DNA from: Cristatella mucedo | Lineage: Eukaryota > Bryozoa > Phylactolaemata > Cristatellidae | Direction: 5' to 3' | DNA: 64,000 bases | NCBI GenBank assembly: GCA_009760855.2 | Contig: WPIO01000061.1 | Location: 1,069,501-1,133,500 of the forward strand | Shown here: positions 1 through 64,000 of the stretch, piece after piece | Position numbering within the stretch: the stretch's first letter is position 1 | Layout: the number at the start of each line of letters is the position of its first letter | The notes under the pieces: generated by a model | The model's database searches: none | The model's input: the letters and a program-made list of their open reading frames with translations, nothing else | Told to the model about the DNA's origin: nothing | Translations under genes and position numbers: made by a program

Positions 1-44
1 CCAACGTTGCAGCGCTTACGCTCGCCTTTCCTTCGTCCACAGGA

Positions 45-1080
45 TGGCTTCAAACTTTTTAAAATTGAATGATGATAAAACCAACTTACTAGTCATGGGC
101 AAAACAAACGCGATTCAGAAATTGGAAAGGCTAACGCTCAAAGTCGGCTCTGCCAGCATATGTCCTGTTGAATTTGCACGGAATTTAGTGTCATGATCCA
201 AAGTGACCTTTCATTAGACGATCACATCAGATCAACAATCAAGTCTGCCCACTTTCAGCTACACGACATTGCTAAAACGCGGGCTTGTATAGGCAGGGAT
301 ACCACATCTAAATTGCTCCATGCATTTATGACATCCCGTCTTGACTTCTTGTAACTCACTGCTTGCTGGTCTACCGGCCTGTGCAATCAGGCGCTTACAG
401 CTGGCTTACAGCTAGTGCCACACTATGCAGCTAGGCTTGTCAGTCGCGAGCGTCGCAGTTTCCACACTTTACCACTTCCCTCCGACCTGCACTGGCTTCC
501 AGTCAAGCCACGCATCGACTTCAAGATTCCGTCCCTCACTTTTAGGTCCCTTCACTCTTTGGCCCCAGCATATCAGATCTACTGCCCCACCAAGCATAGT
601 ACCATCCGCTTTCCGGAATCAGAAACTGTTTACCCATACCTCGTACAAATCTTAAGTTCTTTGGAGACCGAACCTTTAGTGTGTTCGTATGCTCCCAAAG
701 TCTGAAACTCACTCCCGACCTGCGTCACGACATCTCTTCTGACTTGTCCACATTTAAAAAGAAACTGAAAGCGTATCTCTTTATCACATCATTTAGTGGG
801 TCCCTGTGATTCGTCTTTTATGTGTTATCTTTTATGTTTTATGTTTTATATTTTAGTTTTTATTGTGCTTATTCACGCGGAAACTGTGCATGCTGCTACT
901 TGGAAGTGCATTCTAACCATACTTACTCACTAACCCTGTGCATGTCACCCCTAACCATGTTATTGCTGTTTATTGACCAGGCTATCGCTAACCATTCGAT
1001 CTTGCTTCCCTTGCAGCAAATGTAAAGTGCCTAGAAAGAGATTGGGTTCTCTGAGGGGCTATTACAATGCGTTGTAAGTT
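45..1080 (+). mobile_element. LINE-B (L2/CR1-like) fragment, 3' half
   Basis: Decayed copy of the LINE-B family. It begins inside the reverse transcriptase (FLKLNDDKTNLLVMG-like stretch near 50-100), continues through the C-terminal 'LHWLPVK.RIDFK' region at about 485-530, and ends in a 3' UTR with the family tail near 1020-1075. Several frameshifts and stops are visible, so it is non-functional. The window edge cuts its 5' side. Confidence 0.85.
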
Positions 1081-1189
1081 TGAAGACAAGTTCACGCGTC
1101 ACGTTTTTCATAAAACCATGATTAAGTTCATTAGATTATTATTTCATTAAATTATTGCAAAATAACGGCGCATGCACTTTTTCCTCAGC

Positions 1190-1295
1190 CTTATATTATT
1201 ACTATTATTTTGCAGCCAATGTTAAGCACATAGAAAGAGATTGAGTTCTCTGAGGACGCTTCATCAAGTGTGTTGTTATTATTATTAATATATTT
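1190..1295 (+). mobile_element. LINE-B 3' tail fragment
   Basis: A solo LINE-B tail: TGCAGCCAATGTTAAGCACA, then a hairpin-like AGAAAGAGATTGAGTTCTCT block and a short ATT-rich end. No coding sequence is attached. Confidence 0.6.
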
Positions 1296-1794
1296 AGCCG
1301 CTATGTGGGGATGCCAGTGAAGGTAAGATAACAGGTGCTGTACCTTATATTTAAAAACCTAGGACCACTAGGCGATGTAAAGGGATGTTCAATATCTAGA
1401 AAGGATCAACAATTTCACGACAGCGAAGCTCAGCTTTGACGTGCTCGATGCATCCTGACTGTCAAATTTCGGCCAAGGAGTGAAGGCGTGAAGGTCAAGG
1501 AGTGAAGTGGGTGCAGTAGGGGCGTGGGGGCTTGGGGGACGGAGAAATGGCTAAATTCGAAGAAAAACGAGCATTGCCGCTCAGTACCGTGCCCAGGATG
1601 CCAACGGCCCCTGATCTGGTCCGAGTCCTGTCCTCAGGAAGGAAAGCGGCACGATGCACGATGAACGTGGCCACGTGGCGAGGGAAGCAGGGTGCTTTGC
1701 ATGAAAATTTAAAGATGAGTTCAATTACCAGCAATTTTATGTGATTCAGCTGGTATGGAAATTCGTACGAGATTTTTCGTCTCCGATTTCATTA

Positions 1795-1910
1795 AATATT
1801 GATAGCCTACGAGTGTAAGACTAGCGCAGATGTGCTCGTATCTCACGACCCTGGCTGTAAGTTTGAATCTTGCAGCAGGCTGTTTTGTATTGCTAATAGC
1901 AAGCGGGAGT
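1795..1910 (+). mobile_element. Degenerate SINE-2 (tRNA-like) copy
   Basis: Contains a pol III box-B-like segment (AGTTTGAATCTTGCAG) preceded by CTCACGACC. This is the same order as in the better SINE-2 copies at 25.7 and 31.3 kb. Heavily diverged. Confidence 0.35.
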
Positions 1911-2634
1911 GACAACCACTGCTATTATTCTTTCTGCCATAAAAAATTAGATATTGAATGGGCTCGAGTTCAATGTGATTTCATCTAGCTATTATCAATT
2001 GTTTTGCAGCACACTGCCAAGCCAGTTAGTCGTTGCTAGAAACTCACGCAATCGCTACCATCGAGGGCGGACTGCTGCTTATAGCAGGCCATTTTGTCCA
2101 CGGTGTCTCAAGTATTCATATCTGATCAAACTAATTTTCCGATTCGCCGTCGCTCAAGTGGAGTTGCTTGACTTTGGCTTCGGCGTTGAGGTCCGTGGGC
2201 TCGGTACGGCATGCGGCCCAGATTGAGGTGTTTTAGCACTTTCGCTTTCTCTGAGAAGCTTAATAAAGAAAATACTCGCTGTGTATTGAAATGTTCCTGA
2301 CAGAATGTTAACACAGACGGCTGCTGAAAACATTATTCGGCTACATGTGACATATGAGGAAACTTGCCGACAAGCATTAGATTATCCGCAGCAGCGGGGC
2401 TGCACCCAGCTGAAATAAAATTGCCATATGTCCGTACATCTCCACGAAGCATTCAGTGATCCTGTGACTGATCTCCTTATATTAGGAATTCAAAGTGTAC
2501 TACTGGAAAGCCATGAGAAAGCAGCGAAACGTTTTGATCTCTCGAAGCTCAGTTCGATTAGCGAGTGATTGTGGCCAACAGATACTCCTAAGCTTCAGTA
2601 TTCCAAACTTCCTTGGCGAGTGGTTTTAAAAGAA

Positions 2635-3842
2635 AAATAATAATTATAATACGTTTAATTAAGCGCCCTAAGAGAACTCTTATCTTTTTCTAGGGACTTT
2701 AAATTTGCTGCAAAGGAAGCACGATTGAATGCTTAGTGGTAGCAAGCTCAAAACATAGCAACAGGGTTAGTGGTGACATGCACAGGGTCAGCATGCAAGC
2801 ATGGTTAGAGGTAGCATGCCTAGTGTCAGCAGGCACACGCACATACAGGTCGAATCACAGGTAACCACTAAATGCTTTGATAAATAGCTGCGTTTTTATT
2901 TTCTTTTTAAATGTGGTTAAGTCAGGAGATGTCGGAACGCAAGTAAGGAGCGAGTTTTAGGCTTTTCGAGCATACTAACTAAAGGCACGGTCTCCAAAGG
3001 ATTTGCGGTTTGTACGAGGTATGGGTAAACAGTTACACTCCGAAAAGCAGGTGGTACGATGCTTAGCCTGGTGGGGCAGTAGATCTGATAAGTAGTCTAT
3101 AGCCAAAGAATGAAGGGACGTAAAAGTGAGTGACAAAACCTTGAAGTCGATGCATTTCTTGACTGGTAGCCAGTGCAGGTCGGCGAGAAGTGGTGAGATG
3201 TGGCAACTGCGACGTTTGCGATAGACAAGCCTAACGGCAGAGTTTTGTACCAGCTGTAAGTGCCAGATTGCAGAGGCCAGTAGACCAGCAAGCAGTGAGT
3301 TACAAAAAGTCAAGGCGGGATTCATAAATGCACGGAGCAATTTAGATGTGATATCCCTGTCTAATAAAGCCCACGGTTTTGCTATGTTCTGTGGCTGAAA
3401 GTAGGCAGACAACTGTGGAGCTGATGTGATCCTCTAATGACAGGTCACTTTGGAGCATGACGCCTAAATTTCGTGCAGATTCAATTGGAAATATGCTGGA
3501 TTTCGAGAGATATGCTAGAGCCGATTTCGAGCGTCAGCCTTTCCAATTTCTGAATTACACTTGGTTTGTCCATAACTAGTGCGTTAGTTTTTATCCTTAT
3601 TCAATTTAATAAAATTTGCTGCCATCCATGCCCGGATGTCATCAATACATGCAGCAAGGGAATAGAGATAACTCGACGTGTTGGAGGGCTGGAAGGGATC
3701 AAAGCAAAGGTACAGGTGAGTGTCATCAACATAAGCGAAAGCCTAGATTGTGCTTGGCAATCACTTCGGCAAGAAGGAGAGTATAAACCGTGAAGGAACG
3801 GGATCAAGCAAGTAGCCCCGAGGTACCCCATATTTCAGAGGT
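2635..3842 (-). mobile_element. LINE-B copy, RT to 3' tail, broken
   Basis: Minus-strand LINE-B. The 3' tail with the GCGCCCTAAGAGAACTC hairpin lies at 2640-2720. The C-terminal region (LLADLHWLPVKKCIDFK) is in an open frame at 2975-3412. The RT region (GVP..., YADDT-like, MDGSKFY-type positions) continues to about 3842 with frameshifts. Truncated at the 5' end in the RT domain. Confidence 0.85.
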
Positions 3843-4464
3843 TCTGTGTGCACTATGTTTACATTGAAATCTTCATATTTTGGCCGCCTTCGAGGTTGAA
3901 AACGTGTTTGAGTTTCCGAGTCACTCAGGCAGGGCTAGGGGCTCACCCAAGAAGCCCATTTCTTTTATCCACCGGTAGTGTAAATGCATCTGCCAATTCA
4001 ATATACAGTAGCATCCATCATAAAAGTACCGTTTGTGTTGATTGCGTTCCAAAATTGTGCCCAAATCGGCACAGCTCTGCAACGCCCTCACTATAGAATG
4101 ATGTGATAACACTGCTACAGCTGCCGTAGAAGACAGAGCTAGCTAGATTCTCCACGTACATGCTGCTTGGCTTTATGTCTGCTATAAGCTCCTTTATATT
4201 GATATCAAAACACCCCCACTTCATATTTTAGATGAGCACCTAGTTTTTGAAGCTCTAGCTAGATTTAGAGGTTTAAAATTATAGTCTGTGACGTGTCATA
4301 CCAGCATCCAGCAAAGGCACTATGGGTTGGCCAACAAAAATATTAAGGATGGCGTTCATGGGAAATAATATTAAAGATAAAAAATAAAGTTAGCTGATTT
4401 AACAGTCTCATTTTTATAGCGGCATATAAGCCCTAACTGCTACCAGCAAACTAGAAACCGTGGC

Positions 4465-4795
4465 TCCAAGAGCTCTTCATCGTGGCTCAAAGCTGGCGCT
4501 CTCCGTCATGGCTCCGAGCGCTCTCGGTCGTATCTCCGAGCTGGCGCTCTCCGTCCGAGCTGGCGCTCTCCGTCCGAGCTGGCGCTCTCCGTCGTGGCTC
4601 CGAGTGCTCGCCATCGTGGCTCCGAGCTGGCGCTCTCCGTCGTGGCTCCGAGCTGGCGCTCTCCGTCGTGGCTGGGAGCGCTCTCCGTCGTGGCTCCGAG
4701 CTGGCGCTCTCCGTCGTGGCTGGGAGCGCTCTCCGTAGTGGCTGGGAGCTGGCGCTCTCCGTCGTGGCTGGGAGCGCTCTCCGTTGACTTGATGC
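4465..4795. repeat. GC-rich minisatellite, 22-26 bp units
   Basis: About a dozen imperfect copies of two interleaved units, CTCCGTCGTGGCTCCGAG-CTGGCGCT and CTCCGTCGTGGCTGGGAGCG-CT. Reading frames are open on both strands because the unit is GC-rich. I see no independent sign that it is coding. Confidence 0.8.
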
Positions 4796-5876
4796 TGTTT
4801 GCTGAAGGGCTTCAGTGTGGTTCGAAGAGGCGACGGGGACTGAGGTCAGGGAGAAGGGCAGGTGGAGGTGCAGGGGGTAGGGGGAACCGGAGGGAGAAGG
4901 GTATAGGCAGGTGTAAGCAATGAGAAAGAGGTAGGGTAAGGAGGAGGGGGCGGGGAGGCGAAGGAGAAGGACCAGACAAAGGGAGAGTACTCTCAATAAT
5001 GGGACTGTAATGCATCGAGCTGTAACCGGTTTCCGCCGGGCGTGGACAGTCAACGGCGTCGCTGCTCATATTGGAGGACCCTGGAGGTGGTGCCGACTGC
5101 TGATCTATGCATCCATGCGTCTTCTTCTTCTGAGCCAGATGCCATATTGCTAAGACAACCGATGAGGACTCGTTCCTTTGTATTGTAAAACAATTCTCTG
5201 AGAGCTCAAGTATTGGTCAGCGGTACAGGGCACATGGTGATCAATCGATCGTGACGACAAGAGTGTCAAAGTAACTTTCTCTAGATCTGGCTCTAGGAAA
5301 CGGCGTGTGTATAGGCGTCTCTCAAAATTAGGTTTCTACAACCAGCTCGCAATTTGGTAGTCGAAATCTCAACTGTCATCGACATTAAAAATGGTATATA
5401 CCCTTAAAGTCTTTAAAAGGTTTCTCAGCTGATATTTTTATGCGAACTCTTTTGCAATAGCTTGGTTTAACTCATACTTTGGAATTGGTTTATTTAATAA
5501 TGCTGTGTGGACGACGAACTGCCCTGTTAAATGATTAGAGCCCATTCATGCTGAAGATTCGCCAAATGCTTTCACCGGACATGATACCCATGACACAATG
5601 ACTTATTGAGAAGATACCCAATGTCCTTTAGTTTTTCGCCTCCACGCGATACTCAATCGGGAGGTTTTTTCAGCATTAAGCTAAACAGCTTTTGAGCTTA
5701 CAGAGTCCGTTCATAGCGAAATACCAATTCACTAGTAGAATCCATATCCGAACATCACCCTGATCAACCGGAGAACCTAGCTACGGCAGCGTATCCGCGA
5801 TACAGGGCGTAAACACAAACAGGTCTCCGTCTATAAGGTCTGCGAACAGTGGCGGAGTCAAAAGTTTTATATAGGA
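4796..5876. other. No recognisable gene; purine-rich then unique
   Basis: 4830-4990 is G/A-rich (GGAGGGGGCGGGGAGG type). The remainder looks like non-coding unique sequence with short open frames only. Nothing recognised. Confidence 0.4.
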
Positions 5877-6061
5877 CAGCGGTTTTCAACTTTCCCAATG
5901 CCGCAATCCTTTAATACAATTCCTCATGTTGTTGCGACCCCAACCATAAAAATATTGTGTGCAAAATGTTGAAATGCGTGTTTTCCGATGGTCTTAAGCA
6001 ACCCCGTGAAAGGGTTGTTCGACCCCCAAAGAGGTCACGACGCACAGGTTGAGAATAGCTG
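5877..6061. mobile_element. Short hAT MITE resembling SPIN family
   Basis: A 185-bp element with terminal inverted repeats: CAGCGGTTTTCAAC at the left end, and TTGAGAATAGCTG (reverse complement CAGCTATTCTCAA) at the right. It is flanked by near-identical 8-bp target duplications, atatagga (5869-5876) and atctagga (6062-6069). Internal sequence GGTTGTTCGACCCCCAAAG, the GACC/TGCGACCCC blocks and CCGATGGTCTTAAGC match my memory of SPIN ('space invader') non-autonomous hAT elements. It has no coding capacity and would need a transposase in trans. Boundaries and target duplication are seen directly. The family name is from memory and needs a search. Confidence 0.7.
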
Positions 6062-6117
6062 ATCTAGGAGGTACAAGACCTGCAAAAGGCTTATGCTTTA
6101 TATAAAAAAATACTTGT

Positions 6118-6262
6118 TAATTTAACAGCCTCTTTTTTTTACAGCGGCAGAAGAGCCTTAAAGGCTCTTACCCCACCCCCGCTTGCAGCAGCAATAGAGG
6201 ATCGCCCACCGCAGGATTCGAACCCACGTCTCGGGACTGAGGTCGTGAAATGCAGCGGCAAG
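6118..6262 (-). mobile_element. SINE-2 (tRNA-like) copy
   Basis: On the minus strand it carries a box-B-like GGGTTCGAATCCTGCGGTGG, preceded by GACCTCAGTCCCGAGACGTG, and a 3' part AAGAGCCTTTAAGGCTCTTC. The same arrangement recurs at 25.7 and 31.3 kb. Confidence 0.7.
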
Positions 6263-6689
6263 ATTCGCAAGATTTGCGTGCAGGCGGGGCTATATCCGAA
6301 GTTAATGAAAAGTCTTAACAAAAAATCACAGAGTTTATTCGGCACGAACTCGGGGCGGGGGGGGGGGGTAGCTTATCGAGTCGCATTAACACAATTTCAT
6401 CGTTGGTGACTATCAAAGTTGATTGCAGAGAGGAGGGGTCCAGGTCGCAACGCCGCTGCGGCGGCGACTGCCCCTTGCCCCTCGGCCCCGCCACTGTGTG
6501 CGCATATCAGAGGACAGGATCGTGCTCGAAGCAGTACTAAGTAAGTACCACTAACTAAGCAATATTTAATTCCGCACGACCTATAATTCTTGATTGCTTT
6601 TTATCTGCAGACGTAAATTTGGATGCGGTACCTCACTGACCTGGGTGCCAACTTGTATTAAACTACTAACAACAACAATAACAACAACT

Positions 6690-7000
6690 ACTAACAACAA
6701 TAATACAATTCACATGCACAGGGTATGCATTCAAGCATGGTTAATCAGCATACACAGTGTCAGCACGCATAAGCAAATAATGGACGAATAAGCAGGGACC
6801 CACTAAATGCTGTGAGAAATAAATGCGTTTTAGTTTCTTTTTAAATGTGGTTAAGTCAGGGGACGTCGTGACGTAAGTCGGGAGTGAGTTCCAGGCATTG
6901 GGAGCATGCGAACTAAAGGCACGGTCTCCAAAGGATTTGAGGTTTGTACGAGATATAGGTAAACGACTAGATTCCGAAAAGCGAGTTTTAATATAACAGT
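6690..7000 (-). mobile_element. LINE-B C-terminal fragment
   Basis: Minus-strand frame 6741-7004 carries the family's C-terminal block (RTNLKSFGDRAFSSHAPNAW). Next to it is a CAACAACAATAA-type simple sequence at 6665-6700 where the usual tail would be. Confidence 0.75.
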
Positions 7001-7039
7001 TCAACTGGTCTGCCGAAGTGAGTTTCCGTGTCTTTAGTA

Positions 7040-7700
7040 GACACAGTAGAAGCGAGACTGGAGAAAGTTCTATGAAATTCGTGCTGATTTTTTAATGTAA
7101 ATGCCTGACTATAGCCTCTTTGAAAGGTGCACGGGAATTTTCTGAGGCTAAGGACATATTTATTATGTTAGATATGCACGGCAGCAGCAGATCTATGCAT
7201 CTTAGAAGTAGTACGGTGGGTATAGGGTCTAGAGGATTAGTAGCCTTCTTTTGCTGGGATGTGAATTTCAGGATGAGGTCACTCGTAGCCTCCTTGAGTA
7301 GAATTGAAGGAGAGGAGTCCTTTTATGCTTTTTTAAACTTGAACTTAGCAGACCAAGCTAGAGTAATGTTAGTGGTTAACCATACGCCGTTTGGGCGAGA
7401 GCGCACAGTGCACTTACTCAGAAAAGCAAGTTCGTCGAGAATTTGAACTAGTGTCGTGTTGTAGCATTCTACCAATGATGATAGGTCGGACGGAAGATTT
7501 AGCAGCACTGGCAAAAAATATATTTTTCCGCCGACGAAATTAAAGTCACAGAATTTGAGATTTTGCTATTCACAGCTTTTTGGATGCGTATTTGGGCACA
7601 CACTCAGGACTGAATGAGATCCGCACGTGGTCAGATGAGCAGAATTTGGTGATATTAGAGGAAGATAGCACATAGTTTTCTGAAAGTACTTAATTGAGTG
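7040..7700 (-). mobile_element. LINE endonuclease-RT linker fragment
   Basis: Minus-strand frame 7323-7514 contains PSDLSSLVECYNTTL and a PNGVWLTTNITLA-like block. This is typical of the region between the endonuclease and RT of L2/CR1-like LINEs. The RT itself is missing between this piece and the fragment at 6690-7000, so an internal deletion is likely. Confidence 0.55.
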
Positions 7701-8230
7701 TGTAAACCTTTTATTAGTACGTTCATGCACATGAGCCGCAAGAGAAAATGTGCACAAAGTTTGGCACTTGACGCGTGACGTAAGCTGTCAAAATTAATGA
7801 TACAATCACTTATAAGGAGGAAAGATCGATTTCTTGCACAGAGAGTCGAAATGAGAATAGAGAAGTATGAGATAAAGGAGGACTTGGTACCAGGAGGGTC
7901 TATAGATTAATGCCACCATTGGCAGCTAGTTGCCAAAAGAAAAATAGATTTGAAAGACTGCTTCTGGGGGATTGCAAACAGTTTGAAATCGAGGAAGAAA
8001 CATGTGACAATGACGGCTTTTCCACTAGTTTTTATCAAGGGATATTAAAGAGAGAGAAGCTTGTATTCATGGCGACAGTCCTGGTCAGACTGTTAGTCGA
8101 CTTCAGCCCTCAAAAAGGTTGTAGTTGTCGTCAAAAACCACGTCGTGTATTGTTAAGGGTTTATTGCACGCTGAGCGAGAATTTCAAAGACCAGTAGAAG
8201 ATAAATTGTAAAAATGCACATTCTTGGTTT
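7700..8230. other. No recognised feature
   Basis: A 95-aa frame lies on the plus strand at 7910-8197 but matches no family I recognise. The rest is AT-rich with no visible repeat. Confidence 0.3.
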
Positions 8231-8307
8231 TGGTCCCGCTACTATATTACTGCTTTTACATCGGTGCATGAATCGGTGCCGCTTCTGCCACTCATACAAA
8301 TATAACT

Positions 8308-8453
8308 AGTTTTTATAGCGCCCTAAGAGAACTTAATCTCTATTCAGTCACTTCAAATAAGCCACGGGGCTCGAGCCCATGACCTCAGTAGTCAAATAAA
8401 TTCACCGTTACCTCGATTTGGGCGAGCACCGCAACCACTGGGCCAAGCCAGCT
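8308..8453 (-). mobile_element. SINE-1 copy
   Basis: Minus-strand tRNA-like head (CTGGCTTGGCCCAGTGGTTG, then GGGCTCGAGCCCCGTGGC as box B) and a tail TCTCTTAGGGCGCTATAAAA. The same insertion is present in duplication copy 2 (20782-20916), so it predates the duplication. Confidence 0.8.
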
Positions 8454-8985
8454 TCAACGCAAAAGTAAGAGCGACAACTGATACATCTATGTAAGGACTA
8501 TCGTACATTACAGAGGCTGCATTTTATGGATGGTACAAATATCTCGTCCAGAGGCCACTACGTACGTTCTTTTAAATAGCAAATCTCTTCTGAAAACTCG
8601 CTAAATAAAACTGTTTCTATTTTCACAATTGACACGAAATTTTCAATGCTTATTGTATCTCTAAGTGAGATTAAATTCGATCGCTAAAAACGTGCAAACA
8701 TGAGAAATTTAAGGAGCAATCATTATTACCAATAAAATTTAACGTCTGTTGGACAACACCGAAAAATGTGCTTATCAAGTTGAATTACCTGAGCATTCAA
8801 GGACCTGCCAAAGCCACAAGTTTGTACTTGAAATGGGAAGGCAGCAAACGTTATCCGCGTTCGAATATTGTTCTCACATTGCTCTCGGACTTGACCAAGC
8901 TAGCTAGCAAAGGAAGCGTCGTAACAGCACAGCTGTCATGATAGTAGTCGTCGACAATTAGCCGACAGTTGAGCTAATGCGTCCT

Positions 8986-9648
8986 TCAGTACCTCGGCCT
9001 TCGAGTTGCGGCACCATTCCGATACACTGTTCTCCGTGTCGTAGCTCGCCTCGCCGTTCGCGGTCGAGCCAGTGTCGTCCTTCGGCGCCGGACGGCTATC
9101 AGGGGGCTCAGAAGGAGTGCAGCTCGGCCTCTCCGACTACTCTCAGCCGCGCTGCTGCCCGAGCCGCTGCTGCAGTAGCTCGACGGAGGGCGGCCCGTCG
9201 GGCAAACGCAGCCGCCATCGCTCGAGGTGCACTCCGTTGAGCTGAGATCGAGCTGGTGCGATCGAGCGCAGCTCTCTAGCGCCGCTCCTCCTCCGTAGCC
9301 GCTGTCGCTCGACGATGCAGCTCTGCCCTCTGTCGAGCTCAGATTGGATACCTCGTTCGAGCCAGCGAAGGACGTCAGCGCTCTGCCATAGCCGTCCTCA
9401 CGGAACGAGCAGCAAGCTCGAGAACTGCTGTGCGAGCTCGACAAGGAACTGCCCTCTGCTGAGCTCAGATTTTCCTCTGTCGCTCTCAGAATGTCCCCTG
9501 TCGCGCTCAGACTGCCCTCTGTCACGCTCAGACTGTCATCCTTCGTGCTTAGACTGTCACCCGTCGTGTTCAGACTGTCCTCTGTCTTGCTCGGACTGTA
9601 CTCTAACTCGCCGTTGTGGTCTTTATTGCTAGACCAGCCGGACTCCAT
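8986..9648 (-). pseudogene. Ser-rich heptad protein, C-terminal part, copy 1
   Basis: Open frame of 220 aa. It starts in about seven 7-residue repeats of the type E/D-D/G-S-L-S-x-T (for example DDSLSVT, EGSLSAT), then Ser-rich sequence with SFREDGYGRAL and SSDSGYGGGAALE, and ends Arg-rich (VRRRRTTLARPRTARR). Its paralogue lies at 21536-22012. It is in a different frame from the N-terminal part at 9730-10302, so the copy is either frameshifted or joined by a small intron. No known domain recognised. Confidence 0.5.
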
Positions 9649-9729
9649 TGTTTTCTTGACGTAGTTCGACCAAACCCTCGATGGTGTTGAGATGTGACTG
9701 CCTGCAAAGCTGCCGTTGGTGTCGTGGCT

Positions 9730-10302
9730 TTATGAGCCGTGCGCATCGAAATATTCTTCATTACAGATCGGACCGTACTCGGTCGTAATGCTATGGTCGT
9801 TATTGCATGATAGCAAGTACCCCATTGCTTTGCTGGGGCATTGCAACCATGCAATGCGATCTACCGAACGGAGGATCTCTGAAGATCTGTAGCTGGTGTC
9901 GAGGCTTGAAAAGCTGAAGGCATCGGAACTGTCATCTGTCAAACTCGAACTGTAATCTGTCGCGCTGCTGAGGTCGTCGTGGCTCGACCAGCAGTGCTCT
10001 GGCACGTCGCTGATGTCCGAACGTCGTGTAACGCCTCCCATTGAGCTGCAGCTATCAGTGAAGCTGCTGGTAGCGGTAGAGCTTGAAGCACTGTACGTAG
10101 GGGTGGCACTGTCCTCCATCGATCTGGGGTGATAATCTGTCGAGCTGCTTCTGCGGTTGTCGTGGATTTTCCGGCTGTAACCTGTCGAGCGCTTGCCGGA
10201 GCTCGACCGAGCGCCGCACTGTGACGAGCTGCTCGCGCGTTGGCCTACGCTCTGCCGGTCTACTTTCTTATCGTTCATCCTTGTCTTTTTCCCGCTCGCC
10301 AT
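9730..10302 (-). CDS. Ser-rich protein N-terminal part, copy 1, unknown function
   Basis: 190-aa frame starting at ATG 10302. It begins with a basic, Ser-rich segment (MASGKKTRMNDKKVDRQSVG) and continues with a strongly Ser/Thr/Asp-rich, probably disordered chain containing SDISDVPEHCWSSHDDLSSAT. No signal peptide, membrane segment or domain is recognised. The paralogue at 23637 shares start, composition and motifs such as DISDVPEYCWSSYDD, which supports real coding ancestry. Differences between the copies are mostly substitutions plus repeat-number changes. Whether it is expressed is unknown. Next to the C-terminal half in 8986-9648. Confidence 0.5.
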   Translation of the reverse strand: MASGKKTRMNDKKVDRQSVGQRASSSSQCGARSSSGKRSTGYSRKIHDNRRSSSTDYHPRSMEDSATPTYSASSSTATSSFTDSCSSMGGVTRRSDISDVPEHCWSSHDDLSSATDYSSSLTDDSSDAFSFSSLDTSYRSSEILRSVDRIAWLQCPSKAMGYLLSCNNDHSITTEYGPICNEEYFDAHGS

Positions 10303-10545
10303 ACAGCGATTGCTGAGGAATTGAAGCGTTCAAAAGCCACAGCATACATTCATGCAGACGTATATTTAAATTCCAAAGCTTTATAAATGCCTCTAGGACT
10401 TTCTTAGTATGATGACACTTTGGTGGAAATTCGGCGTCCACCTGACATGTCGGATTTCGGCGATGTGCGTGAACTACTTTCTCCGTTTTTTTCCTTCCCT
10501 TCACAGTTCAAAATCAAGGTTCAACCTTGAAATTCTAATACGGTG

Positions 10546-11954
10546 GCACGACATTAAGCTAAAGCTCGGGTCTCTATCCGTATCTACAGCAGGTAATTTC
10601 ACTCCTCTAGGCGGCAAACGCTTTCAATTTTGTTGCATTTGGACTGTAGAGAAACAAGCAAAAAATCTAGCACCCGCGATGACTTGAAGCTATTACTAAT
10701 GATGATTATGGCTCGTCGCTTGCCATTGATCGGCGAGGCTCGCTCTGTTCCACTTCCGGCCCAAGCTGCACATCCGTCGCATCCGTACGTTTCTCCCTTT
10801 TTTATGGTATTTGATATGTACCTTGTCGAGCGCTAGTCGCCAACTGAAAGCGCCAAGCTCTGAGTGCAGTTATATGCAAGCTCGCTGATTAGACATGCCC
10901 TACGGGCATACGATTACTTAGCTGTGCAACGGGTGGAGACACTCGAGAGCAATTGATCTCTTTCATATCTTGCCAAAATCGCCAACAGGTTTCACACGGT
11001 TTTGATACAGCTTGCTATGGCACACTATTGTAGATTGTTGTTGTGTATTGCTTGACTATTAGGTTATTTTCGACGAGCTAGGGTAGTTGGTCTTCCTTTA
11101 GGAATACCAAGTGCCTGACTGTTCTTATTGGCCAGGTGGCATCGTTGCATCTCGTGGCCATCATCATGAATTGGTTCGCATTCGTTCATCCTTTTATGTA
11201 CTCGCACAGGCCGCATACGAAGCAAGAGGCATTCATTCCTACCCGGCACTATTAATACAGCAATGAAGCAGCTTAACGCCATGATAGTTTAGAAACGGAA
11301 ACGTTGGCATACTGAATCATTTAGGTCATGGTAGTGCTTGAAAATATTGTGTCGCCATCATTACAGAAATGGAGAACGGGTATAATATTATCGACTGCTT
11401 ATACGGTAAAAAAACAGATCCCGAGAGATCGTTATATGATCCCTGTACGCTAGGCTGGTGGTGTGCAGATATGACTCCATGTAGCTTGAGAATATAGCGC
11501 TCTATGCTAAGAATGTGGATTCGTGAGGAATATGTACGTTCTTGATTCTAGTCGTGAGAGCCGATAGTCACTATAAGAACGAGTGCATTAACGTGGCTCC
11601 TATGGCGTTAGCCGTGTTTAGAGGCGCTAGCTAAGCCAGTGGCCGAATCGCACGTCTGCAAGAACGAACAGCACCTATGAACGCACATAGTGTGTGGGAG
11701 CGGACTGCATAGTGGATCCAGCAGAATGATTGAATTGCTGCACAACGCCTCGCAGCAAGAAGCCGGCCCCGCCCCTATCAAAGAAACTGCCAGCTAAGCC
11801 AGCTAGACTCTTATATCAAAGTTTTGAAACTGGCAAGGAATTACCTGCTAGATTTTAGAGCATATCACTCCACACCGGCATGCATTGCTTCGGGTGCATA
11901 ACAACCTCCCCCGGAATGCAGTCTATGTGCTTGATTTTACGGCAACGTTTGGCA
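10546..11954. other. No recognised gene
   Basis: Only short open frames. No LINE, SINE or tRNA signature that I recognise. Confidence 0.35.
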
Positions 11955-12055
11955 CTAGTCACGCTTCCTTTGCAGCAAATGTAAAGTGCCTAGAAAGAGA
12001 CTGAATTTTCTGAGTGCGCTATACAAATGTATTGTAATAATAATTATTAATATTT
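11955..12055 (+). mobile_element. LINE-B 3' tail fragment
   Basis: TTTGCAGCAAATGTAAAGTG and the AGAAAGAGACTGAATTTTCT block, then a TGCGCTATACAAATG end and ATT-rich simple sequence. A SINE-1 follows directly. Confidence 0.65.
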
Positions 12056-12076
12056 TGATCCGTTCGGTGCCTAAGT

Positions 12077-12210
12077 GCTGGTTTGGTCCAGCGGTTATGG
12101 TGCTCGCCCCGACCAAGGTCTTGCCTAGGTCGTGGGCCCAAACCTCGTGGCATATATGAAGCACTTTAATATAGTTTAAGTTCTCTTAGGGTGCAACACA
12201 AATGAATTAT
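12077..12210 (+). mobile_element. SINE-1 copy
   Basis: tRNA-like head GCTGGTTTGGTCCAGCGGTT (box A region), a degraded box B (GTCGTGGGCCCAAACCTCGT), then a tail with AAGTTCTCTTAGGGTGCAAC. Confidence 0.75.
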
Positions 12211-13340
12211 GTTTTCTAAGTGACTAGTTGGCATTTTTAGGATTTTTTCAGATCTATGAAATCCTGATAAAGTCAGAAATATCTGTTAAAGCCTCCAAAA
12301 AATCAGTTACTAGTGGATTTTATGGATGGATGTGGCTTTCGTAAAAGAATGACGCGAAATTAATAAAAGGATAAACAGATGATGGCTGAGAAAAATGGTT
12401 ACTGCCTAGTTAAAGCAAAACCATATACTTTTCTTCCACTAGTTTCTACCTACAAATAAATAACGGTAAACCACCACTTTGCTTTGAAAGGCCTGATTGA
12501 GTGTCCTCTGACGCAGCCAGACGTGAGCCAGATAACCTACTAAAAGGAAAGCTTGCAGCTCCTCATGAATGCTGCAAAGCCATCACTTTAGGAGCAATCA
12601 GCAAGTATTGAAACAGTTTAAAGTTCCCCTGATTGTAAGATTACAAAAAGTAGCTTTTAGCCCCACGAAACTGCGGGTACACGATACTAAATTTGAAAAT
12701 CAAAGGCCAATTATGTAGGCTGGGCAAAGGCTCTCAGCAGCCTTTGGGGTATCGACTCTCCTTGGAAGCTGGAGGAGCAACGTCGCTACAACTGACTGCA
12801 GCGACCAGGCGCTTCATTTTTGTCCGTTCCACTGAGAGCAAATGTCCACACAACTTAAATATGTAACTAATAGTGATATGATCAAAAGCCTGCTGACCAC
12901 TATTTTGTTATGCAAGGAAGAATTGAAGGTTCAGTTTCAACTATGAGAGTGCATATCGTAAGTCCTTATGCAAATTGGTAAACTATCTACTCTGTTATTT
13001 TTGACATAGAGCTGATCATGCATATGCACAATCATAGCGGTAGCATTATTATTATAAACAAGAGCACAATTAACGCGTATTGTCAGCGATTCGTGTTTGC
13101 GGACTCACAATACAAGTATCAAGTTTGATCGTCCGCTAAAACCTGCCGCTTTCTGCCTGACCATAATGAAATAATACAGAACTGTGTGAATTATTACAAC
13201 TACAATTGATTCAGGGAGAACTAATTTTGTTATGGTCCCGCTCATTAAATGAGGTCCTGCAAAAACTGAGTATGGCTTGATGGACCACCGCGTTGAGGTT
13301 TCATAGTACTCAAATTTGTTTATCATTTGTTGCCCGGAGT
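12211..13340. other. No recognised gene
   Basis: AT-rich unique-looking sequence with short frames only. Confidence 0.35.
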
Positions 13341-13344
13341 CTTA

Positions 13345-13455
13345 AACCAGGGGTGAGGTACTCGCACTTCACGACATAAATCACGTGGTTTTGAGTCCTG
13401 CACCAGATAATCCTGTATTGTCATCTGCAGGCAGAGGGTAGCCGCATAACCTATA
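13345..13455 (+). mobile_element. Degenerate SINE-2 copy
   Basis: AGGGGTGAGGTACTCGC, TTCACGACATAAATC and a box-B-like GGTTTTGAGTCCTGCACC are in the same order as in SINE-2. The 3' part is lost. Confidence 0.4.
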
Positions 13456-13784
13456 CTTTGGTTCTGTATATTCTTAAGCTTTTGACTCAGCTGATCGCTA
13501 CTGAACTTGACATGCTCAATTGCAATTACTGAACGTGTAAGTTAAAATTCAAATTAAAGTCCTGTCACTGAGGGTACTTTTTTCATCTATTGTCGTAGCA
13601 CGTTCAAAGGCAGGAACTCACGTCCAAGTCGAGTGCTTTAACCACAAGCAGCCTAGGTCACGTGACTGACGTGACTAACCCAGTGGTTAGTACTACTCGG
13701 GAGCGAAAGTGAAAATGCGCTTTCACGGCCCTTTGCAAAAAGTGCCAGGAATGACAATTTCTTTGTTAGTCGTGGTTCGGGAGT

Positions 13785-14735
13785 GTAATGTATCTCCGTC
13801 TGTAGTTCCACAAAGCCATAAAGACTATAGAGTTTTGTATAGCCCTCTCACAGCCTAAGCGGCTTTCGGCAGCTTTCGGTAGCCAAAAGAATTCGTCTCA
13901 CGAAACAAAGAGAAAGTGGGAAGCATAGCAGAGTCAGGAGAACAGTTGTGGTAGTGAGTAGCATGGAATCTGCAGCTCAGGACCGCTGAAAAGGATGAGC
14001 CATAGTCGGCAGCAGAAGAGTAGTTGTCGTTTCGTAAGAATTGTGGAAGCGAGTTCCACAGTCTAGGACCTGCAGAGCTAATGCTTCTGTCGCCAACGGT
14101 CTAAGCAGAGAATTGGAACAGCTAATTTATTGTCTACACAGGACCTGAGGGCTCGAACAGGCTGAAACTGGTGCAGAAGTTCAGCTAGGTATGAAGGAGC
14201 CAAGCCGTGGCGGGCCTTGTGGGTCAGCGTAAGAACTTTGCTCTGTATCCTTTAATCAACCGGCATCCATCCTAGCTCTTTTAGCAAAGGAGACACGTAC
14301 TAAAACTTCTGGGACTTGAAGACCAGCCTTGCAGCCATATTCATAGTCTGCTGCAGTGGCCTAGTTGCTTTCTTTGGTAGCCCAATCAAAAGGGAATTAC
14401 AATAATCAAGCCAAGACAGAACTAAGGAGCTAGTTTAATTTTTGCGAGCCACTGCGAAGGACAGCTCCAAACTGGGATAGGGATCTGACGTGATGGCTAG
14501 CTGTAGAAGCAGTCTTCTGAATGAAGCTTTTAAGATTGAAGCAGCTGTCGAAAACGACACCTAAATTTTGAGCACGTGGTGATGGTCGCACGACAGCATC
14601 ACCTATTAGAAGAGCAAAGCCTTTTAATCCAGCCACACGTTTAGGGTGTCCTATGAGCAGCAGTTCGCTTTTATCGTCATTTAGTTTCAAGAAAATTTCT
14701 GACATCCAGGATCGAATGTCGGCCCATATGAAATC
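13785..14735 (-). mobile_element. LINE-A copy, 3' part, broken
   Basis: Minus-strand LINE-A. The 3' end (reverse complement of ACTACAGACGGAGATACATT) is at 13785, followed by the C-terminal LGWMPV-type region and the NLGVVFDSCFNLKSFIQKTA block (frame 14430-14705). It stops abruptly at about 14735 in the RT domain. It carries many substitutions relative to the copy at 49.5-51.7 kb. Confidence 0.85.
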
Positions 14736-15297
14736 AAAGGCCTAGGATTTGTGTACAGCCGGGGTGAATTCTTCTCAGTGCTTACGTTCCCGTTCGCCTT
14801 CCGGTCCTTCCGGTATATTGGAAATTCTGAAGCACTCTGGGAGAGAGGCACATGCAAACCGCCCTCGTGGTCTTGAAAATGGGTCATTCACAGTGCTCAC
14901 CACGTCGCAATTTCGCGGCCGACGATATACGACTACTAAATACGGTGAAGCTCAGTGAACTCGCAGTGCGAAGTGTCGAATCGTATCGTACATATAGTGT
15001 ATGTATATGTCACTACATTGTCATGAAAACCCTAAGCTCTAAAATCTAAAATCTAAAACTCAGTCGATTCAGAGGCGTCATTGACAAGACCTCGATATCC
15101 TGAATTTTATAGCTGCGGCTCGCGTCCAGCCAACGAGTCAGTGAAAGCGACCGGTGGCTCCTGTCAGACAGCCTAAGTCGAGATAGCTTCAGAAAACCAT
15201 CCATATTACTGTGAACCAGCTGCTGGTCAGAGCAACGACGTGTAATGCTCGTGCACCCATCCCCCACACGGAAGCGTTGTAGTGGGGGGGGGGGCGG
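14736..15297. other. No recognised gene
   Basis: Short frames only; nothing recognised. Confidence 0.3.
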
Positions 15298-15463
<166 letters not shown>

Positions 15464-16330
15464 TAGGTAATGGATGCCAGCGTTAGCAAAATTAAGGCGT
15501 CCCGCTGGTCCCCGGGGGCAGTGCAGGTACTTACAATGGACGTCAAATGCGAAGCGCTAACGCCAAGGAATCATTAACACGGACCATCAAAGTAGTCAAC
15601 CAGACGCGAGCCCGCTTCTGTCGAACTTGAGTCAAAGAAACCACGCAAAGGAGAGGCGTTCGCCATAAACTATAGGGCAATAAAGGAAGTGGGCTGGAAG
15701 TGACGACAAATTACTACGCCAAGTTGGGCAATATGCTTACGACAGTGTTCTCGCTATAGAGAATAAATGTATTGCCATTACAAGCAATTAAATTAAGCCA
15801 CATATTTTTGGTATGCCATGATAATAATAGTTTTCCATGGGATTTTCTGAATGCCAGTAGCTTATTAGAACACTTCCATCTCAAATTATACAGCTCTGCA
15901 CTTCACAAGCAAGGAAATTCACGCGTATACTCACACCTAATCCCAGCACGCATACTTACGTACACTCGTGCAACTTGGGGATCCAACTCGGACGCGTAAG
16001 TAGCCATTGAATATCGACTTAAAAGCGTCTGCACAACAAAGCGGTAGAGAAAAGCGGAACGCAGCCTATTTTGACCAGCAGCGCCCTCAAAGATTTTCTG
16101 TGCAAACAAGCACCGGCTAACGCGTGGGCGGATTTTTAACGAACTATTAGTGCGAGATGCCTACGCCAGCGCTGCGTGGCGTGACAGCATTAATGAAGAG
16201 GGTCGTCGTTATAAACCAGCAATAATTCGGCAACTTCGCCAGAAAATCGAACAGCAGCGAAACCGGTTGTGCGCAAGAGTCGCGTGCATCTTTGTGCGCG
16301 CGACCGGCCAGCCTGGATGGAAATAATTGT

Positions 16331-16331
<1 letters not shown>

Positions 16332-16382
<51 letters not shown>

Positions 16383-16390
16383 GCATATAT
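16332..16390. repeat. (CT)n-(AT)n microsatellite
   Basis: About 16 CT units followed by AT/ATGC-rich repeats. Confidence 0.95.
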
Positions 16391-16424
16391 ATTTAAATAT
16401 AGGTCTGATAAGGTAGATAGCTGG

Positions 16425-16565
16425 GTTTCTGTCACTGTTCGTGAACCATTTGGCTTTAAGAACTGCGCTTTTTCGTGTGGGTCATCGTTTAAATCAGTTG
16501 CTATCAGGTCCTCGTCAAAGACCATACCTCTCACAGTTGTGGTCTACCGACATCTTTCCGGCTGT
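16425..16565 (+). mobile_element. LINE-A endonuclease fragment
   Basis: Plus-strand frame with FGFKNCAFSCGSSFKSVAI and RSSSKTIPLTVVVYRHLSG. It matches the endonuclease region of the LINE-A copy at 42.5-43.3 kb (CNFSHGPSFESVAIRSTSK) and the usual 'I..YRPP' neighbourhood of APE-type LINE endonucleases. Confidence 0.6.
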
Positions 16566-16745
16566 CTATGCAGGAGTTTCCTGCAGCGCACAAACAGCCT
16601 AAGTGGCTTTCTGTACCCATACAGTACCGCACAGGCTTCAGCTCATGAAAGAAAAAGAAAGTGAGAGGTATAGCAGAGTCAGGAGGGCAGTCAGGGAAGT
16701 GAGAGGCATGGCAGTAGCAGCTCAGGACGGTTGGAAGAGATGCGC
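16566..16745 (-). mobile_element. LINE-A 3'-end fragment
   Basis: The minus frame resembles the LINE-A C-terminal tail (CHASHFPDCPPDSAIPLTF; MGTESHLGCL against MRTESRLGCE in better copies). It lies head-to-tail with the endonuclease fragment in the opposite orientation. Confidence 0.6.
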
Positions 16746-17039
16746 CACAGCCTTCACAAGCCGACATTTATTATGTCTTACTTTCTTTATATCAAGCGTA
16801 GGCCAAGAGCGGTCGGGCAGGTAGAGACCTGTCGTTTGATCAGATGTGATCAGTCAGTTGTTCGTTGTGGAGTAAACATTGAGGTGCTGCAAAGGATTGA
16901 GGGATAGGATTCCAGAGGAAATGCTGCCACCCTAGAGATGGACCCCCTGATCATGTCTATTTTATTGACAAAGAAGCTAGAGAAGCTGGATCACCACAAG
17001 GAACACTAGGTAAGGAGCTAACCTGGGAGCGATCTAGGA

Positions 17040-17480
17040 GATGGTTGATAGTAGACATCAGCATTTCTGGATTGTGCACCTGTGAGTCAACAATGTTTTT
17101 GTAGAAGCTAGACTTAACCTTTGCTACGATCGATTGATAAGATCTGCAATACTCCTCGTATGCCTGTCAATCGACAGTCAGTCCTAATTTTTCGCATGCT
17201 TTTTCAAGCTTTTAGACTTTGCTTAGTAAACTATGGGCCGTCTGGGCGAGGGCGCACTGTGCGCTTAGTCAGCGGTGCAAACTATTCGAGCTAGTCAGCT
17301 AAGTGTCGTATTGTAACAATCTATTGCTAAGTGTCATATTGTAACAATCTACTAACGATGACAGGTCGGAAGGGGGATTGAGCAGCAGAGGCTGAGCAGA
17401 TACTCTAGCACAGACAGCTTCGATGTCAAGAGTTCTGAGGTTTCGCGATTCACAAGTGATTTTAGATGAGGAGGACAGCA
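17040..17480 (-). mobile_element. LINE endonuclease-RT linker fragment
   Basis: Minus frame contains NDSCLSNHQQISLRLQCV and PSDLSSLVDCYNMTLS, the same block as at 7323-7514. Confidence 0.55.
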
Positions 17481-17499
17481 CACATTGTAGTCTGAGTGA

Positions 17500-17760
17500 G
17501 ATCTGCTGGTGGTTAGATAAGCAGGAGTCATTGAGCGTAACAAGTGAATAAGCTAATTTATTGTCAAGATAAACCTGGAGGAAGAGGAGGCTAAAACTGG
17601 TGCACAAGTTCAGCTAGGTAGTAAGGAGCCACGCCCTGGCAGACCTAATGGTCCAGAGGAAGAACAGAAGAGGAAGAACTCTGCATCGGTTGATCAGCTT
17701 GGCTGCTCCTTCAGCAAAAGAGACACATGGCGTGACCTCTGGGATTTGCTAACCTTCACC
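17500..17760 (-). mobile_element. LINE-A C-terminal fragment
   Basis: The reverse complement contains AACTTGTGCACCAGTTTTAG and the GCGTGGCTCCTTACTACCTA stretch of the LINE-A C-terminus (LAPSYLAEL region). Broken by stops. Confidence 0.6.
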
Positions 17761-18037
17761 ATCGCCGATAGAGGCTCAGTGTTCCTTCGCATTTCTAGAT
17801 TTATTAAAAATGGTCGAGGAGTAGCAATAGTAGCCGTTTCTGGCCGATTTTCTATAGAAGTTTTCAGCTCCTTCAAAAATTCCCAGGAGTCTCTTGAACT
17901 GGGTCCCTATAAAATTCTGCTTCTATCATCATGATGGCAATTACCAATCAATCCCTAGGTACCAGGGCTAACTTTTCCGTTTTTTATCTTGTTTCGATTT
18001 TCTTCCAGGAATGGCACCTTGTTAATGCTGGGGTATT

Positions 18038-19945
18038 CAGAGGCGTAGTGAGATATTTCGGCGCTTGGGGACAAAGCTACACATGGCTTCCCCTTCCTTT
18101 GTCAAAAAGTTTCTGCAAAATAGCTCTACCACCGAAGAAATGCAAAATACACGCTAACAGGTATATCAAGCCGAGAAAGTGTTATTAATTGCAGTAAAGG
18201 TACAAGGTGGCTATTTCAGCTTTAACTTGAATGTTTCTGGCCTTTAACGTGGCAAACTGGTCTATTACAGTTTTAAAGTCAATTTTTTCCAGTGTACCTT
18301 TTTCTCAGCTTAGCCAGGCGAAATCGAAGAGTCAATTTTGCCCCATTGACGGTCTCAGATAAGACAGTATTATCTTCAGCTTGCTCAAGTACCGTTCAAA
18401 ACTGGCAGCTGATAATAAGAACTTGCAATGTGGCTCTAAAATTAGGAAACTTATCTTCTTCTTAACTGACAATGAAAGACATGCGTTCCAGGGATCTTTG
18501 GTTCCGAGTCGTGACGTGTGGCAGGAAGCATTTTACAGTAACATATTCGATTGTACAGCTTTTTTCATCAAAGTTTGAACAATAGATGCCTCCAAGACAT
18601 TGCTGGCAGAGTTTGGTCTGGTCAATTTCTTCAAAAACTTCTAAACTTCTAACAAGAAACCAAATTTGGCATCAGGATCTGTGAGCCGGTAAAACCTAGT
18701 TGTAATTATCTGTCGTAGATAGTCCATACTTTCCTTTCCGATTCTTGAAATCTCCTCTGCCAAGAGACCAACATCTCGAGAGAATTATCCAGCCATGTGT
18801 GTCTTTCGGCAGATTCTTCGTTCAACTGCAACTTGACACAATTCACATTTCCATTTGGTATATAGTAGCGATTCTTGGCAAAGGTGTTCTCGAAGTCTTG
18901 ACAACTCGATCTAAAGAGAATGAAGGTCACAAGAGACGTATTTGAAATTCATGTTTAAATCCTGCAGTCTTTTCTGAACGCGGTCAATCTTCCTTGAGAT
19001 GCTGTACCAAAATGGCAACAGAGCCTAAAAGTTGCCAACAAGTTAAGGTTCAAAATAAAATACAGAAGACTGCCCGCATTGCTTCTTGCTTCAAGTGTTC
19101 CAGATGTGTCCTCAGGTAATATCTCCAAAAGACCTACAATGCTGTCCAGTCCATGATTGATAGCTTTCACAGCCTCCAATCTTGCGCTCCACATTGCTGC
19201 AGAGTCACTCTTGACAGTGATCGCTAAGACTTTCTACAGTTCTTCCAATCTCAGAATGAATATTGATAAGAAAAGGTAGGTGCTCTCTATTGTTCCAAAA
19301 AGGCAATGACACGGAATCGTGACTTGCTGCATGAGCTCCTGCCAGTTTTAAGCTATGGTCATCACAGTTTGCAAAAATTGCCTTCTCATTTCTGTACAGT
19401 ATTATCTTTAGGACAACTGATATGTGACCTGATGTGAGTGCTGCACGTTTGTACCACACCTAGTTAAGTAAGCCTTGCTTGTGTCGTCTAATAGTGTTTC
19501 GTTGCTCAGCCACGGCACGCTGGCTCACCCTTGTCGCGGCATAACAGGCCGGGCTCTCCCTTGACGCGACGCAGCCCGCCTTTGGCAGGTAGGATGGGGC
19601 GAGCGGACGGGGCGAGCAGCTGGAGCGCGGACGGAGGGGTGAACGGCCGTTTGCTTGCTGCGCTGATAGCGCCGGTCGAATATACGGTGATTGGAGCCCC
19701 CTCAGTTTTTCCGTGTCGTCGCGAATATGCCGCCGGAGCGTCAAGCTACAGCTTGGTCTAAATCCGTAAACAAGCTTAATTAACTCAGCCAGCAAGCAAT
19801 GGTCAAGTCCATTGAAGCAAGGAATTGCTTGAAATCAAGATGGGTATAAAACAAGTAAAAAAATGTGCACGCTCCATTTTGCTTTTGGCGCCCCCTTGAC
19901 CTTGGCGCCCGGGGACAACTGTCCCCATCCCTTGCTACGCTTCTA
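18038..19945 (-). mobile_element. hAT transposon relic (ZMYM1/TTF-type), TIR to TIR
   Basis: The left terminus CAGAGGCGTAG (18038) and right terminus CTACGCTTCTA (ending 19945) are inverted repeats with 2 mismatches in 11. Flanking 8-mers ggggtatt and ggtcgatt agree at 5 of 8 positions, as expected for an old hAT target duplication. Inside the right end is the palindrome GGGGACAACTGTCCCC, common in this hAT group. The coding remnant between is on the minus strand (see 18706-19459). A GC-rich stretch at 19490-19740 interrupts the N-terminal side. Confidence 0.75.
18200..19459 (-). pseudogene. hAT transposase (zinc finger MYM-type 1-like), decayed
   Basis: Three minus-strand frames (19205-19459, 18955-19194, 18706-18930) give successive pieces of one protein: FANCDDHSLKLAGAHAASHD, then WSARLEAVKAINHGLD and EILPEDTSGTLEARSNAGSL, then a Cys/Asn-rich region. 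This order is characteristic of the ZMYM1/DUF4371 hAT transposases, which cut and paste DNA in the nucleus and are often co-opted by hosts. Frameshifts between and after the pieces show it is dead. The C-terminal dimerisation region is unrecognisable and the N-terminal zinc finger is missing. Confidence 0.75.
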
Positions 19946-19949
19946 GGTC

Positions 19950-20610
19950 GATTTCAGCAGGTCTGTCTTTTGATAACCTTACCAAATTCACGTATCTGCC
20001 GAGTTCGCAAGTTTTCTAATTCATCTTCTTCCTTGGCATGCGTGCTATTCCTTGATCACGTAATAGGCCGCACTTTTGATCAGGTATTTTCCCTTAGTTG
20101 TCATCTGTCAACTCCAGTTACAACCAATTCCTGCATATATGAACGCATGCGGATCTCGATCTCTCTATAGAATCTATCAAACTTTGTAAAATAAAGTCTA
20201 TTCAAATAGCAAAACCTATAGAAACTTGGCTTTGAAAAAAAAATTATTTAACCATTATAATCTTCAATATTTCTTCTCCATTGTCTACGATCTCCCTTAT
20301 CAGTTAGATTGTTACATAAAGCACGATAATCTTGAAGAGTTCGCTCCTGTTATTGTGCAGGTCAGCTATTTTCTCCGACAGGATCTTGAAACTGATGCTC
20401 AATGAACTAGGTTAAGACTAAAATTTAAAAAGATTATAAAATGTTCCTGACTTATAATCATTTAGAACCGCATTAGCTATATAAATCTGCTTGTCTTAGT
20501 CCGCTGCTTCCGTCTGCCTCACTTAGGTCTGATCAAGTTCTGTTCGGCTGTAAAATAGAGTTATAGGTTAAGAAGACTTATAAATGAAATTCTTATAAAT
20601 ACTTCTTCTT
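19950..20610. other. No recognised gene
   Basis: AT-rich; short frames only. Confidence 0.3.
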
Positions 20611-20781
20611 TGTAGCGGTTCCGCTCCTGTCCTATTGTTTCCACATCGGTAGATGAATTGGTGCAACTTCTGTCCCTCATAAAAATACAACTCCTTTGTA
20701 CTGATTGTACTTTGACTGATTAACCACGATAAACAAGGGACAACTGTATGTTAAGTATATGCATACATACATATATATGTA

Positions 20782-20916
20782 ATTCATTTGCGGAGCGTCC
20801 TAAGAGAACTGAATTTATATTCAGGCGCTTTACAAAAGCCACGGGACTCTAGCCCCCCCCCGACCTTAGCCAGACCTTGATCGAGGCGAGCACCTTAATC
20901 ACTGGGCCTAACCAGC
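20782..20916 (-). mobile_element. SINE-1 copy
   Basis: Orthologous to the SINE-1 at 8308-8453 within the duplication. It has the box-B region GGGGCTAGAGTCCCGTGGC and the tail GTTCTCTTAGGACGCTCC. A second head fragment follows at about 20954-20996. Confidence 0.7.
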
Positions 20917-21535
20917 ACTGCAATGTGCTCGTCCATGTGAAACATTTAATTTTACCTCGGCCTAAGCGAGCATCTTTACATCTGGGCCAAGCCAGAGTGG
21001 CATTTGCCCTGCCTCGAGGTTAAAGTACGAACGGCAACTGATACATCTCTGTAAGGACATCTCTGTGAGGACTACCGTGCATTACGAGCGCTGGGTTCCA
21101 CACTAAAACTCCTTTGTTCAGAGGCCACTATATGCGTTGTATCAATAGTATCTCTTCAGTAAACTCGCTATATACAAAACTTTCATTTTTCACATAGGAC
21201 ATGTAATTTTCGATGCTTACAATATCTCTAAACGAAATTCAAGTGCTATTAAGGTGCAAGCATGAGAAATTTAAGGAGCAATCATTATTATCAATTTCAT
21301 TTTATGTCTGATGGATAACACTGAATAAATATTTGCTTATCTAGTTGAATTTCCCGAGCCTTCAAGGATCTGCCAAAGCCACAAGTTTGTACTTGAAATG
21401 GGAGGCCAAAAAAGGTTATCCGCATTCGATCATTGTTTCTCACCACTTGACAAAGTCAGCTAACAAAGGAAGCGTTGTAACAACGCAGCTGTCGTGGCGT
21501 TAGTTGTCGATGTCGATGATTAGCATATAGTTGAG

Positions 21536-22012
21536 CTAACGCACCTTTCCGTGCCTCGGCCTTCGAGTTGCCGAACAATTCTGATACACTGTTCTCCATT
21601 TCGTAGCTCGCCTAGCCATTCGCGGTCGAGCCAGTGTCGTCTTTCGGCGCCGGACGGCTACCAGGGGGCTCAGATGGAGTGCAGCTCGGCCTCTCCGACT
21701 ACTCTCAGCCGCGCTGCTGCCCGAGCCGCTGCCGCAGTAGCTCGACGGAGGGCGGCCCGTCGGGCAAACGCAGCTGCCGTCGCTCGAGGTGCTGCTGCAC
21801 TCCATTGAGCTGAGATCGATCTGGTGCGAGAGAGCGCCGCTCTTTGGCGCCGCCCTGCCGCCGTAGCCGCTGTCGCTCGATGATGTAGCTCTGCCCTCTG
21901 TCGAGCTCAGATCGGATACCTCGTTCGAGCCAGCGAAGGACTTCAGCGCTCTGCCATAGCCGTCCTCACGGAACGAGCAGCAAGCTCGAGAACTGCTGTC
22001 TGAGCTCGACAA
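21536..22012 (-). pseudogene. Ser-rich heptad protein, C-terminal part, copy 2
   Basis: 158-aa frame closely paralogous to 8986-9648: it shares SSSRACCSFREDGYGRAL, SSDSGYGGRAAPKS, CPTGRPPSSYCGSGSGSSAA and the Arg-rich end. It is separated from the N-terminal frame by the expanded 21-bp array, within which the reading frame is broken by indels. Confidence 0.5.
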
Positions 22013-22024
22013 GGAGCTGCTCGT

Positions 22025-23112
22025 TATCGTGCTCGTATTGCCCTCTGTCGTGCTCAGACTGTTCTCTGTCGTGCTCGTATTGCCCTCTGTCGTGCTCGTA
22101 TTGCCCTCTGTCGTGCTCAGACTGTTCTCTGTCGTGCTCAGGCTGTTCTCTGTCGTGCTCAGGCTGACCTCTGTCGTGCTCAGGCTGACCTCTGTCGTGC
22201 TCAGGCTGACCTCTGTCGCGCCCAGGCTGACCCCTGTCGCGCCCAGGCTGACCCCTGTCGCGCCCAGGCTGACCCCTGTCGCGCCCAGGCTGACCCCTGT
22301 CGCGCCCAGGCTGACCCCTGTCGCGCCCAGCCTGACCCCTGTCGCGTCGCGCCCAGCCTGACCCCTGTCGCGCCCAGGCTGACCCCTGTCGCGCCCAGCC
22401 TGACCCCTGTCGCGCCCAGCCTGACCCCTGTCGCGCCCAGCCTGACCCCTGTCGCGCCCAGCCTGACCCCTGTCGCGCCCAGCCTGACCCCTGTCGCGCC
22501 CAGCCTGACCCCTGTCGCGCCCAGGCTGTCGTCTGTCGCGCCCAGGCTGTCGTCTGTCGCGCCCAGGCTGTCGTCTGTCGCGCCCAGGCTGTCGTCTGTC
22601 GCGCCCAGGCTGTCGTCTGTCGCGCCCAGGCTGTCGTCTGTCGCGCCCAGGGTCGTCTGTCGCGCTCAGGCTGTCGTCTGTCGCGCCCAGGCTGTCGTCT
22701 GTCGCGCCCAGGCTGTCGTCTGTGTCGCCCAGGCTGTCGTCTGTCGCGCCCAGGCTGTCGTCTGTCGCGCCCAGGCGGTCGTCTGTCGCGCGCCCAGGCT
22801 GTCGTCTGTCGCGCCCAGGCTGTCGTCTGTCGCGCCCAGGCTGTCGTCTGTCGCGCCCAGGCTGTCGTCTGTCGCGCCCAGGCTGTCGTCTGTCGCGCCC
22901 AGGCTGTCGTCTGTCGCGCCCAGGCTGTCGTCTGTCGCGCCCAGGCTGTCGTCTGTCGCGCCCAGGCTGTCGTCTGTCGCGCCCAGGCTGTCGTCTGTCG
23001 CGCCCAGGCTGTCCTCTGTCGCGCCCAGGCTGTACTCTGTCGCGCCCAGGCTGTACTCTGTCGCGCCCAGGCTGTACTCTGTCGCGCTCAGGCTGTACTC
23101 TGTCGCGCTGCT
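22025..23112. repeat. 21-bp tandem array, about 50 units
   Basis: On the plus strand the units are CTGTCGTCTGTCGCGCCCAGG and close variants, grouped in blocks: a CTCTGTCGTGCTCAG type at 22030-22210, CCCCTGTCGCGCCCAG at 22210-22520, CTGTCGTCTGTCGCGCCCAG at 22520-23010 and CTGTACTCTGTCGCGCCCAG at 23010-23112. 21 bp is 7 codons, read on the minus strand as SLGATDD / SLGATEY. Odd-length units (for example near 22335, 22645 and 22788) shift the frame. Copy 1 of the duplication has only about 8 units. Confidence 0.95.
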
Positions 23113-23637
23113 GTGTTCATCATGGGTCGACCAGCAGTAATCCGGCATGTTTTTGTTGCAGTTCAAGCAAAGGTTGCATAATGTCGAGATGCGTCTATCT
23201 GCCAAGCTGCTGTCGCTGGTGTCATGAACTGGTGAATTTCGCTCTTCGAAACTGTCTTCAGCCGAGCTCAAATGAGACTCTGTGGCGCTGCTGCAGTCGT
23301 CATAGCTCGACCAGCAGTACTCTGGCACGTCGCTGATGTCCGAACCTATAATGCCTCCCTTTGAGCTGTAGCTATCTGTGAAGCTGCTGGTAGCGGTAGA
23401 GCTTGAAGCACTGAAGGCAGCGGATTTGCTGACTCCAGCGGCAGTGTCCTCCGTCGAGCTGGGGTGATAATCTGTCGCGCTGCTGCTGCTGCGGTTGTCG
23501 CGGCTTTTCCGGCTGCAACCTGTCGAGCGCTTACCGGAGCTCGACTGAGTGCCGAGTCGTGACGAGCTCCCGCGTTGACCTACGCTCTGCCAGTCTGCTT
23601 TCTTATTGTTCATCCTCGTCCTGTTCCTGCTCGCCAT
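22666..23637 (-). CDS. Ser-rich protein N-terminal part with heptad repeats, copy 2
   Basis: 323-aa frame from ATG 23637. The N-terminus MASRNRTRMNNKKADWQSVG parallels copy 1. A Ser-rich region with SDISDVPEYCWSSYDDCSSA follows, then a duplicated-looking NMPDYCWSTHDEHSSATEYS, then many tandem heptads (TEYSLGA, then TDDSLGA). The last ~40 residues are in a shifted frame (ARQTTAW repeats) after a 2-bp change near 22790, so the biological product is uncertain or the array is mis-assembled. The repeats are acidic and hydroxyl-rich and suggest a disordered, possibly phosphorylated or extracellular-matrix-like chain. No function is assigned. Confidence 0.5.
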   Translation of the reverse strand: MASRNRTRMNNKKADWQSVGQRGSSSRLGTQSSSGKRSTGCSRKSRDNRSSSSATDYHPSSTEDTAAGVSKSAAFSASSSTATSSFTDSYSSKGGIIGSDISDVPEYCWSSYDDCSSATESHLSSAEDSFEERNSPVHDTSDSSLADRRISTLCNLCLNCNKNMPDYCWSTHDEHSSATEYSLSATEYSLGATEYSLGATEYSLGATEDSLGATDDSLGATDDSLGATDDSLGATDDSLGATDDSLGATDDSLGATDDSLGATDDSLGATDDSLGATDDSLGARQTTAWARQTTAWARQTTAWATQTTAWARQTTAWARQTTA

Positions 23638-23711
23638 GCGGCGATTTCTGAAGAATTGAAGCGTTCAAAAGGCACAGCATACATTTATGCAGACATACAT
23701 TTGTAATGTAT

Positions 23712-25075
23712 CTCCGTCTCTACTCTAACTTCACAAAGTCACAAAGACAATGAGGGTGTTACCCAGGAGAGTTTTGTATAGCTTACTCACAGCCTAAGCG
23801 GCTTTCGGTACGCATTCGGTAGCCAACAGACTTCTTCTCACGTAACAAAGAGAAAGTTGGAAGCATAGTAGAGTCAGGAGAGCAATTGAGGTAGTGAGTA
23901 GCATACAAGTAGCAGCTCATGACCGCTGAAAAGGACGAGCCATTCATTGTCGGCAGCAGGAGAGTAGTTGTTGCGTATGAATTGTGGAGGCGAGTTCCAC
24001 AGTCTAGGACCTGCAGAGCTAATGCTTCTGTCGCCAACGGTCTTTAAGCGGAGGAATGGAACAGCTAATTTATTTTTCACACAGGAAATTAGGGCGCGAA
24101 CAGGCTGAAACTGATGCAGCAGTTCAGCTAGGTACGAAGGAGCCAAGCCGTGGCGGGCTTTGTGGGTCAGCGTAAGAACTTTGCTCGGTATCCTTTAATC
24201 AACCGGCATCCATCCTAGCTCTTTTAGCAAAGGAGACACAAACCTCTGCGTCTTGAAGACTAGCCTTGCAGCCATATTCATAGTCTGCTGCAGTGGCCTA
24301 GTTGCTTTCTTTAGTAGCCCAGCCAAAAGAGAATTACAATAATCAAGCCAAGACAGAACTAAGGAGCTAGTTTAATTTTTGCGAGCCACTGCGAACGACA
24401 GCTCCAAACTGGGATAGGGATTGGACGTGGTGGCTCGCTGTAGAAGCAGTCTTCTGAACTAAACTTATAAAATTGAGGCAGCTGTCGAAAACGAAACTTA
24501 AAAGAAATTTCAAGCACGTGGTGATAGTGGCACAACAGCATCACCTATTAGAAGAGCAAAGCCTTTTAATCCAGCCACACGTTTAGGGCGTCCTATGAGC
24601 AGCAGTTCGCTTTTATCGTCATTTAGTTTCAAGAAGTTTTCCGACATCTAGGATGGAATGTCGGCAAGGCAAGCATTCAGTTCTCAGTTGCTGCAGCAGA
24701 TTCCGACGGTTTAAATAACAAATACAGCTGAGTATCATCAGCATAAAAGCGATATCCTATTCCATGGGCCTTAATCGCTTTTCCCCGCGGTTGACTATAA
24801 ATGGAGAACAGCAAGGGACCGTGTACAGACCCTTGAGGGACTCCACAGGTGACCATTCTCTTGTGTGAAACCTGACCCCCACACGACACAGATTGAACAC
24901 GATCATACAAGTACAATTTTAACCACGCCAGTGCTTCGTCTGCCTGTGATCGTTGTTCTCAATCGTTCAAGCAGAACATCGTGATCAATGGTGTCGAAGG
25001 CAGCTGATAGATCTAGCAGAGCTAGGGCAGCGACATTCCCGTCATCATTACCGCGTATTTTGTCATTGTTAACAA
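23712..25075 (-). mobile_element. LINE-A insertion inside duplication copy 2
   Basis: The minus-strand LINE-A runs from its 3' end (AATGTATCTCCGTC at about 23706) through the C-terminal and RT regions (frames 23874-24146, 24677-24916 and 24903-25085: YADDTQLYL, GVPQGSVHGPL, LDLSAAFDTIDH). It is 5'-truncated in the RT. Duplication copy 1 lacks it, which defines both junctions. Confidence 0.9.
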
Positions 25076-25629
25076 AGCTTTCCAAATTTCTTTAGGACTT
25101 TCTAACAATATGATGACATTTTGGTGGAAATTCGGCGTTCAACTGACATGTCGGATTTCGGCGACGTGCGTGAACTACTTTCTCCGTTTTTTCTTTCTTC
25201 CCTTCACAGCTCGAAATCATGTTTCAACCTTGAAATTCGTGCGCTATTGTAATAACCCATGACATTGCTGTGCTTCTCTTGAGTCAACATACTGGCTAGA
25301 TAATCTTTGATAACCAAGAGTTTGAAAGTCTAAGTAGGTAGCAGAAGGCAAGATATGTGCTACCGCTCTGATTTCTACTTGTATTCTACCGGAGGTCTAT
25401 CAACTCCATACAGACTTTTAAGGCAGGCGTATGCAATTTATATTGCCTTTGCACTATAAAGAAAGATCAGGAATCTATCTAGCGCGACGATTCGGCGCTA
25501 ATGCCCACAATAATTACGGTACATAAATCCCCGTTTTTCGGAGATGCTCGCTTCACACTACCTGAGCTGCAAGTGCTTCGTATCCGCACGCATCTCGCTT
25601 CTCTACGGTTTGCCATAGGCAGGGCTAGC

Positions 25630-25800
25630 TCATTCAACAGCCTCTTTTGTAAGGCGACAGAAGAGAGCCTTTACGGCTATCACCACCGCTTGCATCGGCG
25701 ATAAAGAATTACCCACCGCAGGATTCGAGCCACGACCTCGGGACCGAGGTCGTGAAAGCAACCACCTTACCTGATGCGCCATCACGGCTCACAAAAAAGT
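25630..25800 (-). mobile_element. SINE-2 copy
   Basis: Minus strand: a GTGATGGCGCATCAGGTAAG head, GACCTCGGTCCCGAGGTCGTG, box-B-like GGCTCGAATCCTGCGGTGGG, and a 3' part ending AAGAGGCTGTTG. A second partial head follows at 25800-25885 in the same orientation, suggesting a local duplication. Confidence 0.75.
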
Positions 25801-25889
25801 GGACTGTGACCTGAACGCAGGGGCCGAGGTCGTGAAATACATTAAATGCCTTACCCAGTGTGCCATCACGGTTCGCAAGGGCTCCTTTC

Positions 25890-26560
25890 AGCTACGTAAA
25901 ATTTCTAAAATTCGAGCACTTAAGAATGGATACTACATCTAAATTGGTCCATATATTTGTGACATATCGTCTCGACTTCTGTAGCTCACTACTTGCTAGT
26001 CAACCGACCTATGCAGTCAGTCGCTAGGTGCAAAACTCTGCAGCTAGGCTTGTCTGCCATGAACTTCGCACGTGCCACATCATACCACTTCTCGCCGACC
26101 TGCACTGTCTCCCAATCAAGCAGCGTATTGAATTCAAGGTTCTGTTACTCACTTTTAGGTACCTTCATTCTCTTGCTCCAACCTATCCGTCCTAACAAAG
26201 TCTCAATCGGACTAGACATCATAAGGTCCCTTCTTCTGACTCAAGTCGTTTAGCAGTACCTCGAGCCAACCTAAAATCATTTAGAGACCGTGCATGTAGG
26301 TCCTGCGCTCTCAAAGCCTGAAACTCACTCCCGACTGAGGTCACGGCGTCCTTGGCTAGATGAAGTTTAAACAGAAATAAAACCCTATCGTTCCTCGAAG
26401 GTTTTTTCTGGATCCGCGTGAATTTTATTCGTGTGCTATTGCATGCTGATGCTGTACACATTCTCACTAAACATATTTATGCACTTCCGTTACAGTTTAT
26501 GTAAAGTACCTAAACAGAGATTTAAATTCTCTGGGGGTGCTGTACACTTATATCGTCATA
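25890..26560 (+). mobile_element. LINE-B fragment, C-terminus to tail
   Basis: Plus-strand remnant with TTCTCGCCGACCTGCACTG (LADLH) and a family tail GTAAAGTACCTAAACAGAG. Many frameshifts; clearly dead. Confidence 0.75.
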
Positions 26561-26989
26561 GTGCTTCTATAAAAGATATAATTATGTTAACATAGCAATG
26601 CAGTGGTACAAACAGAATTAATACCAAGAACTACTAGCCTCACAAACGAGTGGAATCCGTACAGAAACTCAACCTATTTAGCCTCCATCAACTCTATTAC
26701 TCCCCCTTTAGCATCACCTTTTACCTTACCTTAACTTACTCCGTTGCCTCATTTTTTTCAAATAGAAAGGTGCTAGCACTTTATTGCACAGGTCGTGGTT
26801 TCGATTAACAGTTCTAGTGTTGCTGCAGGCAATTCATTTTTTAAAACAGGAGTGATTGCTATTTAAAAGCTGAATAATTTAAGCTCTAATTCAACTCGCC
26901 TTATCCTTTACCTTGCCTTAAACCCACATGAAGCTCAAGGATTTCACGCGTGATTGGTGGCCAGTTAGGAACGTGAAGTGAAGGATTAG

Positions 26990-27150
26990 CAACGAGAGAG
27001 AGAGCGAGAGAGGGAGAGAGCTAAACTAAAACTAAATGACCGAACCATTTTAATCGTGCTTCTTTCACTTTCATGTAACGTGTAAAGCGCCCGGAAGAAA
27101 GATTCAGTGAGTTCAAAAGTTCAAAAGTTCAGTGAGAGCACTATGAAATT
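26990..27150 (+). mobile_element. (GA)n patch and L2-type tail remnant
   Basis: A short GAGAGAG patch at 26993-27020, then ATGTAACGTGTAAAGCGCCC with an internal duplicated AAAAGTTCAGTGAG block. It resembles a mutated LINE-B tail. Confidence 0.35.
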
Positions 27151-27359
27151 GTATCACTATGATTCTAGTACCTCAGAAGGTGGATGGACGTCTGCAGCCT
27201 TATAATGCTTCAAAGAGCTGCAGCGTGCGGAGGAAACTTCATATAACTCGACTAGCGATTCCTGCATGCATCTTTGTATGTAATGCCACAGATGCCGTTA
27301 GGACTCGTGTTTACAGCGTTAGAGTTTTTCGCTAACCCATGTAAAGCCCAAAAGTAAGC

Positions 27360-27900
27360 CAGTTGCTTACTTTTGCCCCCCCCCAACCAGAACCTGCTCG
27401 AGGGGGAGCTGGGCGGGACCCGGAGGCATGCATAGAATAGAATGCGAGGGGCAATGCCCAGGGCACACTGCAGGCGTCCAATGCTCCAAGCGAAGCGAAC
27501 GTGAAAATGGCGTCAGAAAAACTCGACGCAGACTCGCGTCGCGCTTCGCTCTATCTAGCGAGCCAACGGTGCAGTGCCCAGCCGCACGGGCGGTCGCTCC
27601 TGCGGCTGCTCGACCTCGGCCTCGGCCGCTGCAGCTCTGGCTGCACTGTTTAACCTGCGACCGCGCGTGTCCTCGCGCTCGCGGCCACCGGCGTGCGGTA
27701 GAATGGTCGTGTGGGTAAAATGGTCGTCGCTCAGCGCTCAGGTATTTCGTCGCGAGCGACTGTGCTAGCCGCGCGTGCCACCGCTGACCACAACATGCGA
27801 CCGCAGAATGAGCTGCAAGAACGCACGCGCGCACGCGCGCACTCACGCACACGCGAAAATGCAGGTGCCCAGCTTGGTTCAACGACTACTTACTTTATGC
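27360..27900. other. GC/CpG-rich segment, function unknown
   Basis: CpG-rich patch with open frames on both strands (for example minus 27367-27882, 171 aa) and many GCGC/CGCG steps, plus an ACGCGCGCACGCGCGCAC run near 27823. It could be a promoter-associated CpG-rich region or an unrecognised exon. No protein family seen. Confidence 0.35.
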
Positions 27901-28838
27901 GATGCGACGATGGTGAAGCACCTCGGAGGGCGGGGTGCTTCATTGAAAAGTTTGCGACGATATGAAAACGCAGGTCAATTTCTGAGGAGGCGGCTTTAGT
28001 AGACGGCTTTGAAGGCGGCGAGAACGGAGCGCCTGTCCATCCGTCAACTGTCACGGACTGCTCCCCGCTATAAGCATAATGAGACTGGACCGGAAGTGAA
28101 AGTGGAGACTCGAAACGACATTTAAAGAAATTACATTTACGGTACTGATGGTAGTAAAAAGAAAGTAATCTCATCTTTATATTTTTGCCAGGCCTCTGTA
28201 TGTATTCAGCAATGTCGCTTAAAACCAGACTGCTAGCTGCCGCAACGCGCATACGGGAAGTAGCTAATGGAGCTCGCATGAGCTTGCCCGCTAAGACTTC
28301 CCTGTAGTGGCAGTCGAAAAGCAGAGCATTACGTACGGCGCATTGCGGACTTAATTGGGTCTGTTACTCTCCGTACCGCAAACCGGGTCGAAGGGCAAAG
28401 GCCCAGTGACTTTGCACAGCGACTGTAGCTGAAAGATGCGTTGCGAAAGTTTCGAGTCGAGCGGGCCACTCGCCGCAACTAGTTGTGCGAGGAAGTGGGT
28501 CGCGTGAGCCTAATGGTCTCTCAGGCTGCACAGCTTGCCGCGCGGCCGCGTCTTCAGAGCAGTTCACTAGCATGTTGACGTGTCTCAATGAAACGAGACT
28601 GGGCTTACAGGTCCTTACACGCTCTAACCTGTAGGTCAAATTAAGTATCAAAGGATTACCGCGTCATTCTTGTCCAAGATGGCTGGGGGCAGGCTCTTCG
28701 CATGACTTTTTTTCGCTTTTTCGATGGCTTTTCGCAGTTACGCTCGCCACTGTGGCTGGGCGAACGAAACAGACAGCGCCGAACTACCTCCAACCCTCCT
28801 CCGCCTTAGCCCAGGGGTGAGGCGTTCGCTCTTCACTA

Positions 28839-29541
28839 ACTGAGAAACTGAATGCTTGCCTTGCCGATATTCGATCCTGGATGTCGGAAAACTTCCTGAA
28901 ATTAAATGACGATAAAACCGAACTGCTGCTCATAGGAAACCCTAAGCGTGTGGCTGGATTAAAAGGCTTTGCTGTTCTAATAGGTGATGCTATTGTGCGA
29001 CCTTCACCACGTGCTCGTAATCTAGGTGTCGTGTTCGACAGCTGCCTCAATTTCAAAAGCTTCATTCAGAAGACTGCCTCTACAGCTAGCCATCACATCC
29101 GATCCCTATCGTAGATTAGAAGCTGTCTCCTACAGTGGCTTGTAAAAAATTTAACTAGCTCTTTAGTTCTGTCTGGGCTTGATTATTGTAATTCCCTTTT
29201 GGCTGGGCTGCCAAAGAAAGCTATTATGCCACTACAGCGGACTATGAATATGGCTGCAAGGCTGGTCTTCAAGTCCCAGCGGTTTGAGCACGTGTCACCT
29301 CTGCTGAAAGAGCTAGGATGGTTGCCGGTTGAGCAAAGGATACAGAGCAAAGTTCTTACGCTGACCCACAAGGCCCGCCACGGCCTGGCTCCTTCGTACC
29401 TAGCTGAACAACTGCATCAGTTTCAGCCTGTTCGCGCCCTCAGGTCCTGTGTGGAGAATAAATTAGCTGTCCCATTCCTCCACTTAAAGACAGTTGGCGA
29501 CAGAAGCTTTAGCTCTGCAGGTCCTAGACTGTGGAACTCTT
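28839..29541 (+). mobile_element. LINE-A copy, left part (interrupted by LINE-B)
   Basis: Plus-strand LINE-A beginning with AACTGAATGCTTGCCTTGCC, then NFLKLNDDKTELLLIGNPKR, FDSCLNFKSFIQKTA and LGWLPVEQRIQSK, up to PRLWNS at about 29541, where LINE-B sequence starts. The rest of the element resumes at 30922. Confidence 0.9.
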
Positions 29542-30889
29542 TCGGCAGCTTTTGACACCATCGATCACAAAGTTCTTCTAGAGCGCCTCTCATCTCGCCT
29601 GGGCATCACTGGCACTGCTCTGCAGTGGTTCAGGTCCTATCTCAGTGGGAGACTCCAGAGTATTGACGTAATTGGACAAAAATCATCTGAAGTACCTCTG
29701 AAATATGGAGTACCTCAGGGCTCCGTGCTAGGTTCGGTTCTTTTCACGGTTTATACTCTCACTGTTGCTGATGTGATTGCCAAGCACAATCTAGGCTTTC
29801 ACTTCTATGCGGATGACACTCAGTTGTACCTTTGCTTTGATCCCTCCCAGCCTTCGAGCACCTCAAATTCTCTCAACTCACTTGCTGCATGCATTGATGA
29901 CATCCGCACATGGATGGCAGCAAATTTTCTAAAACTAAACGATGACAAAACTAACTTACTAGTTATGGGCAAACCAAGTGTGATTCAGAAATTGGAAAGG
30001 CTGACGCTCAAAATTGGCTCTGCCAGCATATCTCCTGTCGAATCAGCTTGAAATCTAGGTGTCATATTCCAAAGCGACCTCTCGTTAGACGACCATATCA
30101 GCTCCACGGTCAAATCTGCCTATTTTCAGCTTCATAACATTGCTAAAATTCGGGCTTGTTTAGATAAGGATACCGCGTCTAAGTTGGTTCATGCATTCGT
30201 GACATCTCGTCTCGACTTCTGCAACTCACTGCTTACTGGCCTCCCAACATGTGCGATCAGGCGATTGCAGCTGGTGCAAAACTCTGCAGCTAGGCTTGTC
30301 TGTCGTGAGCGTCGCAGTTGCCACATTACTCCACTTCTCGCCGACCTGCACTGGTTACCAGTCAAGCAACGGATTGACTTCAAGGTTTTGTCACTCACTT
30401 TTATGTCCCTTCATTCTATGGCTCCAGCCTATCTCTCCGACATTCTTCCCATCAGGCCAAGCATCGTACCACCCGCTTTTCGGAATCCAACAGTCTGGAA
30501 ATACCTCGTACAAACCTCAAATCCTTTGGAGACCGTGCATTTAGTTCATATGCTCCCAAAGCCTGGAACTCCCTCCCGACCTGCGTCAGAACATCCCCTG
30601 ACCTGACCGCATTTAAAAGGAACCTAAAATGCACATATTTAGGACAGCATTTAGTGGGCCCCTGTAATTCGTCCTTCACGTGCTTATGCGTGCTGACACT
30701 GTGCATGCTGCCACTAACCACATTTGCATGCTGACCCTGTGCATGTCACCCATAACCATGCTATCCATGTTATTCATTTTGTTTGTTTTTCAAGCATGAT
30801 TTTACTTACCATTTAATTGCATTTCCCTTTGCAGCAAATGTAAATCGCCTAGAAAGAGATTAAGTTCTCTGAGGGCGCTTTATCAAGTA

Positions 30890-30920
<31 letters not shown>

Positions 30921-30921
30921 A
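29542..30921 (+). mobile_element. LINE-B inserted into LINE-A
   Basis: 5'-truncated LINE-B starting in RT motif A (SAAFDTIDHKVLLERL). It has GVPQGSVLG (motif B), FYADDTQLYL (YADD catalytic motif) and LKLNDDKTNLLVMGKPS, then the LVCRERRSCHITPLLADLHW and AWNSLP-type C-terminus. The tail ends with an (ATT)n run at 30890-30921. One stop near 30050 and frameshifts break the frame. A 97-185 aa open frame crosses the LINE-A/LINE-B junction but is an accident of insertion. Confidence 0.9.
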
Positions 30922-31228
30922 TTCGCTTCCAAAATTCTTACGCAACGACATCTACTCTCCAACTGCCGACAATGGCACATATTTTTCAGCGGTCCTGAAC
31001 TGCCACTTCTATGCTACTCACTACCTCAACTGCTCTCCTGACTCTGCTATGCTTCCCACTTTCTCTTTGTTGCGTGAGACGAAGTCTGTTGGCTACCGAA
31101 TGCGTACCGAAAGCCGCTTAGGCTGTGACTGGGCTATACAAAACTCTCCTGCGTAACAACCACATGGTCTTTATGACTTTGTGGAGTTACTGACGGAGAT
31201 GCATTACATTACATTACATTACATTACA
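30922..31228 (+). mobile_element. LINE-A copy, right part and (ACATT)n tail
   Basis: Resumes at AATTCGCTTCCAAAATTCTT, which continues the LINE-A sequence interrupted at 29541. It includes the 3' UTR (GGAGTTACTGACGGAGATGC) and ends in five ACATT units. Confidence 0.9.
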
Positions 31229-31340
31229 TCTAGGTCGTGGGTTACAGTCCTAAAGTGGGCGATCCTATATTGCCCACAGCAGGAGGTGGTGAAAGCCGTT
31301 AAGGCTCTTCTGCCACTATGGAAACGAGGCTGCTAATGAG
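31229..31340 (+). mobile_element. SINE-2 copy, head-truncated
   Basis: AGGTCGTGGGTTACAGTCCT (box-B position), then TGCCCACAGCAGGAGGTGG and AGCCGTTAAGGCTCTTCTGC. It follows the LINE-A ACATT tail directly. Confidence 0.65.
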
Positions 31341-32300
31341 CTAACGTTTCCTTTACGTGATTTACGAAGAAGCAATCGGAGATGGTCCTGGAGCGAGTCC
31401 TGGATCAAAGGAACCACGCCGAAATTCGACGAGGTGTCAGCGAAATTAGTTGTCCCACTCCAGGGCAGAAACTAGAGACGCTGGCCAAGTAGCTGGCCTC
31501 GATGAGCAAAATGCATCGAGGTAGCCATTTCGGTTGATCCCAGAAGGCAGCCATTGTGGCAGTCCGCACTGAATTGCATTTAAAGAACGTTTGCAGTGCA
31601 TTCCGATGGAAATATTATCTATCAACTAACCTTCCGGCCAGCCCCGCGCGGTACTTCTATGATACTATATACGACAACAGTGTGTAGCGTAGCAACGTGA
31701 GGATACTAAGTCATCTCTTACAGGGGTTGACTGCGACAACGTGGTCCTCTGATCAGTAAGACAACCGGAATAGTGCTTCGACGATGTTCTCACCAGGCCG
31801 TAGGCCTCGGCGGTGTGACCTTGAGGCTATCTAAAGGCTAACTGAAAGGCGCTCTCCGACGATGCTCCAATCAGCCAGGAGGTGTTGGCGGTGCGTCCTT
31901 CGGGAAATGCGGCTAACTGATGGGGGTTCCGACAATGCCTCAATCAGGCTGCATTATCTATGCAGTGTGCCCTTCCCAAGAATAAGGTGAGCGCACGTTT
32001 TTAGTGATCGTACGCTTACGCATCGCAGCGCCGACGAAAGCAAACATTGCGTGACATTTACATATCCAAAGCATATAGTGTGTGATCTTGGTTATGAAAT
32101 ATGTAAAATCCCATTTCTGTCAGGATTGCAACCGGTAATGAGTTCCAAGCTTGTGAGCATAAGAGATGCTGAGAGCGGTCGTTTCCTTTACTGGGTCTTG
32201 TGATGCGTCTTTTTCGTGATTATGCATGCTGAAATTGAACAGGTTGCTACTACCAATATTATCTGACGTACACAATGTGCATGTTGTCATTATCCTTTAT
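31341..32300. other. No recognised gene
   Basis: Moderately GC-rich, short frames only. A degraded L2-type tail (TTAAGTGTCCAGAAAGAAAT, then TTATTATTG) occurs at about 32305-32375. Confidence 0.35.
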
Positions 32301-32942
32301 TTAGATCACATGTTAAGTGTCCAGAAAGAAATTCGGTTCTCATAGGGTGCTTAAAAAAACCTTATTATTGTTATTAATTATACTAACACTGTTAATTAGC
32401 AGAGGGTCGTCAAGGACAACCACATTACAAACATTTGACGATGATATCATATTGGCATTGCTATTGCTAATGCAGTTATTGATTCCAAAGTATGTTTTGA
32501 TAGAGGGTTCGGTTCAAAGCCCTTCAGTAACATCTAGGGCTGTCTCGATTAAGCAGCTGGAGGTCGTCGGCCTTGACATGGCAGCCGTTGTCAATTGTTC
32601 ACAAAACTATGTATGTACGCAAATTTCCAGCAAAATATCGACTTTGTTAAAAAAAAATTATGTTTTATTTATTAAAGAATGAGTCACCGGATTTAATCTC
32701 ACTTTCAGCCCAACTGTAGGAGACTGGGCAATTTATGTTGAAAAGCTTATGCTGCATTTAGCTTTTACGGATAGATACGAAAGAATCCACTGATCGCCAC
32801 GAGGTCCCTAAATATGCTAAGTTGCCATAAAATATGGTACCAATATTTTATGAAAAGGGGCGGCGATTTCGGGGCTCTACCCGAAAGAAATAAAAAGATC
32901 ACCATGAAGTTTCCGAGAGTGGTCCGAGCTGGCCAACATCAG

Positions 32943-33258
32943 TCAGCTCGACAACAGCTGGCTGTACGTGCATCTTGTTATACCAGCAGCGTCCATGGCT
33001 ACCCGAAGGTCACCGCTGCTCAATAAAGCCATTTCATACTCCCGCTCCAAAGAGCGCGAAAATTCATCGGGCCCGTCCACGCTGCAGCCCCCGTCGTCGG
33101 ACATGCTGGCGTAGCCAGGATGTACCATCCACTCGCATATGGTTGATCGGTCTCTAATCTTGGCAGAGGCCGATTGAATGTCAAGCAGCTGTTCCATCGC
33201 CCGTTCAGTGGACATGTCCGAGCCCATAGTTCGCAAGCCAATGAAAGCAGTCGGATAC
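32943..33258 (-). CDS. YDJC: YDJC exon 5 (C-terminus)
   Basis: The acceptor TTCTGTAG precedes a single base that completes the Arg codon from exon 4, then YPTAFIGLRTMGSDMSTERA. The EWMVHPGYASMSDDGGCS block contains the conserved C-terminal HPGY metal/active-site motif. DGPDEFSRSLEREYEM and DLRVAMDAAGITRCTY match the usual end of animal YDJC proteins. The stop at 32943 follows QLLSS. Confidence 0.88.
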
Positions 33259-34055
33259 CTACAGAATGACCACCACTAATGGACGGAGTCAGCAGACGAC
33301 ACACGCTAAGCACTCAATTGACAGCCATGTGAGAGCAGCAAGTATCAGCAGACCTAACACAAAGTATCAACGGATCTCTGGTTAAGTATTGGCAGATCTC
33401 CGGGTAATTATCGGTAGTTCTATGGGTAAGTATAAGCAGACCAATGTATAAATATATGCAGCCTTCTGGGTAAGCTTCGTTATCTATTCCAGAAGGTCAA
33501 GCTGTCGTGTTCCTGCCTCAACAAACTCCTCCGCTATCGCTGCAAGCTACAAAAATACGAGGAAGAGATATTTGAAATATACAATTAAAATCCAATCTAT
33601 ATAGATAGAGCCGTTTTCTTTTACTTAATCGGAAAATGGACACTCAAAATATTACGCCAACTAGAAATAAGTCACAATCGTAATCTAGCCACGATAAGAG
33701 CGAGCTGCCTGCAACACTATTGGTCACAATACCCTATTTGCACTATTGAGATCAATAATAAGTCTTGCAGAAGAGGCATCGATGAGATTCAAACCGTAGT
33801 TTTCCGATCCTTAGTGATCGCACGTGTTCAATCCTTGTCGTGTGGTGATCAAGTCTCATCGAGCAGATCAGACTGGCAGACCTTTCAAAAGGATCCATTC
33901 AAAGTCATTCACTATTCTCCATTCGTCACGAGCCTCTGGAAAAAAAGTTATTAGGGTTCTTGGGTTCGGCTGAAGCTGACTATCATGCTTATGCTGACTA
34001 TCAACAGCCTAGCTGTATTTATCAAATATATCATCGGAATCTGCTGCTGCGTCTG
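33259..34055. other. YDJC intron 4, part, nothing recognised
   Basis: AT-rich intronic sequence. A short CAGATCTCCGGGTAA-type motif recurs imperfectly at 33350-33480 (AGTAT.GGCAGATCTC), a possible small degenerate repeat. Confidence 0.4.
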
Positions 34056-34059
34056 ATAA

Positions 34060-34545
34060 AATGAATGGTTTCCTTGCTGCCCTTCAATCCTGGATTTCTG
34101 CCAATTTCCTTAAACTGAACATCGATAAAACCAAACTCTTACTTAAAGGACGCCCAAGCGTGCGGGCAGATCAAGAGACTTACAGGTAGCTCTTATAAAT
34201 CGGCATGCTATTGTGCGACGTCACCATGTGCACGGAATTTAGGTGTCCTCTTTAATATCTACTTAGGAAGACTTCAACCACAGCCTGCCATCGCATCCGA
34301 TCCCTGTCTAATATTGGGGACTGTCTACAACAGTGGCTTCCTAAAAATTTAACCAGCTTCCCAGGCTGGACCTTTGCAATTCCGATCTTGCTTGGCTACC
34401 GGAAAAAATATTAAGCCTCTGCAGCTGGTAATAAATATGACGCCTGCAAGTAAAAAAGTCAAAGAGATCCAGCCACTCGCCTTTTTTGGCGGAGCTACGA
34501 CGGATCCCGGTTGATCGACGGATACAGAGCAAAACTCTGAAAAAA
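34060..34545 (+). mobile_element. Old LINE-A-like fragment in YDJC intron 4
   Basis: Plus strand: TTCCTTAAACTGAACATCGATAAAACC (about 34105-34131, the FLKLN.DKT site), then TGCCATCGCATCCGATCCCT and a CAGCAGTGGCTTCCTAAAAA region, all collinear with LINE-A but strongly diverged. It is followed by A-rich sequence and an (ATC)n tract at 34757-34788 next to the exon 4 donor. Confidence 0.6.
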
Positions 34546-34765
34546 AACCTGAAAAAAAACTGAAAAACCCTGAACCACTAGGGTCAACATAGCTCGGCTC
34601 CCTGAGGCTGAGGCTGAGCTGCTGCACCAGCTTCAGCTTCCTCGTGCCCCATGTCAGAGCTACTGAGTACCGGCGTCCAGCTGGCGAGAAGCAATGCAGC
34701 CAGGATTGCTCGTGCACCGCCGACGTCAAACGAAGGCCAGCGAAGAAGAGAGAAGACATCATCAT

Positions 34766-34796
<31 letters not shown>

Positions 34797-34803
34797 GTCT
34801 CAC

Positions 34804-34981
34804 CTTATCTGCTGCTCGTCGAAGACCCTGGCGCATTGGAGAGCTTGCCGTGCTACCTCAGCCCTAAACGCTCGAGCGTCGGCCGACAGCCACGGGCAGT
34901 CGTCGACGCCCCGCTCAGCCGGCAGCCGTGTCGCCTGGATGCCGTAGTCTCTGAGCAGGCTGGCAAAAATGTCGCAAACTC
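34804..34981 (-). CDS. YDJC: YDJC exon 4
   Basis: 178 nt. The acceptor CTCAG at 34982 completes an Arg codon, then VCDIFASLLRDYGIQATRLP, AERGVDDCPWLSADARAFRA and EVARQALQCARVFDEQQI. It matches the conserved 'GVC.VFA..L..YG...TRLP.ERG' segment of YDJC. The donor AAG|GTGAGA at 34804 leaves phase 2, which fits exon 5. Confidence 0.88.
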
Positions 34982-35641
34982 CTGAGACCAGAACGAAAGC
35001 ACACTCGACGTACAGAGCGGCAAAGAGCGAGTAAAATGCCTGCCGCCGAAATGCAGACTTGGCGAGCGGTGAAAAATTTGACTTCTCGAGATTCGATTTT
35101 ATAGCTCTGACGGATGCTGGTGCTAAAGCCTTAATCTCCAAAATAACTAGTACGTCGACTTACCTGCGCTATAAATATTCTGGAATTCCATCTTCAATTC
35201 AAACTGGCTCGCCCTAATTCACTATTACCTTCATCAACGGTTCTTTCGATGTGCTCAATGTCATTACTTTTCAGCTTGAGAGAGGCCTGCTGTTAGTCAC
35301 CAACGTAGATCGCATATCGCTAGTAGCTAGTCTTTAGTAAATATAATATAGGCATGAAGCCGGGAAAGGCAAATAGGCCCTATCCCTGGGACTAATCCGA
35401 AGGGGCAGGGTGAGCTCGACACGCCTCTTTCACCACCTATGTTTATCTGCTCGTGTCGAGGACAAGATCTGGCCTCTCATCTATGTTTAATCCTCGAAAT
35501 ATAAAACCCTTCGCTTCCGCACTTCCTAATTTTTAGGGTTAGGGTAGCTAGCTGTCAGAGATGCGGCGACACAAAGCGATGCGTCAATAGAAAATATGGC
35601 AAGGGCAAACGTTAAGAAAAGCAGCTTGAAGCCAGACGTAC

Positions 35642-35741
35642 TAGGTAGGACGTGGACATGCTGATGACCATCAACATGAGTCGGATAGGCTCCAAGCAAG
35701 CAAGCAAATCGCTCGATCTGAGCTCGTATTTCGGCTTCGAT
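35642..35741 (-). CDS. YDJC: YDJC exon 3 (HxxxH metal site)
   Basis: 100 nt, not represented by any long open frame but required by the family. After acceptor CCTTAG it reads IEAEIRAQIERFACLLGAYP, then THVDGHQHVHVLP and donor A|GTACGT. The DGHQHVH cluster supplies metal-binding histidines. Phases (0 in, 1 out) fit exons 2 and 4. The acceptor pyrimidine tract is only moderate. Confidence 0.85.
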
Positions 35742-35858
35742 CTAAGGACGAGTATATAAAAATTGGCAGGCAGTTTGGCAAAGCGAATTCTCCACGAAAT
35801 TACACGATAGTGCGCCAAGCATAAAGGCCAAAGGAGGCACGTGTGCAAGTGTGATTAC

Positions 35859-35998
35859 CGCACTGATGTCGACACGACCATCCTTAAGGGCCTCTCTCAA
35901 GCCGAACTTTCCGAGAAATCTACTGTCATTTCCCACAAGAGAAGCAGCTGCTTCAGCACCGCTAAGTGGTAGTCCTTCAGTTAAATTCAAATGAAGAC
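35859..35998 (-). CDS. YDJC: YDJC exon 2
   Basis: 140 nt. The acceptor TTCTGCAG precedes GTCTTCATTTG; with the G from exon 1 it encodes GLHLNLTEGLPLSGAEAA, then SLVGNDSRFLGKFGLREAL and KDGRVDISA. The LHLNLTEG block corresponds to the conserved 'G.H.NL.EG.P' of YdjC enzymes. Donor GCG|GTAATC, phase 0. Confidence 0.88.
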
Positions 35999-36375
35999 CT
36001 GCAGAACATATTAAGTAAAACAAATAATAACAATAGAATAAGTGTTTAGCACCCACACTGAGAATCGAATCAAAAGCCCAGGCACTTTTCAAATCGGTGC
36101 AAGATAATGATTAACGAGGGGTTTGTGGCACGCAAGGCACCACGCTTAGTCAAATATGCAAAGGCATACAAGTGTCATGCTTAGGCTAGAATGCTCAAGC
36201 AGAAGGCACTCAGAGCACCATTTAGTAGGACCCCTGGCTAGTAAAATTCTCTGAACTATGTACAGGTTAGCACGCAGAGCAAAAAATAAAAAAATGCAAG
36301 TTTTATTGGGTCGAAGCAAAAGCAGACCGGAACAGATGCGCCTTCAGCTGAAACGAAATGATATATATATACATA

Positions 36376-36530
36376 CATAATTCATTTTTTATTTCATACT
36401 TCATATAATTCAGCACTATAGCAGAACTTAAACTCTATTCAGGTGATTCACATATGGCACGGGGCTCGAGCCTACGGCCTCAGCCTGACCTTGGTGGGGG
36501 CGAGCGCCTTAACGACTGGGTCAAACCAAT
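36376..36530 (-). mobile_element. SINE-1 copy in YDJC intron 1
   Basis: The minus-strand head ends with box B GGCTCGAGCCCCGTGCC and the tail AATAGAGTTTAAGTTCTGC. An AT-rich repeat end lies at 36360-36400. Confidence 0.75.
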
Positions 36531-36715
36531 AATGTCAGGTCATCGTAGGAAGCGACCGTAGTTAAGAAGCGAGTTTCCAAAGTTCGGTAGATACTAGCCG
36601 AATGCCCGATCACCAAAAAATATTAAACTAAAGAACGAGGAACGACAAGTCTCCACGAAGCCGATGAGCAACACTCGACACTGGTTCGAGGTAATTCTGG
36701 GAGAGCGCGGAGGTC

Positions 36716-37600
36716 GAATACCCTAAGCGTATGGCTGGATTAAAAGGCTTTGCTGTTCTAATAGGTGATGCTATTGTGCGACCTTCACCACGTGCTCGTA
36801 ATCTAGGTGTCGTGTTCGACAGCTGCCTCAATTTCAAAAGCTTCATTCAGAAGACTGCCTCTACAGCTAGCCATCACATCAGATCCCTATCCAAGATTAG
36901 AAGCTGTCTCCCACAGTGGCTTGTAAAAAATTTAACTAGCTCTTTAGTTCTGTCTGGGCTTGATTATTGTAATTCCCTTTTGGCTGGGCTACCAAAGAAA
37001 GCTATTATGCCACTACAGCGGACTATGAATATGGCTGCAAGGCTGGTCTTCAAGTCCCAGCGGTTTGAGCACGTGTCTCCTTTGCTGAAAGAGCTAGGAT
37101 GGTTGCCGGTTGAGCAAAGGATACAGAGCAAAGTTCTTACGCTGATCCACAAGGCCTGCCACGGCTTGGCTCCTTCGTACCTAGCTGAACTGCTGCATCA
37201 GTTTCAGCCTGTTCGCCCCCTCAGGTCCTGTGTGGAGAATAAATTAGCTGTCCCATTCCTCCGCTTAAAGACAGTTGGCGACAGAAGCATTAGCTCTGCA
37301 GGTCCTAGACTGTGGAACTAGCTTCCACAATTCTTACGCAACGACATCTACTCTCCGACTGCCGACTATGGCACATCTTTTTCAGCGGTCCTGAACTGCT
37401 ACTTCTATGCTACTCACTACCTCAACTGCTCTCCTAACTCTGCTATGCTTCCCACTTTCTCTTTGTTGCGTGAGACGAACTCTGTTGGCTACCGAATGCG
37501 TACCGAAAGCCGCTTAGGCTGTGAGTGCGCTATACAAAACTCTCCTGCGTAACACCCACATGGTCTTTTTGACTTTGTGGAGTTACTGACGGAGATACAT
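36716..37600 (+). mobile_element. LINE-A copy, 3' part, little decayed
   Basis: 5'-truncated at ACCCTAAGCGTATGGCTGGA. A 196-aa frame (36731-37321) is nearly identical to the copies at 28.9 kb and 49.6-51.1 kb, ending in PRLWN plus an early stop. The 3' UTR runs to TGACGGAGATACATAGG. It lies antisense to YDJC in intron 1. Confidence 0.9.
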
Positions 37601-37776
37601 AGGTAGGCAAGGTAGCGAAAGCGAGAGAAGTGACCAGTAAGTCTGAGGCACTTGAAATCTACTCCGAGCAACGCTTACAGCGTGTCGGGCGTATGCCTAT
37701 AACCTCACTTCCAACTCAATGGCTCGCAGAATATTGCACAGCCAACTGTGTCGAGACCTCAGTGTTCATGTGCCGC

Positions 37777-37924
37777 GCTGGTTTGGCCCAGTGGTTAAGG
37801 GGCTCGCCCCCACCAAGGTCTGGCCGAGGTCGTGGGCTCGAGCCCCGTGGCATATCTGAAGCGTCTGAATAGAGACTAAGCTCTCTTAGGGCGCTATACA
37901 AATGAATTTTATTTATTTATTTAT
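37777..37924 (+). mobile_element. SINE-1 copy, best preserved
   Basis: GCTGGTTTGGCCCAGTGGTT has a good pol III box A (TGGCCCAGTGG). GTCGTGGGCTCGAGCCCCGT holds box B (GGCTCGAGCCC). The tail is GCGTCTGAATAGAGACTAAG then CTCTCTTAGGGCGCTATACA, ending in (ATTT)n. This is the reference copy for the family here. Confidence 0.85.
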
Positions 37925-37929
37925 GCCGC

Positions 37930-38700
37930 AAGTAAAGTATGCAAGGATATCCTTCTAATGAACGGCTCCTCAAAGTCATTCATTACTCGTGTAGCAACCA
38001 TTGCCAGCCGAGCTAATTGCCCGGATGTGAGGTCAGTCCTGCACAGGTCAGCCCGGTACAGGCGAGCCGCACCCAAAGGTCCACTGAAGGGATGTCTGTT
38101 CCCCCCTCCCAGGAGAGATAGTGCTTCCTCTGGTCGTGATAGCGTGTCAGCCACTTTATTCAAAGAGTCACTAATGTGACGCAAGTCGGTCGCAAATTGG
38201 CTATTAATGACACGTGTCAAAGCAGGCAGGGCGAGAAATGAAGGGAGGTCGAGCTGATGGCTCACTTAAACAAATTTCGACCGCTGTGGAGACTGATCTG
38301 TCTGCCCTTGACGCAGTAAGACACAGTAGACCCACAACCTCTACAAGGCGGCCCCCAGTTTTCGGTCAAAAGCTGAATAACGGCTATCGGTAGCCGTCAG
38401 GAGCCGAGTAAAGGAAGCAAGAGGCTTCAAACGGCCGCCGTGGAGCTAATGTAAAAAGGCTCCAGAAGAGTGCTCCGACACCATCTAACATAAGAGCAGT
38501 GAGAGCACCACCGACAGGCTGGACGAGGACGAGGAAGATGACTTGGAGGCTTCTGCGTGGTGGTGCCCTCTGAAAACCTCGAAGAGTGACGACACACCTG
38601 CTGTCCGAAGCGAGCAGCGCTGCGAAGTCTGGAGGGAAGCTGCATGGAGTAGGTGGAGCATATCGGGCACTGTGGAGGTGGCAGTGATAACAGTTCAAGA
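37930..38700 (-). pseudogene. Ty3/Gypsy pol (RT-RNase H) relic
   Basis: Minus strand, in three frames. Pieces of a Gypsy RT/RNase H region: GALFWS/GALLEPFYIS, then KPLASFTRLLTATDSRYSAF with DRKLGAAL and a stop (38330-38430), then SQFATDLRHISDSLNKVADT and LSRPE (38140-38220). These correspond to the 'KPLAF.S..L...E.RYS.FDREL' and 'D..H..G..N.VAD.LSR' signatures. Frameshifts and stops show it is dead. No LTR was identified. Confidence 0.75.
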
Positions 38701-39010
38701 TCCTCAAGAGGCGGAGCTGTGGAGCAGACTATGGCTTGGAAAAGGCTCGGATGCCTTCAACTCGTGCACGATTCGGTAAAATACCTTGGCGATAGCTGCA
38801 TGGATGTGACAGTTCCAGCTACCCCCTGCCCGATCTCGAACAAAACGTCTAAGTTGCATCTTGTGCTGCAGTGTCATTTCTATTTCAATTTTGGTGAATG
38901 CAATGCCGCGATTTTCGAGCACCTGCAAACTTCGTGCCGCTGCGACTGCACAACTGTATTGGCATTGCATAAAACAGGTGCTGAAATGACATTACACAAA
39001 AGTATATGAA
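38700..39010 (-). other. Open frame of unknown origin, possibly same retroelement
   Basis: 88-aa minus frame (38704-38970) with RSLQVLENRGIAFTKIEIEM and QLRRFVRDRAG. Not recognised with confidence. It could belong to the Gypsy relic or be a stray exon. Confidence 0.25.
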
Positions 39011-39119
39011 ATATACTTACGGCCCTGCTTCTCCATACCGTAGTTGTTCATTTCGTTCCAAACGTCGGTCAGCGGGTACAAGCTCTTAGGAGACATTAGG
39101 TACTATATTTAATTATCAT

Positions 39120-39385
39120 ACCCTACGTACTATGTATGCATGTACGTATGTATGTATATATGCATGTAAGTATGTTTATGTATGCATGTAAGTATGTAAG
39201 TAAGTAATTATGCATGTATTTATGTATATGCATGCATGCATGTATGTATATATGTATATATGTATGTATATATGCATGTATGTATGCATGTATGTATGTA
39301 TGTATGTATGTATGTATGTATGTATGTATGTATGTATGTATGTATGAATGAATTCATGTATGCATGTATGTTTGTATGTATCTCC
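39120..39385. repeat. (ATGT)n complex microsatellite
   Basis: About 250 bp of ATGT/ATGC/ATAT tetranucleotides, purest at 39285-39345. Confidence 0.95.
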
Positions 39386-40557
39386 TATCCATCTGTAGCA
39401 CCACAAAGCCAGAAATACTATGTGGGTGTTGAGCAGGAGAGTTATCTGTAGCTCACATAAGTTAAGGTAGCGAGTAGAACGGCAGCTCAAAACGGCTAGA
39501 AACGATGTGCCGAAGTCGGCAGCAGACGAGTAGATGCCGTTGCATAAGAATTGCGAAATGAAGTTATACAGTCTATGACTTCCAGAGTAAAGTCTTCTGT
39601 TGCAAACGGTCTTTAAGCGTAGGGAATAAAGTAGCACTTAATTAATAGTCAGTAGTGGACCCGATGAGACGAGGAGAATGAAACTGATGCAGTAGCTCAA
39701 TTAGCTTTGAAGGAGCCAAGCCAAGGCGGGACTTTTGGGTTAGCCTTAGAAAACGTTACTCTGGTATTCGTTGATCGAGAGGAACCCATCGACACTCATT
39801 TAGCAAAGGAGACAGATGCCTGAACCTCTGAGAGTTTAAGCTAGCCTGGCAGCCATATTCATCGCCAGCTGCAGCGGCCAAGTGGCTTTTTCGGCATCTT
39901 AGCAAATGTGGAATTTCAATCATCTAGCCTCGGCAGTGCCAGAGGCCTACTTAAATTTTTGCAAGCCGCCATGGTAGATATTCCTTAACCTTTGGTAGGG
40001 ATCGGACGTGAGGGCTATCTGCAGAACAGTCTTCCTAATGAAACTTTCAGAATTTGGGCAGTCGCCAAAGACATCTAAATTCCGAGCACATTTTGATGGT
40101 TGCTCATCAGCATCTCTAATTAGAAGACAAAAGTCTCATAGTCACACGCTTAGAAACGTCCTCCCAGTAGCAGTTCAGTTTCATTATCGTTCAATTAAAA
40201 GGGAATTTGCCTACTTCCAGGATCAAATGTCTGCAAGTAAAGCATTCAGTTTATCTGCCCCTGCAGCAAATTCTACCGGTTTAAACCGCAAATACAGCTG
40301 AGTATCATCAGCAGAGACGTGATTGCCGATACCACGGGTCAGAATCACTTCCCCAAAGATGAAGTATAAATAAACAGCAGCAAACGACCGTGAACGATCC
40401 CTTGTAAGACTCCACAGGTCACTGGTCTGGTGGGCCAGACATGACAGCCACAAGACGCGCATTGAACACGATCGAAAAAGTATGATTTAACTAACGCCAG
40501 TGCCACATCTGCTAGACCGATCGTTGTTATAAATAGTTCAAACGGGATATCGTGATC
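39386..40557 (-). mobile_element. Old LINE-A-like copy, 3' part (interrupted)
   Basis: Minus strand. The 3' end at about 39386 is CTACAGATGGATAGGAGATA. The C-terminal region (frame to 39637, SLRLKTVCNRRLYSGSHRLY) and RT pieces follow (SADDTQLYLRFKP; GVLQGIVHGRLL). LINE-B sequence interrupts it at about 40558, within the motif-A region (GTGATCAATGAGATCGAA). It resumes at 41153. Confidence 0.8.
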
Positions 40558-41152
40558 AATGAGATCGAACACATCACACCACTTCTCGCCGACCTGCACT
40601 GGCTTCCAGTCAAGCAGCGGATCGACTTCAAGGTTTTATCGCTCACTTTTAGGGGACTTCATTCTTTGGCTCCAGCCTATCTCTCAGATCTACTCCCTCA
40701 CCAGGCCAAGCATCGTACCACCCACTTTTCGGAATCCAACAGTTTACCAATACCTCGTACAAACCTCAAATCCTTTGGAGACCGTGCATTTAGTTCATAT
40801 GCTCCCTTAGCCTGGAACTCACTCCAGACTTTCGTCAGAACATCGCCTGACTTAACCACATTTAAAAAGAACTTAAAAACACCTATTTAGGACAGCATTT
40901 AGTCGGTCCCTGTGATTCGTCCTTTATGTGCTTATGCATGCTGACACTGTGCATGCTGCTACTAACTACATTTGCATGCTGACCCTGTGCATGTCACCCC
41001 TAACCATGTTATTCATGTTGTTTATCAAGCATAATATTACTCATGTTCAATCGTGTTTCCCTTTGCAGCAAATGTAAAGCGCCTAGAAAGAGATTGAGTT
41101 CTCTGAGGGTGCCTTATCACGTGTTTTATTATTTTTATTATTATCATTATTA
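40558..41152 (+). mobile_element. LINE-B inserted antisense into LINE-A
   Basis: Plus-strand LINE-B truncated to its last 600 bp: ITPLLADLHWLPVKQRIDFK, then SFGDRAFSSYAPLAWNSL, the 3' UTR, hairpin GCGCCTAGAAAGAGATTGAG and an ATT-rich end at 41125-41152. The 112-aa frame 40552-40890 is intact. Confidence 0.9.
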
Positions 41153-43270
<2,118 letters not shown>

Positions 43271-43292
43271 CCATCCAGGCTAGACATAGTAA

Positions 43293-43612
43293 CACCCGAT
43301 CTTGTGACTTAAGTCGTTCAGCTGTGCCCCTAAAGTAACCTCAAATCGTTTGGAGACCGTGTATTCAGTTCGTATGCTCCCAAAGCCTAGAGCTCCTTTC
43401 CGAATGATCATGCCATCCACTGAATTTACAGCATTTAAGAATAGACTAAAGAGCCACCTGTTACTCACAGCATTTGCTCTACATATGTGCATCGTCCTCT
43501 GTGTGCTTATGCATGGGATCACTAAGTAGTTGACATGATTCCTTTAGTTCTCTCAAGGTTCTAAGCAAATGTCGTATTACTTATATTATTATTATTATTA
43601 TGATTATTAATA
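43293..43612 (+). mobile_element. LINE-B fragment
   Basis: Plus strand: TTTGGAGACCGTGTATTCAG and CTCCCAAAGCCTAGAGCTCC (the 'FGDRAFSSYAPKAWNS' region), a shortened 3' UTR and an (ATT)n end. A further decayed piece follows to about 43760. Confidence 0.65.
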
Positions 43613-43920
43613 AGATTGTGTCACGCACTTGTAGGCCCTTCCGTTCTCTTGCTCCGGCCTATTTTCTGATCAGGCCTCAATTCACATCTCATGCTCTTCA
43701 GAATCTGGTCGGTTGATTCACCTCTAACAGACTTCAAACGGTCACTTCACTAGCAGATTCGTGAGGAGCCGCAGTAAGTCGGTTTACTTTTAACTAAGTC
43801 TACTTTAATTTTATGCTCAACCGCGAGAGAGATATTACCAGAACAAGTGTTTAACAGCAAATTAAACTTAACGTTTCATAGAGTTAGTTGTCCCGCGTAA
43901 GGCAGAGCCACTTGAATAAA

Positions 43921-44562
43921 TCTAGCGGTAATAATAATAATAATAAAAACAGTAATGCATTTGATAAAGCGCGCTCAGAGAACTAATAATAATAATAATA
44001 ATGCACTCGATAAAGCCCCCTCAGAGAACTCAATCTCTTTCTAGGCGCTTTACATTTGCTGAAAAGGGAAATGCAATTAAATGGTAAGTAAAATCATGCT
44101 TGAAAAACAAACGAAATGAATAATGTGGTTAGGGGTGACATGCACAGGGTCAGCATGCAAATGTGGTTAGTGGCAGCATGCACAGTGTCAGCACGCATAA
44201 GCCCATCAAGGACGAATCACAGGGACCCACTAAATGCTGTCCTAAATAGGTGTGTTTTTAAGTTCCTTTTAAATGTGGTCAGGTCAGGGGATGTTTTGAC
44301 GCAGGTCGGGAGGGAGTTCCAGGCTTTGGGAGCATATGAACTAAATGCACGGTCTCTAAAGGATTTAAGGTTTGTACGAGGTATTTCTAGACTGTTGGAT
44401 TCCGAAAAGCGGGTGGTACGATGCTTGGCCTGATGGGGTAGTATATCTGACAGATAGGCTGGAGCCATAGAATGAAGGGACATAAAAGTGAGCGACAAAA
44501 CCTTGAAGTCAATCCGTTGCTTGACTGGTAACCAGTGCAGGTCGGCGAGAGTGGAGTAATGT
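43921..44562 (-). mobile_element. LINE-B copy, C-terminus and tail
   Basis: Minus strand. Two tandem (ATT)n/GCGC tail pieces at 43925-43985 and 43983-44060, then an open C-terminal frame (44217-44717) with LADLHWLPVKQRIDFKVLSL and ATTCSESNSLEIPRTNLKSF-like sequence. Little decayed. Confidence 0.85.
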
Positions 44563-44730
44563 GAACTCAATTTCTTTCTAGACACTTTACATTTGCAACA
44601 AAGGAAGAGCGACGAATGGTTAGTGGTAGCGTAATAAATAACAGAAATAACGTGGTTAGGTTGAAGAGTGACAGGGTGAGCATGCAAGTTTCGTAGCAGC
44701 ATGCACAGTATCAGCACGCATAAGCACGCT
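44563..44730 (-). mobile_element. LINE-B 3' UTR fragment
   Basis: A second LINE-B tail (complement AAATGTAAAGTGTCTAGAAA) and 3' UTR abut the previous copy. Confidence 0.55.
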
Positions 44731-45650
44731 TTGAACCGTTATCGACAGCAAGCCATCGCCTACTGACTGACTACATATTGGCAGGCTGGCAGATACACGC
44801 TAGAGGCTCCATTGCAGACAGCAGACTCTACCACCACCTATAATTTAGTTCCACTTATAAACTGAGCATAGCAAAATATGCATAAACTCTGTGTCAAAGG
44901 TCGACCGGGTCATTTAATTTGGTACCGAAAGGTATCGCTGCAGCAAGCACAACCCAACCAGTTAGGTAATAGCTAACGGGAAACACTTAGGCATTGCGCT
45001 ATCTCGACTAACTTAACTAACTAACTAACTCCAATAACTTGCTGCACAGGTCTGATCCAAGGAAAATGACAGAAAGTAAGAGAATGAGCAACTGAGAATT
45101 TGGATGCTGACAAGTCAGACGCTACATTACGTGTGTGGCGCTACAGAGGACGAGAGCCAGCGGTCTTGGGCGAGCACCAGCCAAATTCTGGCTGCACTGC
45201 CTCTGCCGCTGACACCCGTGCCACAAGTAGTGCAGATCTCGCGTACTGGTAAATTAATCGTAGTGCCGTTGATCACACGTTCTAGAGCTAACGACGCGTG
45301 GTCCGCGTGTGGTAACCCCAATTGGCAATATGGTCTTAGCCCAAGGATAAGGTGCTCGAAATTCAAATACCCAAGTCACGGGTTCCTATCCTTGTGTAGA
45401 AATCAATATTGGCCACTTCAATCGGTGGCGATAGCGGTGGCGATAGGTCTGAGGTCACTATATAAATGAGTCTCTTTGATCAACCAGCTAATAATTTAAC
45501 GCGTGCTGCACAACTGCCGATACCCACAACGCGTGCACCCCAATCAAAAACTAAAAAAATAGCAAAAATCCAATAAAAGAAGACAGGGTGGATGGCACAC
45601 AATACGGAGGGAGTATTTAAAATGTGGTCTAATTGCATGGGGCAACTTAC
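44731..45650. other. YDJC intron 1, 5' part, little recognised
   Basis: 45300-45450 holds a weak tRNA-like arrangement (TAGCCCAAGGATAAGGTGCT, then CACGGGTTCCTATCCTTGTG) that may be a decayed SINE. Nothing else recognised. Confidence 0.3.
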
Positions 45651-45816
45651 CGGTGGGTATGTCGTACCTCTTAATTAGCTCGGCTGCTGCTTCTGTGGCC
45701 CTCGCGTTCACAAGAAGCGAAGTATCAGTTATGGTGCCGAGCTTGTAAAGTTCAACGATGCCCTTATTTCTTTCCTTGCAATAGCCAAAATCGTCTGCAT
45801 TGATTATGAGTAGCAT
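45651..45816 (-). CDS. YDJC: YDJC exon 1 (N-terminus)
   Basis: Starts at ATG 45816: MLLIINADDFGYCKERNKGI, then VELYKLGTITDTSLLVNARA and a TEAAAELIKRYDIPTG end, with donor ACCG|GTAAGT at 45650. The ADDFGYC motif is the first metal-binding element of the family. A frame-compatible ATG lies further upstream (45900); I prefer 45816 because it matches the usual short N-terminus, but a longer N-terminus is possible. Confidence 0.88.
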
Positions 45817-45900
45817 GGCACGGCCAAAAGTGAGCGATCGGGAGCCTTGGGACGCCCACTTCAACGAAAGCAAAGAATTGGAACAGCTGTGATAAGTCAA

Positions 45901-47355
45901 AGATCACTGACCTGGTTCATATTTTCTAGCTCCACCCTTCGCCACGCCCCTGGTGGTTTCGCCCAAAGCCCAGCGGCACAGAATCCTCAAAAGAAGTCCA
46001 TATTTTTCGTCTTGAAGAACCAGAGCCCAATAAGAGTGGATAGCGTGGTGAAACGAAAGCCTACTCATGTAGGTCGATTGCATGCGGGCTGGTACAGCTC
46101 CTTTCCTCAAAAGCTGGTAGGAGCATCCTCGAGAGGGGCGTGTGCACAGCTGTGGTCCGCTTCTAATGAGGTGTTGACACAGGCCGATAACCCGCTGGTG
46201 AACAGATGGTGGATTCACCATCAGGGTCGGCCAAGGGACAGCCGGAGGCGAGGAGAGGAGACTCGAGTGTGAGTAGGGGGTGAAGGCAGTCGTGCGTCTT
46301 GCAGCTCCGTGCCTTGTGCAATAAACCGTTGGCGTTGTTCATCGGCAGGCTTTCTGATGTGCGAACCAAACTACAGCACAGACACAAGTATTCGCTGGGC
46401 CGATAATATCAACCGAAAAGGAAGCTTATAGCAGGAATTGAAGGAGCCGGGTCCTCGGGACGTACGCCACTTTCGGCGGCATGCGCATGCGCCCGCCACC
46501 GTATGTACACGATGTATGTATGTGTGTGTGCACGATCGCAGAGGTGGCGACAGCCAGCCGACTGATCCCCCAGACAACCGACTTCGCAAAGCGGCCCCCC
46601 CCCCCCGCTGCCGGTGCGTCATCATCCTCCGGCGTCTGCGCTCACCTCTCTCGCATCTGCCTGCGGCCGCTGTGTTGGTCCTGCCCACTCTTCCTTCGTG
46701 TCGTCCCAACAGCAACTTACGGGTTTGAATCGAAAAGCAAGTCACCGGGCCACCTACGCTTGTGTCGGCGGCCCGCCTAACGGTCGAGTTGGGTCAAACG
46801 TGCGAAGTATGAGTCTTATGGGGAAAACTACCAGTGTGTGTCTCTTAGGCTCGAAGCTGCAGGTACATGTCGGTTACATAGTTCTACCGGATAAGCAAGA
46901 CCGTTGAGTGACACTTCTAACGACTGCCAAGGAATGTGCTTGTACCATTGCCGTCAAAACGGCACCGGCACAATCACCGTTATGGTGTTTGATCGCATTC
47001 GATCGCGAATGGTCTGGTTTTGATCGTGATTCGAGCGTGGATAGCCTTCAGCAGCCACAACGCACACGTTCAGGTCAAGAAATTGCATGCGAGTAGTGTT
47101 CGCAGAAAAACACTTTTCTCGGTCAGGGTACTTTATTTGAGTGCACCGGATGAATAAATATGTAGGTGGATGCTATTCGCACATACATACGTGGATATAC
47201 ACTATGAGCACCTCGTTAGGTACCCATGTTTTTGTTTCGCTTCACGTCGTTGGTCTAAAGCTTAATAGCAATGCGTTTGAAGCCCTTCAACAGGATTACA
47301 ACGAAGCACCTCTTAAAAACCTGCATTATAACCGGTGCATCGCTGCGTAGTTTTG
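45901..47355. other. Between YDJC and TEX14-like gene; CpG-rich patch
   Basis: 46430-46700 is GC-rich (C10 run at 46597) with a TGTGTGTGTG patch, and could hold the YDJC promoter. Open frames on both strands match nothing recognised. Confidence 0.35.
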
Positions 47356-47810
47356 TTAGCGTTCGGTACGTATCGATTTGATAGGCAGTGTTTTAGCAGA
47401 GATGACAGTCTCTATAGGTTGAGCTCTCTCGAATGGCACCCCGTTTTCTAATTGCAGGTAGACAGAGAGCACATTGCTCTCGCATTCCTCGAAGTGTTGG
47501 GGGGGGGGCGTGGGAGTCAGATGCCAAGAGGCGAAAAACAGCACAGACTTCGTGACCACTAAATAGTCACCGATGGATATACCTAGGCCCATGCTCAACT
47601 ACGCCGAAGCAGGCGTCGGAAGGTTGTTCTGACTCGGCGGATAGTCGGAGCACTTTCACTAGGGCAATAGACAAAAGCTCTCTGGGGGTCTCTTTCGTCA
47701 GACGATCTAGCCACAGCCTAGCGTGTCGAGCAAGCCACGCCAGCTGCAACCTGACAGCAGCAGGAAGCCCACCATTGCACAGTCCAACTGACGACAGCTC
47801 TGCCGAAGTT
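47356..47810 (-). other. Coding-looking minus-strand segments, unassigned
   Basis: Two minus frames look exon-like. One is 47594-47800 (AELSSVGLCNGGLPAAVRLQ, then LAWLARHARLWLDRLTKETP), with a possible donor CCTAG|GTATAT. The other is 47356-47480 (EECESNVLSVYLQLENGVPF, stop at 47356). They could be alternative 3' exons of the TEX14-like gene or a separate small gene. No family recognised. Confidence 0.3.
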
Positions 47811-47868
47811 CTATAGGCCGACTTCGCACCGAACAGCTACTACCATATCATAGCAGGAAACGACGGAT

Positions 47869-47874
47869 TTTATT
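47869..47874 (-). promoter_or_regulatory. Poly(A) signal AATAAA
   Basis: Canonical AATAAA on the minus strand, 1 nt after the TGA at 47877-47875 that ends one of the two possible last-exon frames. Plausible 3' end signal for the TEX14-like gene. Confidence 0.5.
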
Positions 47875-48195
47875 TCAGAAGAATGGCGACGCCGACGCCA
47901 CGGAGGGTGTGTGCAACTCCGGCTCGTCCAAGATATGGCCGGCATGGCAATGGCCGTCGACGAGAAAGCGACAGCCAGCCCCTGCAGTGCCTGCCTTAAC
48001 TTCCGACTTGAAGGGCATCGCGACTTCGAAAGGTTTTCCACTGCTCTCCTTGATTGAGCACTCGCATGCTCGGGGCGAACGCAGTTCGCTCCCGACGCTT
48101 CCCGATTCCGCGACAACTGGTAGCTTCTTGCCCCAACCGATTTCAAAAGGAACAGCAACTGCGAGCGGCCGTTTATCTCGAGCACCTGCATACGC
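47875..48195 (-). CDS. TEX14-like last exon, frame uncertain
   Basis: Candidate terminal exon after acceptor TATGCAG (about 48197) or CTGCTCGAG (about 48213). One frame reads RDKRPLAVAVPFEIGWGKKL, then KPFEVAMPFKSEVKAG, and stops at 47875, next to AATAAA. The other, which fits phase 0 from the previous exon's best donor, starts VLEINGRSQLLFLLKSVGAR and runs to 47811, past AATAAA. A weaker donor (G|GTTTTG) in the previous exon would make the first frame fit. Confidence 0.4.
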   Translation of the reverse strand, partial: AYAGARDKRPLAVAVPFEIGWGKKLPVVAESGSVGSELRSPRACECSIKESSGKPFEVAMPFKSEVKAGTAGAGCRFLVDGHCHAGHILDEPELHTPSVASASPFF

Positions 48196-48484
48196 ATGCA
48201 GATGCTCGAGCAGGTGCACGTGTATTGAGAGGAGCACTTAATGTGCTCAATACAATTTATTAACACAATTTATGAAAACTGCCTGCGATCAGCGGTTTCC
48301 CCAAATTAGAGAAAGAAGTCGAGTGCGTTCGGGGAATGTTAGGCCAGCAGCACAGCCCGACGATCGTGCTAAAGCAGTCCGAAGATTGAAGCCGTCATCG
48401 CCAGCCCTGTCAGAGCCGTGCCCACAGGCAATGGACGGCAAGTAAGCAAGGTCACGGGCATCGAGAAGAAGTCGGCAACTTTAC

Positions 48485-48637
48485 AAAACCATCAAGCTGA
48501 TCAGGCATGTCAGCCAAAGTGCTGCCTCGCAGCCGACGGCCTAAAGAACGCATTCTCTGAAGCTCCCGATTTGTGAGCTCGTGCCGAGAGCAGCCGCCCA
48601 CTGAGGGTCGCCACCGCGAAGGCGCCGCCTGCCAGGA
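48485..48637 (-). CDS. TEX14: TEX14-like exon, C-terminal region
   Basis: 153 nt, phase 0 both sides. The acceptor CTGCAG precedes SWQAAPSRWRPSVGG, then HELTNRELQRMRSLGRRLRG and STLADMPDQLDGF, with donor TTT|GTAAAG. Basic, helical; no domain recognised. Confidence 0.55.
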
Positions 48638-48780
48638 CTGCAGTTGTGCAGCTGTCCACCGCCGAACGAGGCCTGCCCCGTGCGACGAGGACGACGACTG
48701 CTGCGCTAGCGGCCGTAACATAGGAGTAGTGCCCTCAGGCCGAGGCTCTCCGGTGCCTCTGCGGTGGGAGCAGCTCATAC

Positions 48781-49021
48781 CGGCAGCTCGAGCTCCTTTT
48801 CGATCCTGCGTGCAAACATCTGCAGTTGGGCAGCAGAAGCTCGAGAAGAGCCAGCAGCAGCCAGTTCAGCTCGCGGCTTCGGCAAAAACGGCAAGCTAGC
48901 ACGGTAATGCGAACGCTGCTCGCGGTAGAAGCATTCAAGTGGAAGCTGTGCCAGCATGATCTCCTGCGGCGATGTCTCGGTCACGTTGACTAACCAGTCG
49001 TGCACCGGAATCGCTGCGTCC
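48781..49021 (-). CDS. TEX14: TEX14-like exon following kinase domain
   Basis: 241 nt. With acceptor GCAGAG it supplies one base to complete the Arg codon from the kinase exon, then DAAIPVHDWLVNVTETSPQE, IMLAQLPLECFYREQRSHYR and an Ala-rich helix ending FARRIEKELELP. Donor CCG|GTATGAG. Phase fits both neighbours. The acceptor was chosen by phase among several AGs, so the first few residues are less sure. Confidence 0.6.
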
Positions 49022-49600
49022 CTCTGCTCGGCGGAATTATATAAAGTGACAGCGGTTTCTCAGCACCGACTGCTGGGCCAAGCTCCCCGTTTTAATTTAC
49101 TTTTTACAATTCGAATCGGCAGCATACGGATTGCAGATAAAATAAAGCTCCAGAACTAAGATGGCATGTTCTGATGACGTGTCAAGCAACACTTATCCGA
49201 CCGAGATAGGAAAAACTACGGCAATATGGTCTAAGCATAGCCGACCTCGCAATTCAAATTCCACTCGGATCCTGTTCAAGTATCAGACGATTTATATAAT
49301 TTACAAGGCACAAAGCTACACTCTAAACGGGGCTTTAAAAAATTAAAGCGGCTGCACAAAAGCTCCACGAATGTACTTCGATCTTCGAAGGTTTACAAAA
49401 TTAATAGACAAATCGTATATTATTCAGAGATCGATAATTTGTTACTTGTAGATATATGTATATATGTATGTGTATCTCCGTCAGTAACTCCACAAAGTCA
49501 TAAAGACCATGTGGGTGTTACGCAGGAGAGTTTTGTATAGCGCACTCACAGCCTAAGCGGCTTTCGGTACGCATTCGGTAGCCAGCCATCAGACTTCGTC

Positions 49601-51085
49601 TCACGCAACAAAGAGAAAGCGGGAAACATAGCAGAGCCAGGAGAGCAGTTGAGGTAGTGAGTAGCATAGAAGTAGCAGTTCAGGACAGCAGAAAAAGATG
49701 TGCCATAGTCGGCAGTTGGAGTAGTTGTCGTTGCATAAGAATTGTGGAAGCGAGTTCCACAGTCTAGGACCTGCAGAGCTAAAGCTTCTGTCGCCAACTG
49801 TCTTTAAGCGGAGGAATGGGACAGCTAATTTATTCTCCAGACAGGACCTGAGGGCGCGAACAGGCTGAAACTGATGCAGCAGTTCAGCTAGGTACGAAGG
49901 AGCCAGGCCGTGGCGGGCCTTGTGGGTCAGCGTAAGAACTTTGCTCTGTATCCTTTGCTCAACCGGCAACCATCCTATCTCTTTCAGCAAAGGTGACACG
50001 TGCTCAAACCGCTGGGACTTGAAGACCAGCCTTGCAGCCATATTCATAGTCTGCTGTAGTGGCATAATAGCTTTCTTTGGCAGCCCAGCCAAAAGGGAAT
50101 TAGAATAATCAGGCCGAGACAGAACTAAAGAGCTAGTTAAATTTTTTACAAGCCACTGTGGGAGACAGCTTCTAATCTTTGATAGGGATCGGATGTGATG
50201 GCTAGCTGTAGAGGCAGTCTTCTGAATGATGCTTTTGAAATTGAGGCAGCTGTCGAACACGACACCTAGATTACGAGCATGTGGTGAAGGTCGCACAATA
50301 GCATCACCTATTAGAACAGCAAAGCCTTTTAATCCAGCTACACGCTTAGGGTGTCCTATGAGCAGCAGTTTGGTTTTATCGTAATTTAATTTCAGGAAGT
50401 TTTCCGACATCCAGGATCGAATATCGGCAAGGCAAGCATTCAGTTTCTCAGTTGCTGCAGCAGATTCCGACGGTTTAAATGACAAATACAACTGAGTATC
50501 GTCAGCATAGAAGTGATATCCTATTCCATGGGCCTTAATCACTTTTCCCAGAGGTTGCGTATAAATAGAGAACAGCAAACGACCAAGTAGAGACCCTTGA
50601 GGGACTCCACAGGTGACCATTCTCTTCTGTGAAACCTGACCCCCACACGACACGGATTGAACACGATCAGACAAGTATGATTTAAACCACGCCAGTGCTT
50701 CGTCTGCCAGACCGATCGTTGTTCTCAATCGTTCAAGCAGAACTTCGTGATCAATGGTGTCGAAGGCAGCAGACAGATCTAGCAGAGCTAGGGCAGTGAC
50801 ATTCCCGTCGTCGTTGCCACGTAGAATGTCATTGTAAACACGGAGGAGAGAAGTTTCAGTAGAGTGCTGCCTCTTGAACCCTGATTGAAATGTTTCTGAC
50901 ATTCCATTATTTTCAATATGTTCAACTAGCTGCTTAGCAACATTTTTTTCAAGAATCTTTGATAAGAACGGAAGAAGGGAAACTGGACGATAGTTTGCTA
51001 GGACCTCTGTGTCTAATCCAGGCTTTTTAAGAATAGGTTTAACGATTGCCGATTTGAAGGACTTGGGGACGACCCCTTTTCCCAA
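49601..51085 (-). CDS. LINE-A reverse transcriptase and C-terminal domain
   Basis: 494-aa frame of a non-LTR reverse transcriptase, which would copy element RNA into DNA at the nicked target. Motifs in order are KSAIVKPILKKPGLD (finger region), NYRPVSLLPFLSKILEK, ALLDLSAAFDTIDHEVLL (motif A, catalytic Asp), GVPQGSLLGRLLFSIY (motif B), FYADDTQLYLSF (motif C, YADD), LKLNYDKTKLLLIGHPKR and the C-terminal LGWLPVEQRIQSK-type block. The last ~40 residues diverge from other copies because of a frameshift near 49700. The linker upstream is out of frame or separated by a stop at about 51186. No endonuclease is present, so it cannot move by itself. Confidence 0.9.
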   Translation of the reverse strand: MGKGVVPKSFKSAIVKPILKKPGLDTEVLANYRPVSLLPFLSKILEKNVAKQLVEHIENNGMSETFQSGFKRQHSTETSLLRVYNDILRGNDDGNVTALALLDLSAAFDTIDHEVLLERLRTTIGLADEALAWFKSYLSDRVQSVSCGGQVSQKRMVTCGVPQGSLLGRLLFSIYTQPLGKVIKAHGIGYHFYADDTQLYLSFKPSESAAATEKLNACLADIRSWMSENFLKLNYDKTKLLLIGHPKRVAGLKGFAVLIGDAIVRPSPHARNLGVVFDSCLNFKSIIQKTASTASHHIRSLSKIRSCLPQWLVKNLTSSLVLSRPDYSNSLLAGLPKKAIMPLQQTMNMAARLVFKSQRFEHVSPLLKEIGWLPVEQRIQSKVLTLTHKARHGLAPSYLAELLHQFQPVRALRSCLENKLAVPFLRLKTVGDRSFSSAGPRLWNSLPQFLCNDNYSNCRLWHIFFCCPELLLLCYSLPQLLSWLCYVSRFLFVA

Positions 51086-51185
51086 AGAAGCATTACAAAT
51101 CTTGGTTATGGCAGGGCTAAGTTGGTCTGCAAGTGAAGACCACAGAGATAAAGGTATAGGGTCTTCAGGAGACGAGCTCTTTTTG

Positions 51186-51689
51186 CTAGACCTTATTAGG
51201 GCTTAATGGAGGCATGAATGTGCACAATTTTTCAGTAAAGAAGGCTGAAAACGTTTCGGCTGAGCCCTTAATATCTGGGGAGTCAGACCTCACAGCATTG
51301 GCCAGTAAATGGTTTACTGTCTTATAAATCTGTTTAGTGTCCGACTGGCAGGAATTCAGCTTTCTAATGAAAAAAGAAGCCCCCTTTTTAAGCTTTCGGG
51401 TGTAAACTCGAAGGCAGTCTTTAAAATTGACCAGGTCTGCCTCAGAACCCGATTTCTTGAAACGACGTTCCAGACTGCGCTTAACATGGCACATCTTAAG
51501 GAGTTTTTTTGTAAATTGAAAGGAATCTCGACGACTTTGAACACGGATAGAGCAAACGGGAGCATGCTTGTCAAGAGCACTCCTGAGTGTCATGTTCATC
51601 GCATCAGTGAGGGTATCGAGGCTGCCGGTCGAGTCTGAATGCAGATCAAGAAGGCCTGCATCACAAACAGATTTCAAAAACTTGTCCAT
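51186..51689 (-). pseudogene. LINE-A linker ORF fragment
   Basis: 167-aa frame: MDKFLKSVCDAGLLDLHSDS, then HAPVCSIRVQSRRDSFQFTK and NFKDCLRVYTRKLKKGASFF. This is the region between the endonuclease and RT, typical of L2/CR1-type LINEs. It ends at a stop before the RT frame. Confidence 0.8.
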
Positions 51690-52269
51690 GTCAATGCAAT
51701 ATGTTGCTACCGGTTTACAACCATGTTGAATGTGGTTAAAATGACCATTTTCTTTTATCTGGAAGTCTTCAGAAGTTCCAATTTTATTTCTAACATGTTT
51801 GTCTTATGAAAGATACCCTATACAAATATACGATTGCGGGACTTGACATTCTGCCTGCAGGTGGCAGACATCCGTGCTCTGCAACTCCCAATCTTTGGAA
51901 TTCACCATCACAATTCCCATGACATTCCTTTCTCCTGCTGCATACACTGGCACGTCTGTATCGGCCGTCTTATGCTGCTAGTTCTAGGCTCGACTGTCCT
52001 GTTAACCCAGCTATACTTCTCACTTTCTCTTTGTGGTAGAGATGAAGTGTGTTGGCTACCATATCTTAGACTGAGCTTTGTGATATATTAACAAAGCTCA
52101 AAGCCTATTATTAGCAAAAATATATTGCTGCATGCTAAATCAAGATAAGCAAGCGCACCATATGTCAGCAGCAGTAAACAGCAAGTACCTATATGGTAGG
52201 CGTATATAAACGGATATGAACCTAAACTCAGACAAATCGAGCACATATCAACAACCATCATACGGTTAC

Positions 52270-52553
52270 CTTAAGAGGGCTTCGGCTGCAGTAGGCCGCG
52301 ACGAAGCATCACACACCAGAGAGCACAGAAGAGCTCTAAGGCTCGATGGGTAACAATCGCTGCTGCAGCCGTCGGTAACGTCAGGCACCTCATCATCCCG
52401 GTAGTACAGCTTGGCTCGAGATATGACTGGGAAGAGAGTCGGTGGTGAGTTACGGCCCTTGCCACCTCGACCCTGGGCAGCCATTATGGCATACATCGTT
52501 CGTCCAATAGAATAGGAGTCGGACTTTTCGTGAAGAACGTGAGCATAGATGGG
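52270..52553 (-). CDS. TEX14: TEX14-like exon: kinase C-lobe end
   Basis: 284 nt. After acceptor TGTAG: PIYAHVLHEKSDSYSIGRTM, then YAIMAAQG, a loop, and LRALLCSLVCDASSRPTAAE with ALL. KSDSYSIGRTMYAI is the alpha-F signature (KSDIYSF in TEX14, SDVWS in active kinases). SSRPTAAEAL is the final helix with the conserved Arg. Donor TTAAG|GTAACC, phase 2. Phase 0 at the 5' side fits exon 54903-55673. Confidence 0.8.
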
Positions 52554-52804
52554 CTACAAGTACGTGGTTGAGGACACAATGGTAAGTAAGCAATAGATCA
52601 TTGAAGCAACTGAAGAGTGCTAATGGCTCCAGATGACAAGATGGGTGGTAAACTCGGCACGCAAAGTCTAGGGAGATTTAGGTTCCAGTGGCTTACGAGT
52701 GACTGAAAATCTCTCAAATGCTTCTATACATATCAGAACAAGCCTGCCTGACGAGCATTGAACAAGAAAGCATGGTTGTGATTAAAATATAATATACTTA
52801 TGTA

Positions 52805-53490
52805 AAATTGCTAACATTTGCCCTCCTTAGACAGGGGTACCGCATCCAAGTTGGTCTGTGCATTTGCAGCACCCTGTATCGACTTCTGTAACCCATTGCT
52901 TGCAGGTCTACCTGCCTTTGCAACAAGGTACTTAACAGTTGGTGAAAAGCTCAGCATTTAGGCTTGCCTATCGTGAGCATTGCAGTTGCAACATTTCATC
53001 CCTTATCACCGACCTGCACTCGCTCCCAATCATGCAGCTTCTTGACTTCAAGGTTTTGCCACTCATATTTAGGTTCCTTCATTCTCCTGCTGAAGTCTAT
53101 CTATTCAACGTACTTCTTACTCTGGCTTTTCATCATAAAACCTGCTCGTTTTACTCAAGTCTTTTAGCAGTGCCTCTAAACAAAATCGAATCCTTTGGAG
53201 ATCGTACCTGCCATCCATATTCTCCTCCCAAAGCCTGGAACTCACTCCCGATTGAAGTCACAACGACCCTTGACTTGACAACATTTAAAAATAAGCTAAA
53301 TGCACATGTCTCTCATAGTATTTTGCAGGGTCCTTGTGAATTGTCCTTAGTATGCTTATGCTGATGCTATGCATGGCATCACTAACCACGTTTGACATTC
53401 TTATTTTATAGCATATGTTAAGCACTTAAAAAGTTATTTAGCTTTCAAAGAATGTCACCCAGACGTATTACTATTATTATTATTAATAGC
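52805..53490 (+). mobile_element. Diverged LINE-B copy in TEX14-like intron
   Basis: Plus-strand frame 52939-53364 follows the LINE-B C-terminus at low identity (ITDLHSLPIMQLLDFKVLPL; SPPKAWNSLPIEVTTTLDLT) and ends in a degraded tail with (ATT)n at 53470-53488. Older than the other copies. Confidence 0.75.
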
Positions 53491-53494
53491 TGTA

Positions 53495-53990
53495 CACAAT
53501 TATGAGCACACAGTCCAGAATTCAAAGGATTTCAATAATCTATGCAGTGTCACCATCACGTGAACTAGTTTGGCTGTTGCAGTCTTGTCTAAGCAGGCCC
53601 TTAATTTCGCGATATCCCTTAGCTTAAAGTAGGCCGACTTGAAAGTGGAGGAAATGTGCTCGCCTACTGACAAGCCGTTTTTGAATAGTGGGCTTGGATT
53701 ACGGGCAGACGTTACGGGAGTGATGCTAGCCGGATCTATCTTGAGGGTCATGTCTTCCAACTTCCAAAAGACTCCAAGTTCCTCATAACTATAAGGTAGA
53801 TCTTATCATCGCCAAGCTTCAGGAAATTAGTAGCCATTCGAATATAAACGTCATCGATGCAGGCAGTTAGGGAATTTAATAAGTCGTAAGTAGTGCAAGG
53901 CTTATTAGTTCTTGTGCAGATTATAATTCTTGAGTTTTGTTCCCTCGACTCCCTTGCAGTATATATTGCTGAGATTTATGCATAGATGGC
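53495..53990 (-). mobile_element. LINE-B RT fragment
   Basis: The minus frame includes LKIDPASITPVTSARNPSPL and SAYFKLRDIAKLRACLDKTA, matching the LINE-B block after the YADD motif. Opposite orientation to its neighbour. Confidence 0.65.
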
Positions 53991-54159
53991 AGCAAACTTT
54001 CGGTAACCGAATGACGATGGAATCAAGTTGATATTTACCAGAGCTCACTGTCCGTGGACTCGCTTTAGTGAGCCATTACACACCAGTTACACTCCCCGAA
54101 GTACTGGTCACCATCTTGCCGCCTGACTAATGGAAGGACACACGCAGTTTCTTGCTTTA

Positions 54160-54625
54160 ACTAATAGAGATGGGCATAATTTGAGCACACACAAGTGCAC
54201 AAGAAAATTCCCAGGGATAGTTCTGATGCTTCCTGGAAGGATTGGGGGGGGGTTAGCTTTGTAATAAACATAGTCAAGTCAGGCGATGTCGTGCCGTCAG
54301 TAAGTAGTGAGTTCGAGGCTCTGGGAGCATACGAGCTGGAGCCATAATCTTCTAAGATAATGAGGTGGATTAGTGGCACAGTTGAATGAATTGAGTCAGA
54401 AGGGAGGGTGGTATAATGAGAAGCCTGATTAGGAAGTAGTACAGATAACTAGGCAAGAGCAAGGCAACGGAGAGCCGTGCAAGTAAACGTGTGAGACAGA
54501 ACCTTGAAGTCGGTAAGCTGCTCGATAGGGAGCCAGTGACTGGATTGGAGAGACGTGGTGTAATGTAGCGATTGACAGGAATGCGACAAACGAGCCTAGC
54601 TTCGGAGCTCTGCCTCAACTGCAAA
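54160..54625 (-). mobile_element. LINE-B C-terminal fragment
   Basis: Minus strand: EARLVCRIPVNRYIT and the SSSYAPRASNSLLTDGTTS segment of LINE-B, with an unrelated or scrambled middle. Confidence 0.6.
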
Positions 54626-54902
54626 GCGTAAGGAGCACATTCAAGCTCAGCACGTGCCAGGGACCTGGCGCTACTGGTGCTGCTGTGGCAGCTCCAGCAG
54701 CTGCCCTTCCTACTGCAGCTGCTCCCTCAGCAGCTCTTCTCAGCTGCTCCACTTTGCTACGGGGCGTTCCCAGTCACGCACGCGACCCCGACCGCAGTCC
54801 AAGCAGCAGCTTCATATCACCACGACTGCGGCAGTGGCCGAATGAAAGACCAGCAGCAGATCGCCGGTGACCACTGACTATGCCTTCGCGATCACTACTC
54901 AC

Positions 54903-55673
54903 ATGCTCCGGAGGTCGACCTAGACCTAGCAGGAGAATGTGCCGCTCGAGTTCGGGGGGCCACCACTCGTAGTCGACATTCCTGCTGCAGCTGCTCTGCA
55001 TGAGGCTCTCCTCGCTATAGGCGATGCACGAGCCGTCGACAGCCAAGAGGGGCGCGCACGTCTCCATGTCGCCAACGGCGACTCGTGCGTCCGCGGTAAG
55101 GTAAACGGCTTCGGGCGTGACGGCGCAGTGGCAAAGGTTGGCTGCTTGGCGCAAGTGGACGGCGGCGCAGAGCATCTCGTACGCTAGGCGCAGGTAGGTG
55201 CCGGCCTCGATGCCATAGGGCGGCGTCGGCCAGATGGCTCGGTGGCAGCGCATGAACGAGCCGAGCGTGTGCACATACGAGCCAGGCATCACGTAGAACA
55301 TGGCGGCGACAGCGTGGCCCGCCGACTGCCACCGTGCAGCCAACCCCTGTGTGGTTCGCATCGATAGCCGAGCATCGATGGCAGCATGGGTGCGTAGGCC
55401 TCGCCTTGCACCGCCTCCGTGAGGAGCACCACCACCGCCACCGCTTCCCTGCTGCTCCGCAGACGGCACGGCATCCGTGGGCACACCGATGCAAGTAAAG
55501 TAAGAGCCGTCGCCGAAGTAGCTGGCAAGGATTCGCGCCACGTGCCGGTGAGCAGGCACCGGCGGGAGCTGGTCATCAAGAGCAGAGTCTGAGCTCATCA
55601 GGGCCACTCTGGCGGCAGGGTTGAGCAGACGAAGATTCAGGGGTAGCTGATCACAGTCGGCATTCAGCACCAC
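54903..55673 (-). CDS. TEX14: TEX14-like exon: dead kinase core
   Basis: 771 nt, phase 0 to 0; acceptor CGCTCCAG, donor CAT|GTGAGT. It encodes beta3 (QLPLNLRLLNPAARVALMSS, Arg where VAIK has Lys), then PPVPAHRHVARILASYFGDG (beta4-like, 'HPHLLQL' in TEX14). A Gly-rich insert follows (SGGGGGAPHGGG), then a hinge-like AAMFYVMPGSYVHTLGSFMR. The catalytic loop HCAVTPEAVYL replaces HRDxKxxN, VAVGDMETC replaces DFG, and an APE-like YEWWPPEL is retained. All three phosphotransfer residues are lost, so this is a pseudokinase by sequence. Confidence 0.8.
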
Positions 55674-57980
<2,307 letters not shown>

Positions 57981-58496
57981 CTTCAGGGTGTAGGCAACAG
58001 ACAGCATGCTGGCAATTCTAAACAGGAGCCGTCTGCTGCCGCCACGCTGCTTGACGAAGCTGAACGGCTCGCCGTCCACCAGCCTGTAGTGCAGGCCCGG
58101 TAGCCACGACGGCATCTTTGCGTGAATATCTGTCGAGCCGACGGCAGCGTCCTCCGCAGCAGCCTGCTGCTCGGCTTCGACGGCTGACAGGCTTGAGCAG
58201 GCGGAGGCGGGTGCGCTAGGCCTGTTGACCGGTGGCAAGTCGGTTGCAGTCGCCGAGGCCTCAGCCAAAGCGCGACGGCAGCGCGGCCTCGGCAAGGGCG
58301 GCTGGCCAGCTCTCGAGGCCTGGCCGGCTGTGTCGATCGAGCCGTCCGACTCGTGCCGAAGTAACGGCGGTGCTGCGCTGTCGTCGTGCTGCTGCTGCTG
58401 CAGGTGCTGCTTCTGCCGGAAACAGTCTGCGCAGCTGGGCTTGCTGCCCATGGACAAGCTGCGAGAAATCTGCTGATGCCGGACAGCAGAATGAGC
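57981..58496 (-). CDS. TEX14: TEX14-like exon: linker into kinase
   Basis: 516 nt, phase 0 both ends; acceptor TGTCATTGCAG, donor AAG|GTGGGC. It reads AHSAVRHQQISRSLSMGSKP, a Cys-containing CADCFRQKQ with a Gln stretch, then an Ala/Ser/Pro-rich low-complexity part, and finally LHYRLVDGEPFSFVKQRG with RRLLFRIASMLSVAYTLK. The end corresponds to the start of the TEX14 kinase-like domain (EPTFSF...). Confidence 0.65.
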
Positions 58497-59954
58497 CTGC
58501 AATGACAGCAAGCAACGGTCACGTGTGAGCACGCATCGGGAGCAGACGGCTAGGGGAGCCGGAGAGCGCCTACGTGGTCGGCATCCAAGCAGCAGGCAAG
58601 CCTGGTTTTTCAGGCAGGCAGCTAGCGGCCAGAGCGTTTGCTCGCCTTTCCTCAGAGGCACGACGGTGCCGAATCGATTGGTCGAGCACGTCCTCATACT
58701 GCGACGTTCCAGCATGTGAGCAGTAGTAATCAGCAGGAAACAGCTGGCCACGGTCTCCAGCCGAAGCAAAGCCGAGCTGCCGGCCGACCGTGCAAGTGTT
58801 TCGGTGGGCAAGCTAACGCATCAGCAGGCCGTTATGAGACTGGAGCAGAAGATGACTCGCTTTCTGGTTGGACGGCAAGGAGCAATCTTTGCAAGACACG
58901 CTGAGCTAGGCAAGCGCTTGCCGGTACTTTAGGTCCTAGAATGTTTGAGCAGCAACAAACGGCGCCGGGTCTACTGAGGCAGCCGACGAAAGATTGGTGG
59001 GACAGCAATTTTGACGATGACACCAGAGCTGAGTGAGGCAAGAGCAGACACTCCCAGCCGGCCATCCTCCTATTCGCACTTGGACAGCACCCTAAGTAAT
59101 GGAAGGTACTGCGTACTTACAGTGGCAGCATGCTCCGCATACTCCAGCTCTCTCTACACATTGGGTGCTCCACTTTCTGCTACAAACACAGCTGGCGCAC
59201 TGTAGCTATCATGTACCGCTGCACGGCCGAAAATGAGCTGCTTTTTATAGGGGCCGGACTTCGATCTGAACCACCTGATCAATCGCAGCACTGCTCTTAA
59301 GTGCTGGTTAACCCCCCCCCACCATGCCGGGACAGGCTTACATGGAGGGGGAGGGGAAGGGGAGGGTTTGCAATCCGCTAGCTTGCCTTATCCATTTCCA
59401 CGGTCAGCCCCTTTACTAGCAGTGAAGCAGCAGACCTCTCACATCGACCTCGGCTTAGGGGGGCCCTAGAGATTGACTCGATGCGGATATGTGCAATTCC
59501 CATCTCGAAGGGCTTCCTCCCAAGAGACCCAAGGTCTCTGCAGCTCCCCAGGAGCTAGGCCCTTAGGACTGAAGCAGGTATTGCCTGCTTCCTGTAGAAC
59601 AAAGAGGATCACGTGTAACATATTTCCGAGTAGTCCTCCAACAACGGCAGCACAGCACAGGTCTTGACTGCCGAAAGCAGGCTCGTTGGCCCAAGCCGCC
59701 ATCCGGGATTCAAGCACATTTGCATAGCTAATGGGAAATCCATTGCTAAGCTACCAAACGAACTATCGCAAAAACTAACTGTCGATGGGCCTTTGACAGA
59801 TGACAGCAGTTGCTTGCATGCCTGATATGTGGAGCTCCCTTTTACCTCACTAAACATTGAGTCAGGTGAAGATTGAAAGAGAAAAATGGACCAGCTGCAA
59901 GCACCGTGAGCGCTGAGCCCGAATGAGGCCCAAGTATGCAGGAGCGGACCTCAC
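58497..59954. other. TEX14-like intron, nothing recognised
   Basis: G- and C-runs at 59311-59360; only short frames. Confidence 0.4.
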
Positions 59955-60973
59955 AATTGCCTCGATCTGGCGATCGACTGCGACAGCTGCCGCAGCAAGC
60001 CTGAGCTCAGGCAGCGAGGCCCAAAGAATGAAAGCGACCGACGAACAAGCAGCCGCCCACTGCCAGCTCACCTGGGCATGGTGAACCGGCGCTCTGTCAC
60101 CGGCGACGTCGGCCTCGCACCAGCAATGCTCCGAAGAGGCCGGGCATTTGCAGTCAGTCAGCCGACTGGCCGAGCAGGCGCACGCTAGACTAACGGCAGG
60201 CGGCGCACAGGTACAGAGCTCGGCAGCCACTGCAGCACGGACGGACACGCCGCTCGGATCCGTGGCGCTCGCCTGCGAGCTGCTGTGAGCAGCAGCAGTA
60301 GTAGCGCTGGCGGCGTGGCCAGTCGTCGAACCCTCGAGGTCCGACAGAGCGTTCGAATCCTGGGGCACAGTGACATGATGGACAGAGCGGTAAGAGTCGG
60401 CTCCGGCAGGCACTGCCTTGCCACGTCCGATCTCAGGCGCCGCCGCTCTGCCCATGCAAGAATGACGTGGCGCATCAAGCCTCGTGACCGACGAAGCAGA
60501 CCATCTGCTAGGCTCGTCGTCGCAATTCCCGAGAGCTAGCCGGTCGTCACTCCAGCTGTCCAGGTGAAGCGGCGACAGAGGCTGGCAGGTGGTGTCGTCT
60601 GCCCTATCCGGCGCTGCTGCATCACCGTCATCTGAGCACCACCCGGCCTTGCCGCCTGAAGCCGGCTGTCGTGGGTACAGAGGTGCCAAGTCGGCAGTGC
60701 ACCAGCTCGGCAGCTGCTGGCCGCCAGGCAGCAGCTGCAGTGGCACAGTCACTCCTTCAGAGTCCAGCGAATCGGCCCTGACCTTGCCTCGGCTGAAGAT
60801 CACATGGGCCTCTCTGAGTGGGGATTGCAGTGGTGGCGAGCTGACCGTCTTCTTCAGTTGGACAGGATCCCGTGCCAGTGGTTGAGGCTTGACCTTGTGG
60901 AAGCCCCCGCTCGGGCCCGAAGCAGAAGCTGATTGCTTTGGCTGATGTCGGTAGTAGGAGCCAGCGGCTGGAT
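59955..60973 (-). CDS. TEX14: TEX14-like exon: long low-complexity linker
   Basis: 1019 nt (339 codons plus 2 nt). The acceptor CTCGCAG is next to a SINE-1. With the G from the ankyrin exon it encodes DPAAGSYYRHQPKQS, then LREAHVIFSRGKVRADSLDS and a Ser/Ala/Asp/Cys-rich stretch (CKCPASSEHCWCEADVAGDR). It ends in a hydrophobic helix CSSVAFILWASLPELRLAAA and VDRQIEAI. Donor ATT|GTGAGG, phase 0. The IFSRGKVRADS segment may align with the 'NIYSFGFGKFYL' part of TEX14; weak. The hydrophobic stretch could be a membrane segment. Confidence 0.6.
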
Positions 60974-60980
60974 CTGCGAG

Positions 60981-61128
60981 ATTATTAATAATAATAATTC
61001 ATTTGTATAGCGCCCCAAGAGAACTTAATCTCTATTCAGGCGCCAACACATATGCCTCCGGGCTCGAGCCCACGACCTCAGCCAGACCTTGGTCGGGGCG
61101 AGCACCTTAACCGCTGGACTAAACCAGA
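60981..61128 (-). mobile_element. SINE-1 copy abutting a splice acceptor
   Basis: Minus strand: a CTGGTTTAGTCCAGCGGTTA head, GTCGTGGGCTCGAGCCCGG box B, tail TAGAGATTAAGTTCTCTTGG and GGCGCTATACAAATG, then (ATT)n ending 8 nt before the exon at 60973. A possible 6-bp target duplication AGATTA flanks it. Confidence 0.8.
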
Positions 61129-61410
61129 TTAACTTAACTGGAACCCTAGCTGGAAAGATGGGGCCAGCAGTGGTGGTGGGTCAGGCACTTGGCAACACAC
61201 TTGCTGCTCGGCAATAGAGGTACAGTGAGAATTTAGTAGCATGACATGGTATACTAAGAGAAATCCTTGTAGCCTTTCTGGACATGGTCTGGTAGTCATG
61301 TGGTCTGGCTCCTTGACAGAAGGCAATAAAATACCTCCAAGAGGCCAAGACCGATTACTCAGGATTGTAGAGACGCTCCGATTAATACTAAAGACAGAAA
61401 TGCAAGCAAC

Positions 61411-61513
<103 letters not shown>

Positions 61514-62103
61514 CAAAGAGAATGCCGTAATGCTTTCAGCTGCACTACCACCTTCTCTACCAAATCGAGAAGCAAGCAGTGAAGTTCATATACCCACACC
61601 CTGATATTAGCAGCACTTTCAGACCAGTTGACATTCAACTAATACTAGCCATCACCAGGAATAATTCACGAGAGAAACCTAAGCTAGCCGAGACATGCAC
61701 TTTGCATTCTTCAGTGCAGACCTACAGTGGTGACAGCTGTCACTTCTTTGGCTTCTTCGTATGGCTACATGGCAGTAATGCTTTTCTAGCATTCCTTTAC
61801 AGCTAGTTTTCTGCTAGCTCTTATTGCTGAAACGAAATGCTCCGGCAGATTTAAATTCTTACAACCGCAGGCCATTCCAAGAAATAGGATAAATTAGCCG
61901 GTCCTTATTTTTATCTTTAAAGACTGCTGATATTAAATGTGTGAAAAATTTTGCAGGCCCAATACTTGCAAAGCTCTTCTCCCATATTCTTACACACTGA
62001 ACACCTCAATTTTCCTGATTAAGACTTAGTCACTTTATTCCGACCAATCCCTTGCTGTAACTTATTTCCTCTAGGAGTTGAGCTCCAGTGTAGCACTTCA
62101 GTG

Positions 62104-62130
62104 TATATATATATATATATATATATATAT
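62104..62130. repeat. (AT)n microsatellite
   Basis: Thirteen or so AT units. Confidence 0.95.
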
Positions 62131-62254
62131 TTGCATTTTAGTAACCACAGTCCAACTAATGGGGGAGCTTAAGTATGTACTGCGTGGTTTCCATATTAGT
62201 CTAAGCATTACACATTCTTTCAAATTTACTCTTGGTTGTTGTGCTCATTGCTTA

Positions 62255-62325
62255 ACTTGCAACCAGTTGTAAAGCACTTAGATTGAGATTTGGTTCTCAT
62301 AGGGTGCTATTAAAAGGCATTATCA
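62255..62325 (+). mobile_element. L2-type 3' tail remnant
   Basis: CAGTTGTAAAGCACTTAGAT, then GAGATTTGGTTCTCATAGGG and TGCTATTAAAAG: the hairpin-bearing tail shared by LINE-B and SINE-1, without a body. Confidence 0.5.
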
Positions 62326-63468
62326 TTCCTCAAACGTAATATGCTCTAGACTAATATTTTAGCATGCACAAGGTGTCTGTCGAAGAGAATCAGTGCCATG
62401 CATGCAATAATTCAAGCACTAAAAACTATCTATCTGCAGGCGTGACCAAGAGTCGTTCATCTTCAAGCATAGGTTATCTTGTAGCATCACCCAGGATGAC
62501 GCATCGAATCTGGTGGTTGCTGCTTAAAAGAATTTGCAGCAGATAAGTTCAGGGCACAGAAGCAATCATGAAAGGACCCGATAGGGATGCTCTCAAACGA
62601 TCAACCTTGAGGTACCTGCATGCCCAGGCAAGCTCACATGAGACATGAGCTGGGGCAAGCAGTCATGCTGCGACCTAATCAGATCTACTTCCTGGTTGTG
62701 CAAGTACCTTGATTGGCCGGTAGCAGTGGAAAGAGGAACCAAGGTTATCTAGGCTGCTCTGCTACTTCCCTGTGTGTAATTTCAGATAGGGCCTCATCGG
62801 TTTATCTACAGCATGTATCTCAGCATGTATCTACAGCATGTATCTCAGTATCCCAAAGCTGTACCGTGAGTAAATTGTGAAAGCCCCACTGCTTGCTCGT
62901 AGCAATAACGACCAGGATTTGACAGTGTGTGCATCCTGATTCGAGTAAGAAGACAAGAGCTCTTGACAGAGCAGGAGAGCAGCTGGCTGTACAGGAGACT
63001 GCGACTGGGTGACTAATACAAGGGGAGCTCACTGGCTAGTCGTGCTGCACTCCCATCCTCGATCCACATCAAGATTTTGGTCTCGGGAGGGGGAAAAGAA
63101 AAGGGAGGAGGACGTGCTGCTATTCACACGAGAGGACATTATTTCACCCCACTTTTACACTAGTAGGCTCACTTGACAGTAACCAGCTGCTTTCTTTGAG
63201 CAGCCATCATCATAATCAGGCTGGGTCACAGTCACAGCCAAGTAGGGCACAGCCAGGCTGAGGATTAGAGGATCCCTCCTCCCCCATAGGCCAGGCAAGT
63301 GCTCGCGCTCGTCCCGACTCAACACGGCCTGCTGATGCCTGCAAGAAGCAGCGGCAGCACGGAGCAGGAGCATCTTCTTTGCGTCTGCATTCAGTATATC
63401 CACGCAGGCACAGCGCCAGCGCTCGCTCGCCAGCGCTCTGAAATGACCAAGCGTGTGCTAGGCCGTAC

Positions 63469-63713
63469 CCGATCGTCTGACGACGTCCAGCTTGCACGAG
63501 GATGTGGTCTCCTCGAAGTGTGCCATGGCCTCGACCACTGAGAAGTGCTTCTGGGCGAGGGCCTCGTGCACGGCCGTCTTGTTGTCATTGCTGAGGATTC
63601 GCAGGTCGGCGCCGGAGCGCAGCAGCACGGCGACTGTGGTGCTGTAACCTCGGTACGCCGCCAGGTGGAGGGGCGTGAGACCTTCGCTATTGCGGGCATT
63701 CACAGCAGCACCG
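63469..63713 (-). CDS. TEX14: TEX14-like exon: ankyrin repeat
   Basis: 245 nt. Strong acceptor CTCTTTCTGTCTGCAG. It encodes GAAVNARNSEGLTPLHLAAY (ankyrin TPLHLA core), RGYSTTVAVLLRSGADLRIL and NDNKTAVHEALAQKHFSVVE, then AMAHFEETTSSCKLDVVRRS. GADLRILSNDNK..VHEALA parallels the last ankyrin repeat of TEX14. Donor G|GTACGG leaves phase 1, which fits 60973. The phase-2 entry requires at least one more upstream coding exon, probably outside the window. Confidence 0.75.
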
Positions 63714-64000
63714 CTGCAGACAGAAAGAGCAGGGCCGCCAACCGTGAGTGGCCAGGACAGCAACGACGGCCAGGACGGCACGGGGGGGGGGGGGTGGGCA
63801 GAAGGAGCAAGTGGCAAGCCAGAGGCCAAGCACAGCGCCGTGGTTCCGCATCCGTCGTTCGGACTTCTCGGCCAACGCCACACGGCCGCCGGCTGCATCT
63901 GAAGACCCGGGCGAGTGCCTGGCACGCGACATGTGCCGAGCCGTGCTGCCGGCTCTCGGGCATCCAATACCAACAGCAGCGGCAACGAAGGCAGCAGTGT
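63714..64000 (-). other. Upstream of ankyrin exon, possible first repeat
   Basis: The minus frame continues open to the window edge and includes NDGCGTTALCLASG, which resembles an ankyrin start, but no convincing donor was found before 63713. A G12 run lies at 63782-63793. Confidence 0.3.

Follow-up and report, generated by a model that had tools for sequence, protein, structure and literature searches.

SPIN is a textbook example of a transposon that has moved between only distantly related animals. Its full-length form is near 3 kb. The Buster group of hAT transposons is marked by a TA at positions 4-5 of the target-site duplication.

Published accounts, represented here by extracts of their text, place transfers of SPIN into murine rodents, galago, opossum, tenrec and vesper bats at 15-46 My ago (PMC5857283), and report SPIN from the bug Rhodnius (PMC11614815) and a SPIN-like hAT with about 1,000 copies from the snail Biomphalaria glabrata, in whose assembly intact transposases were not detected (PMC5440852). 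In the literature that was searched, which included few subscription journals, Rhodnius and, for the SPIN-like element, Biomphalaria were the only non-tetrapod hosts, and others may be in print. Among other mobile families, Buster1 and Buster2 occur in a planarian, insects and a bat, and the extract concerned gives Buster elements about 106 bp of shared termini (PMC4298943). OposCharlie1 (OC1), likewise a Class II element, was transferred repeatedly among vertebrates and into Rhodnius according to the extract of PMC3621081; it is a separate family.

The 185-bp element described here lies in a stretch of 64,000 nucleotides, called the window throughout. This copy is decayed and most likely represents a short MITE that arose by internal deletion from a SPIN-type Buster hAT. 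Its placement in SPIN proper is suggested by short printed mouse sequences and a general resemblance to SPIN rather than by an alignment to the SPIN consensus. Like SPIN and SPIN_NA of tetrapods and Rhodnius, it has hAT-type 8-bp duplications and belongs to short non-autonomous forms (SPIN_NA is named in the extract of PMC11614815); it differs in its host, which has a lophotrochozoan-like mitochondrial gene order, and in its 185-bp form with a short centre.

Structure of the element

The window, with a GC content of 48%, comes from C570, one of the 688 contigs of an assembly of 572,011,866 bases. The inverted ends of the element, CAGCGGTTTTCAACTT at 5877 and CAGCTATTCTCAACCT read inward from 6061, match at 12 of 16 positions, and the flanking 8-mers, ATATAGGA (5869-5876) and ATCTAGGA (6062-6069), at seven of eight, which bears out the initial annotation of a 185-bp element with inverted ends and a 7/8 target duplication. 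When the window was scanned at a single spacing, 185 bp, for ends matching at 12/16 or better together with a duplication of at least 7/8, the interval 5877-6061 was the sole pass. The MITE contains no gene. Its parts are listed in Table 1.

Table 1. Parts of the 185-bp element and its flanking duplications, in positions of the window.
Feature	Position	Strand	Observation
Left 8-bp target-site duplication ATATAGGA	5869..5876		7/8 to 6062-6069; family consensus near nTCTAGAn
Whole non-autonomous hAT element (MITE), most likely SPIN-type, 185 bp	5877..6061	+	40/40 scored genome places, self included, at least 85%; consensus of 28 copies
5' terminal inverted repeat	5877..5892	+	Pairs with the 3' end at 12/16 in this copy and at 15/16 in the consensus
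5' arm, common to longer relatives	5877..5956	+	86% over 81 columns to L088; complete in L088, L100, L101 and L102, partial in L098
Short centre	5957..5972	+	Longer relatives hold about 150-950 bp instead; in L088, L098, L100 and L101 the 5' arm stops near consensus 80 and the 3' arm begins near 96-102
3' arm	5973..6061	+	Holds the consensus 108-131 stretch matched by printed mouse primers
3' terminal inverted repeat	6046..6061	+	End-match test
Right 8-bp target-site duplication ATCTAGGA	6062..6069		7/8 to 5869-5876

The window copy by itself, with ends at just 12/16 and a duplication at 7/8, might be taken for an inverted repeat that arose by chance and never moved. This reading is refuted by the copies throughout the genome, their duplications and the empty site of one of them, all described below, and its probability is negligible.

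Copy number and divergence

A genome search with the element returned 1,932 first-look candidates; all 40 that were scored, the window copy included, were at least 85% identical (89% for the best of the others), and they lay on 28 contigs. A 31-bp pattern taken from the 3' arm was found, at up to two mismatches, at 700 places in the genome, and its reversed control at none. These figures supply the copy count that the initial annotation had proposed, and the MITE family comprises at least several hundred copies. Among about 100 matches listed of the 700, there seem to be at least two variants directly before the 3' arm, with either ATGC or ATTC preceding GTGTTTTCC.

An alignment of 28 copies was built from eight loci and 20 of the other 32 scored copies, the window copy included and 12 left out; these are among the copies closest to that of the window, and the sample leans toward its kin. 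The resulting consensus is 186 bp long and its ends match at 15 of 16 positions. Duplications matching at 7/8 or better flank 19 of the 28 fetched copies, the remaining nine scoring 0-5 of 8, and when left and right duplications were re-paired at random (1000 trials), 1.1 copies on average, and never more than six, reached that level. The initial annotation had held the boundaries to be real, and these data support a hAT MITE with true boundaries.

The 28 copies diverge from the consensus by 5.6% on average (K2P; 4.6% outside CpG), and the window copy, at 10.6%, is the most divergent of them. A set of 35 near-complete entries, in which at least two copies were entered twice (L004/L090 and L025/L097), averages 93.5% identity to the consensus.

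Evidence of movement and flanking repeats

Empty sites were sought for 26 entries, by searching their flanks against the fetched loci only, and one was found for a single entry, L015. When the flanks of this copy are joined and one duplication is kept, they are 79% identical to window 30574-30274 and 2959-3233, and the alignment runs ungapped through the junction. The copy thus interrupts, cleanly, a LINE-like repeat that the window holds in its empty form, and ORFs near 29488-30606 of the window resemble, by eye, parts of a LINE. For the window copy, a genome-wide search with the joined flanks gave no empty site among the matches listed, which were its own two flanks and, for the right flank, another repeat.

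The right flank of the element (window 6100-6220) is a different repeat: the joined-flank query gave 2,461 first-look candidates, and 40 of the 42 matches listed cover that part. A tRNA B-box-like stretch seen there by eye suggests a minus-strand SINE. LINE-like fragments of the window lie at 49601-51803 (minus), 29115-30606 (plus) and 36695-37321 (plus), the first identified by an RVT_1 match (E 4e-32) in 49601-51202 and the other two by eye. Two further ORF regions, 8986-10329 and 21536-23664 (minus), read as related and serine-rich, and in the latter short, nearly identical repeats (GATDDSL-like) form a long array that is open in several frames; the pieces compared with Pfam gave nothing above the cut-off. 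A divergent ORF at 54774-55823 matched nothing in Pfam and nothing convincingly in the PDB.

The host genome

The genome holds 62 matches to the nuclear-receptor zinc finger and an animal mitochondrial contig, by which the host is an animal. On these two grounds an earlier reading of the divergent ORF at 54774-55823, as pointing to an apicomplexan with a large genome (compare PMC9141347), was given up. The mitochondrial contig, C688, has 21,008 bases, with 45% GC over the first 17.5 kb. Under the invertebrate code its COX1 is an open frame, under the vertebrate code a broken one, and by our own reading AGR falls at serine and ATA at methionine positions. Pfam confirmed nad1, cob, nad4L, nad4, nad5, cox3, cox2 and nad3, nad2 was named by elimination from a match to the shared NADH-dehydrogenase domain, and nad6, which had no Pfam match, was named by position. 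The block nad1-nad6-cob-nad4L-nad4-nad5 lies on one strand, and cox2 and nad2 are on the strand opposite to the other recognized genes. We take the order of this block to be that of many molluscs and other lophotrochozoans, unlike that of arthropods or vertebrates, and the gene order as a whole is presumably not that of a pulmonate snail.

The same contig (L065-L067) carries a repeated ORF pair (11632-12460 and 13747-14575), which recurs inverted near 2537-3365 and in part near 20667-20942. COX1 fragments also occur outside it (C166:4375626, C83:2826-3735, C549:2641741 and C299:634220) and are possible nuclear insertions of mitochondrial DNA.

As SPIN is best known from tetrapods, its appearance here might be ascribed to vertebrate DNA contaminating the assembly. 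The spread of the 40 scored copies over 28 contigs, the copy that interrupts a repeat present several times in the window, and a mitochondrial contig that is unreadable with the vertebrate code and readable with the invertebrate one all argue against such an origin, which we regard as extremely improbable.

Longer relatives and a decayed transposase

Ten loci were fetched by the 3' pattern, nine of which are the short form and one of which (L088) has both arms in an element of 482 bp. The 5'-arm pattern followed by bases unlike those of the short form occurs at 18 places in the genome (control, none). Eight loci fetched from these include four short forms with an altered centre (L097, L099, L103 and L104), two longer forms with both arms (L100, 1123 bp; L101, 418 bp), a longer form that lacks the first 49 bases (L098) and a 5' arm only (L102). 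L088, L098, L100, L101 and L102 have in common an interior block that directly adjoins the 5' arm, and the longer relatives range from 418 to 1123 bp. Since the longer forms share the arms as well as an interior block, the short form is most simply explained as a longer element that lost its interior. In L088, L098, L101 and L102 this interior block also appears to be that of the tetrapod SPIN_NA elements.

The two halves of L100 were found again, 1.85-2.16 kb further apart and with the interior unmatched, at C111:23757039-23760134, C676:10562137-10564905 and C133:3519442-3522357. In these three full-size relatives the first half is 82% and the second half 77-86% identical to L100, and their span, extrapolated by adding the arms with the ends themselves unread, is about 2.95-3.3 kb. 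L100 contains an open stretch of 80 residues that resembles, by eye, the end of a hAT transposase; this C-terminal peptide had no match in Pfam, and a protein search with it hit five places (L100 itself, C658, C111, C676 and C133) at 64-70% identity. A stop is present in three of the five pieces and absent in two, and the surrounding open frames have 75-210 residues. The C676 copy, read over 301 bases as 99 residues with the stop given as X, matches the hAT dimerization region PF05699 at 22.6 bits, against a curated cut-off of 21.4, and this piece of a full-size relative is predicted to encode a decayed form of that region. An intact full-size copy in the genome is unlikely, as far as the stops in three of the five pieces and the 301 bases read from the C676 interior can tell.

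The partner of the MITE was reached via the longer copies instead of a transposase family search. A search of the genome with PF05699 gave at least 138 matches among 150 scored of 766 candidates. Thirty of these loci (L029-L058) were rejected as the autonomous partner; they represent one young hAT, and the MITE arms were found in none of the 30 at E<=1. Seventeen other loci with hAT domains (L070-L086) were rejected as well, with the arms in none of the 17, L080 being the young family again. The fetched copies of the young hAT are mostly at least 99% alike to L040 and L050 over about 2.2 kb, several have open frames of up to 635-642 residues, the L040 transposase matches the Hermes transposase in the PDB, and the family looks recently active. 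In a second hAT family (L076-L078) the copies are about 94% alike and the open frames have 482-563 residues; that of L076 scores above the cut-off for PF05699 and below it for DUF4371.

Probable affinity with SPIN

Membership in the hAT superfamily is indicated by the 8-bp duplication, found at 7/8 or better in 19 of the 28 copies, and by PF05699 in the C676 relative. Of the 28 left duplications, 26 have T as their fourth base and 24 have A as their fifth, in line with the TA by which the Buster group is recognized.

The text of the literature was searched with 29 words, some overlapping, taken from the element or its longer copies. Every match to these words, as far as the matched extracts extend, was a mouse sequence or a primer from work on mouse, with two sources printing the same primers; as mouse primers are abundant in the literature, the matched set is a biased sample. 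A Kcnq1ot1 primer matches consensus 108-127 at 19 of 20 bases, including five of the six outside the searched word. Two Ate1 primers match at 18 of 20 bases each, at 112-131 and 168-187; R1 agrees at four of the five bases outside the searched word, R2 (18/20) contains no searched word, and the two, from one mouse locus, have the order and orientation of the element. Less telling are an Il1b primer (17/20 at consensus 124-143), which with one of four bases outside the searched word adds nothing beyond that word, and a Drc1 primer, whose match to the longer copies (16-17/20) includes 15 bases of the searched word. For four of these 20-mers, none of 2,000 shuffles per primer reached the observed score, a control that overstates the case because three of the four (all but Ate1 R2) had been found via searched words of 14-16 bases. 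A further mouse match, in the extract of PMC8376875, covers by eye the terminal repeat only, and six words from the 5' arm had no match in the literature text. Murine rodents are among the SPIN hosts (PMC5857283, extract), and the internal stretch matched by mouse primers is accordingly a point of likeness to SPIN.

The initial annotation had proposed that a SPIN identity should be given up if the likeness were confined to the terminal 16 bp or so. It extends further, since mouse primers match at 19/20 and 18/20 within consensus 108-131. Searched for SPIN sequence, collections of other DNA yielded 18-mers that match by chance, in viral_contigs (L068) and in genome_contigs (L069), neither being flanked by any further part of the element. 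Three further patterns had no match in viral_contigs, and plasmids and phages gave none either.

The element might instead belong to a different Buster-type hAT, inherited vertically or acquired apart from SPIN, with arms that are SPIN-like since Buster transposases recognize similar ends. Buster1 and Buster2 are similar to it in kind: they too are Buster-type hAT MITEs, their arms are conserved and horizontal transfers are reported for them. The ends given for Buster1 and Buster2 in the extract, CAGGGCTTCTTAAAC and CAGGGGTGGCCAACCT, differ from CAGTGGTTCTCAACC of the element (PMC4298943), the mouse primers match the interior of the 3' arm in addition to an end, and copies about 5-7% from their consensus imply that the burst was not ancient. 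Because the termini of Buster elements are alike over about 106 bp, we retain this explanation, as an unlikely one, beside the preferred assignment to SPIN.

History of the family in its host

The following history would account for a SPIN-type MITE of this structure. The arms, of 80 and about 90 bp, are those of a longer element; transposase made by full-size copies would have bound them and excised the MITE, which would then have been reinserted at sites resembling nTCTAGAn with duplication of 8 bp. Full-size copies may have moved the MITE, and the family multiplied to at least several hundred copies before it presumably fell silent. It appears to have been silent for long and to be so now, because its copies differ from the consensus by 5-7% on average and the frames in which the transposase pieces lie have only 75-210 residues. 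Assuming 2-5e-9 substitutions per site per year, the age of the family would be roughly 10-30 My.

The family probably entered the host lineage by horizontal transfer. It is also tempting to speculate that this lineage was a reservoir, in which full-size and miniature SPIN multiplied and from or through which they spread, rather than the dead-end recipient of a tetrapod element; we consider such a role quite improbable.

The SPIN-like hAT of Biomphalaria offers a close parallel, as it resides in an invertebrate of what is likely the same broad lineage, at a copy number of the same order according to the extract of PMC5440852; the present case differs in the 48% GC of the window and presumably in mitochondrial gene order. 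The initial annotation had suggested that the host lineage would join the list of SPIN recipients if the identity proved high. That suggestion gains from the likeness beyond the ends, but one more invertebrate host comes as less of a surprise than was implied, Biomphalaria and Rhodnius being already in print (PMC5440852 and PMC11614815, extracts). Because a SPIN-like element is published for the former and SPIN for the latter, the lineage is probably a new host of a known kind, for a family already known to move horizontally. An additional invertebrate in which full-size relatives persist offers sequences from which a transposase tree can be built and the family dated, and these bear on the direction in which SPIN travelled and on the animals that carried it.
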